From Fibrobacter sp. (GTDB lineage Bacteria > Fibrobacterota > Fibrobacteria > Fibrobacterales > Fibrobacteraceae), in contig JAKSIF010000014.1 of NCBI GenBank assembly GCA_024398965.1, positions 1 through 64,000 on the forward strand: a DNA stretch of 64,000 nucleotides, read 5' to 3'. This document shows positions 1-64,000 of this stretch, piece by piece. Each line of letters begins with the position of its first letter. The first letter of the stretch is position 1. A program made the position numbers and the translations under genes. The notes under the pieces are model-generated. The model worked only from the letters and a program-made list of their open reading frames with translations. It searched no databases and was not told the DNA's origin.

Positions 1-648
1 GAAAACGGCGGTTGCGGCATTATCGCAAACCCCAACTGCACCACCATTATGATGGTCGTAGTCTTGAATCCCATCGAAAAGATTTCCCACATCAAGAAGA
101 TTCGCGTTTCTTCTTACCAGAGCGCAAGCGGTGCTGGCGCAGTTGCCATGGAAGAACTCCAGCAGCAGTACAAGGACATTATTGAAACCGGTTCCACAAC
201 CCATATCAAGAAGTTCCCCTTCCAGCTGGCATACAATGTCATTCCGCAGATCGACAAGATGACTGAAAATGACTACACCAAGGAAGAAATGAAGATGTTC
301 AACGAAACCCGCAAGATCATGCACTCTGATGTTCGCACCAGCGCAACTTGCGTACGCGTTAGCTCTCTCCGTTCTCACTCCGAATCCGTCTGGTTCGAAA
401 CCGAAAAGCCGGTCTCTGTCGAAGAAATCCGCGCAGTTCTCAAGAACGCTCCGGGCGTGTTCCTGAAGGACGATCCGCAGAACTACATCTACCCCATGCC
501 GCTGGAAAGCGCAGGTCACGACGACGTTTACGTTGGCCGTATCCGTAAGGACTTGGCAGACGATTGCGGCAACACCCTGTGGCTCACCGGCGACCAGATC
601 CGTAAGGGCGCAGCTCTCAACGCCGTTCAGATCGCTGAGCTCCTCTAA
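1..648 (+). CDS. asd: Aspartate-semialdehyde dehydrogenase, C-terminal part (cut by window edge)
   Basis: Reduces aspartyl phosphate to aspartate semialdehyde, the branch-point step towards lysine/diaminopimelate, threonine and methionine. The reading frame is open from base 1. The fragment starts just before the catalytic cysteine motif (NPNCTT, Cys at about codon 13), followed by the conserved [10 protein letters not shown] stretch and the substrate-binding ETRKI...TCVRV region. The end ([21 protein letters not shown]-like) is intact, so about 215 codons of an expected 330-370 are here; the NADP-binding N-terminus lies upstream of the window. A strong bidirectional terminator follows 45 bp after the stop. 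Identification is firm. Confidence 0.95.
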
Positions 649-691
649 GATTGGTTCAATCTGTTATCGTAAGCACAAACTCTCGATAAGC

Positions 692-725
692 AAAAAGACC
701 TCGCAAATGCGAGGTCTTTGCTTTT
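692..725. terminator. Bidirectional terminator between asd and the GLUG protein gene
   Basis: An 11-bp perfect stem (694-704 with 709-719) has an AAAT loop. A T-rich tail follows on the plus strand and an A-run precedes it, so it can end both asd (plus) and the convergent surface-protein gene (minus). Confidence 0.85.
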
Positions 726-754
726 TATTCGCTTCTAGAATTACGTTCCTAGAA

Positions 755-3700
755 TTATCGTACGTTCACCACACGGGTCTGGTTTGCAACACGAAGAACG
801 AAGCTGCCAGATTGCGGCACATTCAGGTTCATCACAGACGATTCAATTCTGCCTATAGAAATCACTCGTCCCTGCATATCCATCAAAGCGACTCGTTGTC
901 CAACAGGGCCGTTAACGATTTGAACCATTCCATCAAAGACATTTACATCAAAGGACTGCAAACGTAATAGATTCAGGGCAACAACCGTTGTAGAAGAACT
1001 GCTACCCACGTTGCCGCTGGAACTGGAGCCGGCGACAGAACTACTGGATTCAACGGAACTACTGGATTTAGCAGAGCTGCTGGATTCGACAGCATCTTCG
1101 CTGGAGCTGGATTCAACTTTGGAACTAGAACTTTCCTGCAGATCGCTACTGGAACTGGATTCTTCCTCGTTACTGCTTGAACCAATGGGAGCAAGTGACA
1201 TCAGCAAGGCAAGATTCTTGTCGGAATCAGACTCGTTCAACTTGGGATAGGAATCCGTAGGCTTCTGCCCCCATACGGAGCCATCAAAGCCCTCTCCTTC
1301 ATAATCATGGAGCTTCTTGGCCAAGGAGCCATCCTCAAATTCAGAAACAGCAGCAGCCTTAGCCAAGGTATCCATTACAGGGCCATCCACATAGTAGGAG
1401 TTTTCCATGGACACCAGACTCGTATAAATACGGCCAAACAGAGCTCCGGTCAATTCATCTCCTGTCACAGAGCCCTTGTTGTAGGAATTGATAACAATGT
1501 TGGTATCTGCGCCACGACCAAGGAAACCTCCAATTGTCGACTTTCCTGAGACATCCCCTACATTGTAGGAATTTACAATTCGGATATACTCAATGGCCAT
1601 GCCAACAAGGCCGCCCATTTGACCAAGGCCTGTAACAGGGCCCTCGTTATAGGAATCCATGATCGATATGGAGCCTCTAAGTTCACGGTCAAGGCCCACC
1701 AGGCCGCCACCATCATAGTCGCAGTTGATTACACCTGAATTATGGGAATTGACCACAAACACATGAGTTTCATCGTTACTTCCGACAAAGCCTCCACAAG
1801 CCTTGACGCCTTCCACGGTAGCTTCGTTATAGGAATTGGAGATCACGATATAGGACTTTTGGGCGTCACCAATAAAGCCGGCCACATTGTACGTGCCCTT
1901 GAAATAAGAATCCTTGATACCAAGGCCATCGATCAAGACAGGATTCGAAGGGGATCCTCCGCCCACGAAGTTAATGAAGCTGGTTCCATATAGGCCAGAG
2001 ATAGAATGACCATTGCCGTAGATCTTTCCTCCAAAGGATCTCAAGCTAGGCCAGGAAACAAAGGTCTCCTTCTTGTCTTCATTAAGCTTTCCGTCAACCA
2101 GGACCTGCTCATTCAACACAATGTCCGCAGAGAGGCTACCGCAAGCAAATTCATTTTGTTCTATGCCTTCGGTACCATTGACAATGGCCGCAAACATGAA
2201 CAATTCATCCTCGCTGGATATGTCGTAACAGTCGTCAACCAGCGTAGGAATATGCCACCACTTGCTATAGTAGGTCGCCTCGCCCTTGACAGTATCCGCA
2301 ACCCTAGTCACAGGGCTGCCTTCATAGGCATCATTGTCGTACCATCCCTTGAATACATAGCCATTTCGTACAGGAACCGGCAAGTCAAGGGCAATGCCCT
2401 CTGCATACTCATCTGCATATAGAGTCTTGTCACCATCGTAGGTTACCAATACAAGCTTGGAGAACTTGACATCCAAATTGGAAATAACTCCACTGAGGAC
2501 CGGATGATTATCCACCCCGACATTCTGCCCCCAAACGCTGCCATCAAAGGATTCGCTCTTATAGTCATGAAGCAGCTTTGCTACAGTTCCATTTCTAAGT
2601 TGGCTTGGAGTGACATAGGAAACTTTATCCGACTTCATTAGGTAATCATTTTCAGAAGGAATCGCATAGGAATTCGTTATTGTAGAAGCCTCATCATATT
2701 CACAGCCCAACCTTGAACTCATGATGAAGGAATTTTCAACAATATTCTTCCCACTGGTACTACCGAAGATATAGGACTTGTCTTCACCGATATCAATGTC
2801 GCAGTAAGAGTTTCTTATATGCAAGTCGCCCTTGCCTCTCCTGATAAAGCAGGACAAATCATAACCGATATTCTTGCCCTCAAAATAGGATTCCACAATA
2901 GTAATATCGGAACTTGCGGATTCTTCAACAAATCCTGCAGCATCTCCGCGTCCATCAAATAAACCATCCACATGGGTTCCCTTAATCAATAGAGAACCGG
3001 AGTCTGACTTGACCTGACAAATCAGACCAGCTTTGTTATGAACGCTTCTAAAATAGGAGTCCTCGATTCCAAGATTCAGGATCTTTGTGGTATCGGTCTC
3101 ACTGGTATTGTAAACAGACTCAAAGAAGCCTAGGTATTCATCTTCCCATCGTGAATAGGTTTCGTAACCATTCATGTACAGGCCATAAATTGTATGGCCG
3201 TCGCCATCAAAAATTCCCTTGAAGTTCCTTATGCCACGCCAGGAAAGATGACTACCGGAACTCAGTTCATACTTGCCGCCAAGAAGATTCTCATTGACGA
3301 CAATATCTTCGGTCAGCTTACCGCACAATGTTCCAGTGATTCTTGTGGAATCAATGACGGAGGCATGGGCCTCAAAGGCAAATCCATAAAGTTCATTCAC
3401 GGAACCAATCTGGAAGCAACCATCCTTCAATTCCGGAATCTTGGGTTCAAGGCTAATATCATCGTCATTGAAGGTGATGTTTTCCGTAAACACAGGGTGC
3501 TTATCTATGCCGACATGCTGTCCCCACATGGAGCCATCATATTCATCATCCTTGTATTCACGCAGAAGGTAGGCAACCGTTCCGTCCTCGTAATCGCTTT
3601 CCGTAACGCCGATTCCTGACGAGCCATCCTGACCAAGGGCATAGGCATTATAATACTCTACGGAGCCATAGCGGCCCACCAATCCGCCTGCGCCAAAAGC

Positions 3701-5509
3701 CGAAGACGTCGTCAACAGGTTAAAGCTATTGATGATCTTGACGTTGGAAGAACCATCACCAATAAGTCCGCCTCTTTCCGAGGAACCACAGCAGGAACTG
3801 CCGTTCATTGAAGCCGTATTGTAGGAGTTGGCAATAAGGGTTCCACTTTCCGCCTTACCAACAAGTCCACCAATTCCAACACGACCGTAAACAGAGCCCT
3901 CGTTATAGGATTCTTCAATCTTTACTCCATAAAGGGTGCAGCCAGCGATACCTCCACCACCGATGCCTCCTTCCACAGAGCCTTTCTTGCTATAGACGTG
4001 AAGAATATCCGTAGACTCAGCAGAACCTACAATCGCGCCTGCGCAGCGCTCACCCTTGAACATATAATCCAACAGGCCAAGATCTTTTACGACGGATTTC
4101 TTTCCTTTCATAGAAACGGTGCTGCCAATAAAGCCTACGTTTTCGCCCTTGGAAGAAAGAGTGTTATAGTACAGACCAGAGATAGTTTTTCCGTTTCCAT
4201 CGAAGGTTCCAAGGAATTTCTGTATGGGGAACCAGCGGGTCCATCCACCTACGGTATCCACGGCAATGTCATCGGTCAGCTTGGCACAGAATTCAGTGTA
4301 ATCGTCGTAGGACATCGTCTGAATCACATTTGTCTGACGTACGATTTCTGCAAAGCCGTACAATTCCTCCACCGTCCCTATTTCGTAGCAACCGTCAACC
4401 ACTTCAGGAATCTTTCCCCACATGGCGTAAAGGTCAAGATCTCCCGTTGTACTTCTGATAATCTTGTCCAGGGTATCACCCTTAAGCCCTTCTTTCGTAA
4501 ACCACTTGATAAACAGATAGCCATCACGTTCAGGAACAGGAAGCTGGACTATAGACGATTCCACATAATGGTCCGGATAATCCTCCGCATGGTCCACATT
4601 GTGGAATGCCAGGCTAGAAACCACACTTTTGCCTGCATAATTTTTTATTTCATCGCTAAATACGGGATGCTTATCCACGCCCACATTCTGTCCCCAGCCC
4701 TTACCTCTCATGTTATAACGAAGCAAGGCGGCAATCGTTCCGTTTTCCAATTCCTCCATGGTCATGGTTGTTGAATGTGCCCCGGTATAAATATTACAAC
4801 CCGGTCTTTCGAAAATATTTTCGTATGTATAACCGCGATAACTGGCGCCGATATTGACTACGTCGCAGTTTTCCTTATTTCTATCTAGGGGACCTGCGTT
4901 GTAAGCGTTTCTGATGTTGAGATAAGTATCAACGCTCCCCATTTCAGCCATAATTCCTTTGGCATTTATATAGGAAAGAATTAAGCCCATATTATACACA
5001 TTCTCAATGGCCATGTAACCCGATTCAAATCGACCCACAAGGCCTGCTGCGTAATATTTGCCCAGAATATAGGAGTCCTCAAGCCCCACATTGGCAATGA
5101 CAATGGAGTCTCCTTCCTCACCACCCTTTACCGTACTGAAAAGAGCGGCATATTCAAACGAATCATCATTGAAGTACAAACCGGAAATAGTATGGAACTG
5201 TCCATCGAATTTTCCGCTAAAACCGACCATGGGAGTCCAGGGAACAAAATTGCTTCCATCCCCATTCAAGGTGTCATTAGCAAGAACATTCTGGTTCACC
5301 ACGATATTCGCGGTAAGCTTACCGCAGGCGTCGGACTCAAGTTTAAATGCGTCAGAGCCATTGACTACAGCGGCAAAGCCATACAGCTCGGCAGCGGAAC
5401 CAATCTGGTAACAACCGTCAACCTTCTTAGGGATGACCGGCGAAATGGATGCAGCCCCAGCCAACACAGCAGCAGCGGCAAGTATGAGCGTTATTTTCTT
5501 CAAAATCAT
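755..5509 (-). CDS. Giant secreted GLUG/InlB-repeat surface protein with Ser-rich linker and C-terminal tail
   Basis: A 1584-residue exported protein with an N-terminal signal peptide (MILKKITLILAAAAVLAGAA). It consists of four related modules of about 300 residues. Each opens with a DGCYxIGSxxELYGFA-like motif, continues with right-handed-helix-like GLUG segments (AGLVGR, GGLVGKAESG, NSYN repeats) and ends with WGQNVGVDKHPVF or a variant. Two InlB-type beta-grasp repeats (around residues 295-365 and 1015-1090, ending YAMWG and YYSKWW) separate modules. A (SSSS-x)n linker occupies about residues 1440-1510. The last 65 residues resemble a sorting tail (MDMQGRVI...GSFVLRV...VVNVR). The family is associated with adhesion; the exact ligand is unknown. 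The ATG follows a GGGGGTTACAT leader. Function beyond cell-surface or extracellular adhesin-like protein is inference. Confidence 0.85.
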   Translation of the reverse strand: MILKKITLILAAAAVLAGAASISPVIPKKVDGCYQIGSAAELYGFAAVVNGSDAFKLESDACGKLTANIVVNQNVLANDTLNGDGSNFVPWTPMVGFSGKFDGQFHTISGLYFNDDSFEYAALFSTVKGGEEGDSIVIANVGLEDSYILGKYYAAGLVGRFESGYMAIENVYNMGLILSYINAKGIMAEMGSVDTYLNIRNAYNAGPLDRNKENCDVVNIGASYRGYTYENIFERPGCNIYTGAHSTTMTMEELENGTIAALLRYNMRGKGWGQNVGVDKHPVFSDEIKNYAGKSVVSSLAFHNVDHAEDYPDHYVESSIVQLPVPERDGYLFIKWFTKEGLKGDTLDKIIRSTTGDLDLYAMWGKIPEVVDGCYEIGTVEELYGFAEIVRQTNVIQTMSYDDYTEFCAKLTDDIAVDTVGGWTRWFPIQKFLGTFDGNGKTISGLYYNTLSSKGENVGFIGSTVSMKGKKSVVKDLGLLDYMFKGERCAGAIVGSAESTDILHVYSKKGSVEGGIGGGGIAGCTLYGVKIEESYNEGSVYGRVGIGGLVGKAESGTLIANSYNTASMNGSSCCGSSERGGLIGDGSSNVKIINSFNLLTTSSAFGAGGLVGRYGSVEYYNAYALGQDGSSGIGVTESDYEDGTVAYLLREYKDDEYDGSMWGQHVGIDKHPVFTENITFNDDDISLEPKIPELKDGCFQIGSVNELYGFAFEAHASVIDSTRITGTLCGKLTEDIVVNENLLGGKYELSSGSHLSWRGIRNFKGIFDGDGHTIYGLYMNGYETYSRWEDEYLGFFESVYNTSETDTTKILNLGIEDSYFRSVHNKAGLICQVKSDSGSLLIKGTHVDGLFDGRGDAAGFVEESASSDITIVESYFEGKNIGYDLSCFIRRGKGDLHIRNSYCDIDIGEDKSYIFGSTSGKNIVENSFIMSSRLGCEYDEASTITNSYAIPSENDYLMKSDKVSYVTPSQLRNGTVAKLLHDYKSESFDGSVWGQNVGVDNHPVLSGVISNLDVKFSKLVLVTYDGDKTLYADEYAEGIALDLPVPVRNGYVFKGWYDNDAYEGSPVTRVADTVKGEATYYSKWWHIPTLVDDCYDISSEDELFMFAAIVNGTEGIEQNEFACGSLSADIVLNEQVLVDGKLNEDKKETFVSWPSLRSFGGKIYGNGHSISGLYGTSFINFVGGGSPSNPVLIDGLGIKDSYFKGTYNVAGFIGDAQKSYIVISNSYNEATVEGVKACGGFVGSNDETHVFVVNSHNSGVINCDYDGGGLVGLDRELRGSISIMDSYNEGPVTGLGQMGGLVGMAIEYIRIVNSYNVGDVSGKSTIGGFLGRGADTNIVINSYNKGSVTGDELTGALFGRIYTSLVSMENSYYVDGPVMDTLAKAAAVSEFEDGSLAKKLHDYEGEGFDGSVWGQKPTDSYPKLNESDSDKNLALLMSLAPIGSSSNEEESSSSSDLQESSSSKVESSSSEDAVESSSSAKSSSSVESSSSVAGSSSSGNVGSSSSTTVVALNLLRLQSFDVNVFDGMVQIVNGPVGQRVALMDMQGRVISIGRIESSVMNLNVPQSGSFVLRVANQTRVVNVR

Positions 5510-5531
5510 ATGTAACCCCCAAAAAATTTCT

Positions 5532-6647
5532 TTATCCCAGTTCTTCTGGGTTCAGGCACTTAAGCTCATCAATGACGAACTTGCCATCCTTACGGATCAG
5601 GACATCGTCGAACCAGATTTCACCGCCACCGTATTCGGGACGCATGATCAGAACCAAGTCCCAATGGATTGCAGACACATTTCCATTAGGAGCGTCTTCG
5701 TAGCAGCGGCCCGGAGTAAAGTGGATGGAGCCAGCGATCTTTTCGTCGAAAAGAATGTCGCACATGGCGCTGTTCACGTAGGGATTGAAACCGATGGCGA
5801 ACTCGCCCACATAGCGGGCACCTTCGTCCGTATTGAACAAAGCGTTCAAGGCCTCGTTGGAGCCGGTTTCGCAGGAGGCGTTCACAATGGCGCCGTCCTT
5901 GAATTCCAGGCGAACGTTACCGAACTGCTTGCCATCGTAAAGGGACGGAGTGTTATACTGAATCACGCCGTTAACGCTATTGCGGACAGGAGCAGTATAC
6001 ACTTCCCCATCGGGAATATTCATGTTACCGCAGCAAGGCACAGCGCCGATACCCTTGATGCTGAATGTCAAATCCGTTCCCTTGGAAACCAGGCGCACCT
6101 TGTCGGTACGGTTCATCAGGTCCACAAGGTTCTGGGCGGCCTTTGCCATCTTGGGATAGTCTGCCAGGCAAGCTTCAAAGTAGAAGTCCTCGAAGGCCTC
6201 GGTACTCATCTTGGCGGCCTGAGCCATGGAAGGATTGGGCCAGCGAAGCACACACCAGCGGGTCTTATTCACGCGATAGTCCAGAACAGCCTGGTTAGCC
6301 AAGCGGTACTTCTTCATCTGCGGGCCAGGAATGTCGCAATTTTCCATGGCGTTTTCAGCAGCACGAATGGAAATGTAGCACTGCATCTTCTGCATTTCAG
6401 CCATGGCCAAGTCAGCAGAAACCTTCATCTGTTCTTCCGTAGCAGACTTTATCATTTCACGACGTACACGACCATTGTAGTTATGAACGAAAGCGTTTCC
6501 GCCGGCCTTTGCGACAGCCTTGACCAATTCCGTGCTCAGTTCGTCGGGAGTATCAGTGGTTTCAATAAGGATATTTTCGCCAGCCTTAAGAGCGATGGCG
6601 TTGTTAATCAAATTTTCAGCAAGTTTTGTAATGCGAGGATCTTTCAT
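5532..6647 (-). CDS. Aminopeptidase of the M29 (thermophilic metallo-aminopeptidase) family
   Basis: A cytoplasmic metallo-aminopeptidase predicted to remove N-terminal residues from peptides. The 371 residues are slightly shorter than the roughly 410 typical of AmpS/AmpT/PepS. The C-terminal half carries the family's metal-ligand motifs in order: GEVYTAP, VGEFAIGFN, HFTPGRCYED and HWDLVLIM (the His-x-Asp pair). No signal peptide is visible. The ATG lies 7 nt after a TATATT box, with no Shine-Dalgarno sequence, so the mRNA may be leaderless. The gene is separated by terminators from the upstream TonB-like gene and stands alone. Confidence 0.88.
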   Translation of the reverse strand: MKDPRITKLAENLINNAIALKAGENILIETTDTPDELSTELVKAVAKAGGNAFVHNYNGRVRREMIKSATEEQMKVSADLAMAEMQKMQCYISIRAAENAMENCDIPGPQMKKYRLANQAVLDYRVNKTRWCVLRWPNPSMAQAAKMSTEAFEDFYFEACLADYPKMAKAAQNLVDLMNRTDKVRLVSKGTDLTFSIKGIGAVPCCGNMNIPDGEVYTAPVRNSVNGVIQYNTPSLYDGKQFGNVRLEFKDGAIVNASCETGSNEALNALFNTDEGARYVGEFAIGFNPYVNSAMCDILFDEKIAGSIHFTPGRCYEDAPNGNVSAIHWDLVLIMRPEYGGGEIWFDDVLIRKDGKFVIDELKCLNPEELG

Positions 6648-6653
6648 AGGCTT

Positions 6654-6660
6654 AAATATA
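6654..6660 (-). promoter_or_regulatory. Candidate -10 box of the M29 gene (possible leaderless start)
   Basis: TATATTT on the minus strand ends 6 nt before the ATG at 6647. The upstream terminator leaves no room for a longer leader, so transcription must begin close to the start codon. No convincing -35 is seen. Confidence 0.4.
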
Positions 6661-6690
6661 AAAAAGCCGATAGTCTCGCGACTACCGGCA
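6661..6690 (-). terminator. Terminator of the TonB-like gene
   Basis: Stem 6666-6675 with 6680-6689 (one mismatch, TCGC loop), followed on the minus strand by a run of six T. It lies between the TonB-like gene and the M29 gene. Confidence 0.75.
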
Positions 6691-6722
6691 AAAAATTTTC
6701 AATCCATACACAAACAATTTTT

Positions 6723-7676
6723 CTATTCGGAGAAAGTAAAGGGAACCGTCACGGTAGTGTTACCAGATTTCACCTTGTTAAATGTCCAGCGGCCTACGGT
6801 ATTCTTGACTTCGTTATCGAATTCCCCGTATCCCGTCGTAGACGAAACTATGGCTATGCTGACAATCTCACCACCCGGAGCAATGGTAAACTTTAATGTC
6901 ACCTTGCCCTGGAAACCAGGATTCTTCTTAAGGTACTTGTTATACACATGTCGAAGCCCCGGAGTACGCGTACGGATCACCTTCATGATATCCGATGCTG
7001 AGCGAGCCGAGTTGGCAGAACTCATATCGATATCTGTCGGCGAAGGAGGAGTCAGACGCCCCTTAAGCGCCTTGGTCGCAATGGAACCGGCTGCATTACC
7101 GATCAAGTTGGTGAACGCATCGTCAATACCACCGCTACCACCGGCGAACTGACCTTCATTGAAGCCTCCATTCACCTTACCTCGGACCTCGCCAATCTTG
7201 GTCTTTCCCGTAGTCTGGAGACCATTGGTGTGCTTGAGCACCTTGTCGATATCCTTGGCAAACTGCTGATTTTTCATGAGATCATAGGCCATGGCGCTTG
7301 CGTTGTTCGTCTGGGCGGTAATCATCTTGATGATTCCGCGATTTAATGGTGCACGAGGATTTCCCTTGCCAGAGTTTTTTCCACCGCCACCAGGTCTTTT
7401 ACGTTGTATTTCCTGTTGTTGGTTTTTCTTTTGTTGTTTAGGCGTCTCCTTTTTTTCTTCTTTCTTGTTCAATATGCTTACGGTGGCCTTCAGTTCTTCA
7501 TTAGGTAATTTGTCAAAAATGACATCGTCAATCACCCTTTCGTATGCCGCAGCCCAGAAGCACAGAGACAGTGCCACAAGAAAGGAAACTCCAGCAATGG
7601 AGCCCATCTTCTTATCTGAATCGGGCATGAGTGATGCGATGAATTCATTTACGGTTTTATCTTGCAGGTTTTTCAT
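6723..7676 (-). CDS. TonB/AgmX-like energy-transducer family protein (orphan)
   Basis: A 317-residue inner-membrane protein. A cytoplasmic N-terminus of about 25 residues is followed by one membrane helix (about 27-44, SFLVALSLCFWAAAY). Then comes a charged periplasmic linker (KKEEKKETPKQQKKNQQQ...PGGGGKNSGKG) and a C-terminal TonB-C/AgmX-type domain (about 225-317) with GLRHVYNKYLKKNPGFQGKV and GEFDNEV...WTF motifs. TonB-C domains transmit proton-motive force to outer-membrane partners. No ExbB/ExbD lies beside it, so it may use the complex encoded at 17-20 kb or a different motor; that is inference. A GGTAGGAT leader precedes the ATG. Confidence 0.75.
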   Translation of the reverse strand: MKNLQDKTVNEFIASLMPDSDKKMGSIAGVSFLVALSLCFWAAAYERVIDDVIFDKLPNEELKATVSILNKKEEKKETPKQQKKNQQQEIQRKRPGGGGKNSGKGNPRAPLNRGIIKMITAQTNNASAMAYDLMKNQQFAKDIDKVLKHTNGLQTTGKTKIGEVRGKVNGGFNEGQFAGGSGGIDDAFTNLIGNAAGSIATKALKGRLTPPSPTDIDMSSANSARSASDIMKVIRTRTPGLRHVYNKYLKKNPGFQGKVTLKFTIAPGGEIVSIAIVSSTTGYGEFDNEVKNTVGRWTFNKVKSGNTTVTVPFTFSE

Positions 7677-8284
7677 GATTTTATCCTACCTTTCCTTTTT
7701 ACGGATTTATTGTTTTATGGGAAATAATGAATATGATTTTCAGACAATACGAGGACAGCTGTTCTTAGGAGAACATTCAAGCCCAGGAAGGCAAAAGAGG
7801 AACAGGACTTGCAAGGGCAAGCCATTCACTCAACTCATTACATTTTAGCGGGAGGACAAATAGACCAGTTCATGTCGCCTGTGTTTCAGGTCGTGACCAG
7901 CTAGTAGACAACTTCATTTCTTTGATTATCGGTTCGGAAAAGTCCAAGTAGATTCGGTCGTTTCACTCGCCTCAATCACAAATTACTTTATTCAGAATTC
8001 CCGTTCAATGACCGCTCCTTTACTCGGCATCAGAACAAGACTCTCATCTACAATTTTGAAACTATAAAGATTTTTTTCCGCGGAATCGGCAGAAACCGTA
8101 AAGAAAATTTTGTGCTTCGGAATGTAAAAATATCGGTGTTCAGCCGAGCCCTTGTAGTTGCTGGAGCCAGGACTGATTTTCATGTTTTGAGAACCTTATG
8201 AACTTTACATTTCAAGGGGTAAAATCTATTCCAAATTAGAGTGAAATTAAGGCATAACCTTGATTAAAGTAGGTAGCAACATCC
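7677..8284. other. 608-bp intergenic stretch with no convincing gene
   Basis: Apart from the doubtful 63-codon ORF, I see no long reading frame, tRNA or strong hairpin here. Traces of coding-like sequence on the minus strand suggest gene decay. Confidence 0.4.
7992..8183 (-). CDS. Small hypothetical ORF, possibly the remnant of a larger gene
   Basis: 63 residues starting MKISPGSSNYKGSAEHRYF. No signal peptide, membrane segment or known motif. The same frame stays peptide-like after its stop and two further stops (VIEASETTESTWTFP, about 7935-7980), which suggests a decayed tail. The whole 7677-8284 interval lacks any other convincing gene. It may not be expressed. Confidence 0.3.
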   Translation of the reverse strand: MKISPGSSNYKGSAEHRYFYIPKHKIFFTVSADSAEKNLYSFKIVDESLVLMPSKGAVIEREF

Positions 8285-8296
8285 ATGGGAGTTATT

Positions 8297-8302
8297 TATA
8301 TT
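8297..8302 (+). promoter_or_regulatory. Candidate -10 box for alr
   Basis: TATATT lies 9 nt before the ATG at 8312 and inside the reading frame that would follow the earlier ATG at 8285. It therefore argues for the 8312 start. Confidence 0.35.
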
Positions 8303-8311
8303 TTGGGCATT

Positions 8312-9538
8312 ATGAAGCTTTTATCTACCCCTCCCGATTTGAATCGTATTGCGCGCCCCAACTGGATTGAAATCAATCTCGACGCTCTTTGTAACAACAT
8401 TCAGTTTATCCGTAGCCAGATTCCTGCCAACACCAAGATCCTTCTGCCCGTAAAGGCGGACTCCTACGGCCATGGCAGCCTAGCCTGCTCCTTTGCAGCC
8501 AAGTTCGGCGGAGCCGACTATCTTGGCGTGGCACACATCAGCGAAGGCATGCTACTTCGTCAGTACGGTATGGACTTGCCCATCTTGGTTCTTGGCCCCT
8601 GCACTCCCGCGGACTTCGCCTACTTTGTGGAGTTCCAGCTGACTGCAGCCATTACGGACATCCGTACAGCCATGGCTTTCGACCAGTTCCTCCGTGACAA
8701 CGACTGCACCTGCAAGGCCCACTTGGCAATTGACTCCGGCATGAACCGCTACGGTTTTGACGCCGAAGACTTCAACAACATTCGTGCCGCCTTGAGCCTT
8801 AAGAATCTGCAGTTCGAAGGTATGTTCACGCACCTGGCCACAGCAGACATGCCGGGCAATCCCAAGACTGAGATCCAGATCCAGCGATTCACCCGACTGG
8901 TGGACGTTCTGGAAGCCGAAGGCCTTCGTCCGGAAATCTGCCACTGTTCCAGTTCCGCAGGAACCTTGACTCATCCCGAAAGCCATTTCGACATGGTCCG
9001 TCCGGGTCTCGCCCTCTATGGCTACAACCCCATGGGCGCCACCCCCTCTCCCTGGCCCATCAAGCCGGTAATGCGAATCAAGTCTACCATCCGACACATT
9101 CACGACGTCAAGCCCGGCGAAACCGTAAGCTATGGCGGCTACTGGATGGCCCAGCAGACCTCCCGCGTTGCAACCATCGCCATCGGCTACGGCGACGGTT
9201 ACCTCCGCGGTGAATACAACAAGGGTTTTGTATCCATCCGTGGCCAGCTCTGCCCCATCCTGGGTCGTGTCTGCATGGACGCTGCCATGGTGGACGTGAG
9301 CCACATCCCCGACGTTCAGGTTGGCGAAACGGTTGACGTTGTGAACGGTGAACTGGACTTCAGAATCTCCATGGAAAGCGTGGCCGACGACCACCACACC
9401 ATCCCCTACGAGCTGACAAGCCGCGTAGCCCGACGTCTGTACCGCAAGTACTACTGGAAGAACCGTCTTGTCCGCTGGGACTACCTGCGACAGGAATTCG
9501 GAGTACAGGATTTCACGGAATTCCCTCTGAGAAAGTAA
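8312..9538 (+). CDS. alr: Alanine racemase
   Basis: PLP-dependent interconversion of L- and D-alanine for peptidoglycan. The fold-III barrel begins with LLPVKADSYGHG, whose Lys (residue 48 from this start) binds PLP. FDMVRPGLALYGY, the SYGG catalytic-Tyr segment and RVCMDAAMVDVSH are also conserved. At 408 residues it is slightly longer than usual (360-390), mostly through a C-terminal extension (YRKYYWKNRLVRWDYLRQ). The ATG at 8312 is preferred to the in-frame ATG at 8285 because a -10-like box lies between them and homologs start close to NRIARPNWIEI; neither start has a good ribosome site. Confidence 0.95.
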   Translation: MKLLSTPPDLNRIARPNWIEINLDALCNNIQFIRSQIPANTKILLPVKADSYGHGSLACSFAAKFGGADYLGVAHISEGMLLRQYGMDLPILVLGPCTPADFAYFVEFQLTAAITDIRTAMAFDQFLRDNDCTCKAHLAIDSGMNRYGFDAEDFNNIRAALSLKNLQFEGMFTHLATADMPGNPKTEIQIQRFTRLVDVLEAEGLRPEICHCSSSAGTLTHPESHFDMVRPGLALYGYNPMGATPSPWPIKPVMRIKSTIRHIHDVKPGETVSYGGYWMAQQTSRVATIAIGYGDGYLRGEYNKGFVSIRGQLCPILGRVCMDAAMVDVSHIPDVQVGETVDVVNGELDFRISMESVADDHHTIPYELTSRVARRLYRKYYWKNRLVRWDYLRQEFGVQDFTEFPLRK

Positions 9539-9555
9539 GTTCCGCAAGATATTGC

Positions 9556-9583
9556 AAGCCCCGACAAAATCGGGGCTTTTTCA
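9556..9583 (+). terminator. Terminator of alr
   Basis: 8-bp stem 9556-9563 with 9571-9578, loop ACAAAAT, then a T-rich tail. Confidence 0.8.
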
Positions 9584-9595
9584 TTTTATTTTATC

Positions 9596-9601
9596 TATAT
9601 T
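9596..9601 (+). promoter_or_regulatory. Candidate -10 box of ogt (possible leaderless start)
   Basis: TATATT is followed by 6 nt and then the ATG at 9608. The alr terminator ends about 13 nt upstream, and no Shine-Dalgarno sequence fits. Confidence 0.4.
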
Positions 9602-9607
9602 CAAATC

Positions 9608-10168
9608 ATGGATTTTAACGACTCAAAATTCACAACCGTAATCCACAGGAACCTGTGGGGACAATGGACGTTCGTTTTTGAAAAGTCCAAGTTGTGCAAT
9701 TTGAGTTATAGCGCCGCAGACGACACGAACAGTGTAAAGCCCAGTACGGTTCACGCTTGCGTCTACTCCGGCCCCGATGTGGAATCCAAGTTACCGCCTT
9801 CTACAGCAAGGACCTACCGAAAAGTCATTCAGCAACTGAATCTGTACCTCGCAGGCAAACTCCGGGAATTCGACATTCCCTGCAAACTGTACGGCACCGA
9901 ATTCCAAGTCAAGGTCTGGGAATCGCTACAGACCATTCCCTTCGGCGAAACTCGATCCTACAAGGAAATCGCAGAACAGATTGGCAGTCCAAAGGCTGTC
10001 CGTGCCGTAGGCAGCGCACTCCACGTCAATCCCATTCCCTTCATCTATCCTTGTCACCGCGTCATCGGCAAAGGCGGTACCCTGGTGGGTTTCGGACTCG
10101 GTCTAGATATGAAAAGACGCCTCCTGGTCATAGAAGGCGCCATTCCTCAAGAAATGAATTTGGAATAA
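9608..10168 (+). CDS. ogt: Methylated-DNA--protein-cysteine S-methyltransferase
   Basis: A suicide DNA-repair enzyme that removes O6-alkyl groups from guanine (and O4 from thymine) onto its own cysteine. The 186 residues hold a degenerate N-terminal domain and a conserved C-terminal domain: FQVKVWESLQTIPFGETRSY, the helix-turn-helix with AVRAVGSA and the active site NPIPFIYPCHRVIG (Cys149), then GGTLVGFGLGLDMKRRLL. There is no Ada regulatory domain. It stands alone between alr and a convergent gene. Confidence 0.93.
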   Translation: MDFNDSKFTTVIHRNLWGQWTFVFEKSKLCNLSYSAADDTNSVKPSTVHACVYSGPDVESKLPPSTARTYRKVIQQLNLYLAGKLREFDIPCKLYGTEFQVKVWESLQTIPFGETRSYKEIAEQIGSPKAVRAVGSALHVNPIPFIYPCHRVIGKGGTLVGFGLGLDMKRRLLVIEGAIPQEMNLE

Positions 10169-10197
10169 AAAAGGGGCCAAATAGGTCCCTCTATATT

Positions 10198-11313
10198 TTA
10201 GTCCTTGTCGTCAAAGGCCTCAGCTTCTTCAGGCTCTTCCACGATCCAGTCACGGATGTGCTTTGCAAGATCCTTCTGGCCATCCTTTTCTGCTGCATCA
10301 GCAAGTTCGCCCAGTTCATCGGCATCCATGGTAGTCAAATCGTTTTCAAAGCGATCCACATAGGCAGAGAGCTGGTCATAACGTTTCATACCGGCAAGCA
10401 GCTGCATGAATTCCATGTCGCAGGAGTTTCCACTACGGAACTTTTCATGTTCCTGCAGAAGCTGGGCAGCCTCCCCTTCACTAACAACGGAACAGAGACG
10501 TCCTAGGTTGATAATCTTCGGGAAGGTTTCGTAAAGGCGACGGGCAATCTTGATGCAGTCTGACTTGCGTCCTTCCTTGTCGGCAATGGCAGCCTGCAAG
10601 TCAAGGAAGGCTTCCTCGTCTTCGTTGCCCGGATTCTTCACGTCGTTCATCCACTGCTTTGCAAGCACCAGGTCACCGGCCATGAAGTAGGCGTTGGCAA
10701 TATCAATAATGGTTGCATTGCTCTTGTCCGGATCCTTCAAGAGAGCAGCCTTGGCGTAGTTGGTTGAATCCTTGATGGAATCAGCCATATCGCAAATAGC
10801 ATCCAGCACGTCTTCGCGGTTTTCTGCAGCAAACTGTTCTTCCTGAGAGAGAAGCTCATTCAGCAACTGCTGGGCACGTTCTGCAGGCATGATTTCATCC
10901 AGACTCAGGAACACAACGGAGCGGCCTTCGCCACCCACATGGCGCACAGCCAAATCGTGAATCAAGTCGGCAACGTAATCCTTGTCTTCGTACTGCTTGG
11001 CAATTTCAACAAAGAAGGTTCCTGCATCGTAGAACAGGCTATCCCAATATTCCTGTTCGTCTTCTTCGGCCTTGAAGGCGCAGAAATCTGCACGAAGTGT
11101 CCATACCAGAAGTTCCAGCTGGACCTTGGGATCCTTGCAATCCTCGATATCGACGAGGCCTTTGCCGATGGTTTCGTAAAGATCGTCAGGACGGTTGAGC
11201 AAACGGCTTTCTCCGCTTACAACCTGCATCAATGTTTCGCGGAGGCGATCTTCCTTACTGCGGTTGGCCTGAGCCAAAGCCGGAGACTTAAAAAACTTTT
11301 TCTTCTTTGCCAT
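10198..11313 (-). CDS. Hypothetical helical, TPR-like protein (intact parent of the broken copy at 12779-13145)
   Basis: 371 residues, not matched to a named family. A lysine-rich start (MAKKKKFFKSP) is followed by a largely helical, acidic protein with TPR-like helix pairs in the middle (FMAGDLVLAKQWMNDVKN, EAFLDLQAAIADKEGR) and an acidic end (EEPEEAEAFDDKD). No signal or membrane segment is present, so it is probably cytoplasmic. It lies 18 nt downstream of the 11332-12324 gene and may be co-transcribed. Its first 122 codons are duplicated almost perfectly at 12779-13145. Confidence 0.7.
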   Translation of the reverse strand: MAKKKKFFKSPALAQANRSKEDRLRETLMQVVSGESRLLNRPDDLYETIGKGLVDIEDCKDPKVQLELLVWTLRADFCAFKAEEDEQEYWDSLFYDAGTFFVEIAKQYEDKDYVADLIHDLAVRHVGGEGRSVVFLSLDEIMPAERAQQLLNELLSQEEQFAAENREDVLDAICDMADSIKDSTNYAKAALLKDPDKSNATIIDIANAYFMAGDLVLAKQWMNDVKNPGNEDEEAFLDLQAAIADKEGRKSDCIKIARRLYETFPKIINLGRLCSVVSEGEAAQLLQEHEKFRSGNSCDMEFMQLLAGMKRYDQLSAYVDRFENDLTTMDADELGELADAAEKDGQKDLAKHIRDWIVEEPEEAEAFDDKD

Positions 11314-11331
11314 GATTAAAAATTTAGAAAA

Positions 11332-12324
11332 CTAGAATAAAACGCGGTAAGGCAGTTCTTTCTTTTGCTTTGAGAAACGACGACCCTTCAGGTCGATGTA
11401 GTGGTCTCGAGATTTAAACACAGGCTCAGCTTTCATCCGCTTCGCAATCGCCAGCGTTGTATCCTTCGAAGTTTCTACTGAATCCACAGGCGTAACAACA
11501 GAATCCTTAGGCAGTTCAACCACTGTGGTATCGGGGATTTCGGCTGCAGAAGTATCTGGATTTTCTACAGAACTATCATCCTTCAACACAGTAAAGAAAT
11601 ACTGTTGAAGGGCCTTGCTATTTTCGTCAACGTCAGTCAAAAAAAGAGAATAGCCATTTTCTATTTTCTTAAATTCGCCTTTACGATCCTGTACGGTATC
11701 TCCCGTAGCCAAAACAACCCGTTGATTACACAAGGTAGAATCATTTTTATCGACAGCAAGAATAAACTCTGTCTGAACGAACAAATCTCCAGAACTATTT
11801 TTTGTCCATTTCCTGGTGAACAAGGTATCGTTCCTTGTAATCAATTCCTCACGATCGAAAAGAGAACTCGCAGATTCATCCGGTAAAAATTCAATGACAA
11901 GATTTTCACCGAAAAACAAGCCTCTGCTATTTACGAAACTTTTTCCATCGGTATATCGAGTATGATTAACAACCGTGGTATCGCCATTCAGCTCCTTTGA
12001 CAAAAGGATTTCAAAGCCTGTTTTCTTCAGCTCACTTTCTTTTTCTACATAAAAAGGAACAACCGAGCTCATTGCAGACGATCCATCAGAAAGAATTCTT
12101 ATTCCACTGTAAGATTCAAGGTAAGGTCCGTTCCACAAAAAATTATAGGTCGTTCCAGAAACACCATCTCGATTCACGGATTTATTACTATCGAGACGAA
12201 CGGATTCATCTAGAGAGAACAACATCTGTTCTGTAATATTCACCAATCTTACGGCATCGATGCAGTTAAAAGCACTAGCAATTCCGACGAAACCTAAGAC
12301 AGCGAGAGATAAAATTTTATTCAT
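11332..12324 (-). CDS. Secreted hypothetical protein
   Basis: About 330 residues, with a signal peptide (MNKILSLAVLGFVGIASAF) followed by a beta-rich, polar body and a Thr/Ser/Pro/Asp-rich linker near 250-300 (PDTSAAEIPDTTVVELPKD) before a basic tail. The start at 12324 is chosen because GGAGG lies 5 nt upstream; the overlapping ATG at 12327 would leave only 2 nt. No family is recognised. It is probably periplasmic or surface-exposed, given the signal peptide. Confidence 0.65.
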   Translation of the reverse strand: MNKILSLAVLGFVGIASAFNCIDAVRLVNITEQMLFSLDESVRLDSNKSVNRDGVSGTTYNFLWNGPYLESYSGIRILSDGSSAMSSVVPFYVEKESELKKTGFEILLSKELNGDTTVVNHTRYTDGKSFVNSRGLFFGENLVIEFLPDESASSLFDREELITRNDTLFTRKWTKNSSGDLFVQTEFILAVDKNDSTLCNQRVVLATGDTVQDRKGEFKKIENGYSLFLTDVDENSKALQQYFFTVLKDDSSVENPDTSAAEIPDTTVVELPKDSVVTPVDSVETSKDTTLAIAKRMKAEPVFKSRDHYIDLKGRRFSKQKKELPYRVLF

Positions 12325-12387
12325 CATAGCCTCCACCCTTAAATCTAACAACTAAGATTCCCTTAACCTAGTTATCAATCATCAAAG

Positions 12388-12777
12388 TCACTGATTTTTT
12401 CTGGCTTTACGCAGCTGAATTTGTCTAGCCTTTCGGCGATCCTTGCGACGGCGGCGGCGTATCCTGTTACGGGCGGCATTCATTTCAGATACTTGATGGA
12501 GAACGTCCATAATGCGTTCCTTGGCAAAAGCATTATTCAACTTCTTACGGGTAACGTAATCCAACAGGCAAACGCAAATCAGAAGACAACTCACAAACAC
12601 AGCCAATGCAACAGGCCAGAGAATCACAGGAAAATGAGCCGCAATCAATCCAAAAGTAGGAGGCATTATAATGGACCCCACATAAGAGTCCGCCATTTGT
12701 ATACCAATGGCTCGCCCCGAAAGATTTTCCCCAAAACGGGCCGGAGTCGCGTGAATTAAGGATGGATAAACAGGGGC
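12388..12777 (-). pseudogene. C-terminal remnant of a major-facilitator (MFS) transporter gene
   Basis: The minus-strand frame reads PVYPSLIHATPARFGENLSG, then GIQMADSYVGSIIMPPTFGL, a pattern typical of the last third of MFS sugar/fucose-type permeases, followed by two hydrophobic segments and a very basic tail (RNRIRRRRRKDRRKAR). The frame opens directly after a TGA at 12778-12780, where a copy of another gene begins. About two-thirds of the transporter is missing. An internal ATG at 12696 could produce a 102-residue fragment, but transport function must be lost. Confidence 0.75.
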
Positions 12778-12778
12778 T

Positions 12779-13145
12779 CAGCCAAATCGTGAATCAAGTC
12801 GGCAACGTAATCCTTGTCTTCGTAGTCCTTGGCAATTTCAACAAAGAAGGTTCCTGCATCGTAGAACAGGCTATCCCAATATTCCTGTTCGTCTTCTTCG
12901 GCCTTGAAGGCGCAGAAATCTGCACGAAGTGTCCATACCAGAAGTTCCAGCTGGACCTTGGGATCCTTGCAATCCTCGATATCGACGAGGCCTTTGCCGA
13001 TGGTTTCGTAAAGATCGTCAGGACGGTTGAGCAAACGGCTTTCTCCGCTTACAACCTACATCAATGTTTCGCGGAGGCGATCTTCCTTACTGCGGTTGGA
13101 CTGAGCCAAAGCCGGAGACTTAAAAAACTTTTTCTTCTTTGCCAC
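12779..13145 (-). pseudogene. Broken 366-bp duplicate of the 5' part of the gene at 10198-11313
   Basis: Aligns without gaps to 10947-11313 (constant offset 1832) with only about five differences over the first 366 bp. The start ATG has become GTG, and codon 30 has changed from CAG to TAG (stop at 13056-13058). The homology ends abruptly where the MFS remnant begins. A downstream ATG could give a 92-residue hybrid peptide with an out-of-frame tail, but I consider the copy dead. Confidence 0.85.
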
Positions 13146-13247
13146 AACCTCAAATCTAGCAAAAAAAATACGCAGCAATCACCAATCTTCAACCACAAAC
13201 TTTTTTTATTTCTCTATATTTGATGAATAAATGTAACGGGGGTTATA

Positions 13248-15812
13248 ATGAAAAAGTTTTTTTGTTTTGGAATACTTCTACAAGCACTGTTCCTGTTTGC
13301 CGGCTGCGATGACGATGGATCATCCAGTGTCTTTTCTGCTCAAGATGAAATAAGCAAGGATGACGACAAAGGCAGCAGTTCTTCAGGCAAGAGCAGTTCT
13401 TCAGGCAAGAGCAGTTCTTCTGACAAGAGCAGTTCTTCAGTCAAAAGCAGTTCTTCTGGCAAGAGCAGTTCCTCCAAGGCACTTCCCTACAAAGTGGACC
13501 CATCTACGGTAAAAACAGGAACATTTACCGACGAACGCGACGGTCGGAAGTACAAGTACGTCACCATCGGCAACCAGACCTGGATGGCGGAAAACTTGAA
13601 TTTCAAGACAGAGAACGGAAGTTCCTGCGCTGCAGGCGAAAAGGACAAGGATTGCAATACTTTTGGACGAATTTATTCCTGGGCAGGATTACTGGATTCC
13701 GAAAACAGCCTTTGTACCGCCATGGAAAAATGCGAATACCCCTTCCAGGGAGTCTGCCCCAACGGATGGCATATTCCTGACATCGTGGAATGGGACACCC
13801 TTGCAGTGGCGATGGGGGGCAAAAGCGAATCCTACGGGGAATCAAGATACTACGACAACATCGCCAGTCGCCTGCTTGCAAAGGAGAATTGCGAAAAAAA
13901 ATACTGCGGCACAGACGAATATCACTTCTCCGTCATCACTCAAAAGGATTCCCTCACAGGGACCACAGGTTTCGCCACCTCCAGAAACTTTAACTACGAA
14001 AACATCTATTACCATGCGGGCTACACCCGAGGGGTATACGTCAGCCTATCGTCATCCAAGCTCAGCGTCTACGGAATTGACCGTCGCAACGGATCATTCG
14101 CCATCCGCTGCGTCAAAAGCGAAAACATCCCCGACCTCAAGGACCCAGCCACCATCAAGTCAAACCATAAGGGCTGCGAAGATGCCGTCTGGTCACCGAA
14201 AGTGAAGCCCTGCAGCGACAAAAAGACAGATAACTGCGAGCGTGAAGATGGCGGCATCAAGATTGGAACGCAAATTTGGAAACACGGGCCCAAGGAATCT
14301 GTAGCCGTTTATAGAGCTGCCTCCTGCGAACAGGGGTGGCATGTTCCCGACTCATTGGAATGGGAAATCCTATTCGACAACATCGGCGGAAAATGCTTTG
14401 CAGGAATGATGATGAAATCCGCCAGTGGATGGAACGAAGGAAACGGCCTAAACGCCTACGGATTCGACCTTAAGCCAACCGGATACTATGGCGTATGGGT
14501 GGATACAGAAAAGAGAAGTGCAAGCATCGACTATAGGGAACTGACCGAGCCCAAGACCTTTGCCGGTTACTTTGTCCGCAAAGGCGAAAGCAATGATTAC
14601 AGAAACATCTTTGGATTCGGCCCAACCTCCAGCGTTTCCTATAAATCTATTTACCACGAAACAGGAAACCTGCTATGCGTCAAGGGCTATGTCCAGGAAT
14701 TCCGCGACACAGCTCTGACCGGGAATCCCTACCTGAATCCCGATTTTAAGTATGGCGAATACACAGATCCACGAGACAATCAAGTCTACAAGACAACAGT
14801 CATTTTGAATCAAAAGTGGATGGCCGAGAACTTAAACTACGAAACGGAAAACAGCCAGTCCGACCATGCCCGATTCCATGGGCTATTCTACAACTTTGAA
14901 GAAGCCCGAACCGCATGTCCCGCAGGATGGCACCTTCCTAGCAAGACAGACTTCGACACACTGCTGTACCTAGCCGCCCCCAATAACCACTCCTACACGC
15001 TGGTTTCAAAAAGAGACCGCAATGCCAACGATTCTCTGGGCTTTTCCATGGCCTTCGTGGAAAACAACACGTCGACTGGCAATAGCTACGCGGAGTTCTG
15101 GTCTTCCGATGCAGCATCCGATACAACATCCTACGCGCTGTATTCCTATCATTATGGCGTCAGCGACACCATCCGTTTCCTACAACCCAGACAATCCCGG
15201 TATCTCTCGGTTCGCTGCCTCAACGACACTTCCGTCGCCTATGGCTACAGCGGCGACTACGGGACTCTTACCGACGAACGAGACGGGAATACCTACAAAA
15301 CCCTAGAAATCAACGGAACCACATGGATGGCTGAAAACCTTAGGTTCAATTCCAAGACTAGCACATGCTCTTCACTCAGGGACGCTTGCAGAACAATAGG
15401 CAGGCACTATCCCGCCCCATTCGTTCCTGACAGCTCAGAGACCTTGTGTCCTGAAAACTGGCACGTTTCCACGACAGCAGATTGGGATAGTCTGCTCGCC
15501 TTTGTTCAAAAGAATGGCAAGGACCTGATGAGCATTTTTGGATGGCACGCCCGAGCCCATGGAACAGACAAGTACGGTTTTAACGTACTTCCGAACACCT
15601 GTTTAGAAAAGAAATACGGATACCTCGATATTTATGAAAGTAACGGAGTGGCCTGCCTAGGAGCCGTCGATGCAACCAACAATGCAAGCAGATACTACCT
15701 TACCGTCACCTCCAGGGACGGAATGAAACGTAACTTCAACTTTCAGCGTATAGATGAAGATATCGAAAAAAAATACTTCCGCTACGGAATCCGCTGCGTC
15801 AAGGATGACTAA
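13248..15812 (+). CDS. FISUC-type (Fibrobacter major paralogous domain) lipoprotein
   Basis: An 854-residue exported lipoprotein. The signal peptide ends in the lipobox FAGC (Cys about residue 20), followed by a Ser-rich linker (SSSSGK/SSSSDK/SSSSVK repeats, about 43-78). Then come four copies of the Fibrobacter succinogenes major paralogous domain. The hallmark motif, (F/Y/L)TD(E/P)RD followed by TWMAENL(N/R), appears near residues 90, 500 and 680. The second copy (about 300-480) is degenerate, keeping only IGTQIW and CEQGWHVPDSLEW. Paired cysteines and GWHxP(S/D) motifs recur. The family is abundant in Fibrobacter; its function is unknown, perhaps polysaccharide binding. GGGGG upstream of the ATG may be the ribosome site. 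Confidence 0.88.
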   Translation: MKKFFCFGILLQALFLFAGCDDDGSSSVFSAQDEISKDDDKGSSSSGKSSSSGKSSSSDKSSSSVKSSSSGKSSSSKALPYKVDPSTVKTGTFTDERDGRKYKYVTIGNQTWMAENLNFKTENGSSCAAGEKDKDCNTFGRIYSWAGLLDSENSLCTAMEKCEYPFQGVCPNGWHIPDIVEWDTLAVAMGGKSESYGESRYYDNIASRLLAKENCEKKYCGTDEYHFSVITQKDSLTGTTGFATSRNFNYENIYYHAGYTRGVYVSLSSSKLSVYGIDRRNGSFAIRCVKSENIPDLKDPATIKSNHKGCEDAVWSPKVKPCSDKKTDNCEREDGGIKIGTQIWKHGPKESVAVYRAASCEQGWHVPDSLEWEILFDNIGGKCFAGMMMKSASGWNEGNGLNAYGFDLKPTGYYGVWVDTEKRSASIDYRELTEPKTFAGYFVRKGESNDYRNIFGFGPTSSVSYKSIYHETGNLLCVKGYVQEFRDTALTGNPYLNPDFKYGEYTDPRDNQVYKTTVILNQKWMAENLNYETENSQSDHARFHGLFYNFEEARTACPAGWHLPSKTDFDTLLYLAAPNNHSYTLVSKRDRNANDSLGFSMAFVENNTSTGNSYAEFWSSDAASDTTSYALYSYHYGVSDTIRFLQPRQSRYLSVRCLNDTSVAYGYSGDYGTLTDERDGNTYKTLEINGTTWMAENLRFNSKTSTCSSLRDACRTIGRHYPAPFVPDSSETLCPENWHVSTTADWDSLLAFVQKNGKDLMSIFGWHARAHGTDKYGFNVLPNTCLEKKYGYLDIYESNGVACLGAVDATNNASRYYLTVTSRDGMKRNFNFQRIDEDIEKKYFRYGIRCVKDD
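13374..13478 (+). repeat. 18-bp tandem repeat coding the Ser-rich linker
   Basis: Five full units and one partial unit of AGCAGTTCTTCAGGCAAG-like sequence encode SSSSGK-type hexapeptides. The units are nearly identical at DNA level, so linker length may vary by slippage without frameshift. Confidence 0.85.
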
Positions 15813-15819
15813 GTTTTAA

Positions 15820-16839
15820 TCATTTCTTTTCGCGGATACGCTTGTAAAGGCTTTCCGCCTTTTCTGTTTCACCTGCATTGGTAAACACATGGCCTACGTT
15901 CTCGGCACCGATGCGGCCCTGGGACGAGCCTGCAAGCCAAGCCTTCATATAGCATTCAAAGGCTTCGTCGTAGCGTTTCTGGTTAAAGTAGATCTGTCCC
16001 AAGTCCAGATTCAGGTCGCCCTTGCCCTTGTTATGGCGAAGGCCTTCTTCCAGCGTAAATATGGCCATCCAGGGGGATTCATTCTTCACGTACATCTGGG
16101 CTAGATAACGGCGGGCAGAAACATTCTCCGGATCCATCAGCAGGCCGTTTTCCATCTCGTTCAGTGACTGTCTGGTGGAATCCATACTGCGATAGTAATA
16201 CGCCAGCGTAAAGTGAACATCGGCGCCGGCAGTGGCTGTCATCTGCAATGCATTCTGTAAGGTCTTTATGGCGTACTCATAGTCGCCAAGCTTTTCATAG
16301 ACTTCGGCAAGTCCATACCAGGCATCCATGCGGTCCGGGTTCAGCTGCAGGGCACGTTCAAAGTTCTTCTGGGCCAAAGTCCAGTCACGACCCTTCATAT
16401 AGCATTCAGCCAGGGCAAAATGGACATGGTCCGATTCCACACCCAATTCTACGGCACGGTTGTAGGCAGCAATGGCCTCCCCTGCATCCCCTGCCAAATA
16501 GTAGATGTCGCCCATGAGCATCCAGGCCTTTTCAAAATTCGGGAGCAGTTCCACAGTACGGCGGTAAGCTACCAAGGCCACCTGCTTACGGTCCAGCTGG
16601 ACTAGGGCGTTTCCCAGGTTAAACCAGGCGAAAGGCTCGTAACGGCCTTCATCGATGGCAGCACGATAAAGAGGCACAGCCTCCTTGTACTTACCCTGGT
16701 CATAAAGTTCATTGGCCTTGAAGAAGTAATCTTCAGCCGCAAAAGAAGAAACAGCAAGGAGCAGCAGCCCCAACATCGCTACGGCTAGATTCTTCGCCTT
16801 CGGCTCAGAATGACGCAGGATTGGGTCGGAATGACACAT
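15820..16839 (-). CDS. TPR protein ending the TonB2-type operon
   Basis: A periplasmic tetratricopeptide-repeat protein: about eight TPR units (for example ANELYDQGKYKEAVPLYRAA, AWFNLGNALVQLDRK, AWYGLAEVYEKLGDYEYAI) cover most of the mature chain after a hydrophobic export segment (LAVAMLGLLLLAVSSFA). TPR genes end the equivalent Vibrio TonB2 operons. The start is uncertain. The ATG at 16839 follows the tonB stop by 4 nt and gives a basic N-region, but that N-region (CHSDPILRHSEPK) is encoded by a short interspersed repeat. The ATG at 16776 would give a signal lacking positive charge. Probably co-transcribed with tonB. Confidence 0.8.
   Translation of the reverse strand: MCHSDPILRHSEPKAKNLAVAMLGLLLLAVSSFAAEDYFFKANELYDQGKYKEAVPLYRAAIDEGRYEPFAWFNLGNALVQLDRKQVALVAYRRTVELLPNFEKAWMLMGDIYYLAGDAGEAIAAYNRAVELGVESDHVHFALAECYMKGRDWTLAQKNFERALQLNPDRMDAWYGLAEVYEKLGDYEYAIKTLQNALQMTATAGADVHFTLAYYYRSMDSTRQSLNEMENGLLMDPENVSARRYLAQMYVKNESPWMAIFTLEEGLRHNKGKGDLNLDLGQIYFNQKRYDEAFECYMKAWLAGSSQGRIGAENVGHVFTNAGETEKAESLYKRIREKK
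16797..16838. repeat. Interspersed GCTCAGAATGAC repeat forming the N-terminus of the TPR protein
   Basis: Two degenerate units (GGCTCAGAATGAC, GGTCGGAATGAC) of the same family as those at 18 kb and 49.9 kb. Read on the minus strand they give HSDP and HSEPK. Confidence 0.7.
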
Positions 16840-16843
16840 GCAA

Positions 16844-17500
16844 CTACTTAACAAAGCGGAACTCCTTTGTAGCCTTCTGGGCCACCGGATATCCGCCGAG
16901 CTGGGCGGGACTGAACTTCCACTGGCGTACGGCATTCAATGCTTCGGTTTCAAAGCCATAGCCCGGAGGATCCAAGGTCAAGACCTGAGTCTGGGCCACA
17001 TCGCCATAAACGTCAATTACAATCAAGACCTTCACATAGCCGGAAACACCCAGACGCTTAGCGCGTTCAGGGAACTTGGGCTGAATTTCACGAAGAACGG
17101 AAGCCTGTTCATCCACTTCGCCAGCTTCGTACACCACGTTTTCCATACCGCCCGTTCCAACGGCAACTCCGTCACCGGCAGCACCACGAGCAAGGGACAA
17201 ATCCATCTGGAAATTCTGGGAACGCCCTACACCCATGTTGGAAGAAATCTTGAAGGGATTGGGATTAACAATCGTACGGATAACCTTCTGCTTGACCTCG
17301 GGCTTTTTCTCGCTAACAAGAACTTCTACTTCGGTAACCGCTTCCAGCTCCTTCTCGGTCTTAACACCCTTATCAAACAGCAGGGCATTGATAACGGGGA
17401 CTGCCAAGAAGAAAATCGCGCTCACCACAAAGGAAAGCACCAGCGCTATGGGATAGCGTAGATACTTAGCGACAAGATCTGTGGGAGAGAAGGTGGACAT
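16844..17500 (-). CDS. tonB: TonB energy-transducer protein
   Basis: A 218-residue inner-membrane protein. A short cytoplasmic N-terminus is followed by a membrane helix (about 18-42, IALVLSFVVSAIFFLAVPVI), a short linker and a TonB C-terminal domain (about 125-218) with QPKFPERAKRLGVSGYVKVL, VQVLTLDPPGYGFE-like sequence and ALNAVRQWKFSPA. It transmits ExbB/ExbD proton-motive energy to outer-membrane transporters. The linker is much shorter than in E. coli TonB and lacks the Pro-Glu/Pro-Lys stretch, as in Vibrio TonB2. The ATG is preceded directly by five copies of a heptamer repeat, with no Shine-Dalgarno sequence. Confidence 0.85.
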   Translation of the reverse strand: MSTFSPTDLVAKYLRYPIALVLSFVVSAIFFLAVPVINALLFDKGVKTEKELEAVTEVEVLVSEKKPEVKQKVIRTIVNPNPFKISSNMGVGRSQNFQMDLSLARGAAGDGVAVGTGGMENVVYEAGEVDEQASVLREIQPKFPERAKRLGVSGYVKVLIVIDVYGDVAQTQVLTLDPPGYGFETEALNAVRQWKFSPAQLGGYPVAQKATKEFRFVK

Positions 17501-17535
17501 AGTTATGAGTTATGAGTTATGAGTTATGAGTTATG
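17501..17535. repeat. Heptamer microsatellite directly upstream of tonB
   Basis: Five perfect copies of AGTTATG (plus strand) touch the tonB start codon. They fill the space where a ribosome-binding site would normally lie. Confidence 0.9.
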
Positions 17536-17609
17536 AGTGAAGAATGAAAGATGAAGAATGATTTAATTTTTCATATTTCATTTTGCATTTTTCATTTTCT
17601 CGTTAGGCT

Positions 17610-18014
17610 TTATTCCTCTTTGTTTGCGGAAATGGAAACTTTACGAACCTTGGCCAAGTTACATTCATCAAGAATATCGACCACAACCCCGTTGGGTGCA
17701 TCGCGGTCGCTAACAATAATCACAGGGCGATCCGGAGCTTCGGCCATCATCTGACGCAGCACCGTATTGAGTGTCGTCAGGTTCACCTGGGTTTCGTTAA
17801 TATGGATCGTTCCCTGACGGGTTACACCAATCAAGATACTTTCCTTGGCAAGATCCTTGGCTGAACTAGCCTTGGGCTTTGTCACATCCACACCAGTCTC
17901 ACGGGTAAACGTAGAGGTTACTATAAAGAAAATCAAAAGGATGAACACCATGTCCAGCATCGGGGACACATCGATGCCACCAGCTTCACGGGTTCGTTTA
18001 CGGATAAAACTCAT
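17610..18014 (-). CDS. exbD: ExbD/TolR biopolymer transport protein
   Basis: 134 residues with one N-terminal membrane helix containing the proton-relay Asp (GGIDVSPMLDMVFILLIFFIV) and a periplasmic ExbD domain with SILIGVTRQGTIHINE and RPVIIVSDRDAPNG. Part of the ExbB-ExbD proton-driven motor of the TonB system. Its ATG overlaps the exbB stop (ATGA), indicating translational coupling. About 110 bp separate it from tonB. Confidence 0.92.
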   Translation of the reverse strand: MSFIRKRTREAGGIDVSPMLDMVFILLIFFIVTSTFTRETGVDVTKPKASSAKDLAKESILIGVTRQGTIHINETQVNLTTLNTVLRQMMAEAPDRPVIIVSDRDAPNGVVVDILDECNLAKVRKVSISANKEE

Positions 18015-18760
18015 TTTGTTACCTCGCTAGATCCTTCGTCGCTACGCTCCTCAGGATGACACTGTGAACGAGCCTCAGAATGACACTGGGGATGCTCAGA
18101 CAGCTCAGAATGACACTCGAATTTTTCAGGATCAAACACGTAAGATTCAAATTTCAAGGCCTCACTCCAGGCGTCGTCCTCCACCTCGGCAACCTTGCCA
18201 GACAAATAGTTGTAGGCAAGCATCAAGGGGAAAGCGACTAACAGGCCAGCCTGGGTCGTCAAAAGAGCTTCGGAAATACCGTCTGCCAAAAGAACCGGGT
18301 TGCCAAAACCGAAGAGCTGAATCGTCTCAAAGGTGTGCACCATGCCAGAAACAGTACCTAGAAGCCCCATCATGGGAGCAAGAGCAGCACAGGTAGAAAT
18401 GGTCTTCAGGGACTTAGCAAGATTCAATGATATGCGGTGACGAGTTGCTTCCATAGCATTACGAACAGCCACAGGACCCTCGGCCCGGTGTTTGCGAACA
18501 TCCTTGATCAGGGCGTAGAAATACCCGTAACGGCGACGACCCATCTTTGCAAAGGCGGCGTCCTCCCCTTTTTTTTCCAGGGTTTTCCAGAAAGCGGAAA
18601 AAGAGCGACCACGCAGCATAAAATAGTAGCCGTAACGTTCCAGCATCAAGAACCAGCCAAACCACCCCAACACAAAAATCGGGGCAAGAACCCATCCTCC
18701 CCTAAAGAGGATGCCAAAGGCCACTTCCAATACGGAATTTTGATCTACACCTGTGATCAC
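18011..18760 (-). CDS. exbB: ExbB/TolQ proton-channel protein with a repeat-derived C-terminal tail
   Basis: 249 residues with a three-helix MotA/TolQ/ExbB fold: a first helix near 18-35 (GWVLAPIFVLGWFGWFLML), the conserved STCAALAPMMGLLGTVSGM helix and LLTTQAGLLVAFPLMLAY. The last 35 residues or so (CHSELSEHPQCHSEARSQCH and onward) are not ExbB sequence; they translate three copies of an interspersed DNA repeat that runs into the exbD start. GTG is the likely start. It sits 12 nt after the long ExbB gene. Confidence 0.9.
   Translation of the reverse strand: MITGVDQNSVLEVAFGILFRGGWVLAPIFVLGWFGWFLMLERYGYYFMLRGRSFSAFWKTLEKKGEDAAFAKMGRRRYGYFYALIKDVRKHRAEGPVAVRNAMEATRHRISLNLAKSLKTISTCAALAPMMGLLGTVSGMVHTFETIQLFGFGNPVLLADGISEALLTTQAGLLVAFPLMLAYNYLSGKVAEVEDDAWSEALKFESYVFDPEKFECHSELSEHPQCHSEARSQCHPEERSDEGSSEVTK
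18036..18115. repeat. Three copies of an interspersed repeat (CTCAGRATGACAC) inside the exbB 3' end
   Basis: CTCAGGATGACAC, CTCAGAATGACAC and CTCAGAATGACAC recur at about 25-35 bp intervals. The first is preceded by CGTCGCTACGCTC, which reappears almost exactly near 49886 inside ribD. Confidence 0.85.
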
Positions 18761-18772
18761 GAAATCTAGACC

Positions 18773-20284
18773 TTACTTTTCGTTAATCCAGAGAGCGTTA
18801 AGAACGGCAAGGCCAGCCTTCTCCATACGGCCACGAAGAGCGTCAGACCTGTTGGAAAGGAAGGTATGCAAAAGCTGCAACGGAATAGCGACAATCAAGC
18901 CTGCTTCCGTGGTAACAAGGGCAATGGAGATACCGCCTGCCAGAAGCTTGGGATCGGAAGTTCCGTGCATGGTAATGACATCGAACAATTCAATCATACC
19001 CATCACGGTACCAAGCAAACCTAAAAGCGGAGCTGTTGCGGCGAAAACAGAAACCCAGGTCAAGCCGGATTCAATCTTGGGAACCTCGGCGGAGAACAGT
19101 TCTTCCAAGGCCTTCTCTGCGGCAGCACGGCCACCGTATTCCTTGGTAAGGACGGTCTTCAGGACCTTGCCTACCTTACCGTGGGATTTCACGGATTCAG
19201 CACGAGCCTTTTCCACATCGCCTGCTTCTAGGGCCTTCAAAGTTCTGCGTACACCAAAGCCGCCAAAACCACAAATCAAGAGCCACAGAAGCTTGAACAG
19301 GACAATCAAAAGACCAAGGCCAAAGATGGTCACAATGGGATACATCAGGATGCCACCGTTCTTGAAGAAGGTCAGGAGTTCATCCTTCCATGTGGTTTCC
19401 TGATGATTTGCAAGTTCAGAGGATAGTTCCGTACTCAGGAGAACATCCACAGGAACCATCACATAGGCGGAGTCCTTTGCGTTGGCAAAGACATTAGATA
19501 CCTCACTCTTGGTTTCCGGAGTCAGGTTTTCCTGCCAGCTGAAAGCGCGCTTCTTTTCTCCGGCAACCGGAAGCATCAAAGCGGACGGGCGGTTTCCCGC
19601 AGAATCCAGGGCGGAATTAGCCATCTGCATTGCAAACAGGCCACCCATGCGGAGACGGTACCCCTCGGAGACTGCAGTACCGAACACCAGTTCAGCCTGT
19701 TCCTGCTGGATTTCGCGAGTAAAGGACATTTCATTCTTGGCAACGTTCAAGATAGACTTGGCTATACGGAGGGGATCATCGCGGTACAATCCCATCTCCT
19801 TCTTGACCTTGTTCTGTGCTTCAACACGTTCAGCAATCTTGAAGGGAATTCCCTGTTCCTGGAACTTGGCCAAATTTTCAAGACGTTCCGGACCAGCAGC
19901 CAAGGACAAGTATTCGGCACGAGCCTTTTCTGCCTGGAGCTTTACCTGGGCAAGATCTTCACGGGCTACGCGTACATCTTCAAACAGACGAGCACGTTCG
20001 GACATAAGGGCGTCAACCTTTTCCTTGCTTTCCTGGTACTTTTCATTGAACATCTCGCGTTCCTGATTTGCAGTTTCGCGATCCTTCCAACGGGCTGCAA
20101 CAGCCATGTCTCGTTTCTTGCGAGCTTCTTCCAGGTCAGCCTTCGCGCTGTTCAATTCAGCACGCTTCTTGACAGCATCAATATTATCCTGCTGGGCGAA
20201 TGTTGCAGAAGGTGCTGCACAAAGCACGGCTGCAACAGCCATGGGAGCAATCCACTTGCGGAGATTAAGCATATTGAGATTCAT
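18773..20284 (-). CDS. Long ExbB (TtpC-like) protein with periplasmic coiled-coil domain
   Basis: 503 residues: a signal peptide (IAPMAVAAVLCAAPSATFA), then a charged coiled-coil domain (about 30-270, with many KAR/EE heptads such as KADLEEARKKRDMAVAARWK). The C-terminal half is a MotA/TolQ/ExbB channel (about 300-503: GGILMYPIVTIFGLGLLIVLF, then FAATAPLLGLLGTVMGMIEL and VTTEAGLIVAIPLQLL). This architecture and the neighbours match TtpC of Vibrio TonB2 systems, where it is required together with the short ExbB. Its ATG overlaps the DUF3450 stop by 1 nt. Confidence 0.88.
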   Translation of the reverse strand: MNLNMLNLRKWIAPMAVAAVLCAAPSATFAQQDNIDAVKKRAELNSAKADLEEARKKRDMAVAARWKDRETANQEREMFNEKYQESKEKVDALMSERARLFEDVRVAREDLAQVKLQAEKARAEYLSLAAGPERLENLAKFQEQGIPFKIAERVEAQNKVKKEMGLYRDDPLRIAKSILNVAKNEMSFTREIQQEQAELVFGTAVSEGYRLRMGGLFAMQMANSALDSAGNRPSALMLPVAGEKKRAFSWQENLTPETKSEVSNVFANAKDSAYVMVPVDVLLSTELSSELANHQETTWKDELLTFFKNGGILMYPIVTIFGLGLLIVLFKLLWLLICGFGGFGVRRTLKALEAGDVEKARAESVKSHGKVGKVLKTVLTKEYGGRAAAEKALEELFSAEVPKIESGLTWVSVFAATAPLLGLLGTVMGMIELFDVITMHGTSDPKLLAGGISIALVTTEAGLIVAIPLQLLHTFLSNRSDALRGRMEKAGLAVLNALWINEK

Positions 20285-21087
20285 TACTTAGCCTCCTTGG
20301 GAAGAACCACCGGAATAGTAACCAAGCGCGGAGCGGTCTTACCTTCGGCAACCTTCATCACATCCTTAAGTGCGGTACGCATTGCCAAGTCGTCGGAAAC
20401 ATTCATCCAGGTGTAACCACCGTTTTCTGTACGCGCAAGCCACAGCACGTCATTGCCATCGTTGCTAACAAAGATCGAGGCAACTGCGCCATAGCGCATA
20501 AAGGTGCCTGCTACGTTACGAGTATTTACCTGCAAAAAGCCCTTCCAGACTTCCGTAGTATAACCAAGACGGATTCGGTCGTAGAAAACCTCCAGCGTAC
20601 GGTTCAAGCCATCATCCGCTTCAATCAAGCCCTTGTGAAGCTGGTTTGCAATTTCCTTGATACTGGTAATAGTTTCTTCGTTGCGGTAGGGAAAATCCGA
20701 CTCGAATACAGGAACCAAGGAATCAATGACCTTTGCCAGGGATTCTCCATACTTGGCCTTGCGATTTTCAAAGTACTTGATGGTGCCAGCGGTCTTCTGG
20801 CGGGCTTCGGCCAAGTTCTTGATTTCGGTCTTGAGGGAGTCGATTTCGGCCTTCAGGGTCTTGTTCTGGCTAGAGAGCGCCTGAACCTTCTTGCGGCCGA
20901 CTTCGATGAATTCCGCATGGCGCTTCTTTTCGGCATCATGCATGGACTTCTCGCGAGCGGTTTCCGCTTCGACAGCTTTGGTTTGACGTTTAATACTTTC
21001 AACAGTTTCCTGCGCACCAGCAAAAACGCAGGTCAAGCACAGGCATAGACACAGCTTGGGAATAAAGGAAATTTTCGAAAACTTCAT
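20284..21087 (-). CDS. DUF3450 family periplasmic coiled-coil protein
   Basis: About 267 residues. A signal peptide (MKFSKISFIPKLCLCLCLTCVFAGA) is followed by a long coiled coil (about 25-120, TAREKSMHDAEKKRHAEFIE) and a globular end with FRYGAVA-like GTFMRYGAVASIFVSNDG and ARTENGGYTWM. DUF3450 proteins open the TonB2/TtpC operons of Vibrio and Shewanella; the molecular role is not established. I use the ATG at 21087, because upstream codons are not export-like and a -10-like TATTTT lies 6 nt before it. Confidence 0.85.
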   Translation of the reverse strand: MKFSKISFIPKLCLCLCLTCVFAGAQETVESIKRQTKAVEAETAREKSMHDAEKKRHAEFIEVGRKKVQALSSQNKTLKAEIDSLKTEIKNLAEARQKTAGTIKYFENRKAKYGESLAKVIDSLVPVFESDFPYRNEETITSIKEIANQLHKGLIEADDGLNRTLEVFYDRIRLGYTTEVWKGFLQVNTRNVAGTFMRYGAVASIFVSNDGNDVLWLARTENGGYTWMNVSDDLAMRTALKDVMKVAEGKTAPRLVTIPVVLPKEAK

Positions 21088-21093
21088 GCGGCA

Positions 21094-21099
21094 AAAATA
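21094..21099 (-). promoter_or_regulatory. Candidate -10 box of the TonB2-type operon (possible leaderless start)
   Basis: TATTTT on the minus strand, then TGCCGC, then the ATG at 21087. No Shine-Dalgarno sequence is present. Confidence 0.35.
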
Positions 21100-21211
21100 C
21101 AAAGAACCACCATACAAAAAACAGAAGTTTCTTAAAAAAACGCAATTTTCGCCTAATATTTGCTTAAAAACGGCTATTAACCATTTATAAAATTTTCGCA
21201 CCCGCATACAA

Positions 21212-21240
21212 AAAAGGGCCCCATCAGGGGTCCCTTTTCA
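21212..21240 (-). terminator. Terminator downstream of the ankyrin lipoprotein gene
   Basis: AAAAGGG 21212-21218 pairs with CCCTTTT 21232-21238, extended by a C4/G4 pairing with a one-base bulge. A/T runs lie on both sides, so it could act in both directions. Confidence 0.7.
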
Positions 21241-21258
21241 AAATGGATAGCCTTGGTA

Positions 21259-21359
21259 GATTCTAGGAAGGATTCCAAAGGGAACCATGGGGTTCCCTCT
21301 TGAATGTCAATTTCCTACTGATTCTAGGAAGGTTTCCAAAGGGAACCATGGGGTTCCCT
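21259..21359. repeat. Two 40-bp palindrome-containing direct repeats
   Basis: Nearly identical units at 21259-21298 and 21320-21359 (one or two differences, period 61 bp). Each ends in a hairpin made of GGGAACC, ATGG and GGTTCCC. They lie just after the ankyrin gene stop and may be REP-like or stabilise the mRNA 3' end. Confidence 0.85.
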
Positions 21360-21370
21360 TTGCATCATTA

Positions 21371-22111
21371 TTACTTAGCCTTGGAGTCCTTGAAGTACTG
21401 CGGAGTATTCTTGGCACCGGCCTTCTTCAGAGCCTTGATCAGACGGGTATAGCCTTCGTTGGTTGCCCAGTCAAGTACAGAATAGCCCTGACCGCACTTG
21501 GCATTCACATCGACACCCTTGTTGATGAGGAACATCATTGCATCGTACTGGCCATTCTTGACAGTCCAGTGAATGGGGAGATAACCATCAGCACTGCGAG
21601 CATCGAGAGGTGCGCCTGCGTCTGCCAAGGTTTCGAGCATGTCGACCTTACCAGCCTTGGCTGCAAGGAGAACGGCAGTGCCCAAAGTCTGGGTTTCAGC
21701 ACCTTCGGCCTTGAGCTGAGTCAAGAGGCGGGAAACGACTTCCTTGTTGCCCATCATGACGGCATTGTCAATGACAGCTTCGCCATTACCGTTGCGAACG
21801 TTAGCCTTTGCGCCATGTTCAAACAGGTAGTTCAGCACAGCCATATTGCCCTTGTTTGCAGCAATTGCAACAGCATTGTTGCCGTTATCTGCAGGAGCAT
21901 CAATTTCGAAAGAAGCCTGGAGGAACATGGTCATCTTGGCAGTATCACCGCTAACAGCGTAGGAAACGAACTGGTTCGGGGTAAAAGGAATCTGCTGCTT
22001 GGTCAAATACTTACGCACAGACTGGGGATCATTGGGATCCATGGTGTCGTTACAGGCTGTCAGGGAGAACATCAAACCGGCGGCGCAAAGTGCCAAAAGC
22101 TTCTTATTCAT
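21371..22111 (-). CDS. Ankyrin-repeat lipoprotein
   Basis: About 246 residues. The lipoprotein signal MNKKLLALCAAGLMFSLTAC has lipobox LTAC. Five to six ankyrin repeats follow (NGNNAVAIAANKGNMAVLNY, EAVIDNAVMMGNKEVVSRLL, DGYLPIHWTVKNGQYDAMMF, GYSVLDWATNEGYTRLIKAL). It is predicted to sit on the periplasmic face of a membrane and bind protein. Start chosen at 22111 because GGAGC lies upstream and the signal peptide begins there. Confidence 0.85.
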   Translation of the reverse strand: MNKKLLALCAAGLMFSLTACNDTMDPNDPQSVRKYLTKQQIPFTPNQFVSYAVSGDTAKMTMFLQASFEIDAPADNGNNAVAIAANKGNMAVLNYLFEHGAKANVRNGNGEAVIDNAVMMGNKEVVSRLLTQLKAEGAETQTLGTAVLLAAKAGKVDMLETLADAGAPLDARSADGYLPIHWTVKNGQYDAMMFLINKGVDVNAKCGQGYSVLDWATNEGYTRLIKALKKAGAKNTPQYFKDSKAK

Positions 22112-22210
22112 AAATTTGGGCTCCAAATAGGGATTTTTTAATTATCTGCGAAAAAAATACACTTTTTTTGCAAATATTTCACGAAAATTTTCAATTTACA
22201 TGAAATATTT

Positions 22211-22216
22211 TAAATT
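22211..22216 (+). promoter_or_regulatory. Candidate -10 box for the gene at 22223
   Basis: TAAATT, 6 nt, then the ATG at 22223; no ribosome-binding site is visible. Confidence 0.3.
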
Positions 22217-22222
22217 TATCAC

Positions 22223-22996
22223 ATGAATCGGTTATTTATCTCTCTCGCCCTGGCTGCAGTCAGCCTTACATCCGCCCAGACCTACATCACAGATACCTCC
22301 ATGGCCGCTGCAGAAAACAGCGATTTCATGGAGTATGAAGACCGAGGCTCCTTCGGTCCCTATGTAGAGTTTGGAAACATCAAGTCCAGCAACGTCACCT
22401 ACGTATATAAGGTTCGTGACCGTAAGTACGATATTTCCGTAGACAATTCCTACATCTACGGAGCATCCGGTACCCTGCCCCTGACCGAATGGTTCGACAT
22501 TTACATCATGGCCGGCTACCAGTACCTAGGCATCAGCCACCATCCCCGCAACGCCAAGTCCGCCTACGACGACCTGGCCGAACTTACCGAGGATTTTATT
22601 GACGCCCCGCTGGATTCCTCCGACATCGACGGTCGCCATCAGGTTCACACCGCCCTGTTCCAGTTCGGTTTCGACCTGGCACTTCCCCTGGTCGAAAGCT
22701 ACAACTACCAGTTCATGTTGAAGCCCTACCTCTTCGCTGGCGGTATTTTTGGAAAGACCTTCTTCTCCGACGATACCAAGTTCACCTCCCCCATCCTTTA
22801 CGGCTACGCCTATGGCGCTGGTCTGCGCATGGCATGGCACGGAGCGTTCCTTTCTGCCGGCGTTCGCAACAGTCATGAATACTTCCACACTTACTACGAA
22901 CGCAAGCTGTCAGAAACCAAGGATGGCGATCAGTTCATGCTGGACTTCGACACTTACTTCCAGCCCTTCGTAAGCCTGGGTATCACGCTGTTCTAA
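22223..22996 (+). CDS. Exported hypothetical protein, probably an outer-membrane beta-barrel
   Basis: 257 residues. The signal peptide MNRLFISLALAAVSLTSAQ is followed by alternating polar/aromatic strands (GPYVEFGNIKSSNVTYVYKV, FDIYIMAGYQYLGI, LFQFGFDLALPLV, YGYAYGAGLRMAWHGAFLSA) and a C-terminal strand ending in Phe (VSLGITLF), as expected of an outer-membrane beta-barrel. No specific family is recognised. Followed directly by a strong terminator. Confidence 0.7.
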   Translation: MNRLFISLALAAVSLTSAQTYITDTSMAAAENSDFMEYEDRGSFGPYVEFGNIKSSNVTYVYKVRDRKYDISVDNSYIYGASGTLPLTEWFDIYIMAGYQYLGISHHPRNAKSAYDDLAELTEDFIDAPLDSSDIDGRHQVHTALFQFGFDLALPLVESYNYQFMLKPYLFAGGIFGKTFFSDDTKFTSPILYGYAYGAGLRMAWHGAFLSAGVRNSHEYFHTYYERKLSETKDGDQFMLDFDTYFQPFVSLGITLF

Positions 22997-23007
22997 GTCA
23001 AAGGCTT

Positions 23008-23040
23008 AAAAAAAAGAGGACGCTTTCGCGTCCTTTTTTT
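23008..23040. terminator. Bidirectional terminator between the barrel gene and the MltD-like gene
   Basis: A 7-bp GC-rich stem (AGGACGC, TTTC, GCGTCCT) is flanked by A8 and T9 runs and serves two convergent genes. Confidence 0.85.
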
Positions 23041-25373
23041 TATTTCTTGATTTTTAGCTTATCGCCAATCTTAATCTTTGTATCGGATAGATTGTTCCAC
23101 TTGACGATATCTTCGATGGTCACCTTGTACTGACGGGCGATATCCCAAAGACCCTCGCCCTTCTTGACCTCATGGATCTTGAAATCAGCAACGGGTTCCG
23201 GATCGCCGAGAACTCTCAGTTTCTGACCAACATCAATGTTGGTGCTATTGCCCATGTTGTTAAGGGCCTGAATCTTGGCAACCGTTGTGCCGTACTTGCG
23301 GGCAATGACACTAAGGTTGTCTCCAGACTTGACCACATAGATGGGAGACTTTTCGGCAGATTTCTTTTCCGAGGTTTTCTTTTCTGCGGTCTTCTTTTCA
23401 ACTTTCTTTTCGGGACTTGCCTTTGCTGCGGGCTTTGACACATTGCGAACAATTTCTGGAATTACCAAGGAGTCACCAACAGTTAGGCGCTTGCTAAAGC
23501 CATTGTTTGCCTGAAGCAACAGGACTACGGGAACATCGTAGGCCTTGGCGATGTCAACATAGCTGTCTCCAGACTTGACTTCGTAACGCTGGCCCTTGAG
23601 AAGTTTCGGACGCTCGTTAGATGTTCTCGCCTCGGTCGGCGCAGCGGTTTCCTCGACCGCCTTCTGAGGTTCTGGTCTAGACACAAGCAGGGTGTCGCCC
23701 GCATTCAACTGGGCAACCACATCCAGATTATTCCATGAACGAAGGCTATCCTGGGAAACACCATGTCTTCTTGCTACGGAAGCCATATCGTCACTGGCCT
23801 GGGCTACATAGACACGGACTTTCTCCGGTTTCTTGCCAGACGACGAAGACTTGGACTTCGGTTTAGGAGTAACCTTGATGGGAATCAGAAGATTCTGTCC
23901 CGCACGAATACGGGTACTCTTCATGTCGTTGGCTTGCTGCAGTTCCGATACCTTGATGCCATACTGCTTTGCAATGATTCCAAGGCTTTCGCCCTTTCTT
24001 ACCTTGTGATGGTGCCAGCTAGAAAAGTTGTTCTTTTCCATTTTATCATAACCATCGACAAAGGCTGCGCGGGTACCCACCGGCAATCTAAGCAAATAGG
24101 AATCCCTATTAGGAGGAGTACACCACTTCACCAGTTCCATGTTCAAGCTGCGCAGGGTATCTTCCTTAACTTTCAGAAGCTTGGCCACTTCCTCCAGCGG
24201 GAACGAATCAAAGACCGTGACGGTATCATAGTCAGGCAGAGTCTGCTTCTTGATAGTCATGTCATACTGTTCCGGGAAATGGCCCACCACCATAGCCGCA
24301 AGAATACGGGGCACATAGCGCATGGTTTCCTTCGGCAGCTGGAGTTCCCAATAAGTGACAGCCTGGGTAGAATCCCTAGTGGAGTCAGCCTTCATCTCAC
24401 GAATCAAACGGCGGACGCGACCTTCGCCACAGTTGTAAGCGGCCATAGCCAGCTGCCAATCACCAAACTCCTCGTACAGGCGACCCAGGTACTTAAGGGC
24501 TGCAACAGTTGCCTGCTCCGGATTACGGCGCATGTCCACCCAGTAGTCCAATTCAAGGCCATAACGTTTACCAGTTTCTGGAATAAACTGCCACATGCCC
24601 GAGGCCTTTGCGCGGCTATAGGCCTTCACCTTAAAGCCAGACTCGACAAGAGCCAAATAGATCAAGTCACGAGGCATGCCCATTTCATCCATCTTTGCAT
24701 AGATCAGAGAATCGTAGGCCGTCTTTCGATTAAGGGAGCCTTCCATGAACTTGCGGGCGGAACCCGTCATGTAGAAAATTTCCTGCATCACTCGGTCGTT
24801 GAACTCTACCGGCAAGGTAAACTGTTTTACATCAAGGGTATCCAGGAAGCTTTCAATTACCTGTAGTGAGGCACTGTCGGCAACATTTTCATCAAGGTCG
24901 TCGATGCCTTCGATGGACACCTCGTTCCGGACAAAATTTTCCGCGTCCTCCCCGAGGTTCGCAACATTAGGATAAACTTCGTCCAAGGCACGAACCAGCT
25001 TCAATGACATCTTTTCGCGATAGATGGAGTCTTCCGCTGCAGAAACATTCTTGTAAGTAGAATCGTACTTTTCTGCAATCAGCAGTTTCAAGGATTCGTC
25101 CAGATAGTGGCGGGCAAGCATCCATTCTTGGTTATCCATGGCCTGCAGGGCGTACTGGTAGTAAGTCCAGGATGGACGAGCCGCCAAGGAATCGGACACC
25201 GTATCCTTCAGAGCACTTTCCGTATAAGAGGGTACCTCAATAACCTGGTTTTCTGAGCTATGTTCTACGGGTTGGGTGACGGGAGCGGGTTTAGAGGCGC
25301 AACCAGCAAGGAACATCACCTGCAATAGTAACGCAAAAAAGGCAAAGCCGGACTTTTTGTACAAATCAATCAT
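23040..25373 (-). CDS. mltD: MltD-like lytic transglycosylase lipoprotein with five LysM domains
   Basis: About 777 residues. A lipoprotein signal ([14 protein letters not shown]) is followed by a long helical region and an SLT catalytic domain at about 230-370. The catalytic Glu lies in [20 protein letters not shown], followed by [13 protein letters not shown] and [14 protein letters not shown]. Five LysM peptidoglycan-binding domains (for example [54 protein letters not shown]) fill the C-terminal half, separated by a KK/EKK-rich linker. It cleaves peptidoglycan glycan strands, anchored to a membrane. The ATG at 25373 is preferred to a TTG one codon earlier. A small membrane-protein gene ends 9 nt upstream. 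Confidence 0.9.
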
Positions 25374-25382
25374 CAAGTTTTA

Positions 25383-25559
25383 TCAGTGGATCAAGCGTTC
25401 AACACCAAACCAAATCACACCGGCCAGGACAAGGGAGGCCACCATCTGCAAAATGATAATGACACGGTTAACTCGGTACGCCTTCTGGGACTTTCGATGC
25501 CAACTCGGCAAATCTTGTTTTTCACGGAAATCTTTCATTCGAGGCACAAATATACTCAT
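25383..25559 (-). CDS. Small single-pass membrane protein, probably co-transcribed with the MltD-like gene
   Basis: 58 residues (or 51 from an ATG at 25538): a charged start (MKDFREKQDLPSWHRKSQKA) and one membrane helix (VIIILQMVASLVLAGVIWFG). It ends 9 nt before the transglycosylase start, on the same strand. The divergent OmpA gene begins 56 bp away. No known family. Confidence 0.5.
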   Translation of the reverse strand: MSIFVPRMKDFREKQDLPSWHRKSQKAYRVNRVIIILQMVASLVLAGVIWFGVERLIH

Positions 25560-25614
25560 TATCGAGAAGGGGACGAATTTTGGAACCAAAAAATTGTTAC
25601 TTTCTAGCCATCCA

Positions 25615-27747
25615 ATGAAACTAAAGCTTTCCTCAATCGCCACTTTACTGGCATGTTTTGCCACCGCCGGCTTTGGCCAGGTAGGGCTTGCCAGGTCAAA
25701 CAGCGGAATACACGTGCCCTCAGCCCAAAACATGGGACAGGGCATTCTCTATTTATCCGGCAGCTACGAAATGGTGAGCGACGGAAAGCCCCTAAGCATA
25801 GACGGCTTTTACACGAACAGCGACGGTCGTCAGATTTCGCTGAACAGCAACACCCCGTCAAACGACGAAGCTCTCTACTTGAGTTTCGGATTGAGCGACC
25901 ATCTGGAAATAAGTACCCGACTTCCATTCCATTATGACGGAGATATTCCAGAAACAGACCTGAGCGGATTCGGTCTTGGAGATATGCAGTTCGGCATCAA
26001 GGGTTCCTACCCCATCAATGACAGGACCTTTGTCGCCTTCAGCGGCGAAATCCTGATTCCCACCGGGAATAGCGATATTGGCTTTAGACCAAGGCACCGT
26101 TGGTACACGGACTCCGATGGGAAAAGCCATGCCTTTACCTCTGACAGTTGGGGCATATCCGGCTACGCCCACCTTTCCGCCTTCTTGGCAAATGAACTGA
26201 GCTTTAACGGATACGCTGGTGTTCTCAAGATACTAGGTGCTTCCGCAAATTACGTTCTGTGGGGCGGGGGATTCAACATATTCCCCGAAAAGTTCCTGAC
26301 TGGCGTTATTGAAGTTTCCGGCGAAACACCGATCAAGACCAGCAACATTACCCACAACATCGCAGTCAGCCCGTTGCGGTTTACGCCAGGTCTGCGCCTG
26401 CACCTCCCCTACGCAACCGACTTAACCATCTCTGGAGATGTCGGCATCAATTACTTCCGCAAGGAGAAGGTCTCCAATGGCCTTCCCATCAGCCTTTCCT
26501 CCGGCGAAGACAAAATCAACTATTCAACCTTCAGTACGCCAACCTTTGGCATGGCGATCACACTCAGCAAACAGCTTGACTTCAGTTGGAACGATAGTGA
26601 CGGAGACGGGGTTATTGACCGTAAGGACATGTGCCCGGGAACCAGCAGAAACATGGTCGTAAACACCCGCGGATGCCCCGTGGATGAAGACCAGGATGGC
26701 GTACTCAACATTGTTGACGAGTGCCCGGGTACTCCAATCGGCCTTGTAGTCGGTTACAATGGCTGCCCATTGGATCTCGACAACGACGGTGTATACGACT
26801 ATTTGGACAAATGCCTTAACACGCCTGCCGGCTTTGCCGTAGATGCTGATGGATGCACACTCGATAGTGATGGAGACGGCATTGACGACAATAACGACAT
26901 GTGCCCCCAGACCAAGCCAAACGACATCGTGGATTCCACCGGATGCCCTCTGGACCAGGACCATGACGGAATAACGAACGACAAGGACAAGTGCCCTGAC
27001 ACCCCCGAAGGAATCTCCATCGACCAGGACGGCTGCCCTTTGGACTTTGACAAGGATGGAATTCCTGACGACCTAGACAAATGTCCCAACAGCGCCGAAG
27101 GTGAAAAAGTGGATAGCGTAGGATGCCCTGCCGATGAAGACCACGACGGTGTTCCCGATTCCAAGGACCAATGTCCGAACACGCCCAGTGGAGTCGGCGT
27201 GGACGAGCACGGCTGCCGTTTGGACCAGGATGGAGACGGCATTTTCGATGAAGAGGACAAATGCCAGAACACCCCGAAGGGTGCTCCCATCGACAGCATT
27301 GGATGCCCCATTGATACCGACAAGGATGGAATCGCCGACTGGATGGACCTATGCCCGGGGACTATAAGAAATGTGGTCGTTGACCATAATGGATGCCCCA
27401 TGAATTCTAGGCTGAACATCAATTCCATCGCAAGTCGAATCATTTTCAAGGCGGGTGACACCACCCTGGTAAACTCCAGCTATACGGCTCTCAACGACAT
27501 TATATCCATGATGCGCCAGAACCCTCTCGCCATGGAAATAGAATGCGCGGCCAGTGGCAGCAAAGTCGAAGGAGAATCCCTGGGAGAATCCCGCGCCAAG
27601 GTTATCTACAATTACCTGGAAAAGAAAGGGATCGCCAAGGAACGCCTAAAATACCAAGGATACAGCCAGAGCCTTCCCAAGGTATTCCCGCGAAGGACCG
27701 GAGAATCCAACGGCATCCGCCTAACTCCATTCTCCATCCAGGAATAA
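25615..27747 (+). CDS. OmpA-family outer-membrane protein with nine thrombospondin type-3 repeats
   Basis: 710 residues. After a signal peptide (MKLKLSSIATLLACFATAGFG) comes an N-terminal beta-barrel-like region (about 25-320). Nine calcium-binding thrombospondin-3 repeats follow (DSDGDGVIDRKDMCPGT, LDQDHDGITNDKDKCPDT and so on, about 325-595). A C-terminal OmpA-like peptidoglycan-binding domain (about 600-710) contains RIIFKAGDTTLV and LGESRAKVIYNYLEKKGI. It links the outer membrane to the cell wall, with a calcium-stiffened linker. The ATG at 25615 is chosen for the signal peptide; upstream codons read through an intergenic region. Confidence 0.9.
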   Translation: MKLKLSSIATLLACFATAGFGQVGLARSNSGIHVPSAQNMGQGILYLSGSYEMVSDGKPLSIDGFYTNSDGRQISLNSNTPSNDEALYLSFGLSDHLEISTRLPFHYDGDIPETDLSGFGLGDMQFGIKGSYPINDRTFVAFSGEILIPTGNSDIGFRPRHRWYTDSDGKSHAFTSDSWGISGYAHLSAFLANELSFNGYAGVLKILGASANYVLWGGGFNIFPEKFLTGVIEVSGETPIKTSNITHNIAVSPLRFTPGLRLHLPYATDLTISGDVGINYFRKEKVSNGLPISLSSGEDKINYSTFSTPTFGMAITLSKQLDFSWNDSDGDGVIDRKDMCPGTSRNMVVNTRGCPVDEDQDGVLNIVDECPGTPIGLVVGYNGCPLDLDNDGVYDYLDKCLNTPAGFAVDADGCTLDSDGDGIDDNNDMCPQTKPNDIVDSTGCPLDQDHDGITNDKDKCPDTPEGISIDQDGCPLDFDKDGIPDDLDKCPNSAEGEKVDSVGCPADEDHDGVPDSKDQCPNTPSGVGVDEHGCRLDQDGDGIFDEEDKCQNTPKGAPIDSIGCPIDTDKDGIADWMDLCPGTIRNVVVDHNGCPMNSRLNINSIASRIIFKAGDTTLVNSSYTALNDIISMMRQNPLAMEIECAASGSKVEGESLGESRAKVIYNYLEKKGIAKERLKYQGYSQSLPKVFPRRTGESNGIRLTPFSIQE

Positions 27748-27815
27748 ATTTCTAGATTTTCTCAAAATCAAGACATTGCAAACAGCTTAACGTTTGCCTT
27801 AACAAAAGGAACACT

Positions 27816-28394
27816 ATGAAGATTGCCGACAAGACCGTTGTCCAGATGCATTACACCCTCACCTCCGACGAAGGCCAGGTCATTGACACCTCCGCAGGCC
27901 GCGACCCCCTCCAGTACATCCAGGGTATGCACATGATCGTTGTCGGTCTGGAAAAGGCCATGTACGACCACGAAGTTGGCGACAAGTTCGATGTCAAGGT
28001 CATCCCTTCCGAAGGCTATGGCGAATACGACGAACGCATGACCCAGGAAGTTCCCGTCAGCGTTTTCCAGGGTGTGGACAAGGTTGAAGCTGGCATGCAG
28101 TTCTACGCACAGACTCCGGCAGGTCCCATGCCCATCCGCGTCAAGTCCGTCAACGGCGACAAGGCTGTTATCGACGCCAATCACGAACTGGCTGGCAAGA
28201 ACCTGAACTTTGCCATCGAAGTGGTGGATGTTCGCGAAGCTACCGAACAGGACCTGGCCCCCTTCCAGCAGCACCAGTGCAAGTGCGGCAAGGGCGAAGG
28301 CGAATGCTGTGGCGGAAACGGAGAATGCGAATGCGGCGGTGAAGGCGAATGCAAGTGCAATGGCGAAGGTGATTGCAAGTGCAAGGACAAGTAA
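27816..28394 (+). CDS. slyD: SlyD-like FKBP-type peptidyl-prolyl isomerase with cysteine-rich tail
   Basis: 192 residues. The FKBP domain (VQMHYTLTSDEGQVIDTS, FQGVDKVEAGMQFYAQT) is interrupted by the insert-in-flap chaperone domain typical of SlyD (residues about 70-125). The last 40 residues contain ten cysteines in CxC pairs spaced by GEGE/GGEGE, resembling a metallothionein-like metal-binding tail; E. coli SlyD instead has a His-rich nickel-binding tail. Cytoplasmic, acting in folding and possibly metal handling (inference). AAAGGAAC lies upstream of the ATG. Confidence 0.9.
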   Translation: MKIADKTVVQMHYTLTSDEGQVIDTSAGRDPLQYIQGMHMIVVGLEKAMYDHEVGDKFDVKVIPSEGYGEYDERMTQEVPVSVFQGVDKVEAGMQFYAQTPAGPMPIRVKSVNGDKAVIDANHELAGKNLNFAIEVVDVREATEQDLAPFQQHQCKCGKGEGECCGGNGECECGGEGECKCNGEGDCKCKDK

Positions 28395-28469
28395 GCCGAG
28401 CAAAGTGAGGAATGCTTGTCCCTTGCTTCCCAAAAGGACAAGTAAGCATCTAATTCTTCAAAAGATTAG

Positions 28470-28500
28470 AAAAGGACCCTTTCGGGTCCTTTTTTTTACT
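28470..28500. terminator. Bidirectional terminator between slyD and the lipoprotein gene
   Basis: 9-bp stem 28471-28479 with 28484-28492, TTTC loop, then a T-run; an A-rich flank lies on the other side. Confidence 0.85.
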
Positions 28501-28505
28501 GGAAT

Positions 28506-29684
28506 TTATTCATACAAAGGTACTGTCCAAGCCGTAGGCACCAGAGGATCCCCCGTATCAGAATGATCGTAGTTGAAACCCTTGTCCTTGTCTAGCCCAG
28601 AAACGACACCTTTCACAGCCTTGGAGCAGGAGGATGGATTAAGGCAACCGGTATTCCTCATAAGCAGCAAATCTCCGAACACACTCCACACACCTGTCTT
28701 CAGTTCAATCGTGCCACCCTTTTCCTTTGCCTGAAGCTGATGGGAACCATCCTTCTTCAGTTCCAGGGTCCAGTCCTCACCATCCTTCGAGGCAACCCAC
28801 TCACCCACAAGGTCGCTTTCGTCCACCGAATCGAATTCAAACTTGGAATTCTTGCACTTATACTCACTACCAGTAGCCGATGTCAGGTTGAATTCTCCGT
28901 CTACATACAAAGACTTCAAGGCCAGGGCCTGCTGGTCATAGAAAGTGGGCATCATCAACAGCATTCCACGCTGTATATCATAATAGCCGGCCGACCAGGA
29001 GATATCCTTTTTATCCAAGGAATTTTCCTGCAGGAATCGACCCTCGTAAAAGAGATAGGTATTGGTCGTATCACCTGATGTACAGGACAGTTTCTTTCCC
29101 TTCAATTCGTCGGCCTTGGTCACGTTGGAGCCGGAAATAGCCACCTTGGCAACTTCTGTGTCCTGATACTTGCCGCCATTCAGGGAATACTGCAGTTTTT
29201 CATCGGAATTCATGATAAATTCAAGCTTGGCTCCCTTATCGAGCATGTTCTTCAACGAATCATAGACTGCAATGCTGGATGCCCCCATGAGGGCTCCATT
29301 AGACTTGTCAAAGAATATTTCTCCATCATTCATTTCGGAATGAAAGGCAATCCAAGCTGTATCAGGAACCCATAGCGAATACAGGCCAACCTTGCTGCCT
29401 GTAGCCAGATAAACCGTTGTCCCGAAAAGTTCACCCAGGGATATGTTCTTATCCATATCCTTAAGGGTTGCTACACGGGCGCCCTTAGGCAAATTCGATT
29501 TTTCGGAAGAAGAAGACACTTCCTCCGACGAAGAGGATTCAACCAAACTGCTGGAGGAATCTTCCTCTCGTTCCACATTGTTTGAAGAACTACCATCATC
29601 GCCACAGGCGGAAACCATCATGGCGGTAGCCATAGTCATAGCGACTGAAGTCGCCCCCAAAAACTTATGAAAATTCATTTTCAT
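28506..29684 (-). CDS. Fibrobacter-type lipoprotein of unknown function
   Basis: 392 residues. The lipoprotein signal (GATSVAMTMATAMMVSAC, lipobox VSAC) is followed by GDDGSSS and a Ser-rich linker (EEDSSSSLVESSSSEEVSSS). The rest is beta-rich with no known motif, ending in an LVGEWVASKDGEDWTLELKK segment resembling lipocalin-like stress/copy domains in Bacteroidota lipoproteins. It is predicted to sit on the cell envelope; its role is unknown. GTTGTT precedes the ATG, with only a weak ribosome site. Confidence 0.75.
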   Translation of the reverse strand: MKMNFHKFLGATSVAMTMATAMMVSACGDDGSSSNNVEREEDSSSSLVESSSSEEVSSSSEKSNLPKGARVATLKDMDKNISLGELFGTTVYLATGSKVGLYSLWVPDTAWIAFHSEMNDGEIFFDKSNGALMGASSIAVYDSLKNMLDKGAKLEFIMNSDEKLQYSLNGGKYQDTEVAKVAISGSNVTKADELKGKKLSCTSGDTTNTYLFYEGRFLQENSLDKKDISWSAGYYDIQRGMLLMMPTFYDQQALALKSLYVDGEFNLTSATGSEYKCKNSKFEFDSVDESDLVGEWVASKDGEDWTLELKKDGSHQLQAKEKGGTIELKTGVWSVFGDLLLMRNTGCLNPSSCSKAVKGVVSGLDKDKGFNYDHSDTGDPLVPTAWTVPLYE

Positions 29685-29758
29685 AACAACCTCAACCTTT
29701 TCAACTAATCTACACTTTTTTTCGTCAAAAAGCCGAGATTTTCTAATTAAGCGTTCTT

Positions 29759-30634
29759 TCAGAGCGGAGAACCTGGATTATAGCCAAGATTTTCAACAGC
29801 CTCGTCTATGGAGGGGGCTGCATCAAAAAGAAAACCTGCTAGAGCCTGTTCTGCAGTCACGGGCTTTCCCCCAATCCAACTCTTAAGTACAGCCAATTTT
29901 CTGCAGAGCCACCAGGGCAGAGGCACCATCAAGTGACGCATTCCCCTGGATTTAAGGATTGACTTTGCCATTTGAGCCATGGACAGCACATTTTTTCCAG
30001 CCAAGGCGTAGGTCTTGCCAACCGCATTTTCGGAGAGACCTGCGGCAGCGATTCCCTGCACAAGGTCAACGCTTTTTACAGGACGCTTCAAGCATTTGCC
30101 TCCGCCAGGAAGGAAATACACGGGAAACCGACATACATAACGGGCGAACATGTTGAATTCAATTCCACCCCCGTCGCCGATGACCAAGGTTGGGCGGACG
30201 ATTGTCCACTCCAAGCCTCTCTCGCCGGCAGCCTTAACATAACCTTCCCCCTTCAACTTGCTCTGGCCATATTCGGTCAGTGCCGGATAGGTAACGGAAA
30301 TGCTGGATACATAGAGGATACGGCGGACACCGGCACCTATGGCAGCCTCCACCACATTCTTTGTTCCTTGGGCATTAATCCTATCGAACATTCCCTGTCG
30401 GGTAGAAAGAAGGATGGCCGCCAGGTGATACACCACATCGACGCCTTCAAAGGCCTTTTTCATGGAATCGGGATCGGTCACGTCACCGTAGAATATTTCC
30501 ACATCACTTGGTAACGCGCTAGCCAGAGTATCGCCCGGGAGCGTCAGAACACGCACACACACTTCGTGTTTCAAAAGTTCCCGGCAGAGCGCCTTCCCTA
30601 CGACGCCTGCACCCCCAGTCACCAAAGCAAGCAT
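29759..30634 (-). CDS. NAD(P)-dependent epimerase/dehydratase (extended SDR)
   Basis: 291 residues with the Rossmann motif TGGAGVVGKALCRELL at the N-terminus, DVVYHLAAILL, and the catalytic Tyr-x-x-x-Lys in YGQSKLKGEGYV, typical of extended short-chain dehydrogenases acting on nucleotide sugars or related substrates. The substrate cannot be told from sequence. It lies 2 nt after dnaA on the same strand, so both are probably co-transcribed. Confidence 0.85.
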   Translation of the reverse strand: MLALVTGGAGVVGKALCRELLKHEVCVRVLTLPGDTLASALPSDVEIFYGDVTDPDSMKKAFEGVDVVYHLAAILLSTRQGMFDRINAQGTKNVVEAAIGAGVRRILYVSSISVTYPALTEYGQSKLKGEGYVKAAGERGLEWTIVRPTLVIGDGGGIEFNMFARYVCRFPVYFLPGGGKCLKRPVKSVDLVQGIAAAGLSENAVGKTYALAGKNVLSMAQMAKSILKSRGMRHLMVPLPWWLCRKLAVLKSWIGGKPVTAEQALAGFLFDAAPSIDEAVENLGYNPGSPL

Positions 30635-30636
30635 TG

Positions 30637-32118
30637 CTAGGCTTCCAACAAATACTGGATATCCTGAACCCTGCGAGCCAGGGTTTCATCCTTATCCAAG
30701 AGCTTTTCCAGGGACCGGATTGCGGCGATAACTGTGGCGTAGTCGCGACCAAAGAACACCCCGATATTCACCAGGGATTCTGATGTAAGCCTACGGCTCA
30801 AATACATAGACACCTTGCGAGGCAAGGAGGTTCCGGCATCCTGACGTTTGCTCCTCAGGGACACCAGGTCTGTACCAAATTCAAGGGCGACCGTTTCGGC
30901 AATACCCTTGATGGAAATTTCTGCACGGCTGGACGATTCGTTTGGAGCAACCAGACGTTTGACGGCATTCAGGTCAAGATTTTCGTTGCAGAAATGATTC
31001 ATGGCACCAAGCCAGTTCAACATGCCCTCGATAACGCGCACATTCTGGCGAGGAGGAATACTAAGGAACCTGCAGATTTCCTCACGATCCTTGTCAACAA
31101 AGGGAACGTTCGAAGATTTCTTCTGGAACAGTTGCAATCTTGTCTGCAGATCGGGTTCATCGATACCTACGGCAACGCAAGATTCAAGCGGAGCCAAAAG
31201 CTTGGAAGATATACTGGGAACTCCGCTCTTGCTGCTAGCGCTTTCGTACATGTCTTCCACACGGGTAAACTTGGACGGATGGCGGTCGCAGGAGATAACC
31301 ACCTGCTTGCCCATGGAACGAAGATGCCTTATGAGGATCGCAAGGCGTTCCTGTGTTGCAATCCCCTTCTCCAGAAGTTGCACATCGTCTAGCAGGAGAA
31401 TGTCGCACTTTTCGTACTTTTCCTGGAAGGCTTCTGCCAGTTCCCTGACATTACCCGACTTCAGCTTAAGGGCCTTGGCCACAGAGGTTGCATCACGCAG
31501 GAAATCGTACGCATGGCAGTAAACCACGTTGGCAGAAGGCTGTTTCTTCTGGATACAGCATGCGATAGACTGCAACAAGTGCGTTTTGCCGAGACCGGAC
31601 GCCCCGTAGACAAACAGCGGATTCAGGCCCGGATCGCCAGGATTTTCGGAAACAGATTTGCAGGCCTTGAATGCAGTAGAATTTGATTCGCCTTCCACAA
31701 AGTTTTCGAAGGTGTAGTTGGCATAAAGGCTAAGCTTTTTTCTAGCCTTGGGCTTGGACTGGGCTGCACGAACACGGGGCAATACAGGAGCCTTGGGAGC
31801 AGTCAGCTTACGCTCGGAAAGAGTCATCTCGGGAACTGCAGCCGTCGGGGCAATCTGGCGAATACGATAGTCAATAAACTCTGTACCGTAAACAGCAGAA
31901 AAAGCCTTACGGAAAATATCTCTATAATGGGTGTTGATCCAATTTTCCCGCAGTTCATCCGGCACAGTCAGCAAGGCATAGCCATCCTGTATTCCCTCGA
32001 AACCTACAGTTTCAAGAATGGTAGAACCCAAAAAATCATTACACTCTGCACGGAATCGCTCCAGCACGGACTGCCAGGGAGACTCTTCAAAATCCAATAA
32101 AGAAACAGTATTCGACAC
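30637..32118 (-). CDS. dnaA: Replication initiator DnaA with divergent DNA-binding domain
   Basis: About 493 residues. After the N-terminal domain and a linker rich in Lys/Arg/Ala comes the AAA+ core: Walker A FVYGASGLGKTHLL, Walker B DILLLDDVQLL, sensor I CDRHPSKF and sensor II NVRVIEGML. The C-terminal domain IV (PRKVSMYLSRRLTSESLVNI, FFGRDYATV) has changes at residues that contact the DnaA box in E. coli: Gln408 is Lys, His434 is Tyr, Thr435 is Ala, and the Arg399 position is Gln. No ATG is available. GTG at 32118 gives a normal-length N-terminus; other GTG/TTG options exist up to 32190. The neighbour is not dnaN. Confidence 0.85.
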   Translation of the reverse strand: MSNTVSLLDFEESPWQSVLERFRAECNDFLGSTILETVGFEGIQDGYALLTVPDELRENWINTHYRDIFRKAFSAVYGTEFIDYRIRQIAPTAAVPEMTLSERKLTAPKAPVLPRVRAAQSKPKARKKLSLYANYTFENFVEGESNSTAFKACKSVSENPGDPGLNPLFVYGASGLGKTHLLQSIACCIQKKQPSANVVYCHAYDFLRDATSVAKALKLKSGNVRELAEAFQEKYEKCDILLLDDVQLLEKGIATQERLAILIRHLRSMGKQVVISCDRHPSKFTRVEDMYESASSKSGVPSISSKLLAPLESCVAVGIDEPDLQTRLQLFQKKSSNVPFVDKDREEICRFLSIPPRQNVRVIEGMLNWLGAMNHFCNENLDLNAVKRLVAPNESSSRAEISIKGIAETVALEFGTDLVSLRSKRQDAGTSLPRKVSMYLSRRLTSESLVNIGVFFGRDYATVIAAIRSLEKLLDKDETLARRVQDIQYLLEA

Positions 32119-32190
32119 GGACAACCAATAGATGTACAAAAGATCTAAAAACCGTGAAAAAGTTAAGTAAAGGCGCACCCGATAGGGCAC

Positions 32191-32418
32191 CGTTCCTCAT
32201 CTTTTTTTTGCTATCGCCGAATTTCGTTAAAAAAGGGCAAAAAAATTTTATTCCCATTTTCTGTCCCCTACTTTACAACCTAATCACGGATTTAATCACG
32301 CAACAATCAAACCTGTTACCCTATATATTCCACAACTTATCAACGGAAAAATTTTGTTTCATGGGTTGACAAAAAAAAGGGACTTTTCAGCCCCCAAAAA
32401 CAAAACTTACAAAAAAAT
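32191..32418. other. AT-rich region upstream of dnaA (candidate origin or promoter region)
   Basis: About 230 bp without genes, with A/T tracts and only two weak DnaA-box-like sequences side by side (TATTCCACA and TTATCAACG, each two mismatches from TTATCCACA, around 32325-32345). A repeated TAATCACG lies at 32281-32302. It could hold the dnaA promoter, or an origin if this DnaA recognises a variant box. Confidence 0.35.
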
Positions 32419-32443
32419 AATCCGCCTTTTTGAGCGGATTTCG
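32419..32443 (-). terminator. Terminator of the 32477-32908 gene
   Basis: 7-bp stem AATCCGC with GCGGATT, followed on the minus strand by TATTTTTTT. Confidence 0.75.
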
Positions 32444-32476
32444 GCAATTTTTCGTAACTCTTTGTAAATCAACAAG

Positions 32477-32908
32477 TTAAAGATTTTGTTCTTTTGACTT
32501 CAATTCTTCGATGCGTTGATCCAGAATTTTCTCGATTTCAGGCAGCAAACGTTCCTTGATGCGATCCAGGTAAAGGCACTGCAACTGAATCATGCGACTG
32601 CGGTGACGGTCGGCATGCTGCTGAATCCAATGACTGACGGCCATCTGGCGATCCTGCATCTTTTCCTGGAGGGTCTGCTTAATATAGGTGGTCTGGACAG
32701 CCATATAACGCTGCATATTGAAAGGCAGACGATATGTGCGGATAAACTGCTTAAGCAGTTCCAGCAGGCACAGCCCCTGCTGGCCTCGTTCCGCGATGAA
32801 CTTTTTCAGTTCTTCCTTGTGAGCTTCGAAGAACGGAATTATGGCCTTATCATCTATCTGATAAAGTTCCAGCTCATTCTGCTTCTTTGTAGCTTCGTCA
32901 ACTGCCAT
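32477..32908 (-). CDS. Small helical hypothetical protein
   Basis: 143 residues, predicted almost entirely helical and charged (ELELYQIDDKAIIPFFEAHK, DRIKERLLPEIEKILDQRIE), with Gln/His/Arg-rich segments. No signal or membrane segment. It starts 17 nt after the U32 gene on the same strand, so the two probably form an operon. Family unknown. Confidence 0.6.
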   Translation of the reverse strand: MAVDEATKKQNELELYQIDDKAIIPFFEAHKEELKKFIAERGQQGLCLLELLKQFIRTYRLPFNMQRYMAVQTTYIKQTLQEKMQDRQMAVSHWIQQHADRHRSRMIQLQCLYLDRIKERLLPEIEKILDQRIEELKSKEQNL

Positions 32909-32925
32909 GCGGTAAATGTATGTAT

Positions 32926-34242
32926 TTACTTTGTTTTTGGGGCACTTTTCTTAACAAAAAAGCCAAAATTTGCGTTTTCTGGAGTAAAAATCACATCTTT
33001 CGGTAAGAAAATGCGGCCTACGGTACCCGGATTGAGTCTATCCGCAGCGCCACCCCTGAAATCATTCATCGAAAGGACTTCGCAAGGCGTCATGAAACCG
33101 GGCATCATCAACTCCAGGGAATCATCCATGGAGAAGGGATTCTTCACATTGACACTGACGGAATGGCTTGCCGGGTCATAATCCAGAATCTGGGCTGCAA
33201 CACATCCCCCTTCCGCCTCTACATGGGTAGATTCATAATTCTGGGGCAACGGGCCCTTCAAGAAACCCGGCATAAAGCCTCGACCATCTACAAAGGAAAT
33301 TGCCTTGCGGCTTTCATCGGTCACGTGCATTTCTTCGCCATTATCGGACTGGGCAGCGCATGCATCGATTGCCATACGGTAGGCCTGAACCACCTGGCTC
33401 AAGTAGTACACAGACTTGGTTCGGCCTTCAATCTTGAAGGATTCAAGGCCAGCCTTCATAAGATCCGGTACAACCTCCAAGGCACACAGGTCGCGGCTGC
33501 TCATGAAGTACGTTCCCCAGGTATCCTCATCAAGAGCGATCGGATCAAGTTCCGGACGGTCGGTACGCTGAAGCGTAAAGTTCCCGACCTGTTCCTTGTA
33601 GTCTTCGCACTGAGGGCCTTCGTTGGCATAAAGACGGTAGGGCATGCGGCAGGAGTTGTCGCAGGCGCCAAGGTTTGCATCCCTATGGGTAACCCAGTTG
33701 GAAAGCATGCAACGTCCCGACATGGACATGCACACAGCACCATGGACAAAGACTTCAAATTCCAGGGATGGAAGCATATTCTTCATCTCGATGATTTCGG
33801 GAAGACGAAGTTCGCGACTCAAGATAACGCGCTTCACACCCAGCTCATGCCAGAATTTCGCAGTCAAGTAATTGGTACAGTTCGCCTGGACAGACAGGTG
33901 CACTTCCACCTGGGGCAGTTCCTTCAAGAGCCAGCCCACAAAACCCGGATCAGCCACAATCAGTGCGTCGGGCTTAAGTTCAATTGCTGCACGCAGGGCC
34001 TTCTGGAAAGATTCCACCTTCACGTTTCGGGGAATGATATTGCTGGTAAGGTAGAATTTCTTGCCGCGGCTATGAGCATATTCAATACCTTCGGCCAAGT
34101 CTTCCAAGCTCTTGAAACCGTTCTCGCGGGAACGGAGGGAGAAAGTCGGTTGACCAGCATAGACTGCATCAGCTCCATACGCAAAGGCGTACTTCATTCG
34201 GGTAAGATCGCCAGCGGGAGCAAGAAGTTCAGGCTTATTCAT
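32926..34242 (-). CDS. U32 family peptidase-like protein (TrhP/RlhA type)
   Basis: 438 residues beginning PELLAPAGDLTRMKYAFAYG, followed by DAVYAGQPTFSLRSRENGF, the strong signature of U32 proteins. The conserved cysteine cluster follows (GAVCMSMSGRCMLSNW, then ACDNSCRMPY, with a further Cys near 246), consistent with an iron-sulfur cluster. Bacterial relatives TrhP and RlhA hydroxylate tRNA or rRNA using prephenate; collagenase activity was claimed for others. I infer an RNA-hydroxylation role. Cytoplasmic. Followed 17 nt later by a small helical protein. Confidence 0.85.
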   Translation of the reverse strand: MNKPELLAPAGDLTRMKYAFAYGADAVYAGQPTFSLRSRENGFKSLEDLAEGIEYAHSRGKKFYLTSNIIPRNVKVESFQKALRAAIELKPDALIVADPGFVGWLLKELPQVEVHLSVQANCTNYLTAKFWHELGVKRVILSRELRLPEIIEMKNMLPSLEFEVFVHGAVCMSMSGRCMLSNWVTHRDANLGACDNSCRMPYRLYANEGPQCEDYKEQVGNFTLQRTDRPELDPIALDEDTWGTYFMSSRDLCALEVVPDLMKAGLESFKIEGRTKSVYYLSQVVQAYRMAIDACAAQSDNGEEMHVTDESRKAISFVDGRGFMPGFLKGPLPQNYESTHVEAEGGCVAAQILDYDPASHSVSVNVKNPFSMDDSLELMMPGFMTPCEVLSMNDFRGGAADRLNPGTVGRIFLPKDVIFTPENANFGFFVKKSAPKTK

Positions 34243-34284
34243 ATCTAATTTCCAGTTTCAAGGCCTAAGCCCTGGTATTGCTAA

Positions 34285-35898
34285 TTACCACTTGAATCCT
34301 GCGCGAAGATAGACCTTCTTATCGTTTATCAAGGTTATCTCCCCCATGTAGCTGACAAACTGACCTTCGTAGCTGATGGAGGGCGTCAGGGAGTATTCCA
34401 TCTTGGCTCCGTCAAGGAACTTCTTATGGATTTTCATATGGTCTACGCGAGGCGTAGTATCGTTTACCGCACTACCGTAATCAGTTCCCTTCCAGTACCA
34501 GGTATGGCGGAGGGAGGCGAAGATATGCCTATCCAGCCTACCATAAAGAGTCCAGTCGATCACCTGGCTATTGGGGCCATTCTGATTGCCAATGGGGCGA
34601 CCAAGGTGGGCCATCTGGGCGGTATTCTTGGTAAAATGGCTATATACGTAAGGTTCGATTCGTGCGTATTCAGCAATGGAACCGACTTCCAGCAGATGAC
34701 CATTTACTGTAAAATCCTGGGCACCGTGAATACCGGCCATCCAAGCCCACTTGGCTTCGATATTATCGTTATTTACCAAGCTTACCGGACTTTCCATGTC
34801 ATCCAGGAAGAATTCCGTATAGAATCGGACTGCGTTGAAAAGGCGATAGTTGAAGTCGAAGGACAGAGAACCGTTATTGCTATCCTCAGAGTAGTTTCCC
34901 TTTTCCATGAACAGAGGAACGGCAGGCATAAACAGCCAGGGTTTCAGATTATCGTACTGCACCTGAAGTTCGCTCACACCAATGGTTGCGTTGCCGGCGG
35001 CCAGTTCGTAACGGTGACCAAACAGGTTTCTGTTTTCGTCCTTGTTCTTCATGCTCATGCTGTTGTAAATTCTCAAGTCAGCATAGAACGTAGTTACACG
35101 AAGCGGTCCGAACTGAAGATCCATGGTAACCATGTTATAAGGAAGGGCAAACTGGTTCAACGTCAAATTGTTGTAATAACCGGGCCCCCAATGCATCACG
35201 TCACGAGCGAAGTCCAGGCGGAACCAGTCATAGTTAAAAGCGAAATGGGCGCGATAACGTGCATAGCTGGTATACTCCAAGCCTGAGTTGTTTTCCTCAC
35301 GCTGCACTTCCAGGAATTCCCCGTCAAAGGACTTGGGACGATCTGCTGAATGACCTTCGTCGTAGATACGGGCATCCAACTCAAAGTCCACGGAATCGGC
35401 ATAACCGCGAAGATAAATACCACCATCTATGCTAGGCCAAATCGTATCGCCCAGGGCTTCCCCACCTCGGTAATCCATGCCTCCCACAAGGGACATGGCT
35501 ACGGCAATGCGGGGGTGCTTCACTGCAAGTTCCTTAGCCAGGGCGATACATGCCGTATCACTTTCTCCGCAAGGAACACTATTATCATGACCTAAAACAA
35601 AGGCTCCATTGACGTTATCGTAGCCAAGCAGGGATTCCGAAACATCCTCTCGCATCGAGGCCCTAAAGGAAGTATCCCTTCGGGGGAATGCGAAGAACTG
35701 GCGACCCTCCCCTGTCGTGGTCCGATGAAGTTCAAACAACATTGGAGATGTTTCAAGGAGCCTCAGGTTACGTGTGCGCTCGGACCCCACAATCGGTGAA
35801 GACGCATTGGACACGCCTGCTAAGCACAGGACAACAAGCAAAAAGGTAAAAACACTACGGACAGTGATTTTACCTACAGAAATTTCATTTAAGTTCAT
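34285..35898 (-). CDS. Wzi-like outer-membrane protein (capsule assembly family)
   Basis: About 537 residues. A signal peptide (TVRSVFTFLLVVLCLAGVSNA) is followed by a beta-barrel-like protein with RLDFARDVMHWGPGYYNNLT, resembling the Wzi motif with HWGPG in which the outer-membrane lectin binds capsule. Aromatic-rich strands continue to the end, which finishes in VYLRAGFKW (C-terminal aromatic). Probably it attaches or assembles surface polysaccharide. I use ATG 35898, because the GTG at 35916 extends an implausible N-terminus. It follows pilT by 20 nt. Confidence 0.75.
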   Translation of the reverse strand: MNLNEISVGKITVRSVFTFLLVVLCLAGVSNASSPIVGSERTRNLRLLETSPMLFELHRTTTGEGRQFFAFPRRDTSFRASMREDVSESLLGYDNVNGAFVLGHDNSVPCGESDTACIALAKELAVKHPRIAVAMSLVGGMDYRGGEALGDTIWPSIDGGIYLRGYADSVDFELDARIYDEGHSADRPKSFDGEFLEVQREENNSGLEYTSYARYRAHFAFNYDWFRLDFARDVMHWGPGYYNNLTLNQFALPYNMVTMDLQFGPLRVTTFYADLRIYNSMSMKNKDENRNLFGHRYELAAGNATIGVSELQVQYDNLKPWLFMPAVPLFMEKGNYSEDSNNGSLSFDFNYRLFNAVRFYTEFFLDDMESPVSLVNNDNIEAKWAWMAGIHGAQDFTVNGHLLEVGSIAEYARIEPYVYSHFTKNTAQMAHLGRPIGNQNGPNSQVIDWTLYGRLDRHIFASLRHTWYWKGTDYGSAVNDTTPRVDHMKIHKKFLDGAKMEYSLTPSISYEGQFVSYMGEITLINDKKVYLRAGFKW

Positions 35899-35918
35899 AA
35901 GGTTTCTTGACACCAAGA

Positions 35919-37019
35919 TTACATCCAGCCACGTTCGGACGTACCAGAAATACCACGAATCTTCAAGTCGAAGTCATCCGGGTTGGTAGCAGCGTTCATG
36001 GCGGTTTCCAGAGAAATCTGCTCAGACTGGTAAAGAGCAAGCAAGGCCTGGTCAAAAGTCTGGCTATGGTACTGCATGTGGCCCTCGGCAATAGCCTGTT
36101 CAACCATGTCAATCTTGTCCTTGTCCTGGATATACTCCTTGATGGCTCCGGTGTTCACCAGCACTTCAGCAGCAGGGACTCGGCCCTGGCCATCCTTGGT
36201 AGGCAACAGACGCAGGGAAATGATACCGGCAAGAACTTCCGCCAGGAGCAATCGAATTTCTTCGTGCTGGTGAGGCGGGTACATGGAAAGCACACGATGG
36301 ATTGTTTCTGTGGCGTTGGTCGTATGAATGGTAGCAAACACCATATGGCCAGTATCGGCGGCCGTCATAGCAATCTGCATGGTTTCCAAGTCACGAATTT
36401 CGCCAACCAGAAGAACGTCCGGATCCTGACGAAGGGCTGCACGAAGCGCATTGGCGTAAGACAATGTATCCACACCAATTTCGCGCTGAGAAATGATAGC
36501 CTTGTTATCGCGATACAGGTATTCAATCGGATCTTCAACGGTAATGATGTTCACCGATTCCTTCTGGTTGATGTAATCCAGCATGGAAGCAAGTGTCGTA
36601 GACTTACCGGAGCCCGTTGTTCCTGTAACCAGGATAAGACCTCGCTTGGTCAAGGCCAGATCACGGATAATTTCGGGAAGATGCAATTCTTCGAAGGCAG
36701 GAATCTTTGCCTTGATATGACGAATAACGATGGCGATGGATCCGCGCTGACGGAAAACATTTACACGGAAACGGCCCATGTCACGAGCACCCACAGCAAA
36801 GTCGCATTCCTTATTTTGTTCAAAACGCAACTTTTGTTCTCGGTTCATGATGTCATCCAAGAAGGAATCCATCATTGCGGCGTCCACACGAACTTCGATA
36901 GGTCGCTGCAGGGAGCCGTTGATACGGTATACAGGCGGAACACCAACACGGATATGCAAGTCGGAAGCCTTGCGATTCACCATCTCGCGAAGAAGTTGTT
37001 CAATACGAAGTTCTGCCAT
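35919..37019 (-). CDS. pilT: Type IV pilus retraction ATPase PilT
   Basis: 366 residues of the PilT/VirB11 secretion-ATPase family. An N-terminal domain (MVNRKASDLHIRVGVPPVYR) is followed by Walker A (GTTGSGKSTTLASM), the Asp box EDPIEYLY, Walker B VLLVGEIRDLET and the His box ATIHTTNATETIHRV. AIRAGLRE-like C-terminal retraction motifs are partially changed. It powers pilus retraction for adhesion or motility on plant fibre (inference). Upstream in the same direction is an acidic TPR protein; the two genes are 5 nt apart. Confidence 0.92.
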   Translation of the reverse strand: MAELRIEQLLREMVNRKASDLHIRVGVPPVYRINGSLQRPIEVRVDAAMMDSFLDDIMNREQKLRFEQNKECDFAVGARDMGRFRVNVFRQRGSIAIVIRHIKAKIPAFEELHLPEIIRDLALTKRGLILVTGTTGSGKSTTLASMLDYINQKESVNIITVEDPIEYLYRDNKAIISQREIGVDTLSYANALRAALRQDPDVLLVGEIRDLETMQIAMTAADTGHMVFATIHTTNATETIHRVLSMYPPHQHEEIRLLLAEVLAGIISLRLLPTKDGQGRVPAAEVLVNTGAIKEYIQDKDKIDMVEQAIAEGHMQYHSQTFDQALLALYQSEQISLETAMNAATNPDDFDLKIRGISGTSERGWM

Positions 37020-37024
37020 GGGAA

Positions 37025-39628
37025 CTAACCTCCAAATCGTTCGTCGTACAGATTTTTAATTTCTCTCATTCGAGAAGCAATTTCCTGATTATCGGGATCC
37101 TTCTGTGCCAGATCCTGATAGATATCAAGAGCCTTTTCGTACAAGCCCTGGTCAAAGTAAATTTCAGCCAAGGTACGGGTCTTCATGCTGTCGTCCAGAT
37201 CATTGTTGCCGCGATTCAAGGGCGCGTCAGGATTGTTGATCAGACCAGCGGAAATTTCATCGTCGGAATCCCCGGACATGAGGAAATCAACCCCGTTGTT
37301 TGCAGGCTTCGGTTCGGCCTCGAGGTCATCATCCATATCAAAGAGCCCCTTAAAGGCGCCGGACACCTCGTTTTCAAGAGAATTGAAATTCGGGGAAGTT
37401 TCAGCAGCACTTACTGCGGGAGCAGGTTCATTCTCGGCAGCAAGGTCATCTTCGCCGAACAGGCTGTCAAAGGACTTGTCCAAACTTGACTTTACACTGT
37501 CGTCAGCATTTTCGCCTTCAGCAACATCAGGCGTTGCAAAGGATTCTTCTACAATGGCGCCAGTAGCTTCCTGATCTGCAGCAGGAGCAGATTCATTCAT
37601 CTCAGGAAGATCAAGGTCGTCGTCGTCACCAAACATGGAGGCAAACGCACCGCCCATTTCCTTGGCAATGTCGGAACCGTTACTCTTCGGTTCTGCAGGA
37701 AGTTCCAATTCAGCTTCTGCCCGATCGACCTGTTCTGCCAAGGAGACGGAATCAACTGTTTCCTGTGCAGCAAGAGGCTTTTCTTCCGGCAATTCATCAT
37801 CATCACCGAAGAGGGAATCAAGAGCACTATCTACACTGAAAGTCTGACCAGATGTGGTAGGAGCTTCAGGAGCAGCAGGCTCTTCATCCAAGACAAAGTC
37901 CATTGCAGATGCAAGAGCCGGAGCTTCGGACTTATCATCCAAGGAGAAGCTGGAATCGGCGGACTTTTCGAACAAACTGGAAGAGCCTTCAATTTCAAAT
38001 GGAGCGTCATCAAGGGCAGGTTCTTCCTGGACAGCGTTGTCCATGGCCGGAAGATCCAGGTCCATATTGTCCAGAGAAAGTTCGTCGGAAACTTCGGCAG
38101 CAGGCTTTTCCGCAGGCAGTTCCTCGGGAAGTTCGTCTTCGCCAAAGATGGAGTCGAAGGCGTTGTCCACGGTGGTAGGCTTGTCTTCCACTGCAGGTGC
38201 AGGAGCTTCAAGTGCCGTTTCTTCTACGGCGGGAGCAGGGGCTGTAGATGGCAGTTCCTCGGGAAGTTCGTCTTCGCCAAAGATGGAGTCGAAGGCGTTG
38301 TCCACGGTGGTAGGCTTGTCTTCCACTGCAGGTGCAGGAGCTTCAAGTGCCGTTTCTTCTACGGCGGGAGCAGGGGCTGTAGATGGCAGTTCCTCGGGAA
38401 GTTCGTCTTCGCCAAAGATGGATTCAAAGGCATTGTCCACGGTCGTGGGCTTGTCTTCCACTGCAGGTGCAGATGCTTCGGGCATAACCTTTTCGGCAGA
38501 GGAGTCTGCGGCAAGGTCATCTTCCAGACCAAAGATGTCAGACAGAGCGGAGTTTACATCGTTACCGGAGATGTTCTCATCCACAGGGAATTCTTCGACA
38601 GGACCTTCGCTCTTATCAAAAGTAGAGATGACAGAATCAAGAGATGCGGCCAGGTCTTCGACCTGAGAATCATCTGCTGCGTCCCCATTGGGAAGCATGG
38701 CTGCAAGAGCTGCAAAAGGATCGTCTTCTACGGAGAATTCCGCAGCAGGAGCGTCCAGTTCTGCCTCGCCACCTTCGGCCGGGGCTTCAGCGACTTCCGC
38801 AGATGCAGAACTGAATACGGAACCCATAGAGGAAGATTCTTCCTGGGGATCGTCATCAAGTCCAGCAAAAAGACCCGTGCTGGCAGAGGACTTTTCAAAC
38901 AGGGAACTTCCTGATTCCTCTTCGGGCTGTTCCGTCGTGGGTTCAACCGTAGTCAAGCTGATATCGGAAAGATCTTCACTGGACTTTTCAAAGGGGTTGA
39001 GACCGCCTTCCGGTTCTTCTTCCACGTCGTCGGTTACACCGCCAAAGGCATCACCAAAGGCCTTCTCAAAGGAAGCCTCTTCAATAGGTTCTGCGGCAAC
39101 GGCTTCGGAAGAGCCTTCCAGTTCTTCGGACAGATTGAGATCAAGGGAGGAGTCGTCCATGTTGAACTGGCTATCGGCAAGTTCCGCACCAGCGGCAACT
39201 GCAGCAGCCTCAGCAGCGGGAGCAGTTTCTGCTTCCGGCATGGCCTCGTACTCTTCCTTCCAGAATTTGTTCAGGGGATCCATGTCATGGAACTGACGAT
39301 AGCAAACATTACGTTTGCCCTCATTGCCAAGAGCATCGTAGGCATCGCCCATAATCTTGTAGGCAGCCAGATTGAACGGATCATGAATAAGGGCATTTTC
39401 GCACTGGGTAACGCAGGTTTCGTGCTCACCCTTTTCAAACAGGATCTTGGCACGGACCAGCATGGCGGCCACGTCATTCGGATAGAGAGTCAAGCCTCCA
39501 TCTACCAGCTTGAGTGCCGAATCCAGGTCACCGGCTGCGCGTTCCAAATCGGCAAGCCAGGCAAAGACCATGGACTTGCCCTTCTTTTTGTTCACAGCTT
39601 TCTTGAGAGATTCCATTGTAACAGGCAT
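37025..39628 (-). CDS. TPR protein with long acidic, Ala/Pro/Glu-rich repetitive middle
   Basis: 867 residues. An N-terminal TPR region (about 15-130: FAWLADLERAAGDLDSALKL, NLAAYKIMGDAYDALGNEGK) is followed by about 600 residues of low-complexity acidic sequence with recurring short motifs such as NAFDSIFGEDELPEELP, LFEKS and SFDSLFGEDD. A C-terminal TPR pair closes it (KTRTLAEIYFDQGLYEKALD). It contains a perfect 135-bp tandem duplication. Start ATG 39628 has GAGG 5 nt upstream; the earlier GTG is less likely. It probably acts as a scaffold for pilus or polarity functions beside pilT (inference); no export signal. Confidence 0.8.
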   Translation of the reverse strand: MPVTMESLKKAVNKKKGKSMVFAWLADLERAAGDLDSALKLVDGGLTLYPNDVAAMLVRAKILFEKGEHETCVTQCENALIHDPFNLAAYKIMGDAYDALGNEGKRNVCYRQFHDMDPLNKFWKEEYEAMPEAETAPAAEAAAVAAGAELADSQFNMDDSSLDLNLSEELEGSSEAVAAEPIEEASFEKAFGDAFGGVTDDVEEEPEGGLNPFEKSSEDLSDISLTTVEPTTEQPEEESGSSLFEKSSASTGLFAGLDDDPQEESSSMGSVFSSASAEVAEAPAEGGEAELDAPAAEFSVEDDPFAALAAMLPNGDAADDSQVEDLAASLDSVISTFDKSEGPVEEFPVDENISGNDVNSALSDIFGLEDDLAADSSAEKVMPEASAPAVEDKPTTVDNAFESIFGEDELPEELPSTAPAPAVEETALEAPAPAVEDKPTTVDNAFDSIFGEDELPEELPSTAPAPAVEETALEAPAPAVEDKPTTVDNAFDSIFGEDELPEELPAEKPAAEVSDELSLDNMDLDLPAMDNAVQEEPALDDAPFEIEGSSSLFEKSADSSFSLDDKSEAPALASAMDFVLDEEPAAPEAPTTSGQTFSVDSALDSLFGDDDELPEEKPLAAQETVDSVSLAEQVDRAEAELELPAEPKSNGSDIAKEMGGAFASMFGDDDDLDLPEMNESAPAADQEATGAIVEESFATPDVAEGENADDSVKSSLDKSFDSLFGEDDLAAENEPAPAVSAAETSPNFNSLENEVSGAFKGLFDMDDDLEAEPKPANNGVDFLMSGDSDDEISAGLINNPDAPLNRGNNDLDDSMKTRTLAEIYFDQGLYEKALDIYQDLAQKDPDNQEIASRMREIKNLYDERFGG
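38116..38480. repeat. 135-bp tandem repeat in the TPR gene
   Basis: Units at 38116-38250 and 38251-38385 are identical over all 135 bp (45 codons). A third, diverged and partial unit follows from 38386. The repeat encodes alternating acidic and Pro/Ala-rich peptide (DELPEELP, AVEDKPTTVDNAF). Confidence 0.9.
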
Positions 39629-39639
39629 AAACACCTCAA

Positions 39640-39885
39640 CTAAAGCATAATAGCTTCGTCAGACAAAAGGACAGGAATACCTTCGCGCACCGGATACAGT
39701 CTGGAACCATCAACGGTCTCCAGAGCCTCGGTCAAGGTTTCAGTAACAACCTCGCCGCCCACATTCTTCAGAGAGCCAGCAGAAATAGCGTTATTTACAG
39801 CAGCCAGACGTTCGCTGGAAGCCAACTTGAGAGCAGCCCTGGTTTCGGGGCAGCAAAGAATATCCAAAAGCTTAGAGTCTAACAT
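39640..39885 (-). CDS. Trm112/UPF0434 family zinc-finger-like protein
   Basis: 81 residues: KLLDILCCPETRAALKL at the start and GSRLYPVREGIPVLLSDEA at the end, as in Trm112-like bacterial proteins of 60-80 residues, which activate methyltransferases. The first Cys pair is present (CC-P); the usual second CxxC pair is absent or reduced, so zinc binding is doubtful. It lies 11 nt upstream of the TPR gene. Confidence 0.75.
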   Translation of the reverse strand: MLDSKLLDILCCPETRAALKLASSERLAAVNNAISAGSLKNVGGEVVTETLTEALETVDGSRLYPVREGIPVLLSDEAIML

Positions 39886-39946
39886 AAGTCCCTTTATAGC
39901 ATATACTTATGTTAAAGATAACTCTATTTTCGAAAGAAAATTTTGG

Positions 39947-41653
39947 CTAGCGCAAGTATTTGAGGTTTACAAGGGCATAATCGCCATTTACAGCGTTCCC
40001 AATAAGCAAATAGACCCTCAAACCAAGATTATCAAGCCAATTTATGTCGTAGGATTCACGGAATCCGGACGCATTGGAAACAACCAAAAGCTCACGACAG
40101 CCCGTACGGTTGCAAATAGACTCCATCTCGGACAGGTTTCCCAGGACATGCTGACGATTTTCGTCAGTAATTTTAGACTTGTCATTGGTAACGCAGCCAA
40201 GGATTTCGATACCCGGAATCACATTGTAACGGTCAAACCAGCTGTTCAAGGAATCCTGGGATCCGCCCAGAAGAATGGAGCGGTGACGCTTCTTGGCAAA
40301 GATACGGTAGAAATAGTTTATCCAGAATGCCACACGGCGCCAGGCCTTGAGGGCCAAGGGGATGAACAGAATGGAAACACCAACGATAATCGCCCAGGGT
40401 TTGTCATAAGCCATCATGGGATTCTGAAAACCAGCAAATGTCTGAGGCAGCTGCGTAACAAGGCGGTATCCAATATAACAACCCACGGAAAGCAAGTTCA
40501 ACGGCAAAAGGTGACGGATAAAACGATCCCCCTTAAGACTGCCACTAGCATATTCCCCACGGAAAGTCAGGAAAACAATATTGACTATGGCCACTATAGC
40601 TACAAGCCACCAGTTTTCAAACAACCTGCCATCAAATATGGAATGCTGTAAAAGCGCATGGACAGGTTCCGGACAGCTACTGGTCCCATCGTCAAAACAC
40701 GCATAATCCAGCACAACTTCATGTTCTGACCTAAAAGCAATCAGAGCCCACAGGGCCACCACGCCCAAGTCCAGGAAAATCTTCCAGAACTTTGGAATCA
40801 GGCGGGTAAACATTCCCACGAACGCAGCAAACAGAATACCCAGAGTCACCAAGAGCGAGGGAACAAAATACAGGTCCTTGTGCTTTTTCACAAAGATGAT
40901 CATTGCCTTGTAGAAATCCAGGTAGGACTTCCAGCGACGAGTCTTGCAGCTCTGTCCCTTAAAATGGAGGATGTTTGTAGCCGGGGTATAGTAATTCTTG
41001 AAACCAGCCACCTTTGCGCGGAAGCAGAGATCCAAGTCTTCGCCATACATGAAGAAGTCTTCGTCAAAGCCCTTCAGCTGTTCGTACAAGTCACGGCGCA
41101 TGCAGAAGAAAGAACCACTGATGGCATCCACTTCCGTAACCTCGTCCGGATCGGCGTAGGTCATGTTGTAGGAGGCGAACAGTTTGCTCTTGGGGAACAA
41201 GGCGGCCAGGCCCACCGTCTTTGAAATTGCGGAAAAAGTCGTCGGGAAGGAACGGCGGCAAGCCAACTGCAGGGAACCATCCTCATTCAGGATACGGCTA
41301 CCGGCAAGACCTGTTTCAGGATGTTCCTGCACAAATTCCAGCATCTTGCGGAAGGAATCCCTAGATACGAGAGTATCAGGATTGATAAAAAACAGATAAG
41401 GCTTGGAGGCGGATTTTACAGCAAGATTGCAGCCCTTGCCAAAGCCCAGATTTTCCTTGGAGTCAATCCACTTGACTTCCGGGAAAAAATTCTTGATTTC
41501 AGCGGTGATCGGTTCCGGGGATCCGTTATCCAGCACAATGACTTCCGCATCGATACCTTCACTAGCATCGCGGACAGACTTAAGACAGGCAGGAATGAAG
41601 TCGCAAGAATTATAGGCGACAATGATGACGGAACAGGAATAATCTACAGCCAT
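39947..41653 (-). CDS. GT2 glycosyltransferase fused to a membrane and Rossmann-like domain
   Basis: 568 residues. An N-terminal GT2 domain (residues about 5-235) contains SVIIVAYNSCDFIPACLKSV, the DXD-like FINPDTL and FFMYGEDLDLCFRAKVAG, as in rhamnosyltransferase-type enzymes. Then come four or five membrane helices (about 255-460). The C-terminal 110 residues (SILLGGSQDSLNSWF, EILGCVTNDKSKI, NLSEMESICNRTGCRELLVV) resemble the CoA-binding-like domain that normally precedes the catalytic domain of WbaP/WcaJ-type sugar-phosphate transferases, but that catalytic domain is missing. Together with the next genes it probably builds surface glycans; the fusion is unusual. Confidence 0.8.
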   Translation of the reverse strand: MAVDYSCSVIIVAYNSCDFIPACLKSVRDASEGIDAEVIVLDNGSPEPITAEIKNFFPEVKWIDSKENLGFGKGCNLAVKSASKPYLFFINPDTLVSRDSFRKMLEFVQEHPETGLAGSRILNEDGSLQLACRRSFPTTFSAISKTVGLAALFPKSKLFASYNMTYADPDEVTEVDAISGSFFCMRRDLYEQLKGFDEDFFMYGEDLDLCFRAKVAGFKNYYTPATNILHFKGQSCKTRRWKSYLDFYKAMIIFVKKHKDLYFVPSLLVTLGILFAAFVGMFTRLIPKFWKIFLDLGVVALWALIAFRSEHEVVLDYACFDDGTSSCPEPVHALLQHSIFDGRLFENWWLVAIVAIVNIVFLTFRGEYASGSLKGDRFIRHLLPLNLLSVGCYIGYRLVTQLPQTFAGFQNPMMAYDKPWAIIVGVSILFIPLALKAWRRVAFWINYFYRIFAKKRHRSILLGGSQDSLNSWFDRYNVIPGIEILGCVTNDKSKITDENRQHVLGNLSEMESICNRTGCRELLVVSNASGFRESYDINWLDNLGLRVYLLIGNAVNGDYALVNLKYLR

Positions 41654-41685
41654 GAAACAAGAACCTTTTGCAACAGCTCAAATAA

Positions 41686-42402
41686 CTAAGCCAAGCCGAG
41701 ACGCAGTTTAAGAACCAGGAAGAAGGCTTCGGAAATAATGCCGCCGCTCATCTTGGATGTGCCTCGAGTTCGATCCGTAAACACAATGGGAATTTCCTTG
41801 ACGGTAAGTCCCTTCTTCCAAACCTTGAAGGTCGTTTCGATCTGGAAACAGTATCCATCACTTTTCATCTTGTCCAGATTCAAGGCCTGGAGAGCACTGC
41901 GGCAATAGCACTTGAAGCCGCCAGTGGCATCGCTAATGGGAAGGCCTGTTGCAAGACGGGTATAGACGTTCGCGCCATAGCTGAGAATCAATCGTTTGAG
42001 ATCCCAGTTTACAACGCTAATGCGATTATGCTGGTAACGGCTACCAAGCACAAGGTCTGCACCTTTTTCGGCCGCTTCCAGGAAACGATTCAAATCCGCA
42101 GGATTATGACTGAAGTCCGCATCCATTTCGAATACTCGTTCATAATCACGTTCCAAGGCCCACTTGAACCCTGTAACATAAGCTGTTCCAAGACCCATCT
42201 TGCCTGGGCGGCGAAGAAGATGAATGCGGGGATTCTTCAGAGTTTCTGCCTCGACCATATCACCGGTTCCGTCCGGGGAACCATCGTCCACTACCAGGAT
42301 TTCAAGACATTCATTCTGTTCCAGAATAGCAGACATAATGAGCAGGATGTTTTCCTTCTCATTGTAGGTCGGTACAATCACTAAACTCTTCGGATATGCC
42401 AT
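41686..42402 (-). CDS. Polyprenyl-phosphate mannose/glucose synthase-like GT2 (DPM1-type, soluble)
   Basis: About 238 residues: LVIVPTYNEKENILLIMSAI, EILVVDDGSPDGTGDMVE, FEMDADFSHNP (the DAD/DXD metal site) and ATGGFKCY are characteristic of dolichyl-phosphate mannose synthases. No C-terminal membrane helices, unlike the neighbour. It should transfer a hexose from a nucleotide sugar to undecaprenyl phosphate at the inner membrane. ATG 42402 has GGAG 8 nt upstream and is favoured over 42429. Confidence 0.88.
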   Translation of the reverse strand: MAYPKSLVIVPTYNEKENILLIMSAILEQNECLEILVVDDGSPDGTGDMVEAETLKNPRIHLLRRPGKMGLGTAYVTGFKWALERDYERVFEMDADFSHNPADLNRFLEAAEKGADLVLGSRYQHNRISVVNWDLKRLILSYGANVYTRLATGLPISDATGGFKCYCRSALQALNLDKMKSDGYCFQIETTFKVWKKGLTVKEIPIVFTDRTRGTSKMSGGIISEAFFLVLKLRLGLA

Positions 42403-42442
42403 TATTCTCGCTCCAAAACGATAATTCAATATACAAAAAACT

Positions 42443-43372
42443 CTATTCCAGGGTATCCCGTATCTGTTCCGCCACCGGATAGGTCTGTTTCTTGCTTCCG
42501 TTCATCATTTCACCTAGAAGTCCAAGGCTAAAGAACTGAACTCCCATAACCAGGGAGAATCCTCCTGCCAGAAGCAAGGGACGCACATGGAGTGCACCAG
42601 TCTGGATCCATTCGTAGCCGAAGTATCCGGACACACCGAGACCCAGCATCACAAAGATCAGACCCAGCAAGCCAAAGAAGTGCAGAGGCTTTGCGGAAAA
42701 ACTCTTGAGGAACATCAGGGAAAGCAGGTCAAGGAATCCGGAAACCAGGCGGGATACGCCATACTTGGAAACACCGTGGACACGGGCTCGATGAGCCACA
42801 GGCATTTCGGTAATACGGAAACCTTGCCACTTGGCCATCACCGGAATAAAGCGATGGAAGTCGCCATACAAGTTGATAAAGCGAACCACGGAACTGCGAT
42901 ATGCCTTGATACCGCAATTAAAGTCGTGAAGGCGCTTGCCGCATACGGCAGAAACTGTCAGGTTGAACAACTTGGAGGGCCAGGTCTTGTGCCAGGGATC
43001 CAGGCGACGAATCTTCCAGCCAGAAACCAGGTCATAGCCTTCTTCAAGGATATTGATCATCTTGGGAATTTCAAGAGGGTCATCCTGAAGGTCGCCATCC
43101 AGAGTGGCAACATAGCGGCCAGTAGCCTTGGAAAAGCCGAAAGCCAGTCCGGCAGCCTTGCCGCAGTTGAACTGGAAACGGTATCCGCGAAGGAAGGGAT
43201 ACTCCTTGGAGAGGTTTTCGATTACTTCCCAGGTATTGTCGCGGCTACCGTCATCGATAATGATAGCTTCGTACTTGAAGCCAGTAGGATCGATGGCGGC
43301 GGCGATTTCTTTCAGGAGTTCCGGAAGGTTTTCGCTTTCTTCCTTAACCGGAATGACCAAACTTAAATCCAT
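42443..43372 (-). CDS. GtrB-like GT2 with two C-terminal membrane helices
   Basis: 309 residues: LSLVIPVKEESENLPELLKE, AIIIDDGSRDNTWE, ATLDGDLQDDP (DXD site) and HDFNCGIKAYR, then two helices (FGLLGLIFVMLGLGVSGYFG, LLLAGGFSLVMGVQFFSLGL). This is the polyprenyl-phosphate glycosyltransferase architecture of GtrB/ArnC. It likely loads a lipid carrier with a sugar used by the DUF2723 protein encoded 11 nt upstream. The second such enzyme in the cluster suggests two different sugars. Confidence 0.88.
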   Translation of the reverse strand: MDLSLVIPVKEESENLPELLKEIAAAIDPTGFKYEAIIIDDGSRDNTWEVIENLSKEYPFLRGYRFQFNCGKAAGLAFGFSKATGRYVATLDGDLQDDPLEIPKMINILEEGYDLVSGWKIRRLDPWHKTWPSKLFNLTVSAVCGKRLHDFNCGIKAYRSSVVRFINLYGDFHRFIPVMAKWQGFRITEMPVAHRARVHGVSKYGVSRLVSGFLDLLSLMFLKSFSAKPLHFFGLLGLIFVMLGLGVSGYFGYEWIQTGALHVRPLLLAGGFSLVMGVQFFSLGLLGEMMNGSKKQTYPVAEQIRDTLE

Positions 43373-43383
43373 TCAAGACCTCT

Positions 43384-46300
43384 TTAGTTTGCAGCAGCAA
43401 CAACGGCGTTTTCTGCAGGAGTCGTCTCAGCGGAATCTGCGGCAGGAGCAGCAGGAGCTTCCTCAACCTTGAGAGGTTCGTCGGACATCATCTCGATCTG
43501 GCGCTGAGCCATGGCGAGACGGGCGCGACCACCTTCTTCAAAGCTGGGAACAGCCTCCATGCCTCTGTTCACAACGTCCATTGCGTTTGCCTTCTGGCCT
43601 GCAGCCTGGAATACGAATGCGGCAGCCCAGTAGTTTCGCCATTCCTTGGGGAACTGCTTAATGCCCATTTCCAGGTACTTGGCGGCTGATGCTGCCAGGC
43701 TATCAACCTTAGCCTTCTTTTCTGCAGTGAAGGGATGTTCGCTACGCAGCTTTTCGATCTGGTCACGAGCATCAAAGGAAATCTGCAGGTAAAGGGAAAC
43801 ATAGCTGGAAAGCAGACGTTCCGTTTCGTCATTAATGTATGCGGTGCCATCGCCAAGGCCACGATACTTGTAAACAGTATCGATAAGGCTTGCAGTATAG
43901 GCGGCATCGAAGGAATTACGACGGACGGTCAGGTCACCCTTCTGGAAATTATAAACCATACCTTCCTGGACCATGTACTTTTCAAGGCCCATGAAATTGG
44001 ATGTACCAACCGTAGTGGAAATTTCAATGGGGCGATCCATGTTCTGGAGAGCAAGGTCGATAACAAGCTTATGCTGGGCAAGCATCATGGAACTACGGGT
44101 ACGGGCGGCCCATTCGGTGAAGGCATCCCAAACCTGATAGTGAACCTTGAACTGCAGGAGCTTTGCAGAGTCTGCTGCGGAAAGCTGCTGGCCCTCCATA
44201 GCATCGATACGCTGCTTGAGCTGCGGCATCAGACGGTTGGCGTTCTTAACCCAAGTGGAAGTCTGATGGTTAGGATTGTTTGCAGAGCTATTGTCAAGGA
44301 CCATGTCGCGATCGATGGTTTCCTTGGTGTAGCTGAGCTTGAGAATCGGTTCATTGTCAAGCATCTGCTTGATATACCAGTCGGTGTTACCCAGGGACAG
44401 GTTCACAACACGAACGTCCTTACGGATGCCGGCAACTTCCTGAGCAAACCACAGGGGGAAGGTATCGTTATCGCCGTTGGTAAAGAGAATTGCATTGGGA
44501 CGGCAGCTGTTCAACAAGTTGTAGGCGTAATCCCAGGGAACCCAAAGGCCAGAACGGTCGTGTTCCTTGTAGTTGGAAACGCAGGGAATCAAGAAGGAAA
44601 CGAGAACCAAGGTTGCAGCAACCGGAGTTGCCATAACGGCCATGGAACCAGTTGCCGCCATAAACACCAGAATGCCGGCGCCAACGCCATAGACAAGGCT
44701 CATAAAGATAAAGGCCGGAGTATAGAAGTAGTCACGTTCGCGAACTTCCAGGTGAACAGATTCCGGGAAGGGCGCACGAGCCCCAACCTGGGCAAAGCCC
44801 TGTTCAATCTTCTTCCAGTTCTGCCAAACAGCAGTATTTTCGTAACCGGAAATTTCGCGCTTGAGGGATTCAATGCGGCCTGCGTCACCACCACGGTTTT
44901 CAAGATTTTCCAAGCGGATTCTGGCATGTTCAATATTCTGACGCATGTCAATCAATTCGTTAGGATCCGGAAGAGCGGTGATTCCCGCGCCACGGTTATT
45001 GAGATCCTGGATATTACGGTTCATTACGCTTACCCAGTAATCGCGGTCACGCTGTTCCATACGGGCGCCATCGGCAAAGTTGATATAGAACAACAGGCCG
45101 AGAGAGCACAGCGCATAAAGGACAGACATGAAGACGCCCATCTTGGTGTTGCGCTTCCATACGAATACGCAGACCATCACGATGAGACCGTTAAAGATCA
45201 GGAAGAACAGCAACTGCGGAAGGGTTGCGTCACCCATGAAGCTCATCTGAGTGGGGAACTTGAAACCAAGACGTTCCACAGGCTGGTTGTCGCCAGCATC
45301 GAAGGTATACACGCCGTTTGCGTAGTTCACCTCGCCCACCTTGTACGGCAGGTACTGAGCCATCTGGTAACCACCGTAACCCATGTGAGGGAAGCTGAGG
45401 AACTGATGGGAAACGCGGGAACGACGATAGAAGGCACGACTAATCATGCTTTCAGAGCCGTACTGCTTACGTTCGATAAACGCATTGAAGGCTTCCCAGT
45501 TTTCAGCCTTGAACAGGTTGCCCAACTGAAGGTTACCCTGATCGTCACGGATGTTGATTTCCGGATTGTTTTCATCGATGGTCGGGTTCAGTTCGGAACG
45601 AATGGGAATGTAAAGGTGAGTGCTATAGCCGACAAGTGCAAAGAAGGCGAATGCCAGGGAAAGACGAACGCTACGGTTCATGCCTGCCTTGAAAGGCTTT
45701 GCAAGAGCAAGAACAGAAAGCACGACCAAACAAGCAATGGAGATTTCAATGAAGGCAGACACCATGTAAATGACGGAACAAAGGAGCGTTCCGGTAATCC
45801 ACACAGGAATACGTTCCACAATCTTTTTCGGCTGAGCCACCAGGAGCAGCACGAATACAGCAGGAACGGTAAGCATGGTGTAGAGATGTGCGCCTACGCC
45901 AAGGAAGGCAATGTAGCAGATAAACATCAAAATGCGGTCACTATAGTCCTCGTCACGTTTGCGATACCAAACGAGACCCAGGTAGGAAACCAGCATCAGG
46001 ATGAACATGGCGATGCCGTACACTTCTGCTTCCACAGCGTTGAACCAGAAAGTGTCGGAGAAGGTCAGAAGGAAACCTGCAACGAGGGCAGCGGTGCCAA
46101 GAACCGTGGTACGGACCTTACCGGTAATCTTGTCAGAAAGGCGTTCGAAAATGCCTTCGCCAACCTGCTTGGCAGAATCAAGAACGATGGCAAGGATTTC
46201 CCAGGCAAAGAGAGCTGTAACGTAAACGGTAGCGGCAGAGCTTACTACGGAGATGTAGTTCACACGCTTGGCGATTTCTTCAACAAAGGGAAGCAAGACA

Positions 46301-46476
46301 ATTACAGCGCGAGCCAGGAACACGAAGAACGGAGTTCCAGGAGGATGAGGAATGCCCAAGGTGTTTGCACAGGCAACGAATTCACCGCAGTCCCAGAAGG
46401 ATACCGTGGGAGCCATGGTCATGACATACACGATCAAAGCCACCAGGCAGGTGATACCAGCAAAAATGTGTTTCAT
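43384..46476 (-). CDS. DUF2723 membrane protein, GT-C (protein O-mannosyltransferase-like)
   Basis: About 1030 residues. The N-terminal half is a polytopic membrane domain beginning IFAGITCLVALIVYVMTMAP, with the hallmark SFWDCGEFVACA and GIPHPPGTPFF. The acidic Asp-Cys-Gly-Glu after the first helix is the expected GT-C catalytic region. More helices follow to about residue 500; a further membrane segment lies around 610-660, then a soluble, TPR-like C-terminus. The family is proposed to transfer sugars from lipid carriers to proteins in Bacteroidota and Fibrobacter. Start ATG 46476 has AAGGA 7 nt upstream; another ATG at 46494 overlaps the nusB stop. Confidence 0.85.
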   Translation of the reverse strand: MKHIFAGITCLVALIVYVMTMAPTVSFWDCGEFVACANTLGIPHPPGTPFFVFLARAVIVLLPFVEEIAKRVNYISVVSSAATVYVTALFAWEILAIVLDSAKQVGEGIFERLSDKITGKVRTTVLGTAALVAGFLLTFSDTFWFNAVEAEVYGIAMFILMLVSYLGLVWYRKRDEDYSDRILMFICYIAFLGVGAHLYTMLTVPAVFVLLLVAQPKKIVERIPVWITGTLLCSVIYMVSAFIEISIACLVVLSVLALAKPFKAGMNRSVRLSLAFAFFALVGYSTHLYIPIRSELNPTIDENNPEINIRDDQGNLQLGNLFKAENWEAFNAFIERKQYGSESMISRAFYRRSRVSHQFLSFPHMGYGGYQMAQYLPYKVGEVNYANGVYTFDAGDNQPVERLGFKFPTQMSFMGDATLPQLLFFLIFNGLIVMVCVFVWKRNTKMGVFMSVLYALCSLGLLFYINFADGARMEQRDRDYWVSVMNRNIQDLNNRGAGITALPDPNELIDMRQNIEHARIRLENLENRGGDAGRIESLKREISGYENTAVWQNWKKIEQGFAQVGARAPFPESVHLEVRERDYFYTPAFIFMSLVYGVGAGILVFMAATGSMAVMATPVAATLVLVSFLIPCVSNYKEHDRSGLWVPWDYAYNLLNSCRPNAILFTNGDNDTFPLWFAQEVAGIRKDVRVVNLSLGNTDWYIKQMLDNEPILKLSYTKETIDRDMVLDNSSANNPNHQTSTWVKNANRLMPQLKQRIDAMEGQQLSAADSAKLLQFKVHYQVWDAFTEWAARTRSSMMLAQHKLVIDLALQNMDRPIEISTTVGTSNFMGLEKYMVQEGMVYNFQKGDLTVRRNSFDAAYTASLIDTVYKYRGLGDGTAYINDETERLLSSYVSLYLQISFDARDQIEKLRSEHPFTAEKKAKVDSLAASAAKYLEMGIKQFPKEWRNYWAAAFVFQAAGQKANAMDVVNRGMEAVPSFEEGGRARLAMAQRQIEMMSDEPLKVEEAPAAPAADSAETTPAENAVVAAAN

Positions 46477-46493
46477 CCACTTTTCCTTTAACA

Positions 46494-46952
46494 TTACTTC
46501 TTCTCCTTAGAGCCAGGAACTACAATTCCACGTTTCTGCATAAAGCCTGCGAGCAAGCCGTTTACAAAAGCAGCAGAACCGTCTGTGCTAAACTTTTCAG
46601 CAATCTGGATTGCCTCGGAAATAGCCACCTTGACCGGCACATCCGGAATGTAGGACAGTTCAACCATGGATATCTGGAGGATGATTCGATCCAGCTTAGC
46701 CATGCGGTCCAGTTCCCAATGCATTGCGGCAGACTTGATTTCTTCATCAAGTTCGTCGCGGTGTTCAAGAATCAAATCCACCAGCTTCATGCCATACTTC
46801 TTCTGGGCATCCGGGAAGCTACGGCCTTCAGAAGTCGGCTGGGCTTCAATGGCGCCCGGCAATGCCTGGGCAACGGTCTGTCCGGTAATTTCCATGGCGT
46901 ACAGCAACTGCATTGCAAATACGCGGGCGGGTCTAAAACTTACTTGTGCCAT
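46494..46952 (-). CDS. nusB: Transcription antitermination factor NusB
   Basis: 152 residues, all-helical: RPARVFAMQLLYAMEITGQ at the start and VELSYIPDVPVKVAISEAIQ, IAEKFSTDGSAAFVNGLLAG at the end, the C-terminal NusB signature. It binds boxA RNA with NusE in rRNA antitermination. It lies between ribH (39 nt upstream) and the DUF2723 gene, with which it may overlap by 1 nt. The ribH-nusB neighbourhood is common in bacteria. Confidence 0.93.
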   Translation of the reverse strand: MAQVSFRPARVFAMQLLYAMEITGQTVAQALPGAIEAQPTSEGRSFPDAQKKYGMKLVDLILEHRDELDEEIKSAAMHWELDRMAKLDRIILQISMVELSYIPDVPVKVAISEAIQIAEKFSTDGSAAFVNGLLAGFMQKRGIVVPGSKEKK

Positions 46953-46991
46953 AAAACTTTAATCTCGTTCTTCTAAGTTTCAGTTTATCAA

Positions 46992-47453
46992 TTAAATCTG
47001 CTTGTAGAGGTTTGCCATTTCCACGGCAGTAGATGCCCAGCTGCAACCTAGGTTGCCAGCCTTGAGGCCTGCGCGGTTCATGGCCTGGTCCACAGTGTCG
47101 GTGGTGAGGATTCCAAGAATCATGGGAACCTTGCCTTCGGCGGCGATGCCAGCAATACCGCTGGTGGAGTTATTCACAACAACGTCATAATGGCCGGTTT
47201 CGCCGCGAATAACGGCACCCAGAGCCATGACAGCATCAAACTTTCCGGAGTCCACCATACGACGGCAGATGCCCGGCAGTTCAAAGGCGCCAGGAACGTG
47301 AGCCACGGTGATGTCCTTTTCATCTACACCAAGAATGGCCAGCTGACGGAGTGCGCCTTCCAGCAACTTGTCCGTTACGATTTCGTTAAAGCGGGCCACG
47401 GCGATTGCCACCTTGAGGCCAGTACCATTGAGAGAATTCTTCAGTTCGTTCAT
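46992..47453 (-). CDS. ribH: 6,7-dimethyl-8-ribityllumazine synthase
   Basis: 153 residues, the normal length. Condenses the ribityl-aminouracil with the C4 compound made by RibB. Motifs: VAIAVARFNEIVTDKLLEGA, HVPGAFELPGI, GAVIRGETGHYDVV (the substrate-binding loop) and GILTTDT. Cytoplasmic shell or pentamer enzyme of the riboflavin pathway. It begins 9 nt after ribBA, as part of the ribE-ribBA-ribH-nusB run. Confidence 0.95.
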   Translation of the reverse strand: MNELKNSLNGTGLKVAIAVARFNEIVTDKLLEGALRQLAILGVDEKDITVAHVPGAFELPGICRRMVDSGKFDAVMALGAVIRGETGHYDVVVNNSTSGIAGIAAEGKVPMILGILTTDTVDQAMNRAGLKAGNLGCSWASTAVEMANLYKQI

Positions 47454-47462
47454 AATTTATCC

Positions 47463-48674
47463 TTAAGCCTCGTCCAACTTCAGGTCGTGGCCCATCTTTT
47501 CTTTCTTGGTGCGGAGGTAGAAACGGTTAACATTGTTGGGCTTGATTTCGATAGGAACTCGTTCCACGATTTCAAGACCGTAGGCGGAAATGCCGCTGAT
47601 CTTACTGGGGTTGTTGGTCAGAAGACGCATCTGGCGGACACCCAGGTCGGCAAGGATCTGTGCGCCGGTGCCATACTGGCGCAGGTCGGACTTGAAGCCC
47701 AGCTTGATGTTGGCTTCCACCGTATCCAGGCCCTTTTCCTGCAGTTCGTAAGCGCGGAGCTTGTTGCAGAGGCCAATGCCACGGCCTTCCTGACCGCGGA
47801 GGTACAGGAGCACGCCGCCGTGTTCGCCAATAAACTTCATGGAGGCTTCCAACTGCTCACCGCAGTCGCAGCGCATGCTGCCAAAAATATCGCCAGTCAA
47901 GCATTCGCTATGGACGCGGACATACACCGGCTTAGAGAAGTCCGGATTGCCGGCCACCCAGGCCACATGCTCTACCCCATCGGTAGCGCTGCGATAGGCA
48001 TAAGCCTTGAATTCGCCATACTTGGTAGGAACGTTGGGGGCAGCCACACGCTGCACCAGCTTTTCGTTCTTCAGGCGGTAGGCGATCAAGTCGCGAATGG
48101 AAATAATCTTCAGGCCGAACTTTTTGGAGACTTCCTCCAGCTGGGGCATGCGTGCCATGGTGCCGTCCTCGTTCATGATTTCGATGAGGGCGGCTGCAGG
48201 GCGAAGTCCAGCCAGCTTGGCCAGGTCCACGGCAGCTTCCGTGTGGCCTGCGCGGCGAAGGACACCTTCTTCCTGGGCGTACAGCGGGGAAATATGACCC
48301 GGACGGCCAAAATCGCTGGGCTTGGATGCAGGATCGGAAAGAGCCAAAATGGTAGCGGCACGGTCGTGGGCAGAAACACCTGTGGTGCAGCCTTCAATCT
48401 TATCCACCATGATGGTGAAAGGCGTACCCAGAATGGAAGTGTTTTCTGCAGTCTGACGGGTCAGATTCAACTCGTGGCAGCGCTTGATGGGCAGCGGGCA
48501 GCAAAGGACGCCGCGGCCTTCGTGGAGCATGAAGTTCACCTTTTCCGGTGTAATCTTCTCGGCGGCAATTACAAAGTCGCCTTCGTTTTCACGATCTTCG
48601 TCATCAACAACGATAAGGAATTTACCGGCCTTGAAATCCTCAAGGGCTTCTTCGATCGTACTAAGCAAGGTCAC
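47463..48674 (-). CDS. ribBA: Bifunctional DHBP synthase / GTP cyclohydrolase II
   Basis: 403 residues. The RibB half (about 1-205) has [18 protein letters not shown] and HEGRGVLC, with [15 protein letters not shown]. The RibA half (about 206-400) has the zinc-binding [18 protein letters not shown] and [11 protein letters not shown]. It makes both precursors, the ribityl-aminouracil starting material from GTP and the C4 unit from ribulose 5-phosphate. The start is GTG at 48674, overlapping ribE by 14 nt. A TTG at 48668 is better placed relative to AAGGAG (7 nt) and may be used instead. Either way, translation seems coupled. Confidence 0.94.
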
Positions 48675-49260
48675 GCTCCTTCAAATAATTCTCGATATAT
48701 TTGCCAAGCATGTCTACTTCAACATTCACAATAGTGCCGGGCACCCAGTTACGCAAATTGGTTCTGGCGAGAGTTTCTGGAATAATGCACACGCGGATGG
48801 AATCCTCGAACTTTTCGGCAACCGTAAGGGAAATACCGTTGAGGGACACGGAACCGCGGCGAATCACATAGCGGCGCAGGTCCTTGGGAAGTTCCAAGTC
48901 CACTTCCACGCCGGTTTCGCGGTTGGCGACGGCCAAAACCTTTACGGAAGTATCCACATGGCCCATGACAAAATGTCCGCCCATGAAGGAATCCGCACGG
49001 CAAGCCTTTTCCAGATTCACAAGTTTACCCGGTTCAGCCTGCTTAAAGGAGGTGTTTTCCACCGTCTGGTGCATAAGGCAGAAGGTAGCCTCGTCGTCGG
49101 TGCAGCTTTCGATGGAAAGGCACACGCCGTCGTTGGCCACGCTATCGCCCAAATTGCAACCCTTGAAGAAACCGGGTGCTGATAAGCGCATGGTAAGGGC
49201 ATCCCCTCTCGTTTCAAGAGAAAGGATGGTTCCCGTACTTTGAATAATACCTGTAAACAT
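48661..49260 (-). CDS. ribE: Riboflavin synthase, alpha chain
   Basis: 199 residues with the two lumazine-binding half-domains: the first with [12 protein letters not shown] and [13 protein letters not shown], the second with [21 protein letters not shown] and [10 protein letters not shown]. It dismutates two lumazines to riboflavin. The ATG at 49260 begins the canonical MFTG; the TTG at 49269 is less likely. About 18 nt upstream lies a heptamer repeat, and there is no FMN riboswitch. Confidence 0.95.
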
Positions 49261-49277
49261 ACGGGCCAAAGATAGAA

Positions 49278-49305
49278 AATTATGAATTATGAATTATGAA
49301 TTACG
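49278..49305. repeat. Heptamer microsatellite upstream of ribE
   Basis: Three perfect and one imperfect copies of AATTATG, a relative of the AGTTATG repeat before tonB. The surrounding 49261-49422 interval has no gene. Confidence 0.85.
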
Positions 49306-49422
49306 AGAGGAAAGCGGGGCGAAAACGGGCTATTTTTGGGGATTTTGAGAGGTGACCCTAGCCAAAGTTAGATTAAACTAATTTACTAAATACTGAAGCT
49401 TATTTACGCCGATGTTTTGTAT

Positions 49423-50841
49423 TTAACCGGGATAAAAAACGGTAAGCACATCAGGGCCAACCATAAAGGATTCCTTGGCAATGAGCTTTTCCGGAATAGC
49501 GGGAAAATCCAAGGTCTTGGCCACAGAGCCTTCGTCAATGAAGGAGGCCAGAGCGTCTTCGATGGTGTGGTCCGTGGAGCGCCAAAGATCCAGACGGTTC
49601 CAAAGAGGCTTTTGCGCCGAGGTCGCGGCAACGTCGGCAAAAAGCTGCTTGGCAAGGCCGGCACCGGGCTCCACCATAAGGCGGTGCATGCCCAAGGCCG
49701 AAAGATGGTCCAGCATTTCGCTCCAGCAATCGGCGAAGGTGGACTTGGTGAACACCACAGCATTGGGAATGTTGGGCTGAGATACGCAAGAGAATACAAG
49801 AGCGTGAATAACGGGAACATCTCTGGATTCTGCTCCTTCGAACCTAGGAATTGTAGTGCAACAAGTTGCCGACAATTCCATATCGTCGCTTCGCTCCTCA
49901 GAATGACACAATAAAGACTTCGCTTGCTCAGAATGACATAAGCCGAAGACTTTCAGTGTTGCAACTTCCTCGGCAGAAAATTCGTGATGGCCGGCCCATA
50001 CGATTTTTACGGGATCGTTTCCGGCAGCATTGCGAACGTTCAAGGAGGGATTGTCTGCGAGAACAGTTCCTGCCCCAACGAGAATGGCGTCACTGATGGC
50101 GCGAAGTTCGTGATTCCAGCAGTTGGCCCCCTCCCCTGTGATTTTCATGGGCTTATGGGAGCCATCGGGCAGAACGTACCCCATGGAGCCTTCGTCGGTA
50201 ATGGCACTCTTGACTTCTACAAAGGTACGCTTGTTACGAACGAAGTAATCGTAAGCTTCGAAGTAACGTTCGATGTCGTGGAAAACTTCGCTACCTTCGG
50301 CAACGGCAGCTTTTGAATGGGATGCCAGACTCTTCGACTCCGAACCTTGCGGTTCTCCGTTAAGATTGACACCGGGGGGTGTGGGGGAATGACTTGAAGA
50401 AAGACAATGGCATTCGCCACCGCAGTTATCGTCGTCCCAATCACTTTCAATTTCTGCGGCGATGCAGGCGTCCACGCCTTCGTAGACTTCAATGCCGGCC
50501 TCTTCCAGAATCTTGCGGCTGTTCCCGCGGACAACGGGATTGGGATCGCCGTGGGCGTAAAAGACTTTTGCGATTCCAGCGTCGATGATGGCCTTGGTGC
50601 AGGGGGGCGTGCGGCCATAATGGCAGCAGGGTTCAAGCGTCACGTAGATGGCCGCGCCGCGGGCAAGTTCGCCCGCGTCACGCAGCGCCATGACTTCGGC
50701 ATGGGCACTCCCAGGGCGCTGCGTACGCCCCCTCCCCACGACGATTCCATCCTTCACAACGACGGCACCCACCGCCGGATTGGGGCGGCTCACACCGATA
50801 GAAAAGACGGACTCGTCGAGAGCTTGTCGAAGGTAATTCAT
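49423..50841 (-). CDS. ribD: Riboflavin biosynthesis deaminase/reductase RibD with two repeat-derived insertions
   Basis: 472 residues instead of about 360-380. The deaminase domain (1-130) has the zinc motif HAEVMAL (His47) and PCCHYGRTPPC. The reductase domain follows (RTFVEVKSAITDEG, VGAGTVLADNPSLNVR). Two stretches are not RibD. Residues about 140-190 (SSSHSPTPPGVNLNGEPQ) and about 300-345 (CHSEQAKSLLCHSEERSDD) translate short repeats in frame. The core motifs lie outside the insertions, so activity may survive. It acts on the GTP-derived pyrimidine before RibH. It begins 24 nt after the rhodanese gene. Confidence 0.9.
   Translation of the reverse strand: MNYLRQALDESVFSIGVSRPNPAVGAVVVKDGIVVGRGRTQRPGSAHAEVMALRDAGELARGAAIYVTLEPCCHYGRTPPCTKAIIDAGIAKVFYAHGDPNPVVRGNSRKILEEAGIEVYEGVDACIAAEIESDWDDDNCGGECHCLSSSHSPTPPGVNLNGEPQGSESKSLASHSKAAVAEGSEVFHDIERYFEAYDYFVRNKRTFVEVKSAITDEGSMGYVLPDGSHKPMKITGEGANCWNHELRAISDAILVGAGTVLADNPSLNVRNAAGNDPVKIVWAGHHEFSAEEVATLKVFGLCHSEQAKSLLCHSEERSDDMELSATCCTTIPRFEGAESRDVPVIHALVFSCVSQPNIPNAVVFTKSTFADCWSEMLDHLSALGMHRLMVEPGAGLAKQLFADVAATSAQKPLWNRLDLWRSTDHTIEDALASFIDEGSVAKTLDFPAIPEKLIAKESFMVGPDVLTVFYPG
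49880..49946. repeat. Two copies of the CTCAGAATGACA repeat inside ribD
   Basis: Two units (CCTCAGAATGACACA and GCTCAGAATGACATA), the first preceded by CGTCGCTTCGCTC, which is 12 of 13 identical to the sequence before the exbB unit at 18 kb. Confidence 0.85.
50283..50400. repeat. Second repeat-like insertion inside ribD
   Basis: Encodes SHSPTPPGVNLNGEP and SESKSLASHSK. Its DNA is unlike the first family (ends with ATTCCCCCACACCCCCCGG-type sequence). It interrupts RibD between the deaminase and reductase domains. No second copy is in this window, so its repeat nature is inferred. Confidence 0.5.
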
Positions 50842-50865
50842 CTGGAAAAAACAGCGATCAGAAAA

Positions 50866-51309
50866 CTACTTCTGCGGATAAGCCAGGTAACCACCCTGAA
50901 CGTTATACACGCGGGTAAAGCCAGAGTTCATCAGAAGCTTAACAGCAACTTCACTACGACGGCCAGAACGGCAGTACACCAGCAAGTCCTGATCCTTGGG
51001 AAGCTCACCCATACGGTTTCTCAGTTCCGGAAGAGGAATTCTCAAGGTTCTAGGGGCATATCCTTCACGAAGTTCATCGGGATTGCGGACATCCAGGAAC
51101 TGGGCGCCAGCCTTATTCATATCCAGAGCCTTAGCCCAGTCAACAGAAGGAACTTCAACATGGGCAACAACACGCTTAGATTCTTCCGGCTTCGTTTCAA
51201 CCTTAGCTGCAGGCTGTTCTTGCTTTGCGGGTTGTTCAGACTTGCTTTCACAAGCAACAACAAAAGCCAGCGTGCAGGCTGCAACAAACATGTTCTTAAA
51301 CAACTTCAT
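50866..51309 (-). CDS. Rhodanese-domain lipoprotein
   Basis: 147 residues: a lipoprotein signal (MKLFKNMFVAACTLAFVVAC), a Lys/Glu/Pro-rich linker and one rhodanese domain (about 55-147) with FLDVRNPDELREGYAPRTLR and the active-site loop LLVYCRSGRRSEVAVKLL (Cys in CRSGRR). It may carry sulfur or act as a redox-linked phosphatase-like module in the periplasm; the partner is unknown. It lies 14 nt after the PAS-protein gene and 24 nt before ribD. Confidence 0.88.
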   Translation of the reverse strand: MKLFKNMFVAACTLAFVVACESKSEQPAKQEQPAAKVETKPEESKRVVAHVEVPSVDWAKALDMNKAGAQFLDVRNPDELREGYAPRTLRIPLPELRNRMGELPKDQDLLVYCRSGRRSEVAVKLLMNSGFTRVYNVQGGYLAYPQK

Positions 51310-51323
51310 CTTTGCTCCTTGTT

Positions 51324-52610
51324 TTATATTAAATCTTCATTTTCAACGGGAGATTTAGCACTTATTTTCAAGCCCCGTCCTAGAGAATTAAAGTCTTCAA
51401 TGTCAATGGGAATATACACACCCATCACTCTCTGGATGCTTCCATCGCGGCTCTTGATTGGAGTCGCATTGAACCAAAGCAATCGACCATCTCTTTCAAA
51501 AGGTCCCTTCCAGGAACGAGCCTTCCCTGTTTCAAAGACATCCGAAATAATCCCCTGCATAAACGAGAAATACTTGGGTCGAACAACTTCGGGCAAACGC
51601 TTGCCCACAATCCTCTTGGGACTATTGTGGCCGAAGGTCAAGGCGAACAACATGTTTCCAAAAATCACCTTGTACTCGCGGTCAACACAGAATATGCGGA
51701 CATCGGGCATGGCCATGACCGAGGCAAAGGAGTAATCCTGCCCCCATTCCTCGTCATCCATGGAATTATCCAGCAGGAGGTCCATTCGTCGCGCCACACC
51801 CCTGAAGACCAGCTTCGAATTTTCCGTCGTCGAGAGCTTGCAACGGAAACTATACCAAACCATCTTGCCACCATCGCCAATCATGCGTAAACGAACAAAG
51901 GCCTGTTCATTAACGTCGTGGCCAGATGCACGGTAATCAACGATTCTTGCATTAATGCGTCGTTCAAACAGGGCGCAGTCTTCCCCTGGGAAAAAGGTAT
52001 GAATATCCTGCACACCCATGGATCTGGGAACAACCCTCCCCTCTTCATCAATTATGGGTGTCAATAGGGAAAAACGTCTTTCATCGGCGTCGAAACTCCA
52101 TAGAAAGTCTCCCGTATTCTGCAAAAGAAGGTCAACCCTTTCCTGAAGGCTATCCAGCTTCAATCTGGAAACAGCCTCGGAGGTGATGTTCTGGATAACA
52201 AGAACTCTGACACGTTCATTCTTGTCGGTTCGCACGTGAGCCCTAAGCTCATACCAAAGCAAGCCAGATTCTCCCGCATAGGAGAAGACAAAGGGAATAT
52301 CCGGATAGGCGTCCAAGCCCTTGATATAGCCCTTTAGGCGTTCATCATCAGCCGGAGGTAAAATACCTTCCAAGGATTTTTTTTCAATAATTTGGGAAAA
52401 GAAAGGATCTGTCGCGTACTGAGGCAATACATCTAGAACTTCGCCCCATTCCGCAAGAACCACAACAATCTGGTTAAGATGAATCTTGTAGTTATGGAAT
52501 ATGGTTTCCTTTCTTTGGATATCGCGTACCAAAAGTATGGCGATCACCAGGGCAACCACCACAACAAAAAGAACAAAAACCAAAGCTACAAAGACTGCTG
52601 AGAATACCAT
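51324..52610 (-). CDS. Membrane-anchored protein with multiple PAS domains and no output domain
   Basis: 428 residues: one N-terminal membrane helix (FVALVFVLFVVVVALVIAIL) followed by three PAS-like regions (about 55-150, 170-280, 295-410). The last is best conserved: FCVDREYKVIFGNMLFALTF, GKRLPEVVRPKYFSF, and GRLLWFNATPIKSRDGSIQR. No histidine-kinase, GGDEF or methyl-accepting domain follows. Expected to sense a ligand or redox state and signal through another protein (inference). Its neighbours are an outer-membrane-like protein and a rhodanese lipoprotein on the same strand. Confidence 0.75.
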   Translation of the reverse strand: MVFSAVFVALVFVLFVVVVALVIAILLVRDIQRKETIFHNYKIHLNQIVVVLAEWGEVLDVLPQYATDPFFSQIIEKKSLEGILPPADDERLKGYIKGLDAYPDIPFVFSYAGESGLLWYELRAHVRTDKNERVRVLVIQNITSEAVSRLKLDSLQERVDLLLQNTGDFLWSFDADERRFSLLTPIIDEEGRVVPRSMGVQDIHTFFPGEDCALFERRINARIVDYRASGHDVNEQAFVRLRMIGDGGKMVWYSFRCKLSTTENSKLVFRGVARRMDLLLDNSMDDEEWGQDYSFASVMAMPDVRIFCVDREYKVIFGNMLFALTFGHNSPKRIVGKRLPEVVRPKYFSFMQGIISDVFETGKARSWKGPFERDGRLLWFNATPIKSRDGSIQRVMGVYIPIDIEDFNSLGRGLKISAKSPVENEDLI

Positions 52611-52625
52611 AACAGAACCGTCAAT

Positions 52626-53363
52626 CTACAAGATAGTCTTTTTATTCAAATTTTTGCGGAAGCCTCCCCCGAACCACTCCAAAGATTCATTGGAAAAGCC
52701 GTAGTAGCTACCGATTTCGAAGGCATCGAACCGTAGAACCAGAGAAACAGAGACCCCAAAACCAGGGAACCGGTACGATGACAGAAATTCAAGAAAGGCG
52801 AACCGAAATCGGCTTCCCAATTCCACAGAGGTTCCATCAAATTCAACAAAAGATCCAAAACGATTTCCATCCAGATGCAAGCCCACTACATAGTCTACGG
52901 AAAGTAGTTCTTCAGTCCAGCTTTCTAGTACACCTCCCAAAGAAAAGCATCCCCTACGAAAGGAAGTTCCCACTTTCACCAGATGTCTCGTCCACTGATC
53001 GCTTAGAATAGGAACCCACTCCATGGAAAATCCGTAACCTAATCCAACAGCCAGCCCCTGCCAGATATAGGCGCCAGCCGCCTCCGAATAGGACCTCCGG
53101 TAAATGGAATCCATCATTAAAAATGAACTTTGAAAACCAAGCCTGTAGGAATCCGACCCAAACTCGCCCTGAGCAAGAAAGGCGTTCTCCGAGACCTGGG
53201 CAACGCCGTAATAGGCAAAGCCGAAAGAGGGATCCGCGGGCCTTGCCGGAGACACTCCCACTTGGCTATCCAGACGTCCTGCAGGAAGATGAACAAATTC
53301 CGGCTCCCCCGATACGGAATGGGCCAGCGGGGCTATCAACAAGATAAGAATAGCGATCCACAT
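52626..53363 (-). CDS. Exported barrel-like hypothetical protein
   Basis: 245 residues with a signal peptide (MWIAILILLIAPLAHSVSG) and many short beta-strand-like segments (SFGFAYYGVAQVSENAF, YRLGFQSSFLMMDSIY, GFSMEWVPILSDQW), consistent with a small outer-membrane barrel. No family recognised. Its ATG is 1 nt after the LTD-protein stop, so the two are probably translated together. Confidence 0.65.
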   Translation of the reverse strand: MWIAILILLIAPLAHSVSGEPEFVHLPAGRLDSQVGVSPARPADPSFGFAYYGVAQVSENAFLAQGEFGSDSYRLGFQSSFLMMDSIYRRSYSEAAGAYIWQGLAVGLGYGFSMEWVPILSDQWTRHLVKVGTSFRRGCFSLGGVLESWTEELLSVDYVVGLHLDGNRFGSFVEFDGTSVELGSRFRFAFLEFLSSYRFPGFGVSVSLVLRFDAFEIGSYYGFSNESLEWFGGGFRKNLNKKTIL

Positions 53364-53364
53364 A

Positions 53365-54594
53365 TTACGGTCTCAGGAGAATGCCAACCGTATTCTCGAA
53401 ACGGCCTGCAGTAAGCGACACATAGGCAACGCCCAGTCCGGGCAAGTCCCTCAGGGGAACATCCCACCAGCGGTTAGACCCTGCGGGAGCCTGCGCGTGC
53501 CATACACTACGGCCTGCGGAGTCCAGCAGTCGTATCTCTACGGGCACATCCCCTTCCACGTAAACCCGCAGGGGGTTCCCGCCGGCACGAAGAACCCGAG
53601 AAGAAAGCTTGTACGTGAAGGGTTCCGTCAGTTTCTTCCCCACATCCAGCCTTCGCTGGAAACCAGGCGTATTCTCCCCTCGCCCCGAAAGAGGGTTAAA
53701 GCCCGAGGGGCATGCAACCGTCTTCTTGTCCCAGGACACACTGTCTACAACCTGCTGGCCGAAGCAGACGGAAATGTTTCCCGCCGTATTGTTCAAATAG
53801 CCCATGGCGACTTGAAACAGCCTGACATCCTTATAGCCGATAAATTCCCGAAGCATCAAGGTATCTCGGGTAAAGACCATGGACTCGTATGGCCCAACGA
53901 CTCCTTTCCACGTCCCTCCACGCCCGCAGAAACGGAACTTGTCCAGAGCCACAGGCTTGTCCGTCCGGTTATAGACTTCGACCCACTCCGGCTCCGGCTC
54001 AAGAGGACAGTGATGAACCTCGGTTATGACCAGAGGGGATTCTCCCGTTAGGCTATCCACACCGGACACGCCAGGCTCATCATCGGGCAATCCATCTTGC
54101 TGTTCATAGTAGGCGTCTTCCACCCCCGGGGTTGGTAACGTCAGCTCCCATCGGTCAGACTCCTTTACCCTCTGGAAGGACTTTCCCGCTTTGGGCTTCG
54201 ACAATCCCACGGAGTCTGGGCAAGACCTTTCAACACCGCCCCACAGGGAGGAACTTTCGGTCCAAAGTTTCCAGTAGGATTCCCTGGAATTAGGAAGCGT
54301 CACCCCGCCAAGCTCCCCGCAGGCAACCCCGTCTCCCTCCGGACAGTACGCCAGGTCATGAACCAGGACAAGGCGCTTCCCCTCCGGATACAAAAACCGC
54401 AGGGGTTCCTTCTCCTCAAATTGAACCACAAGGGTATCGGGAAGTGCATCTCCCTCATTCCGGTCCAGCCGGATTTCAACAAACTCCCCCTCGTTATCGG
54501 GAACATCCGACGGATCCGGGAAGATTTCCACAAACAGCGGACAAGCCATGGCTCGTGCCACAGCAAAAGAACAAAATACCTTAGAGATTTTCAA
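53365..54594 (-). CDS. Secreted protein with two lamin-tail (LTD) domains and a C-terminal sorting-like tail
   Basis: 409 residues. The first LTD domain (about 18-155) starts VEIFPDPSDVPDNEGEFVEI, the second (about 190-300) LVITEVHHCPLEPEPEWVEV, each with NRTDKPVAL-like edge strands. The last 75 residues (EIRLLDSAGRSVWHAQAP, GVAYVSLTAGRF) resemble a C-terminal sorting tail. LTD domains in bacteria are found in secreted, cell-surface proteins. The start is TTG at 54594, supported by GGAGGGAG 4 nt upstream; the first ATG would lose the signal. Confidence 0.75.
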   Translation of the reverse strand: MKISKVFCSFAVARAMACPLFVEIFPDPSDVPDNEGEFVEIRLDRNEGDALPDTLVVQFEEKEPLRFLYPEGKRLVLVHDLAYCPEGDGVACGELGGVTLPNSRESYWKLWTESSSLWGGVERSCPDSVGLSKPKAGKSFQRVKESDRWELTLPTPGVEDAYYEQQDGLPDDEPGVSGVDSLTGESPLVITEVHHCPLEPEPEWVEVYNRTDKPVALDKFRFCGRGGTWKGVVGPYESMVFTRDTLMLREFIGYKDVRLFQVAMGYLNNTAGNISVCFGQQVVDSVSWDKKTVACPSGFNPLSGRGENTPGFQRRLDVGKKLTEPFTYKLSSRVLRAGGNPLRVYVEGDVPVEIRLLDSAGRSVWHAQAPAGSNRWWDVPLRDLPGLGVAYVSLTAGRFENTVGILLRP

Positions 54595-54674
54595 ACTCCC
54601 TCCAGGGGAGTTCCATCCTTAGCCAGTCCAGCCGGCGCTATTTTTTCGGATGGCTTGCGTTCCTAGGTCAGACC

Positions 54675-54692
54675 ACTAACTTGAGAGTTAGT
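54675..54692. other. Palindrome overlapping the M23 peptidase stop codon
   Basis: A 7-bp inverted repeat ACTAACT / AGTTAGT around TGAG contains the stop. There is no T-run, so it is not a typical terminator. It could be a protein-binding site or chance. Confidence 0.35.
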
Positions 54693-55599
54693 CTATGGAG
54701 TGGTCGTTGGGAAGCATGTAAGCAAGCGGGTTCACCGGGTTGTTGTTCACCCATACCTCGTAATGGAGGTGGGGACCAACAGAAAGGCCCGTATTTCCCA
54801 TGTAGCCAATAACCTGGTAACGATGTACAAGTTCACCGGGCTGGACCAGATACTTCTGCATATGGCCAAAGCGAGTCTTGATTCCGTTGCCGTGGTTCAA
54901 AGTCACGAAATTACCGAAGGAGGAACTGAGCTGAGCCACTTCCACAACGCCATCGGCAGGAGCAAAAATCGGGGTCCAACGATCGTTGGAAATATCCACG
55001 CCCTGGTGCATCTTGCCTACCTGGCCGGTCACCGGATGAATACGGGGGCCGAAGGAGGATGCATAGCGACCCTTGGTCGGGGCGATAGAAGGAATGTAAC
55101 GCCAGAGAGCCATCTTCTGGTCCATGTAGGCGTGCATCTTCTTGAAAGAAGCATCGTTGTTAAGAAGCTTTCCCTGGATACGGCTGGATGTTTCGCTAAG
55201 GATTGCCATCTTTTCCATAACCGGAGAAGTCTTGCGGAGCAGAAGTTCCTCGGGGCTCACGGCACCACCGGTACTCAACTCACGGGAGGCCTCGTCCTGA
55301 GTAGGCAGGCTAAAACGAGCGTAGACTCGGTTCTCGTCCCTAAGGAATTCCGCAGTGGTGTTGGAAAGGTAATCCATGGTTTCCTGAATCTGGGACATTT
55401 CCTGATTCAGTTTCTGGCGGTTATGAAGCTGGTGCTTCAGGATGCCATCATAAATCGTTGTGGATGCGACCTGGACCGCAAAAAGAACCAGGCCAAGGAC
55501 CACGAACACACGAAGTACAGGCCATGCCTTAAAAAGGAAGGCAGGAACATGCAGCGTCACAGAACTGGTTGAATTCTGGAAGTGTATGGTGGTCTTCAT
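54688..55599 (-). CDS. M23 family metallopeptidase (membrane-anchored)
   Basis: About 303 residues from ATG 55599: one membrane helix (VLRVFVVLGLVLFAVQVAST), a coiled coil (QKLNQEMSQIQETMDYLS), and a LytM/M23 zinc peptidase domain at the end: SSFGPRIHPVTGQVGKMHQG with VDISND, then GNTGLSVGPHLHYEV with the HxH ligands. It cuts peptidoglycan peptide cross-links or activates amidases in the periplasm. The longer ATG at 55608 is also possible; the GTG/ATG options beyond 55.7 kb run through non-coding sequence. An 18-bp palindrome overlaps its stop codon. Confidence 0.9.
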   Translation of the reverse strand: MKTTIHFQNSTSSVTLHVPAFLFKAWPVLRVFVVLGLVLFAVQVASTTIYDGILKHQLHNRQKLNQEMSQIQETMDYLSNTTAEFLRDENRVYARFSLPTQDEASRELSTGGAVSPEELLLRKTSPVMEKMAILSETSSRIQGKLLNNDASFKKMHAYMDQKMALWRYIPSIAPTKGRYASSFGPRIHPVTGQVGKMHQGVDISNDRWTPIFAPADGVVEVAQLSSSFGNFVTLNHGNGIKTRFGHMQKYLVQPGELVHRYQVIGYMGNTGLSVGPHLHYEVWVNNNPVNPLAYMLPNDHSID

Positions 55600-55780
55600 G
55601 AAATCCATGGGCGCGAAAGTAGTAAAATGCACCCCAAAAAAGGAGTATTTCAACTCACAAAAAGTTCCACAAGTGTTCCCAAGAATAGCCCCAAATGAAC
55701 GTAACTTGTTGATACTCAATGAGTTATAATTAAGTGGACGGAAATGTAAAAAATCCACTTTTTTCGCAAAAATCACAAAA

Positions 55781-55806
55781 AAAAGCCCCCTTTCGGAGGC
55801 CTTTTC
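55781..55806 (-). terminator. Terminator of the NIF3 gene
   Basis: An imperfect GGCC/GCC stem with an A-run, then a T-run on the minus strand (CTTTTTTTT), 16 bp after the NIF3 stop. Confidence 0.65.
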
Positions 55807-55821
55807 AAAAAAAACACATTT

Positions 55822-56583
55822 TTACACTGGATTGTCCAGGTCAACGAACTTTGACGGAATGCCAAGTTCGCATTGGATTTTTTCGGCCAGGGCCCGTACT
55901 CCAAAAACCTCGGTACGATGATGTCCACAATTAATCAGGTTGAAGCCAAGTTCCTCGCAAGTAATGGGAACTGCTTCCTTGATTTCGCCGGTAATGAAGG
56001 CGTCAGCTCCCAGGGAGATGGCCTCTTCGATTCCGCTGGCACCGGAGCCGCTGCAGATCGCCACCTTCTTGATGGTCTTGGAGCCATACATCAAACGGTT
56101 CTGCACCCCATGAGGAAAGGCCTTTTCCGCCTGGGCCAGGAATTCATCCTGAGTGAGAGGCTGGGAATATTCACCAATCCATCCCACAAACTTTTCTCCT
56201 TCAGGCAGGAAACCCTGCAAGTTGGAAAGGTTCATGGCTTTGGCAATCAGGGCGTTGTTGCCAACTTCAGGATGCCCATCCAGAGGCAAGTGGAACCCAT
56301 AGAGGGAAATGCCGTGCTGCATCAGGCGACGCATGCGTTCACCGAACTTACCGACAAGAACCCGGTCCTCCCCCTTCCAGAAACCGTTGGGATGATGGAC
56401 TATGATACAGTCCGCCTTCTCTTCGATGGCGACGTCAATGAGGCGGTCGCGGAAGGAGACTCCCGTGACGATTTTAGTCACCTTGTCATTAGCCTCGACG
56501 CAAAGGCCATCGGTACAGTAGTCATGAAAAGCCTGCGGAGAAAGCAGGTCGTTGAGCCAGGAGGAAAATTGCTTGAGTTCCAT
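55822..56583 (-). CDS. NIF3/YbgI family dinuclear-metal protein
   Basis: 253 residues: DYCTDGLCVEANDKVTKIVT at the N-terminus, then the metal-binding VHHPNGFWKGEDR and, near the C-terminus, HRTEVFGVRALAEKI. The family is widespread; GTP cyclohydrolase I type 2 activity has been claimed for some members, but the role is mostly unknown. It is transcribed away from metK. A terminator follows. Confidence 0.88.
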   Translation of the reverse strand: MELKQFSSWLNDLLSPQAFHDYCTDGLCVEANDKVTKIVTGVSFRDRLIDVAIEEKADCIIVHHPNGFWKGEDRVLVGKFGERMRRLMQHGISLYGFHLPLDGHPEVGNNALIAKAMNLSNLQGFLPEGEKFVGWIGEYSQPLTQDEFLAQAEKAFPHGVQNRLMYGSKTIKKVAICSGSGASGIEEAISLGADAFITGEIKEAVPITCEELGFNLINCGHHRTEVFGVRALAEKIQCELGIPSKFVDLDNPV

Positions 56584-56796
56584 GCCGGGAAAGGTAGTAA
56601 AGAATTTTCCATAAACTTAGGATTCCATCTTCTTTTTACAATAATTCATTAGCCAGCGTTTTCGCAAATTTGTAAATTTGCGTCCGTAAAAATTCACATA
56701 AACTAGGTTCATCTGGTGTTGTGGTTGCCGCGATTTTGCGAAACACGTACAAGGGTCGGCATTCATTTCGCGCCTGATGCCAAAAAGGAGCCAATA
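56584..56796 (+). promoter_or_regulatory. metK leader with hairpins
   Basis: 213 bp without genes between divergent NIF3 and metK. It contains a perfect 8-bp hairpin (CGCAAATT, TGTA, AATTTGCG at 56663-56682) and a smaller GGCAT/ATGCC pairing just before the ribosome site. I do not recognise a SAM-I or SAM-II riboswitch consensus. Confidence 0.35.
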
Positions 56797-57993
56797 ATGG
56801 CACATTATCTCTTTACTTCTGAATCCGTATCCAAGGGTCATCCGGATAAGGTCTGCGACCAGATTTCCGACGCCATCCTGGATGCCTGCCTTGCCAAGGA
56901 CCCCGCCAGCCGCGTCGCTTGCGAAACTTTGGTGAACACCGGTCTCGTTGTGATTTCTGGTGAAATCACCACCAAGGCAGACCTGGACTACCAGGCTATC
57001 GCCCGCGAAACCATCAAGAACATCGGCTACACCGATTCCGAAATCGGTTTCGACTACAAGAGCTGCGCCGTCATGGTCGCTGTAGACAAGCAGTCCCCGG
57101 ATATCGCCCAGGGTGTTGACGCCAAGGCTGCAGAAGGTAAGGAAGATGACAAGCAGGGTGCTGGCGACCAGGGCATGATGTTCGGTTTCGCCTGCGACGA
57201 CACCAAGGAACTGATGCCGCTGCCCATTAGCCTCGCCCACAAGCTCATGGAAGAAATCCAGAACCTCCGCGAAAAGGGCAAAATCAAGTGGCTCCGCCCC
57301 GACGCCAAGTCCCAGGTTACTGTTGAATACGACGAAAACGACAAGCCGGTTCGCGTAGACACCGTGGTGATCTCCACCCAGCACGAAGAAAAGGTGAACG
57401 GCAAGGAACTGAAGCACAGCCAGATCGAAAAGGAAATCATCGAAAAGCTGGTGAAGAAGGTGATCCCTGCAAAGCTCTTGGACAAGAAGACCCGCTACCT
57501 CATCAACCCCACCGGCAAGTTTGTGGTTGGCGGTCCTCACGGCGACTGCGGCCTCACCGGCCGTAAGATCATCGTGGACACCTATGGTGGCATGGGTCGT
57601 CATGGTGGTGGCGCATTCAGCGGTAAGGATCCTTCCAAGGTGGACCGTTCCGGCGCATACGCCGCACGTTATGTAGCCAAGAACATCGTAGCCGCAGGCC
57701 TCGCCCGCCGTTGCGAAGTCCAGGTTGCATATGCCATCGGTTACTCCAAGCCCGTTTCTGTTCTGGTGAACACCTTCGGTACCGGTAAAATTGACGACCG
57801 CAAGATCGAAGCCCTGGTCGCTGACCACTTCGACTTGTCTCCTGCAGGCCTCAACAAGATGCTTGACCTGAAGAAGCCCGGTTACATCGCTACTGCCGCC
57901 CTCGGTCACTTCGGTCGCGAAGGCAAGCGCTTCACCTGGGAAAAGACCGACAAGGCAAACGCCCTGAAGGCCGCCGCCGCTAAGATCAAGTAA
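56797..57993 (+). CDS. metK: S-adenosylmethionine synthetase
   Basis: 398 residues (E. coli 384). It makes SAM from methionine and ATP. Motifs: [35 protein letters not shown] and [20 protein letters not shown] with [10 protein letters not shown]. The ATG at 56797 has AAGGAG 6 nt upstream; upstream codons belong to the leader. Followed by a strong terminator. The base composition is GC-rich in third positions, fitting a highly expressed gene. Confidence 0.97.
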
Positions 57994-58050
57994 TCACAAG
58001 CCGAGAGTCGCATAGGTCACCACGACTCTCTTCGCGGTTCTCCAAATGGA

Positions 58051-58085
58051 AAAGCCCTCGGATTTTAGTCCGAGGGCTTTTTCGT
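58051..58085. terminator. Bidirectional terminator between metK and the pectate lyase gene
   Basis: 12-bp perfect stem 58051-58062 with 58069-58080, TTTTAG loop, and T/A runs on both sides. Confidence 0.9.
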
Positions 58086-58091
58086 AAGGTT

Positions 58092-59870
58092 CTACCTCAC
58101 CGTCACAAGGGAACTGCGGTTCATACCAGGCGCAGTCACTCGCATCAGGTAGATACCGGCAGGCATGCCCCGAGTCAACATCGGGATGTCCCGGGCAGCT
58201 TCGGCCCTGACGTTTCGAACAGTCCGGACAACCTCGCCCTTGGTATTGAAAAAGCTTACACTGTCAGACTGCTGAACCATGTTCAGCACGTTCATGGGAA
58301 TAGCCGTAACAGACGTATCCGTAACAACCGTATCCTGCGGATCGGGGTCGACTGCAGGATTCTCCGGTTCCTCAGGAACTTCGGGTTCTACAGCCGCTTC
58401 CAGCAAGGTAAGGTCAAACTGGTCCAGGTTGGGGCCGTCCTTGCCGCTGGCAGTCGTGAACTTGATTTCGTTTTCACCAGCCCCCAGTTTCAAGTTAAGG
58501 GACTTGGTGGGCCAGGTGGTCCAATTACCGGTCATCGCAAACGTTTCCGTCACAGTATCAGTCACGTTCTTTCCGCTTGAGGTAATAGTCAAGGAACGGT
58601 CTTCCTTGGAACCGTTGGTGTAGTCCAAGTCCATTTTATAAAGGCCAGCTTTTTCAACAGAGACCTTCACCGTCAGGGAACCGCCAACGTCGAAATTCAC
58701 ATAGCCAGTTCCGGCGAAACCCGTATTGGAGCTTTCCAGGAATCCGCCATCAATAACGCCGGCTTCAGCCTGGTAAGCCTTTTCCTCTACCGGTTCCGGA
58801 GGTGTGGGAGGAACATAGTTGGCATCGCAAACCGTGGGGCTAGACAAGGTGGCGCCAGCGTTGGCCTTCACAGCAGATTCTACATCATTCACATTCAGCA
58901 TATAGCCGGTGTAATCGTAAGGCGGCGTAAAGGAGGAGCCATTCCCCTTGGTATTGCCAGAACAGCTAGTATACTTGTTGTCAATGACTTCGGCAACGCC
59001 GATAGTGCCGGCAAGTCCCAGATAAATCGGTTCACGTTCGTTAATGAAATGGTTTCGTTCGGAACGGATGCGGCACTGGTAGCCGGGAGCCATACCCAGG
59101 ACATCGGTACCGGCAGAAATATTGGCGTCGGCAGTAATCAGGTTGTTCATCACATGGATGTTACCATAACGGCAACGGGGCTTGCGCTGTGCTGCGGCCA
59201 CCCACCAGTTAAAGGCGTAGGTCACGTTCAACTTGCCTTCGCTTTCCGGTTCAGAATCGCTACTACCAATGAGGTTGGAAAGGTTATGGGTGCTGCGCTT
59301 CTTGTAGCCGAACTTGCACCAGGTAAAGGTTACGTTGTCGGCACCCTTCACCACGTCGGCATTACCATCCTGGCCATCCCAGAATTCGCAATGGTCAACC
59401 CAGATGTTGGTCGGGTACTTACCGGAGCTACCTTCAATGACAATGTTATCCCAGGCCTGGTCTGCATTGGAGCCCGGGCCCTCGATAACAATGTTACGAA
59501 GAATAATGTTCTTGGCAGAGCCCGCAATACGGATGCAGGCGTTCAGCTTGGTTCCGGCCTTAAGGCCCACGATGGTCTTGTTCTGGCCATCGATGACAAG
59601 GCGGCTTCCGGAACGGTTAAGCCAACCATCGCCCAATGTGCCGTCGATGTAGATGACCTTAGGGGTCGAGCCCTTTACCAGACTTTGAAGCTGGCTAAAA
59701 CTGCGGACCGTGTCGGCAGCCACATTGCCACCGCCGGTGACTTCAAAAGCAGTAGCGGTACGGCCACTACGGGTTGCCCATCCAATAGGTTTGCACTGAT
59801 CTACAGCCGCCAACGAAATGGATACGGATGCGCATAGAAATAATGAAATTTTCCCAAACATTTTTTTCAT
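58092..59870 (-). CDS. Secreted pectate lyase (PL1) with carbohydrate-binding module and C-terminal tail
   Basis: 592 residues. The signal peptide MKKMFGKISLFLCASVSISLA is followed by a PL1 beta-helix domain (about 25-340): IWVDHCEFWDGQDGN (the calcium-site region), then RKPRCRYGNIHVMNN, which holds the catalytic Arg. A CBM35/6-like module follows (about 355-500, AYQAEAGVIDGG, YVNFDVGGSLTVKVSVEKAG). An acidic Pro/Asp/Thr-rich linker and a C-terminal tail of about 70 residues (PAGIYLMRVTAPGMNRSSLV) end the protein. It cleaves homogalacturonan by beta-elimination, fitting a fibre degrader. ATG 59870 has GGGAG upstream. Confidence 0.92.
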   Translation of the reverse strand: MKKMFGKISLFLCASVSISLAAVDQCKPIGWATRSGRTATAFEVTGGGNVAADTVRSFSQLQSLVKGSTPKVIYIDGTLGDGWLNRSGSRLVIDGQNKTIVGLKAGTKLNACIRIAGSAKNIILRNIVIEGPGSNADQAWDNIVIEGSSGKYPTNIWVDHCEFWDGQDGNADVVKGADNVTFTWCKFGYKKRSTHNLSNLIGSSDSEPESEGKLNVTYAFNWWVAAAQRKPRCRYGNIHVMNNLITADANISAGTDVLGMAPGYQCRIRSERNHFINEREPIYLGLAGTIGVAEVIDNKYTSCSGNTKGNGSSFTPPYDYTGYMLNVNDVESAVKANAGATLSSPTVCDANYVPPTPPEPVEEKAYQAEAGVIDGGFLESSNTGFAGTGYVNFDVGGSLTVKVSVEKAGLYKMDLDYTNGSKEDRSLTITSSGKNVTDTVTETFAMTGNWTTWPTKSLNLKLGAGENEIKFTTASGKDGPNLDQFDLTLLEAAVEPEVPEEPENPAVDPDPQDTVVTDTSVTAIPMNVLNMVQQSDSVSFFNTKGEVVRTVRNVRAEAARDIPMLTRGMPAGIYLMRVTAPGMNRSSLVTVR

Positions 59871-59933
59871 GATATTACTCCCGTGCACCAAACAAAGCTC
59901 TTAGAAAATAATAAAAGAAAATCCGTCGAAAAG

Positions 59934-59961
59934 AAAAAAGACCGCAAATGCGGCCTTTTTC
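59934..59961 (-). terminator. Terminator of the hybrid histidine kinase gene
   Basis: CCGC / GCGG core stem extended by A/T pairs with one mismatch, then T-rich sequence on the minus strand. Confidence 0.7.
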
Positions 59962-61709
59962 TACTTAATCAGTTCCTTGGGAAGGAACTTCTTTAGGCAT
60001 TCTTCCAGTTCATCCATCCGGACAGGCTTGCACAGGTAATCGTCAAAGCCTTCCTGCAGGTACATTTCTCGGGCACCTACAACGGCATTGGCTGTTAGCG
60101 CAACAACAGGCGTAGTTGCACAAAGGTTGTTAGCCATCTTCTTGCTTAGCTTCAGAGCCTCGATGCCATCCATGCCCGGCATCATATGATCCAGGAAGAT
60201 AAGGTCATAGTGTTCCTTTTGAATCAGAACAAGAAATTCGTGTGCACTGGCACATGTGAAAGTCTGGACTTCCATGAACTTCATAAGATGTGTTGCGACT
60301 CGAAGATTCAAGTTATTGTCGTCCACCACAAGTATTTTTGCATCGGGAGCGACAAAGGACATCTTCTGCGACACCATCTTGTCGTTGAATTCCTTGTGCC
60401 TTTTTTCAAAGTCACCTATGGGTGTTGCATTTTCAATCTTCTGGGGAAGCAGAACCGTGAAGGATGAACCCTGACCATAGGCACTCTTTACATCAATGGA
60501 ACCGTTCATGCCGCTAACCAGCTTGCCTGTAATAGCAAGCCCGAGCCCCGTACCTTCCACAGTTCGGTTTTGTTCAAGATTCAATCGTTGGAAACTACTG
60601 AAAAGCTTGGGCATGTCCTCTTCTCGAATACCAATACCGGTATCCTGAACCTGAATCATCAGATAGGCCACATCTCCATCCACATGGTCCAACTTGACCC
60701 TGAAAAAGACCTCTCCAGACGACGTGTACTTTACAGCGTTACTCAGAAGATTCAATACGACCTGCTGGATTCGGACAGCATCACCTATTAACGTACAGGG
60801 AACATTCCTATCCACAGACACCATAGGCTTCAGGCCCTTCTGTTCCGCCTTGACTGTAAACATATTGGACACATCGTTCAGCACGGAGCTTACATCGTAC
60901 TTCTTGTTCACAATTTCCATCTTGCCAGCTTCGATCTTGGAAAAATCCAGAACATCATTGACGATGGAAAGAAGTAACTGACTTGCGCCCTTGATATCTT
61001 CGGCATAGGAAAGAACCTGACGGTCCTTGCTTTCGCGAAGAATCATTTCATTCATGCCCATGATAGCGTTTATGGGAGTACGAATTTCATGACTCATATT
61101 GGCAAGGAAACTGCTCTTAGCCTGGTTGGCATCTTCTGCACGACTTTTGGCAAGCACCAGTTCCTGCTGGAACATTTCCAGTTTGCGGATTTCATCATCC
61201 ACATCTTCCAGGGCTACAACAAAACCATCTACCCCATCCCTATCGTTAGACTTGATGAAGTGAACACGATGATAACGGTACTCACCAAACTCAAGCGCCT
61301 GGCACTGGATGCTGAAAGCTTTCTTTGTTTGGAGGACCTTGATTACATTGTCAAACTGGGACTCTCGATAAATCAAATCCTTGTCATCGGGATGGACAAT
61401 GGCATGAAGCAAAAGGTTCATTCCCTTATCGTAATTCAAATCTAGGTTCAAGTTCTTCACATCGCCCAGTTTGGAAATAAGTGTTTCGCCCATGGAATAG
61501 GGAATCACTTTTCGGGTTTTGGCATCCACATAGCAGACGGAGTCAAAGGTGGTTGCCAAGGTTTTGATGATATCAAAATTTTTCTGAAGCTCATTCTTCA
61601 TGGCAAGCTGCGCCTGGGCAGCCTGCTTGGACTTGAATCGAATAAAAACGAAGGCTGCAACAAGGAAGACAACAACAAGGACTGACAACAGGATTATTTC
61701 AAAAACCAT
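59961..61709 (-). CDS. Hybrid sensor histidine kinase with receiver domain
   Basis: 582 residues: one membrane helix (about 3-25), a PAS-like sensor (about 55-180), HisKA with phospho-acceptor His207 ([18 protein letters not shown]), HATPase with N-box [11 protein letters not shown]1 QVQDTGIGI and G2 [10 protein letters not shown], and a C-terminal receiver (about 460-575) with [10 protein letters not shown] and the phospho-Asp in [13 protein letters not shown]. No transcription factor is encoded beside it, so the output is unknown. The MBOAT gene lies 3 nt upstream. Confidence 0.92.
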
Positions 61710-61712
61710 AGC

Positions 61713-63131
61713 CTAGAACTGGAAATAAAGGAAAGGGTTGTAGCTCTGAGTAAACAAGGCCAGAACCGCCAATACAAAAATCAATAAAGCTACGGAGACT
61801 CGCTTTACACTAACTTTATTGCACCAGTCATAGGATCTAAATTTCCAGAAGGACAGCAGCCAAGCCAAGGCCATGAAGAACAGGCAACTGGGAGTGAATA
61901 TTTCTGCACTCAAAATGGCATCCGCTCCACTGACTGCGTTAAGTCCGAGCATAGCCTTCCACATACGCCAGGCTTCACCAATGTTGTCGGCACGGAACAG
62001 AACCCAACCGAAAAGAACGATTACCTGGGTAACAAGCAGCTGCACAAACTTGGGAGCCTTGGCGTAGAAAGCCTGCTTGTTGTTCGCGCGTTCCACAATC
62101 ATAAAGAAGGCATGGTACAGGCCCCAGCAAATAAACGTCCAGTTGGCGCCATGCCACACGCCGCTGACAAACATCACCATGAACAGGTTGAAGTACAGGC
62201 GAGCCTTCCCCACACGATTGCCACCCAAGGCAATATAAAGATAGTCGCGGAACCAGCTGGTAAGGGAAATATGCCAACGCTTCCAGAATTCCGTAATGCT
62301 CAGAGAGCGATAGGGGCCATCGAAATTCCTGGGGAAATGGAACCCGAGCATTAGGCCAAGACCGATAGCCATGTTGGAATAGGCTGAAAAGTCAAAATAA
62401 ATCTGGAACATGTAAGCCAGCGCACCCCACCAGCTATTCAAGACACCAGGAGCATCCGCGGCAAAGACCCGGTCTGCAATGATGCCCACCTGGTTCGCCA
62501 GGAAAATTTTTTCTCCGAAGCCGAAGCAGAAGAAGACCATGCCTCGGACAAAGTTTTCAAGCGTGTGGGTTCGAGTATCAAGTTCTTCCGCCACCGTATT
62601 GTAACGGACTATAGGCCCCGCCACCAACTGGGGGAATAAGGCCACGTAGCATGCGAAGGTCGTAAAATTCTTTACCGGAGGTGCCGTGCCACGCCATACA
62701 TCAATGGCGTAACTCATGGACTGGAAGGTATAGAAGGAAATACCCACAGGCAAAAGAACGGTCATCACATGGAACGGTTCTCCGCCGAATTTTTCTACCA
62801 CAGCGTTTATGGCGCCCATGCCAAACATGTAGTACTTAAAGAATCCCAGGGCACCGAGGTTCACCACCACTGCAAGAGCCAAGCCCAAGTTGCGTTGCAG
62901 CCTGCTTGCGCCTTCTGCGGAAATCAGCTTACCGGCAATATAAACCACCAGGGTGGAACCGAACATCAAAAAGACAAGCCATGGTTCCAACCAGCCATAA
63001 AAGATATAGCTGAAGACCGTGATGAAAAAATTCAGGTAGGAATGCCTTGCGCCCAGCTTGAACAGCACAAAGTACCCGACAAGGAACGTCGGAAGAAAAT
63101 AGAACAAGAAAAGCTGGGAAGAAAAAACCAT
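61713..63131 (-). CDS. MBOAT family O-acyltransferase (AlgI/DltB-like)
   Basis: 472 residues with about 10-12 membrane helices (LFLFYFLPTFLVGYFVLFKL at the start). Contains NFDGPYRSLSITEFWKRWHI, the conserved MBOAT segment, and HGANWTFICWGLYHAF, holding the active His. AlgI-type proteins pass acyl groups, usually acetyl, across the membrane to an extracellular partner that modifies alginate, cellulose or other polysaccharides. No AlgJ/X-like partner is encoded next to it here. The histidine kinase follows 3 nt later. Confidence 0.9.
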   Translation of the reverse strand: MVFSSQLFLFYFLPTFLVGYFVLFKLGARHSYLNFFITVFSYIFYGWLEPWLVFLMFGSTLVVYIAGKLISAEGASRLQRNLGLALAVVVNLGALGFFKYYMFGMGAINAVVEKFGGEPFHVMTVLLPVGISFYTFQSMSYAIDVWRGTAPPVKNFTTFACYVALFPQLVAGPIVRYNTVAEELDTRTHTLENFVRGMVFFCFGFGEKIFLANQVGIIADRVFAADAPGVLNSWWGALAYMFQIYFDFSAYSNMAIGLGLMLGFHFPRNFDGPYRSLSITEFWKRWHISLTSWFRDYLYIALGGNRVGKARLYFNLFMVMFVSGVWHGANWTFICWGLYHAFFMIVERANNKQAFYAKAPKFVQLLVTQVIVLFGWVLFRADNIGEAWRMWKAMLGLNAVSGADAILSAEIFTPSCLFFMALAWLLSFWKFRSYDWCNKVSVKRVSVALLIFVLAVLALFTQSYNPFLYFQF

Positions 63132-63139
63132 ATAGGAAT

Positions 63140-63526
63140 TTATTCGTTGACCTCGATTGCCAGGTAACGGGGGCTTTCGTCATCGAAGTATTCATCTTCC
63201 ACGGCTCCGTCCCAATTGCCTTCCAGAGGAACCAAGGTCAGCTTATGCTTTGCCTTGGCCTTGAATTCGCTAACGTTACCCTTGGACTTGTCAGCCATCT
63301 TGTCCTTCACCTTGCCGCGGGCAATCAGCGGATTGTAAACGCCCACCAGGATTTCCTTAGCGTCCATGCCAGAAAGCACCTTGTACTTGAACACATACAC
63401 GTAGCTATACAGATCGTTGCTGGGCATCTTGCCCGGGATTTCGGTCAAGCGACCTTCTACAGAAACAGGATCCGCAAAAGCGAACATGGCTAGTGCAAAA
63501 AGAAGAGCAATCAGTTTCTTGAACAT
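63140..63526 (-). CDS. Small exported hypothetical protein
   Basis: About 128 residues: a signal peptide (MFKKLIALLFALAMFAFAD), then a beta-strand-rich domain (SYVYVFKYKVLSGMDAKEI, HKLTLVPLEGNWDGAVEDE). No known family. The start ATG 63526 is supported by AGAGG upstream. It precedes the MBOAT gene by 8 nt and is probably co-transcribed, so it could support the acyltransferase. Confidence 0.65.
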   Translation of the reverse strand: MFKKLIALLFALAMFAFADPVSVEGRLTEIPGKMPSNDLYSYVYVFKYKVLSGMDAKEILVGVYNPLIARGKVKDKMADKSKGNVSEFKAKAKHKLTLVPLEGNWDGAVEDEYFDDESPRYLAIEVNE

Positions 63527-63623
63527 GGGAAACCTCTTAAAAATAACTCCCACAATTTATAAAAAAAGGAATCTATCCAAATGAAGAAGATAGCGCTCCC
63601 TAGAGAAAATGCAGAAAAAAAAG

Positions 63624-63653
63624 AAAGGCGCTTAACTTTCGTTAAGCGCCTTT
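63624..63653 (-). terminator. Terminator downstream of tRNA-Asn
   Basis: 13-bp perfect stem AAAGGCGCTTAAC with GTTAAGCGCCTTT around TTTC, followed on the minus strand by an eight-T run. Confidence 0.9.
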
Positions 63654-63655
63654 CG

Positions 63656-63728
63656 CTGCTTCACTTGGACTCGAACCAAGGACAACGCGATTAACAGTCG
63701 CGGGCTCTACCAACTGAGCTATGAAGCA
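63656..63728 (-). tRNA. tRNA-Asn (anticodon GTT)
   Basis: 73 nt. The 7-bp acceptor stem (TGCTTCA with TGAAGCA) has discriminator G. The D arm has GCTCAGTTGGTAGAGC. The anticodon loop CTGTTAA gives GTT. The T arm has TTGGTTCGAGTCCAA. CCA is not encoded. Confidence 0.95.
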
Positions 63729-63847
63729 ATCAGGTCTTTGGGATTTCTCTCATCGACGGGCACAAATATAGATATTCAGGAACATTTGTCAAGGGCAAAG
63801 GGCAAAAAAAGTTGATTTTTTTTTGAAAAAAGTCGAATTTTTTCAGG

Positions 63848-64000
63848 TCACACCAGCTTGGCCATGTCCTCAGGATACTTTTCGCAGGAGAACACCCTCG
63901 GTTCCTTCCAGTAAGGCAGCTGGATTTCTGCCTTGTAGGCGTAAAGCATATGGCTTCTGCCACCGAGCACGGCATAATCCTCCGGCGACAAGGCGTCTTC
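63848..64000 (-). CDS. C-terminal end of an unidentified protein (cut by window edge)
   Basis: An open frame from the window edge to TGA: 50 codons reading EDYAVLGGRSHMLYAYKAEI, LPYWKEPRVFSCEKYPED and ending MAKLV. The rest lies outside the window. No family can be named from this piece. About 120 bp separate its stop from the tRNA. Confidence 0.55.
   Translation of the reverse strand, partial: EDALSPEDYAVLGGRSHMLYAYKAEIQLPYWKEPRVFSCEKYPEDMAKLV

Follow-up and report, generated by a model that had tools for sequence, protein, structure and literature searches.

The stretch of DNA analysed here, 64,000 nucleotides of a Fibrobacter contig (hereafter the window), carries on its reverse strand a gene for a DnaA-type protein (30637..32118) with altered DNA-recognition residues, and the question is whether it encodes the initiator of the organism or a second DnaA with a different task. 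Starting from a GTG codon at 32118 the product has 493 aa; an alternative in-frame GTG upstream at 32190 would give 517 aa. The ORF, Pfam, alignment and an AlphaFold model together assign domains I–IV to it: Pfam recognises domains I, III and IV (DnaA_N, Bac_DnaA and Bac_DnaA_C, all above cut-off, the architecture of the DnaA superfamily), the structure model, based on 40 orthologs, has a mean pLDDT of 85 and the layout of DnaA, and its top PDB matches are all DnaA structures. Since it scores 314.2 bits with TIGR00362, the DnaA equivalog model, below the curated cut-off of 343.9, we regard the protein as a divergent DnaA and refer to it as DnaA2. An NAD-dependent epimerase/dehydratase gene (29759..30634, reverse strand; assigned by Pfam and locus comparison) begins 2 bp downstream as a genome neighbour only; of the 11 genus loci compared, the window among them, 10 have it after dnaA2 (it was not seen in G088), as do G057 and G145. 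Elsewhere in the window, 37025-39634 (reverse strand) encodes an acidic protein whose start resembles TPR and which contains internal repeats that are nearly identical (VEDKPTTVDNAFDSIFGEDELPEELPSTAPAPAVEE).

An ordinary, full-length DnaA (DnaA1; 441 aa, recognition helix GKDHSTV) is encoded on another contig of the same genome (C5:74266-75588, forward strand). The window gene is therefore a paralog, and the reading of it as the organism's only DnaA, with a changed specificity, is ruled out. The initial annotation had weighed a variant box specificity against a paralog with another role and had named a second, normal DnaA elsewhere as the deciding observation; the paralog half of that proposal stands (deep relatives keep the ordinary copy beside dnaN and oriC), and the other role is a matter of probability. 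It was also right that dnaN is not adjacent: this gene sits on contig C28 and adjoins neither dnaA. The great majority of bacteria are reported to have a single copy of dnaA (PMC3080875). Full-length DnaAs come in pairs almost throughout Fibrobacterota: 165 of 168 genomes gave a domain IV match and nearly all good genomes hold at least two; by our reading of the table this is so in 86 of the 89 genomes with at least 90% completeness and at most 5% contamination, a count in which some extra matches may be other genes. Genome G143 (98% complete) has a single DnaA match, possibly through loss of DnaA2. Most genomes of two other genera in this family, g2 and g4 (G043, G045-G056), have two domain IV matches, but their DnaAs have diverged so far that neither closely matches a Fibrobacter copy. 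A gene of ~122 aa at G000:C19:43346-43459, near phage-like genes, matches half a DnaA domain IV and is possibly a prophage regulator, and the 7.7-kb contig G000:C80 carries a DnaC/IstB-like ATPase and a replication-initiator-like protein, from a mobile element or an assembly contaminant.

All window-type copies fall into a single clade (SH-aLRT 99), at the base of which stands the deepest lineage, G167. The species order is similar in the DnaA1 and DnaA2 parts of the tree, which was made by a quick method with long branches included; DnaA2 is thus an old paralog with an inheritance of its own, and the duplication probably preceded the radiation of the phylum. In G032 and G038 the gene order is parB-parA-rsmG-mnmG-mnmE-yidC-rnpA-dnaA1-dnaN, the neighbours of dnaA1 being what we take them to be from sequence and general knowledge, without a family search, and in G167 dnaA1 adjoins mnmG, rsmG and parA. 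In these genomes dnaA2 has unrelated neighbours and lacks the canonical oriC surroundings beside dnaN. As judged from sequence and ancestral synteny, DnaA1 is the ordinary oriC-type initiator. Both genes have moved away from the origin in the Fibrobacteraceae examined: in the single-contig genome G144, the parS sites and the GC-skew switch (skew sampled as 20-kb pieces) are at ~1.42 Mb, dnaA1 at 0.79 Mb and dnaA2 at 2.39 Mb. In several Fibrobacter genomes (G089, G099, G070, G101, G126 and G131), dnaA1 and dnaA2 are only ~39-61 kb apart on the same contig.

The contacts of E. coli domain IV with DNA, reportedly those of Fujikawa 2003, are used here as given in later summarising papers. Alignment with E. 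coli DnaA (whose numbering is used throughout) confirmed the four substitutions that had drawn attention to the gene: R399Q and Q408K in the basic loop and helix (RQDAGTSLPRK, 30814..30846), and H434Y and T435A in the recognition helix GRDYATV (30730..30750), with a fifth change, H439A, just past the helix segment; R407, R432, D433 and T436 are retained (these and the motifs below are all on the reverse strand). Q399, K408, Y434 and A439 are fixed in the 38 Fibrobacter DnaA2 sequences, position 435 being Ala or Ser, so that of the base-contact set R399, D433, H434, T435 and H439 the genus DnaA2 retains D433 alone and lacks the set expected of an initiator. As Y434, Q399 and K408 occur in 38/38 orthologs, the substitutions are due neither to chance nor to sequencing error. 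Q408K by itself is unremarkable, because Aquifex DnaA also carries Lys there. Across the phylum, Y434 is present in nearly all aligned DnaA2 proteins (but not in G150 or G167; the count leaves out the highly divergent copy of G145). Changed recognition-helix residues (435, 438-439) accompany changed DnaA boxes in Thermotoga maritima (PMC7561715) and Epsilonproteobacteria (PMC5043019). The DnaAs of these organisms are similar to DnaA2 in their altered recognition helix, in which the T. maritima protein has further changes beyond these positions. Unlike DnaA2, to our knowledge, each is the only one in its host and its AAA+ interface is complete.

Walker A (GASGLGKT, 31582..31605), Walker B (LLLDDVQ, 31378..31398) and the sensor residues are intact by alignment, as initially described; K178/T179, D235/D236 and the sensor 2 arginine R334 (NVRVIEG, 31024..31044) are invariant in the 38 Fibrobacter sequences, and the sensor 1 Asp in the 40-sequence DnaA2 alignment. 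What the initial annotation overlooked is the loss of the arginine finger, R281K, H439A, a ~17-aa insert, the phylum-wide distribution and a conserved upstream box. In box VII (ISSKLLAPLESC, 31177..31212) R281 is replaced by Lys and the arginine finger R285 by Pro, and the preceding segment (31213..31275) holds the insert, which the alignment places in Fibrobacter DnaA2 only. All 38 Fibrobacter sequences lack R285 (Pro in 33, His in 3, otherwise Gln or Tyr), R281 (mostly Lys) and K243 (Gly, Ser or Ala), and L290 is replaced by Val. The finger-side and ATP-side residues of DnaA1 are all canonical (34/34 sequences). With R285, R281 and K243 lost and the Walker and sensor residues invariant, the ATP side of the DnaA2 interface stands and its finger side is gone, and the Fibrobacter protein can probably still bind ATP. 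In E. coli, ATP-dependent assembly and the unwinding of oriC depend on R285, the arginine finger, and domain III contacts involve K243 as well as R281, the arginine of box VII (PMC5742627, PMC8213410). DnaA2 retains the finger in most genera outside Fibrobacter; on this distribution it was lost only later, on the stem of Fibrobacter, and apparently once more, independently, in G144.

The canonical box TTATCCACA does not occur upstream of dnaA2, as had been noted, nor anywhere in the window or its contig, nor in any of the genus dnaA1 or dnaA2 upstream sets. Comparison across the genus revealed instead a conserved DnaA-type box, TTATCAACG (CGTTGATAA in the dnaA2 direction; 32337..32345, forward strand), and ~10-11 bp from it a half-box, ATTCCACAA (32327..32335, forward strand), of which the core only is conserved. 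GTTGATAA lies within 400 bp upstream of dnaA2 in 29/30 Fibrobacter loci, and CGTTGATAA or TGTTGATAA (TTATCAACR) is likewise kept in 29 of 30; upstream of dnaA1, TATCAAC with an inverted TGTKGATAG is found in 30/30 genus loci. Box-type elements number 71 before dnaA2 (16 expected) and 50 before dnaA1 (13 expected). In deep lineages such elements stand in tandem before dnaA2, 10-12 bp apart: close same-strand pairs number 18 over 32 genomes against 0.04 expected from shuffles, an expectation that flatters the motif because it was picked after viewing these sequences. A link of tandem 11-bp arrays with the presence of the finger was suggestive in the deep lineages and was set aside, as several finger-bearing family members have no array; likewise, a parallel between box changes in g11 and changes at DnaA2 positions 433/434 was dropped, with few lineages and mixed boxes.

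The origin itself was located by the rsmG-parA-parB-peptidase-bactofilin operon, which rules out an origin next to the window gene: oriC in Fibrobacter is the intergenic region that follows the bactofilin gene, close to parS and to the point where the GC skew switches. In G043 and G053, the two genomes inspected from g2 and g4, the stretch after bactofilin is not oriC-like. The oriC regions of 31 genus genomes contain 99 TGTTGAH (the A6 class, TTWTCAACA) against 11.9 expected and 83 GTGRATA (the C6 class, TATYCAC) against 4.3 expected, for motifs likewise picked after looking at the sequences. Genome-wide, TTATCAACA exceeds a reversed-pattern control by 48 to 10 in the window's genome and by 46 to 15 in the deep lineage G032, with no enrichment in G163. 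A6 and C6 replace each other at homologous positions, as in G088 at the conserved dnaA2-upstream box and at an oriC box, and for this reason a relaxed sixth position (TTATCMACA) explains the boxes more simply than a separate class for each protein would. The same variant class is present in oriC and ahead of both dnaA1 and dnaA2, and because of this shared occurrence it cannot be assigned to DnaA2.

DnaA2 evolves fast, yet under purifying selection. Its dN/dS between close species is about 0.02-0.17, and in the three pairs scored for both copies it was 0.08 against 0.025 for DnaA1 (G099/G070), 0.10 against 0.008 (G101/G104) and 0.17 against 0.025 (G103/G136). Within the genus, fragments excluded, DnaA2 proteins are 48-74% identical to that of the window's genome, and DnaA1 proteins 84-94%.

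Compared with known systems, DnaA2 shares with canonical DnaA (TIGR00362; E. coli, B. subtilis) the four domains, the AAA+ core with Walker A/B and sensors, and the helix-turn-helix of domain IV, but differs in its sub-equivalog score, in the absence of the finger, R281 and K243, in H434Y, T435A, R399Q and H439A, and in its coexistence with an ordinary DnaA. With Hda, the RIDA regulator, it has in common that it is a DnaA-related paralog and potentially a regulator of DnaA. Hda has no domain IV, and its arginine finger, which acts on DnaA-ATP, is intact. DnaA2 shows the reverse, a domain IV but no finger, and is therefore unlikely to work as Hda does; its score with the Hda model TIGR03420 is 56.7 bits (cut-off 194.8). 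DnaA paralogs as such are already known from Chlamydiae (Waddlia DnaA1 and DnaA3; PMC4989314), where more than one DnaA-like gene is likewise kept across the phylum; it should be noted that these belong to a different phylum and were compared with DnaA2 by gene number only. A phylum-wide DnaA pair with a finger-less member was not found in the searched, mainly open-access literature, and the sequence comparison covered Fibrobacterota.

On these data, the probable task of DnaA2 is to limit or tune replication initiation, not to trigger it. More specifically, we favour, at a little below even confidence, a reading in which DnaA2, finger-less but able to bind ATP, uses the same boxes as DnaA1 and restrains, caps or dilutes the filaments of the latter. 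DnaA2 would bind ATP and DnaA-type boxes, the arginine finger of DnaA1 would engage its intact ATP side, and filament growth would halt there because DnaA2 has no finger to donate to the next subunit. In this way DnaA2 could end or dilute the filaments that DnaA1-ATP forms at oriC and at the two dnaA promoters, and would serve as an internal limiter or timer both of initiation and of the expression of dnaA. A genome search found no further protein of the Hda type with a Bac_DnaA domain in the window's genome, which leaves room for a regulator of this kind. The altered recognition residues may block such sharing of boxes. Finger loss by itself does not prove an inhibitory role, because the lethality of R285A DnaA in E. 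coli is suppressed by a modified oriC that R285A can still serve (PMC6727663), and a positive role of DnaA2 in a mixed complex is for the same reason conceivable. Nor would capping be the ancestral role of the family, given the persistence of the finger in most other genera. The proposal in its widest form, an asymmetrically stripped DnaA as end-cap or brake, inherited as a pair phylum-wide and acting via the shared shifted box TTATCMACA at oriC and both dnaA promoters, is rather doubtful.

An unlikely but serious alternative places DnaA2 outside the orisome, as a dedicated transcription regulator with a DnaA fold and an altered DNA specificity, for which ATP only sets the shape. The four to five changed base-contact positions, mostly fixed in the genus, agree with it, as do the tandem arrays before dnaA2 in deep lineages, which resemble an autoregulatory operator, the genome-wide excess of TTATCAACA in the window's genome and the inclusion of DnaA paralogs in transcription-factor lists of Chlamydiae (PMC4989314); however, the same box class is kept in oriC and the dnaA1 promoter, and a plain repressor would need neither domain I nor the complete ATP site of the AAA+ module, both of which are kept. 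We consider it distinctly improbable that the two proteins are co-initiators in a mixed filament at oriC, DnaA1 reading C6 and DnaA2 reading A6: both classes exceed chance in oriC and both proteins are near-universal in the phylum, but the interchange of A6 and C6 at aligned positions weakens any clean division of box classes between them, and without a finger DnaA2 would be a poor filament builder. That DnaA2 is a decaying or neutral leftover is very unlikely, for its several-fold faster evolution and lost catalytic-interface residues are set against a dN/dS far below 1, matched genes without stop codons, invariant Walker and sensor residues and a conserved upstream box. Almost no weight can be given to DnaA2 as initiator of a secondary chromosome or plasmid, since, even though DnaA genes occur elsewhere on records filed as plasmids, the single chromosome of G144 carries both genes and has just one parS cluster and one switch of GC skew, and DnaA2 is near-universal over the whole phylum.

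Restraint of DnaA1 by DnaA2 thus remains the reading that we prefer. DnaA starts chromosome copying, and in the gut phylum Fibrobacterota a near-universal DnaA pair, whose Fibrobacter member is without the filament-driving residues, constitutes a natural experiment on the arginine finger and the recognition helix. It suggests a route of initiation control where the examined genome has no Hda-like gene, and makes work on oriC and DnaA boxes directly testable in Fibrobacter, an important fibre degrader. If the proposal is true, the DnaA pair would be a bacterial counterpart to the specialised ATPase and non-ATPase subunits of the eukaryotic ORC.
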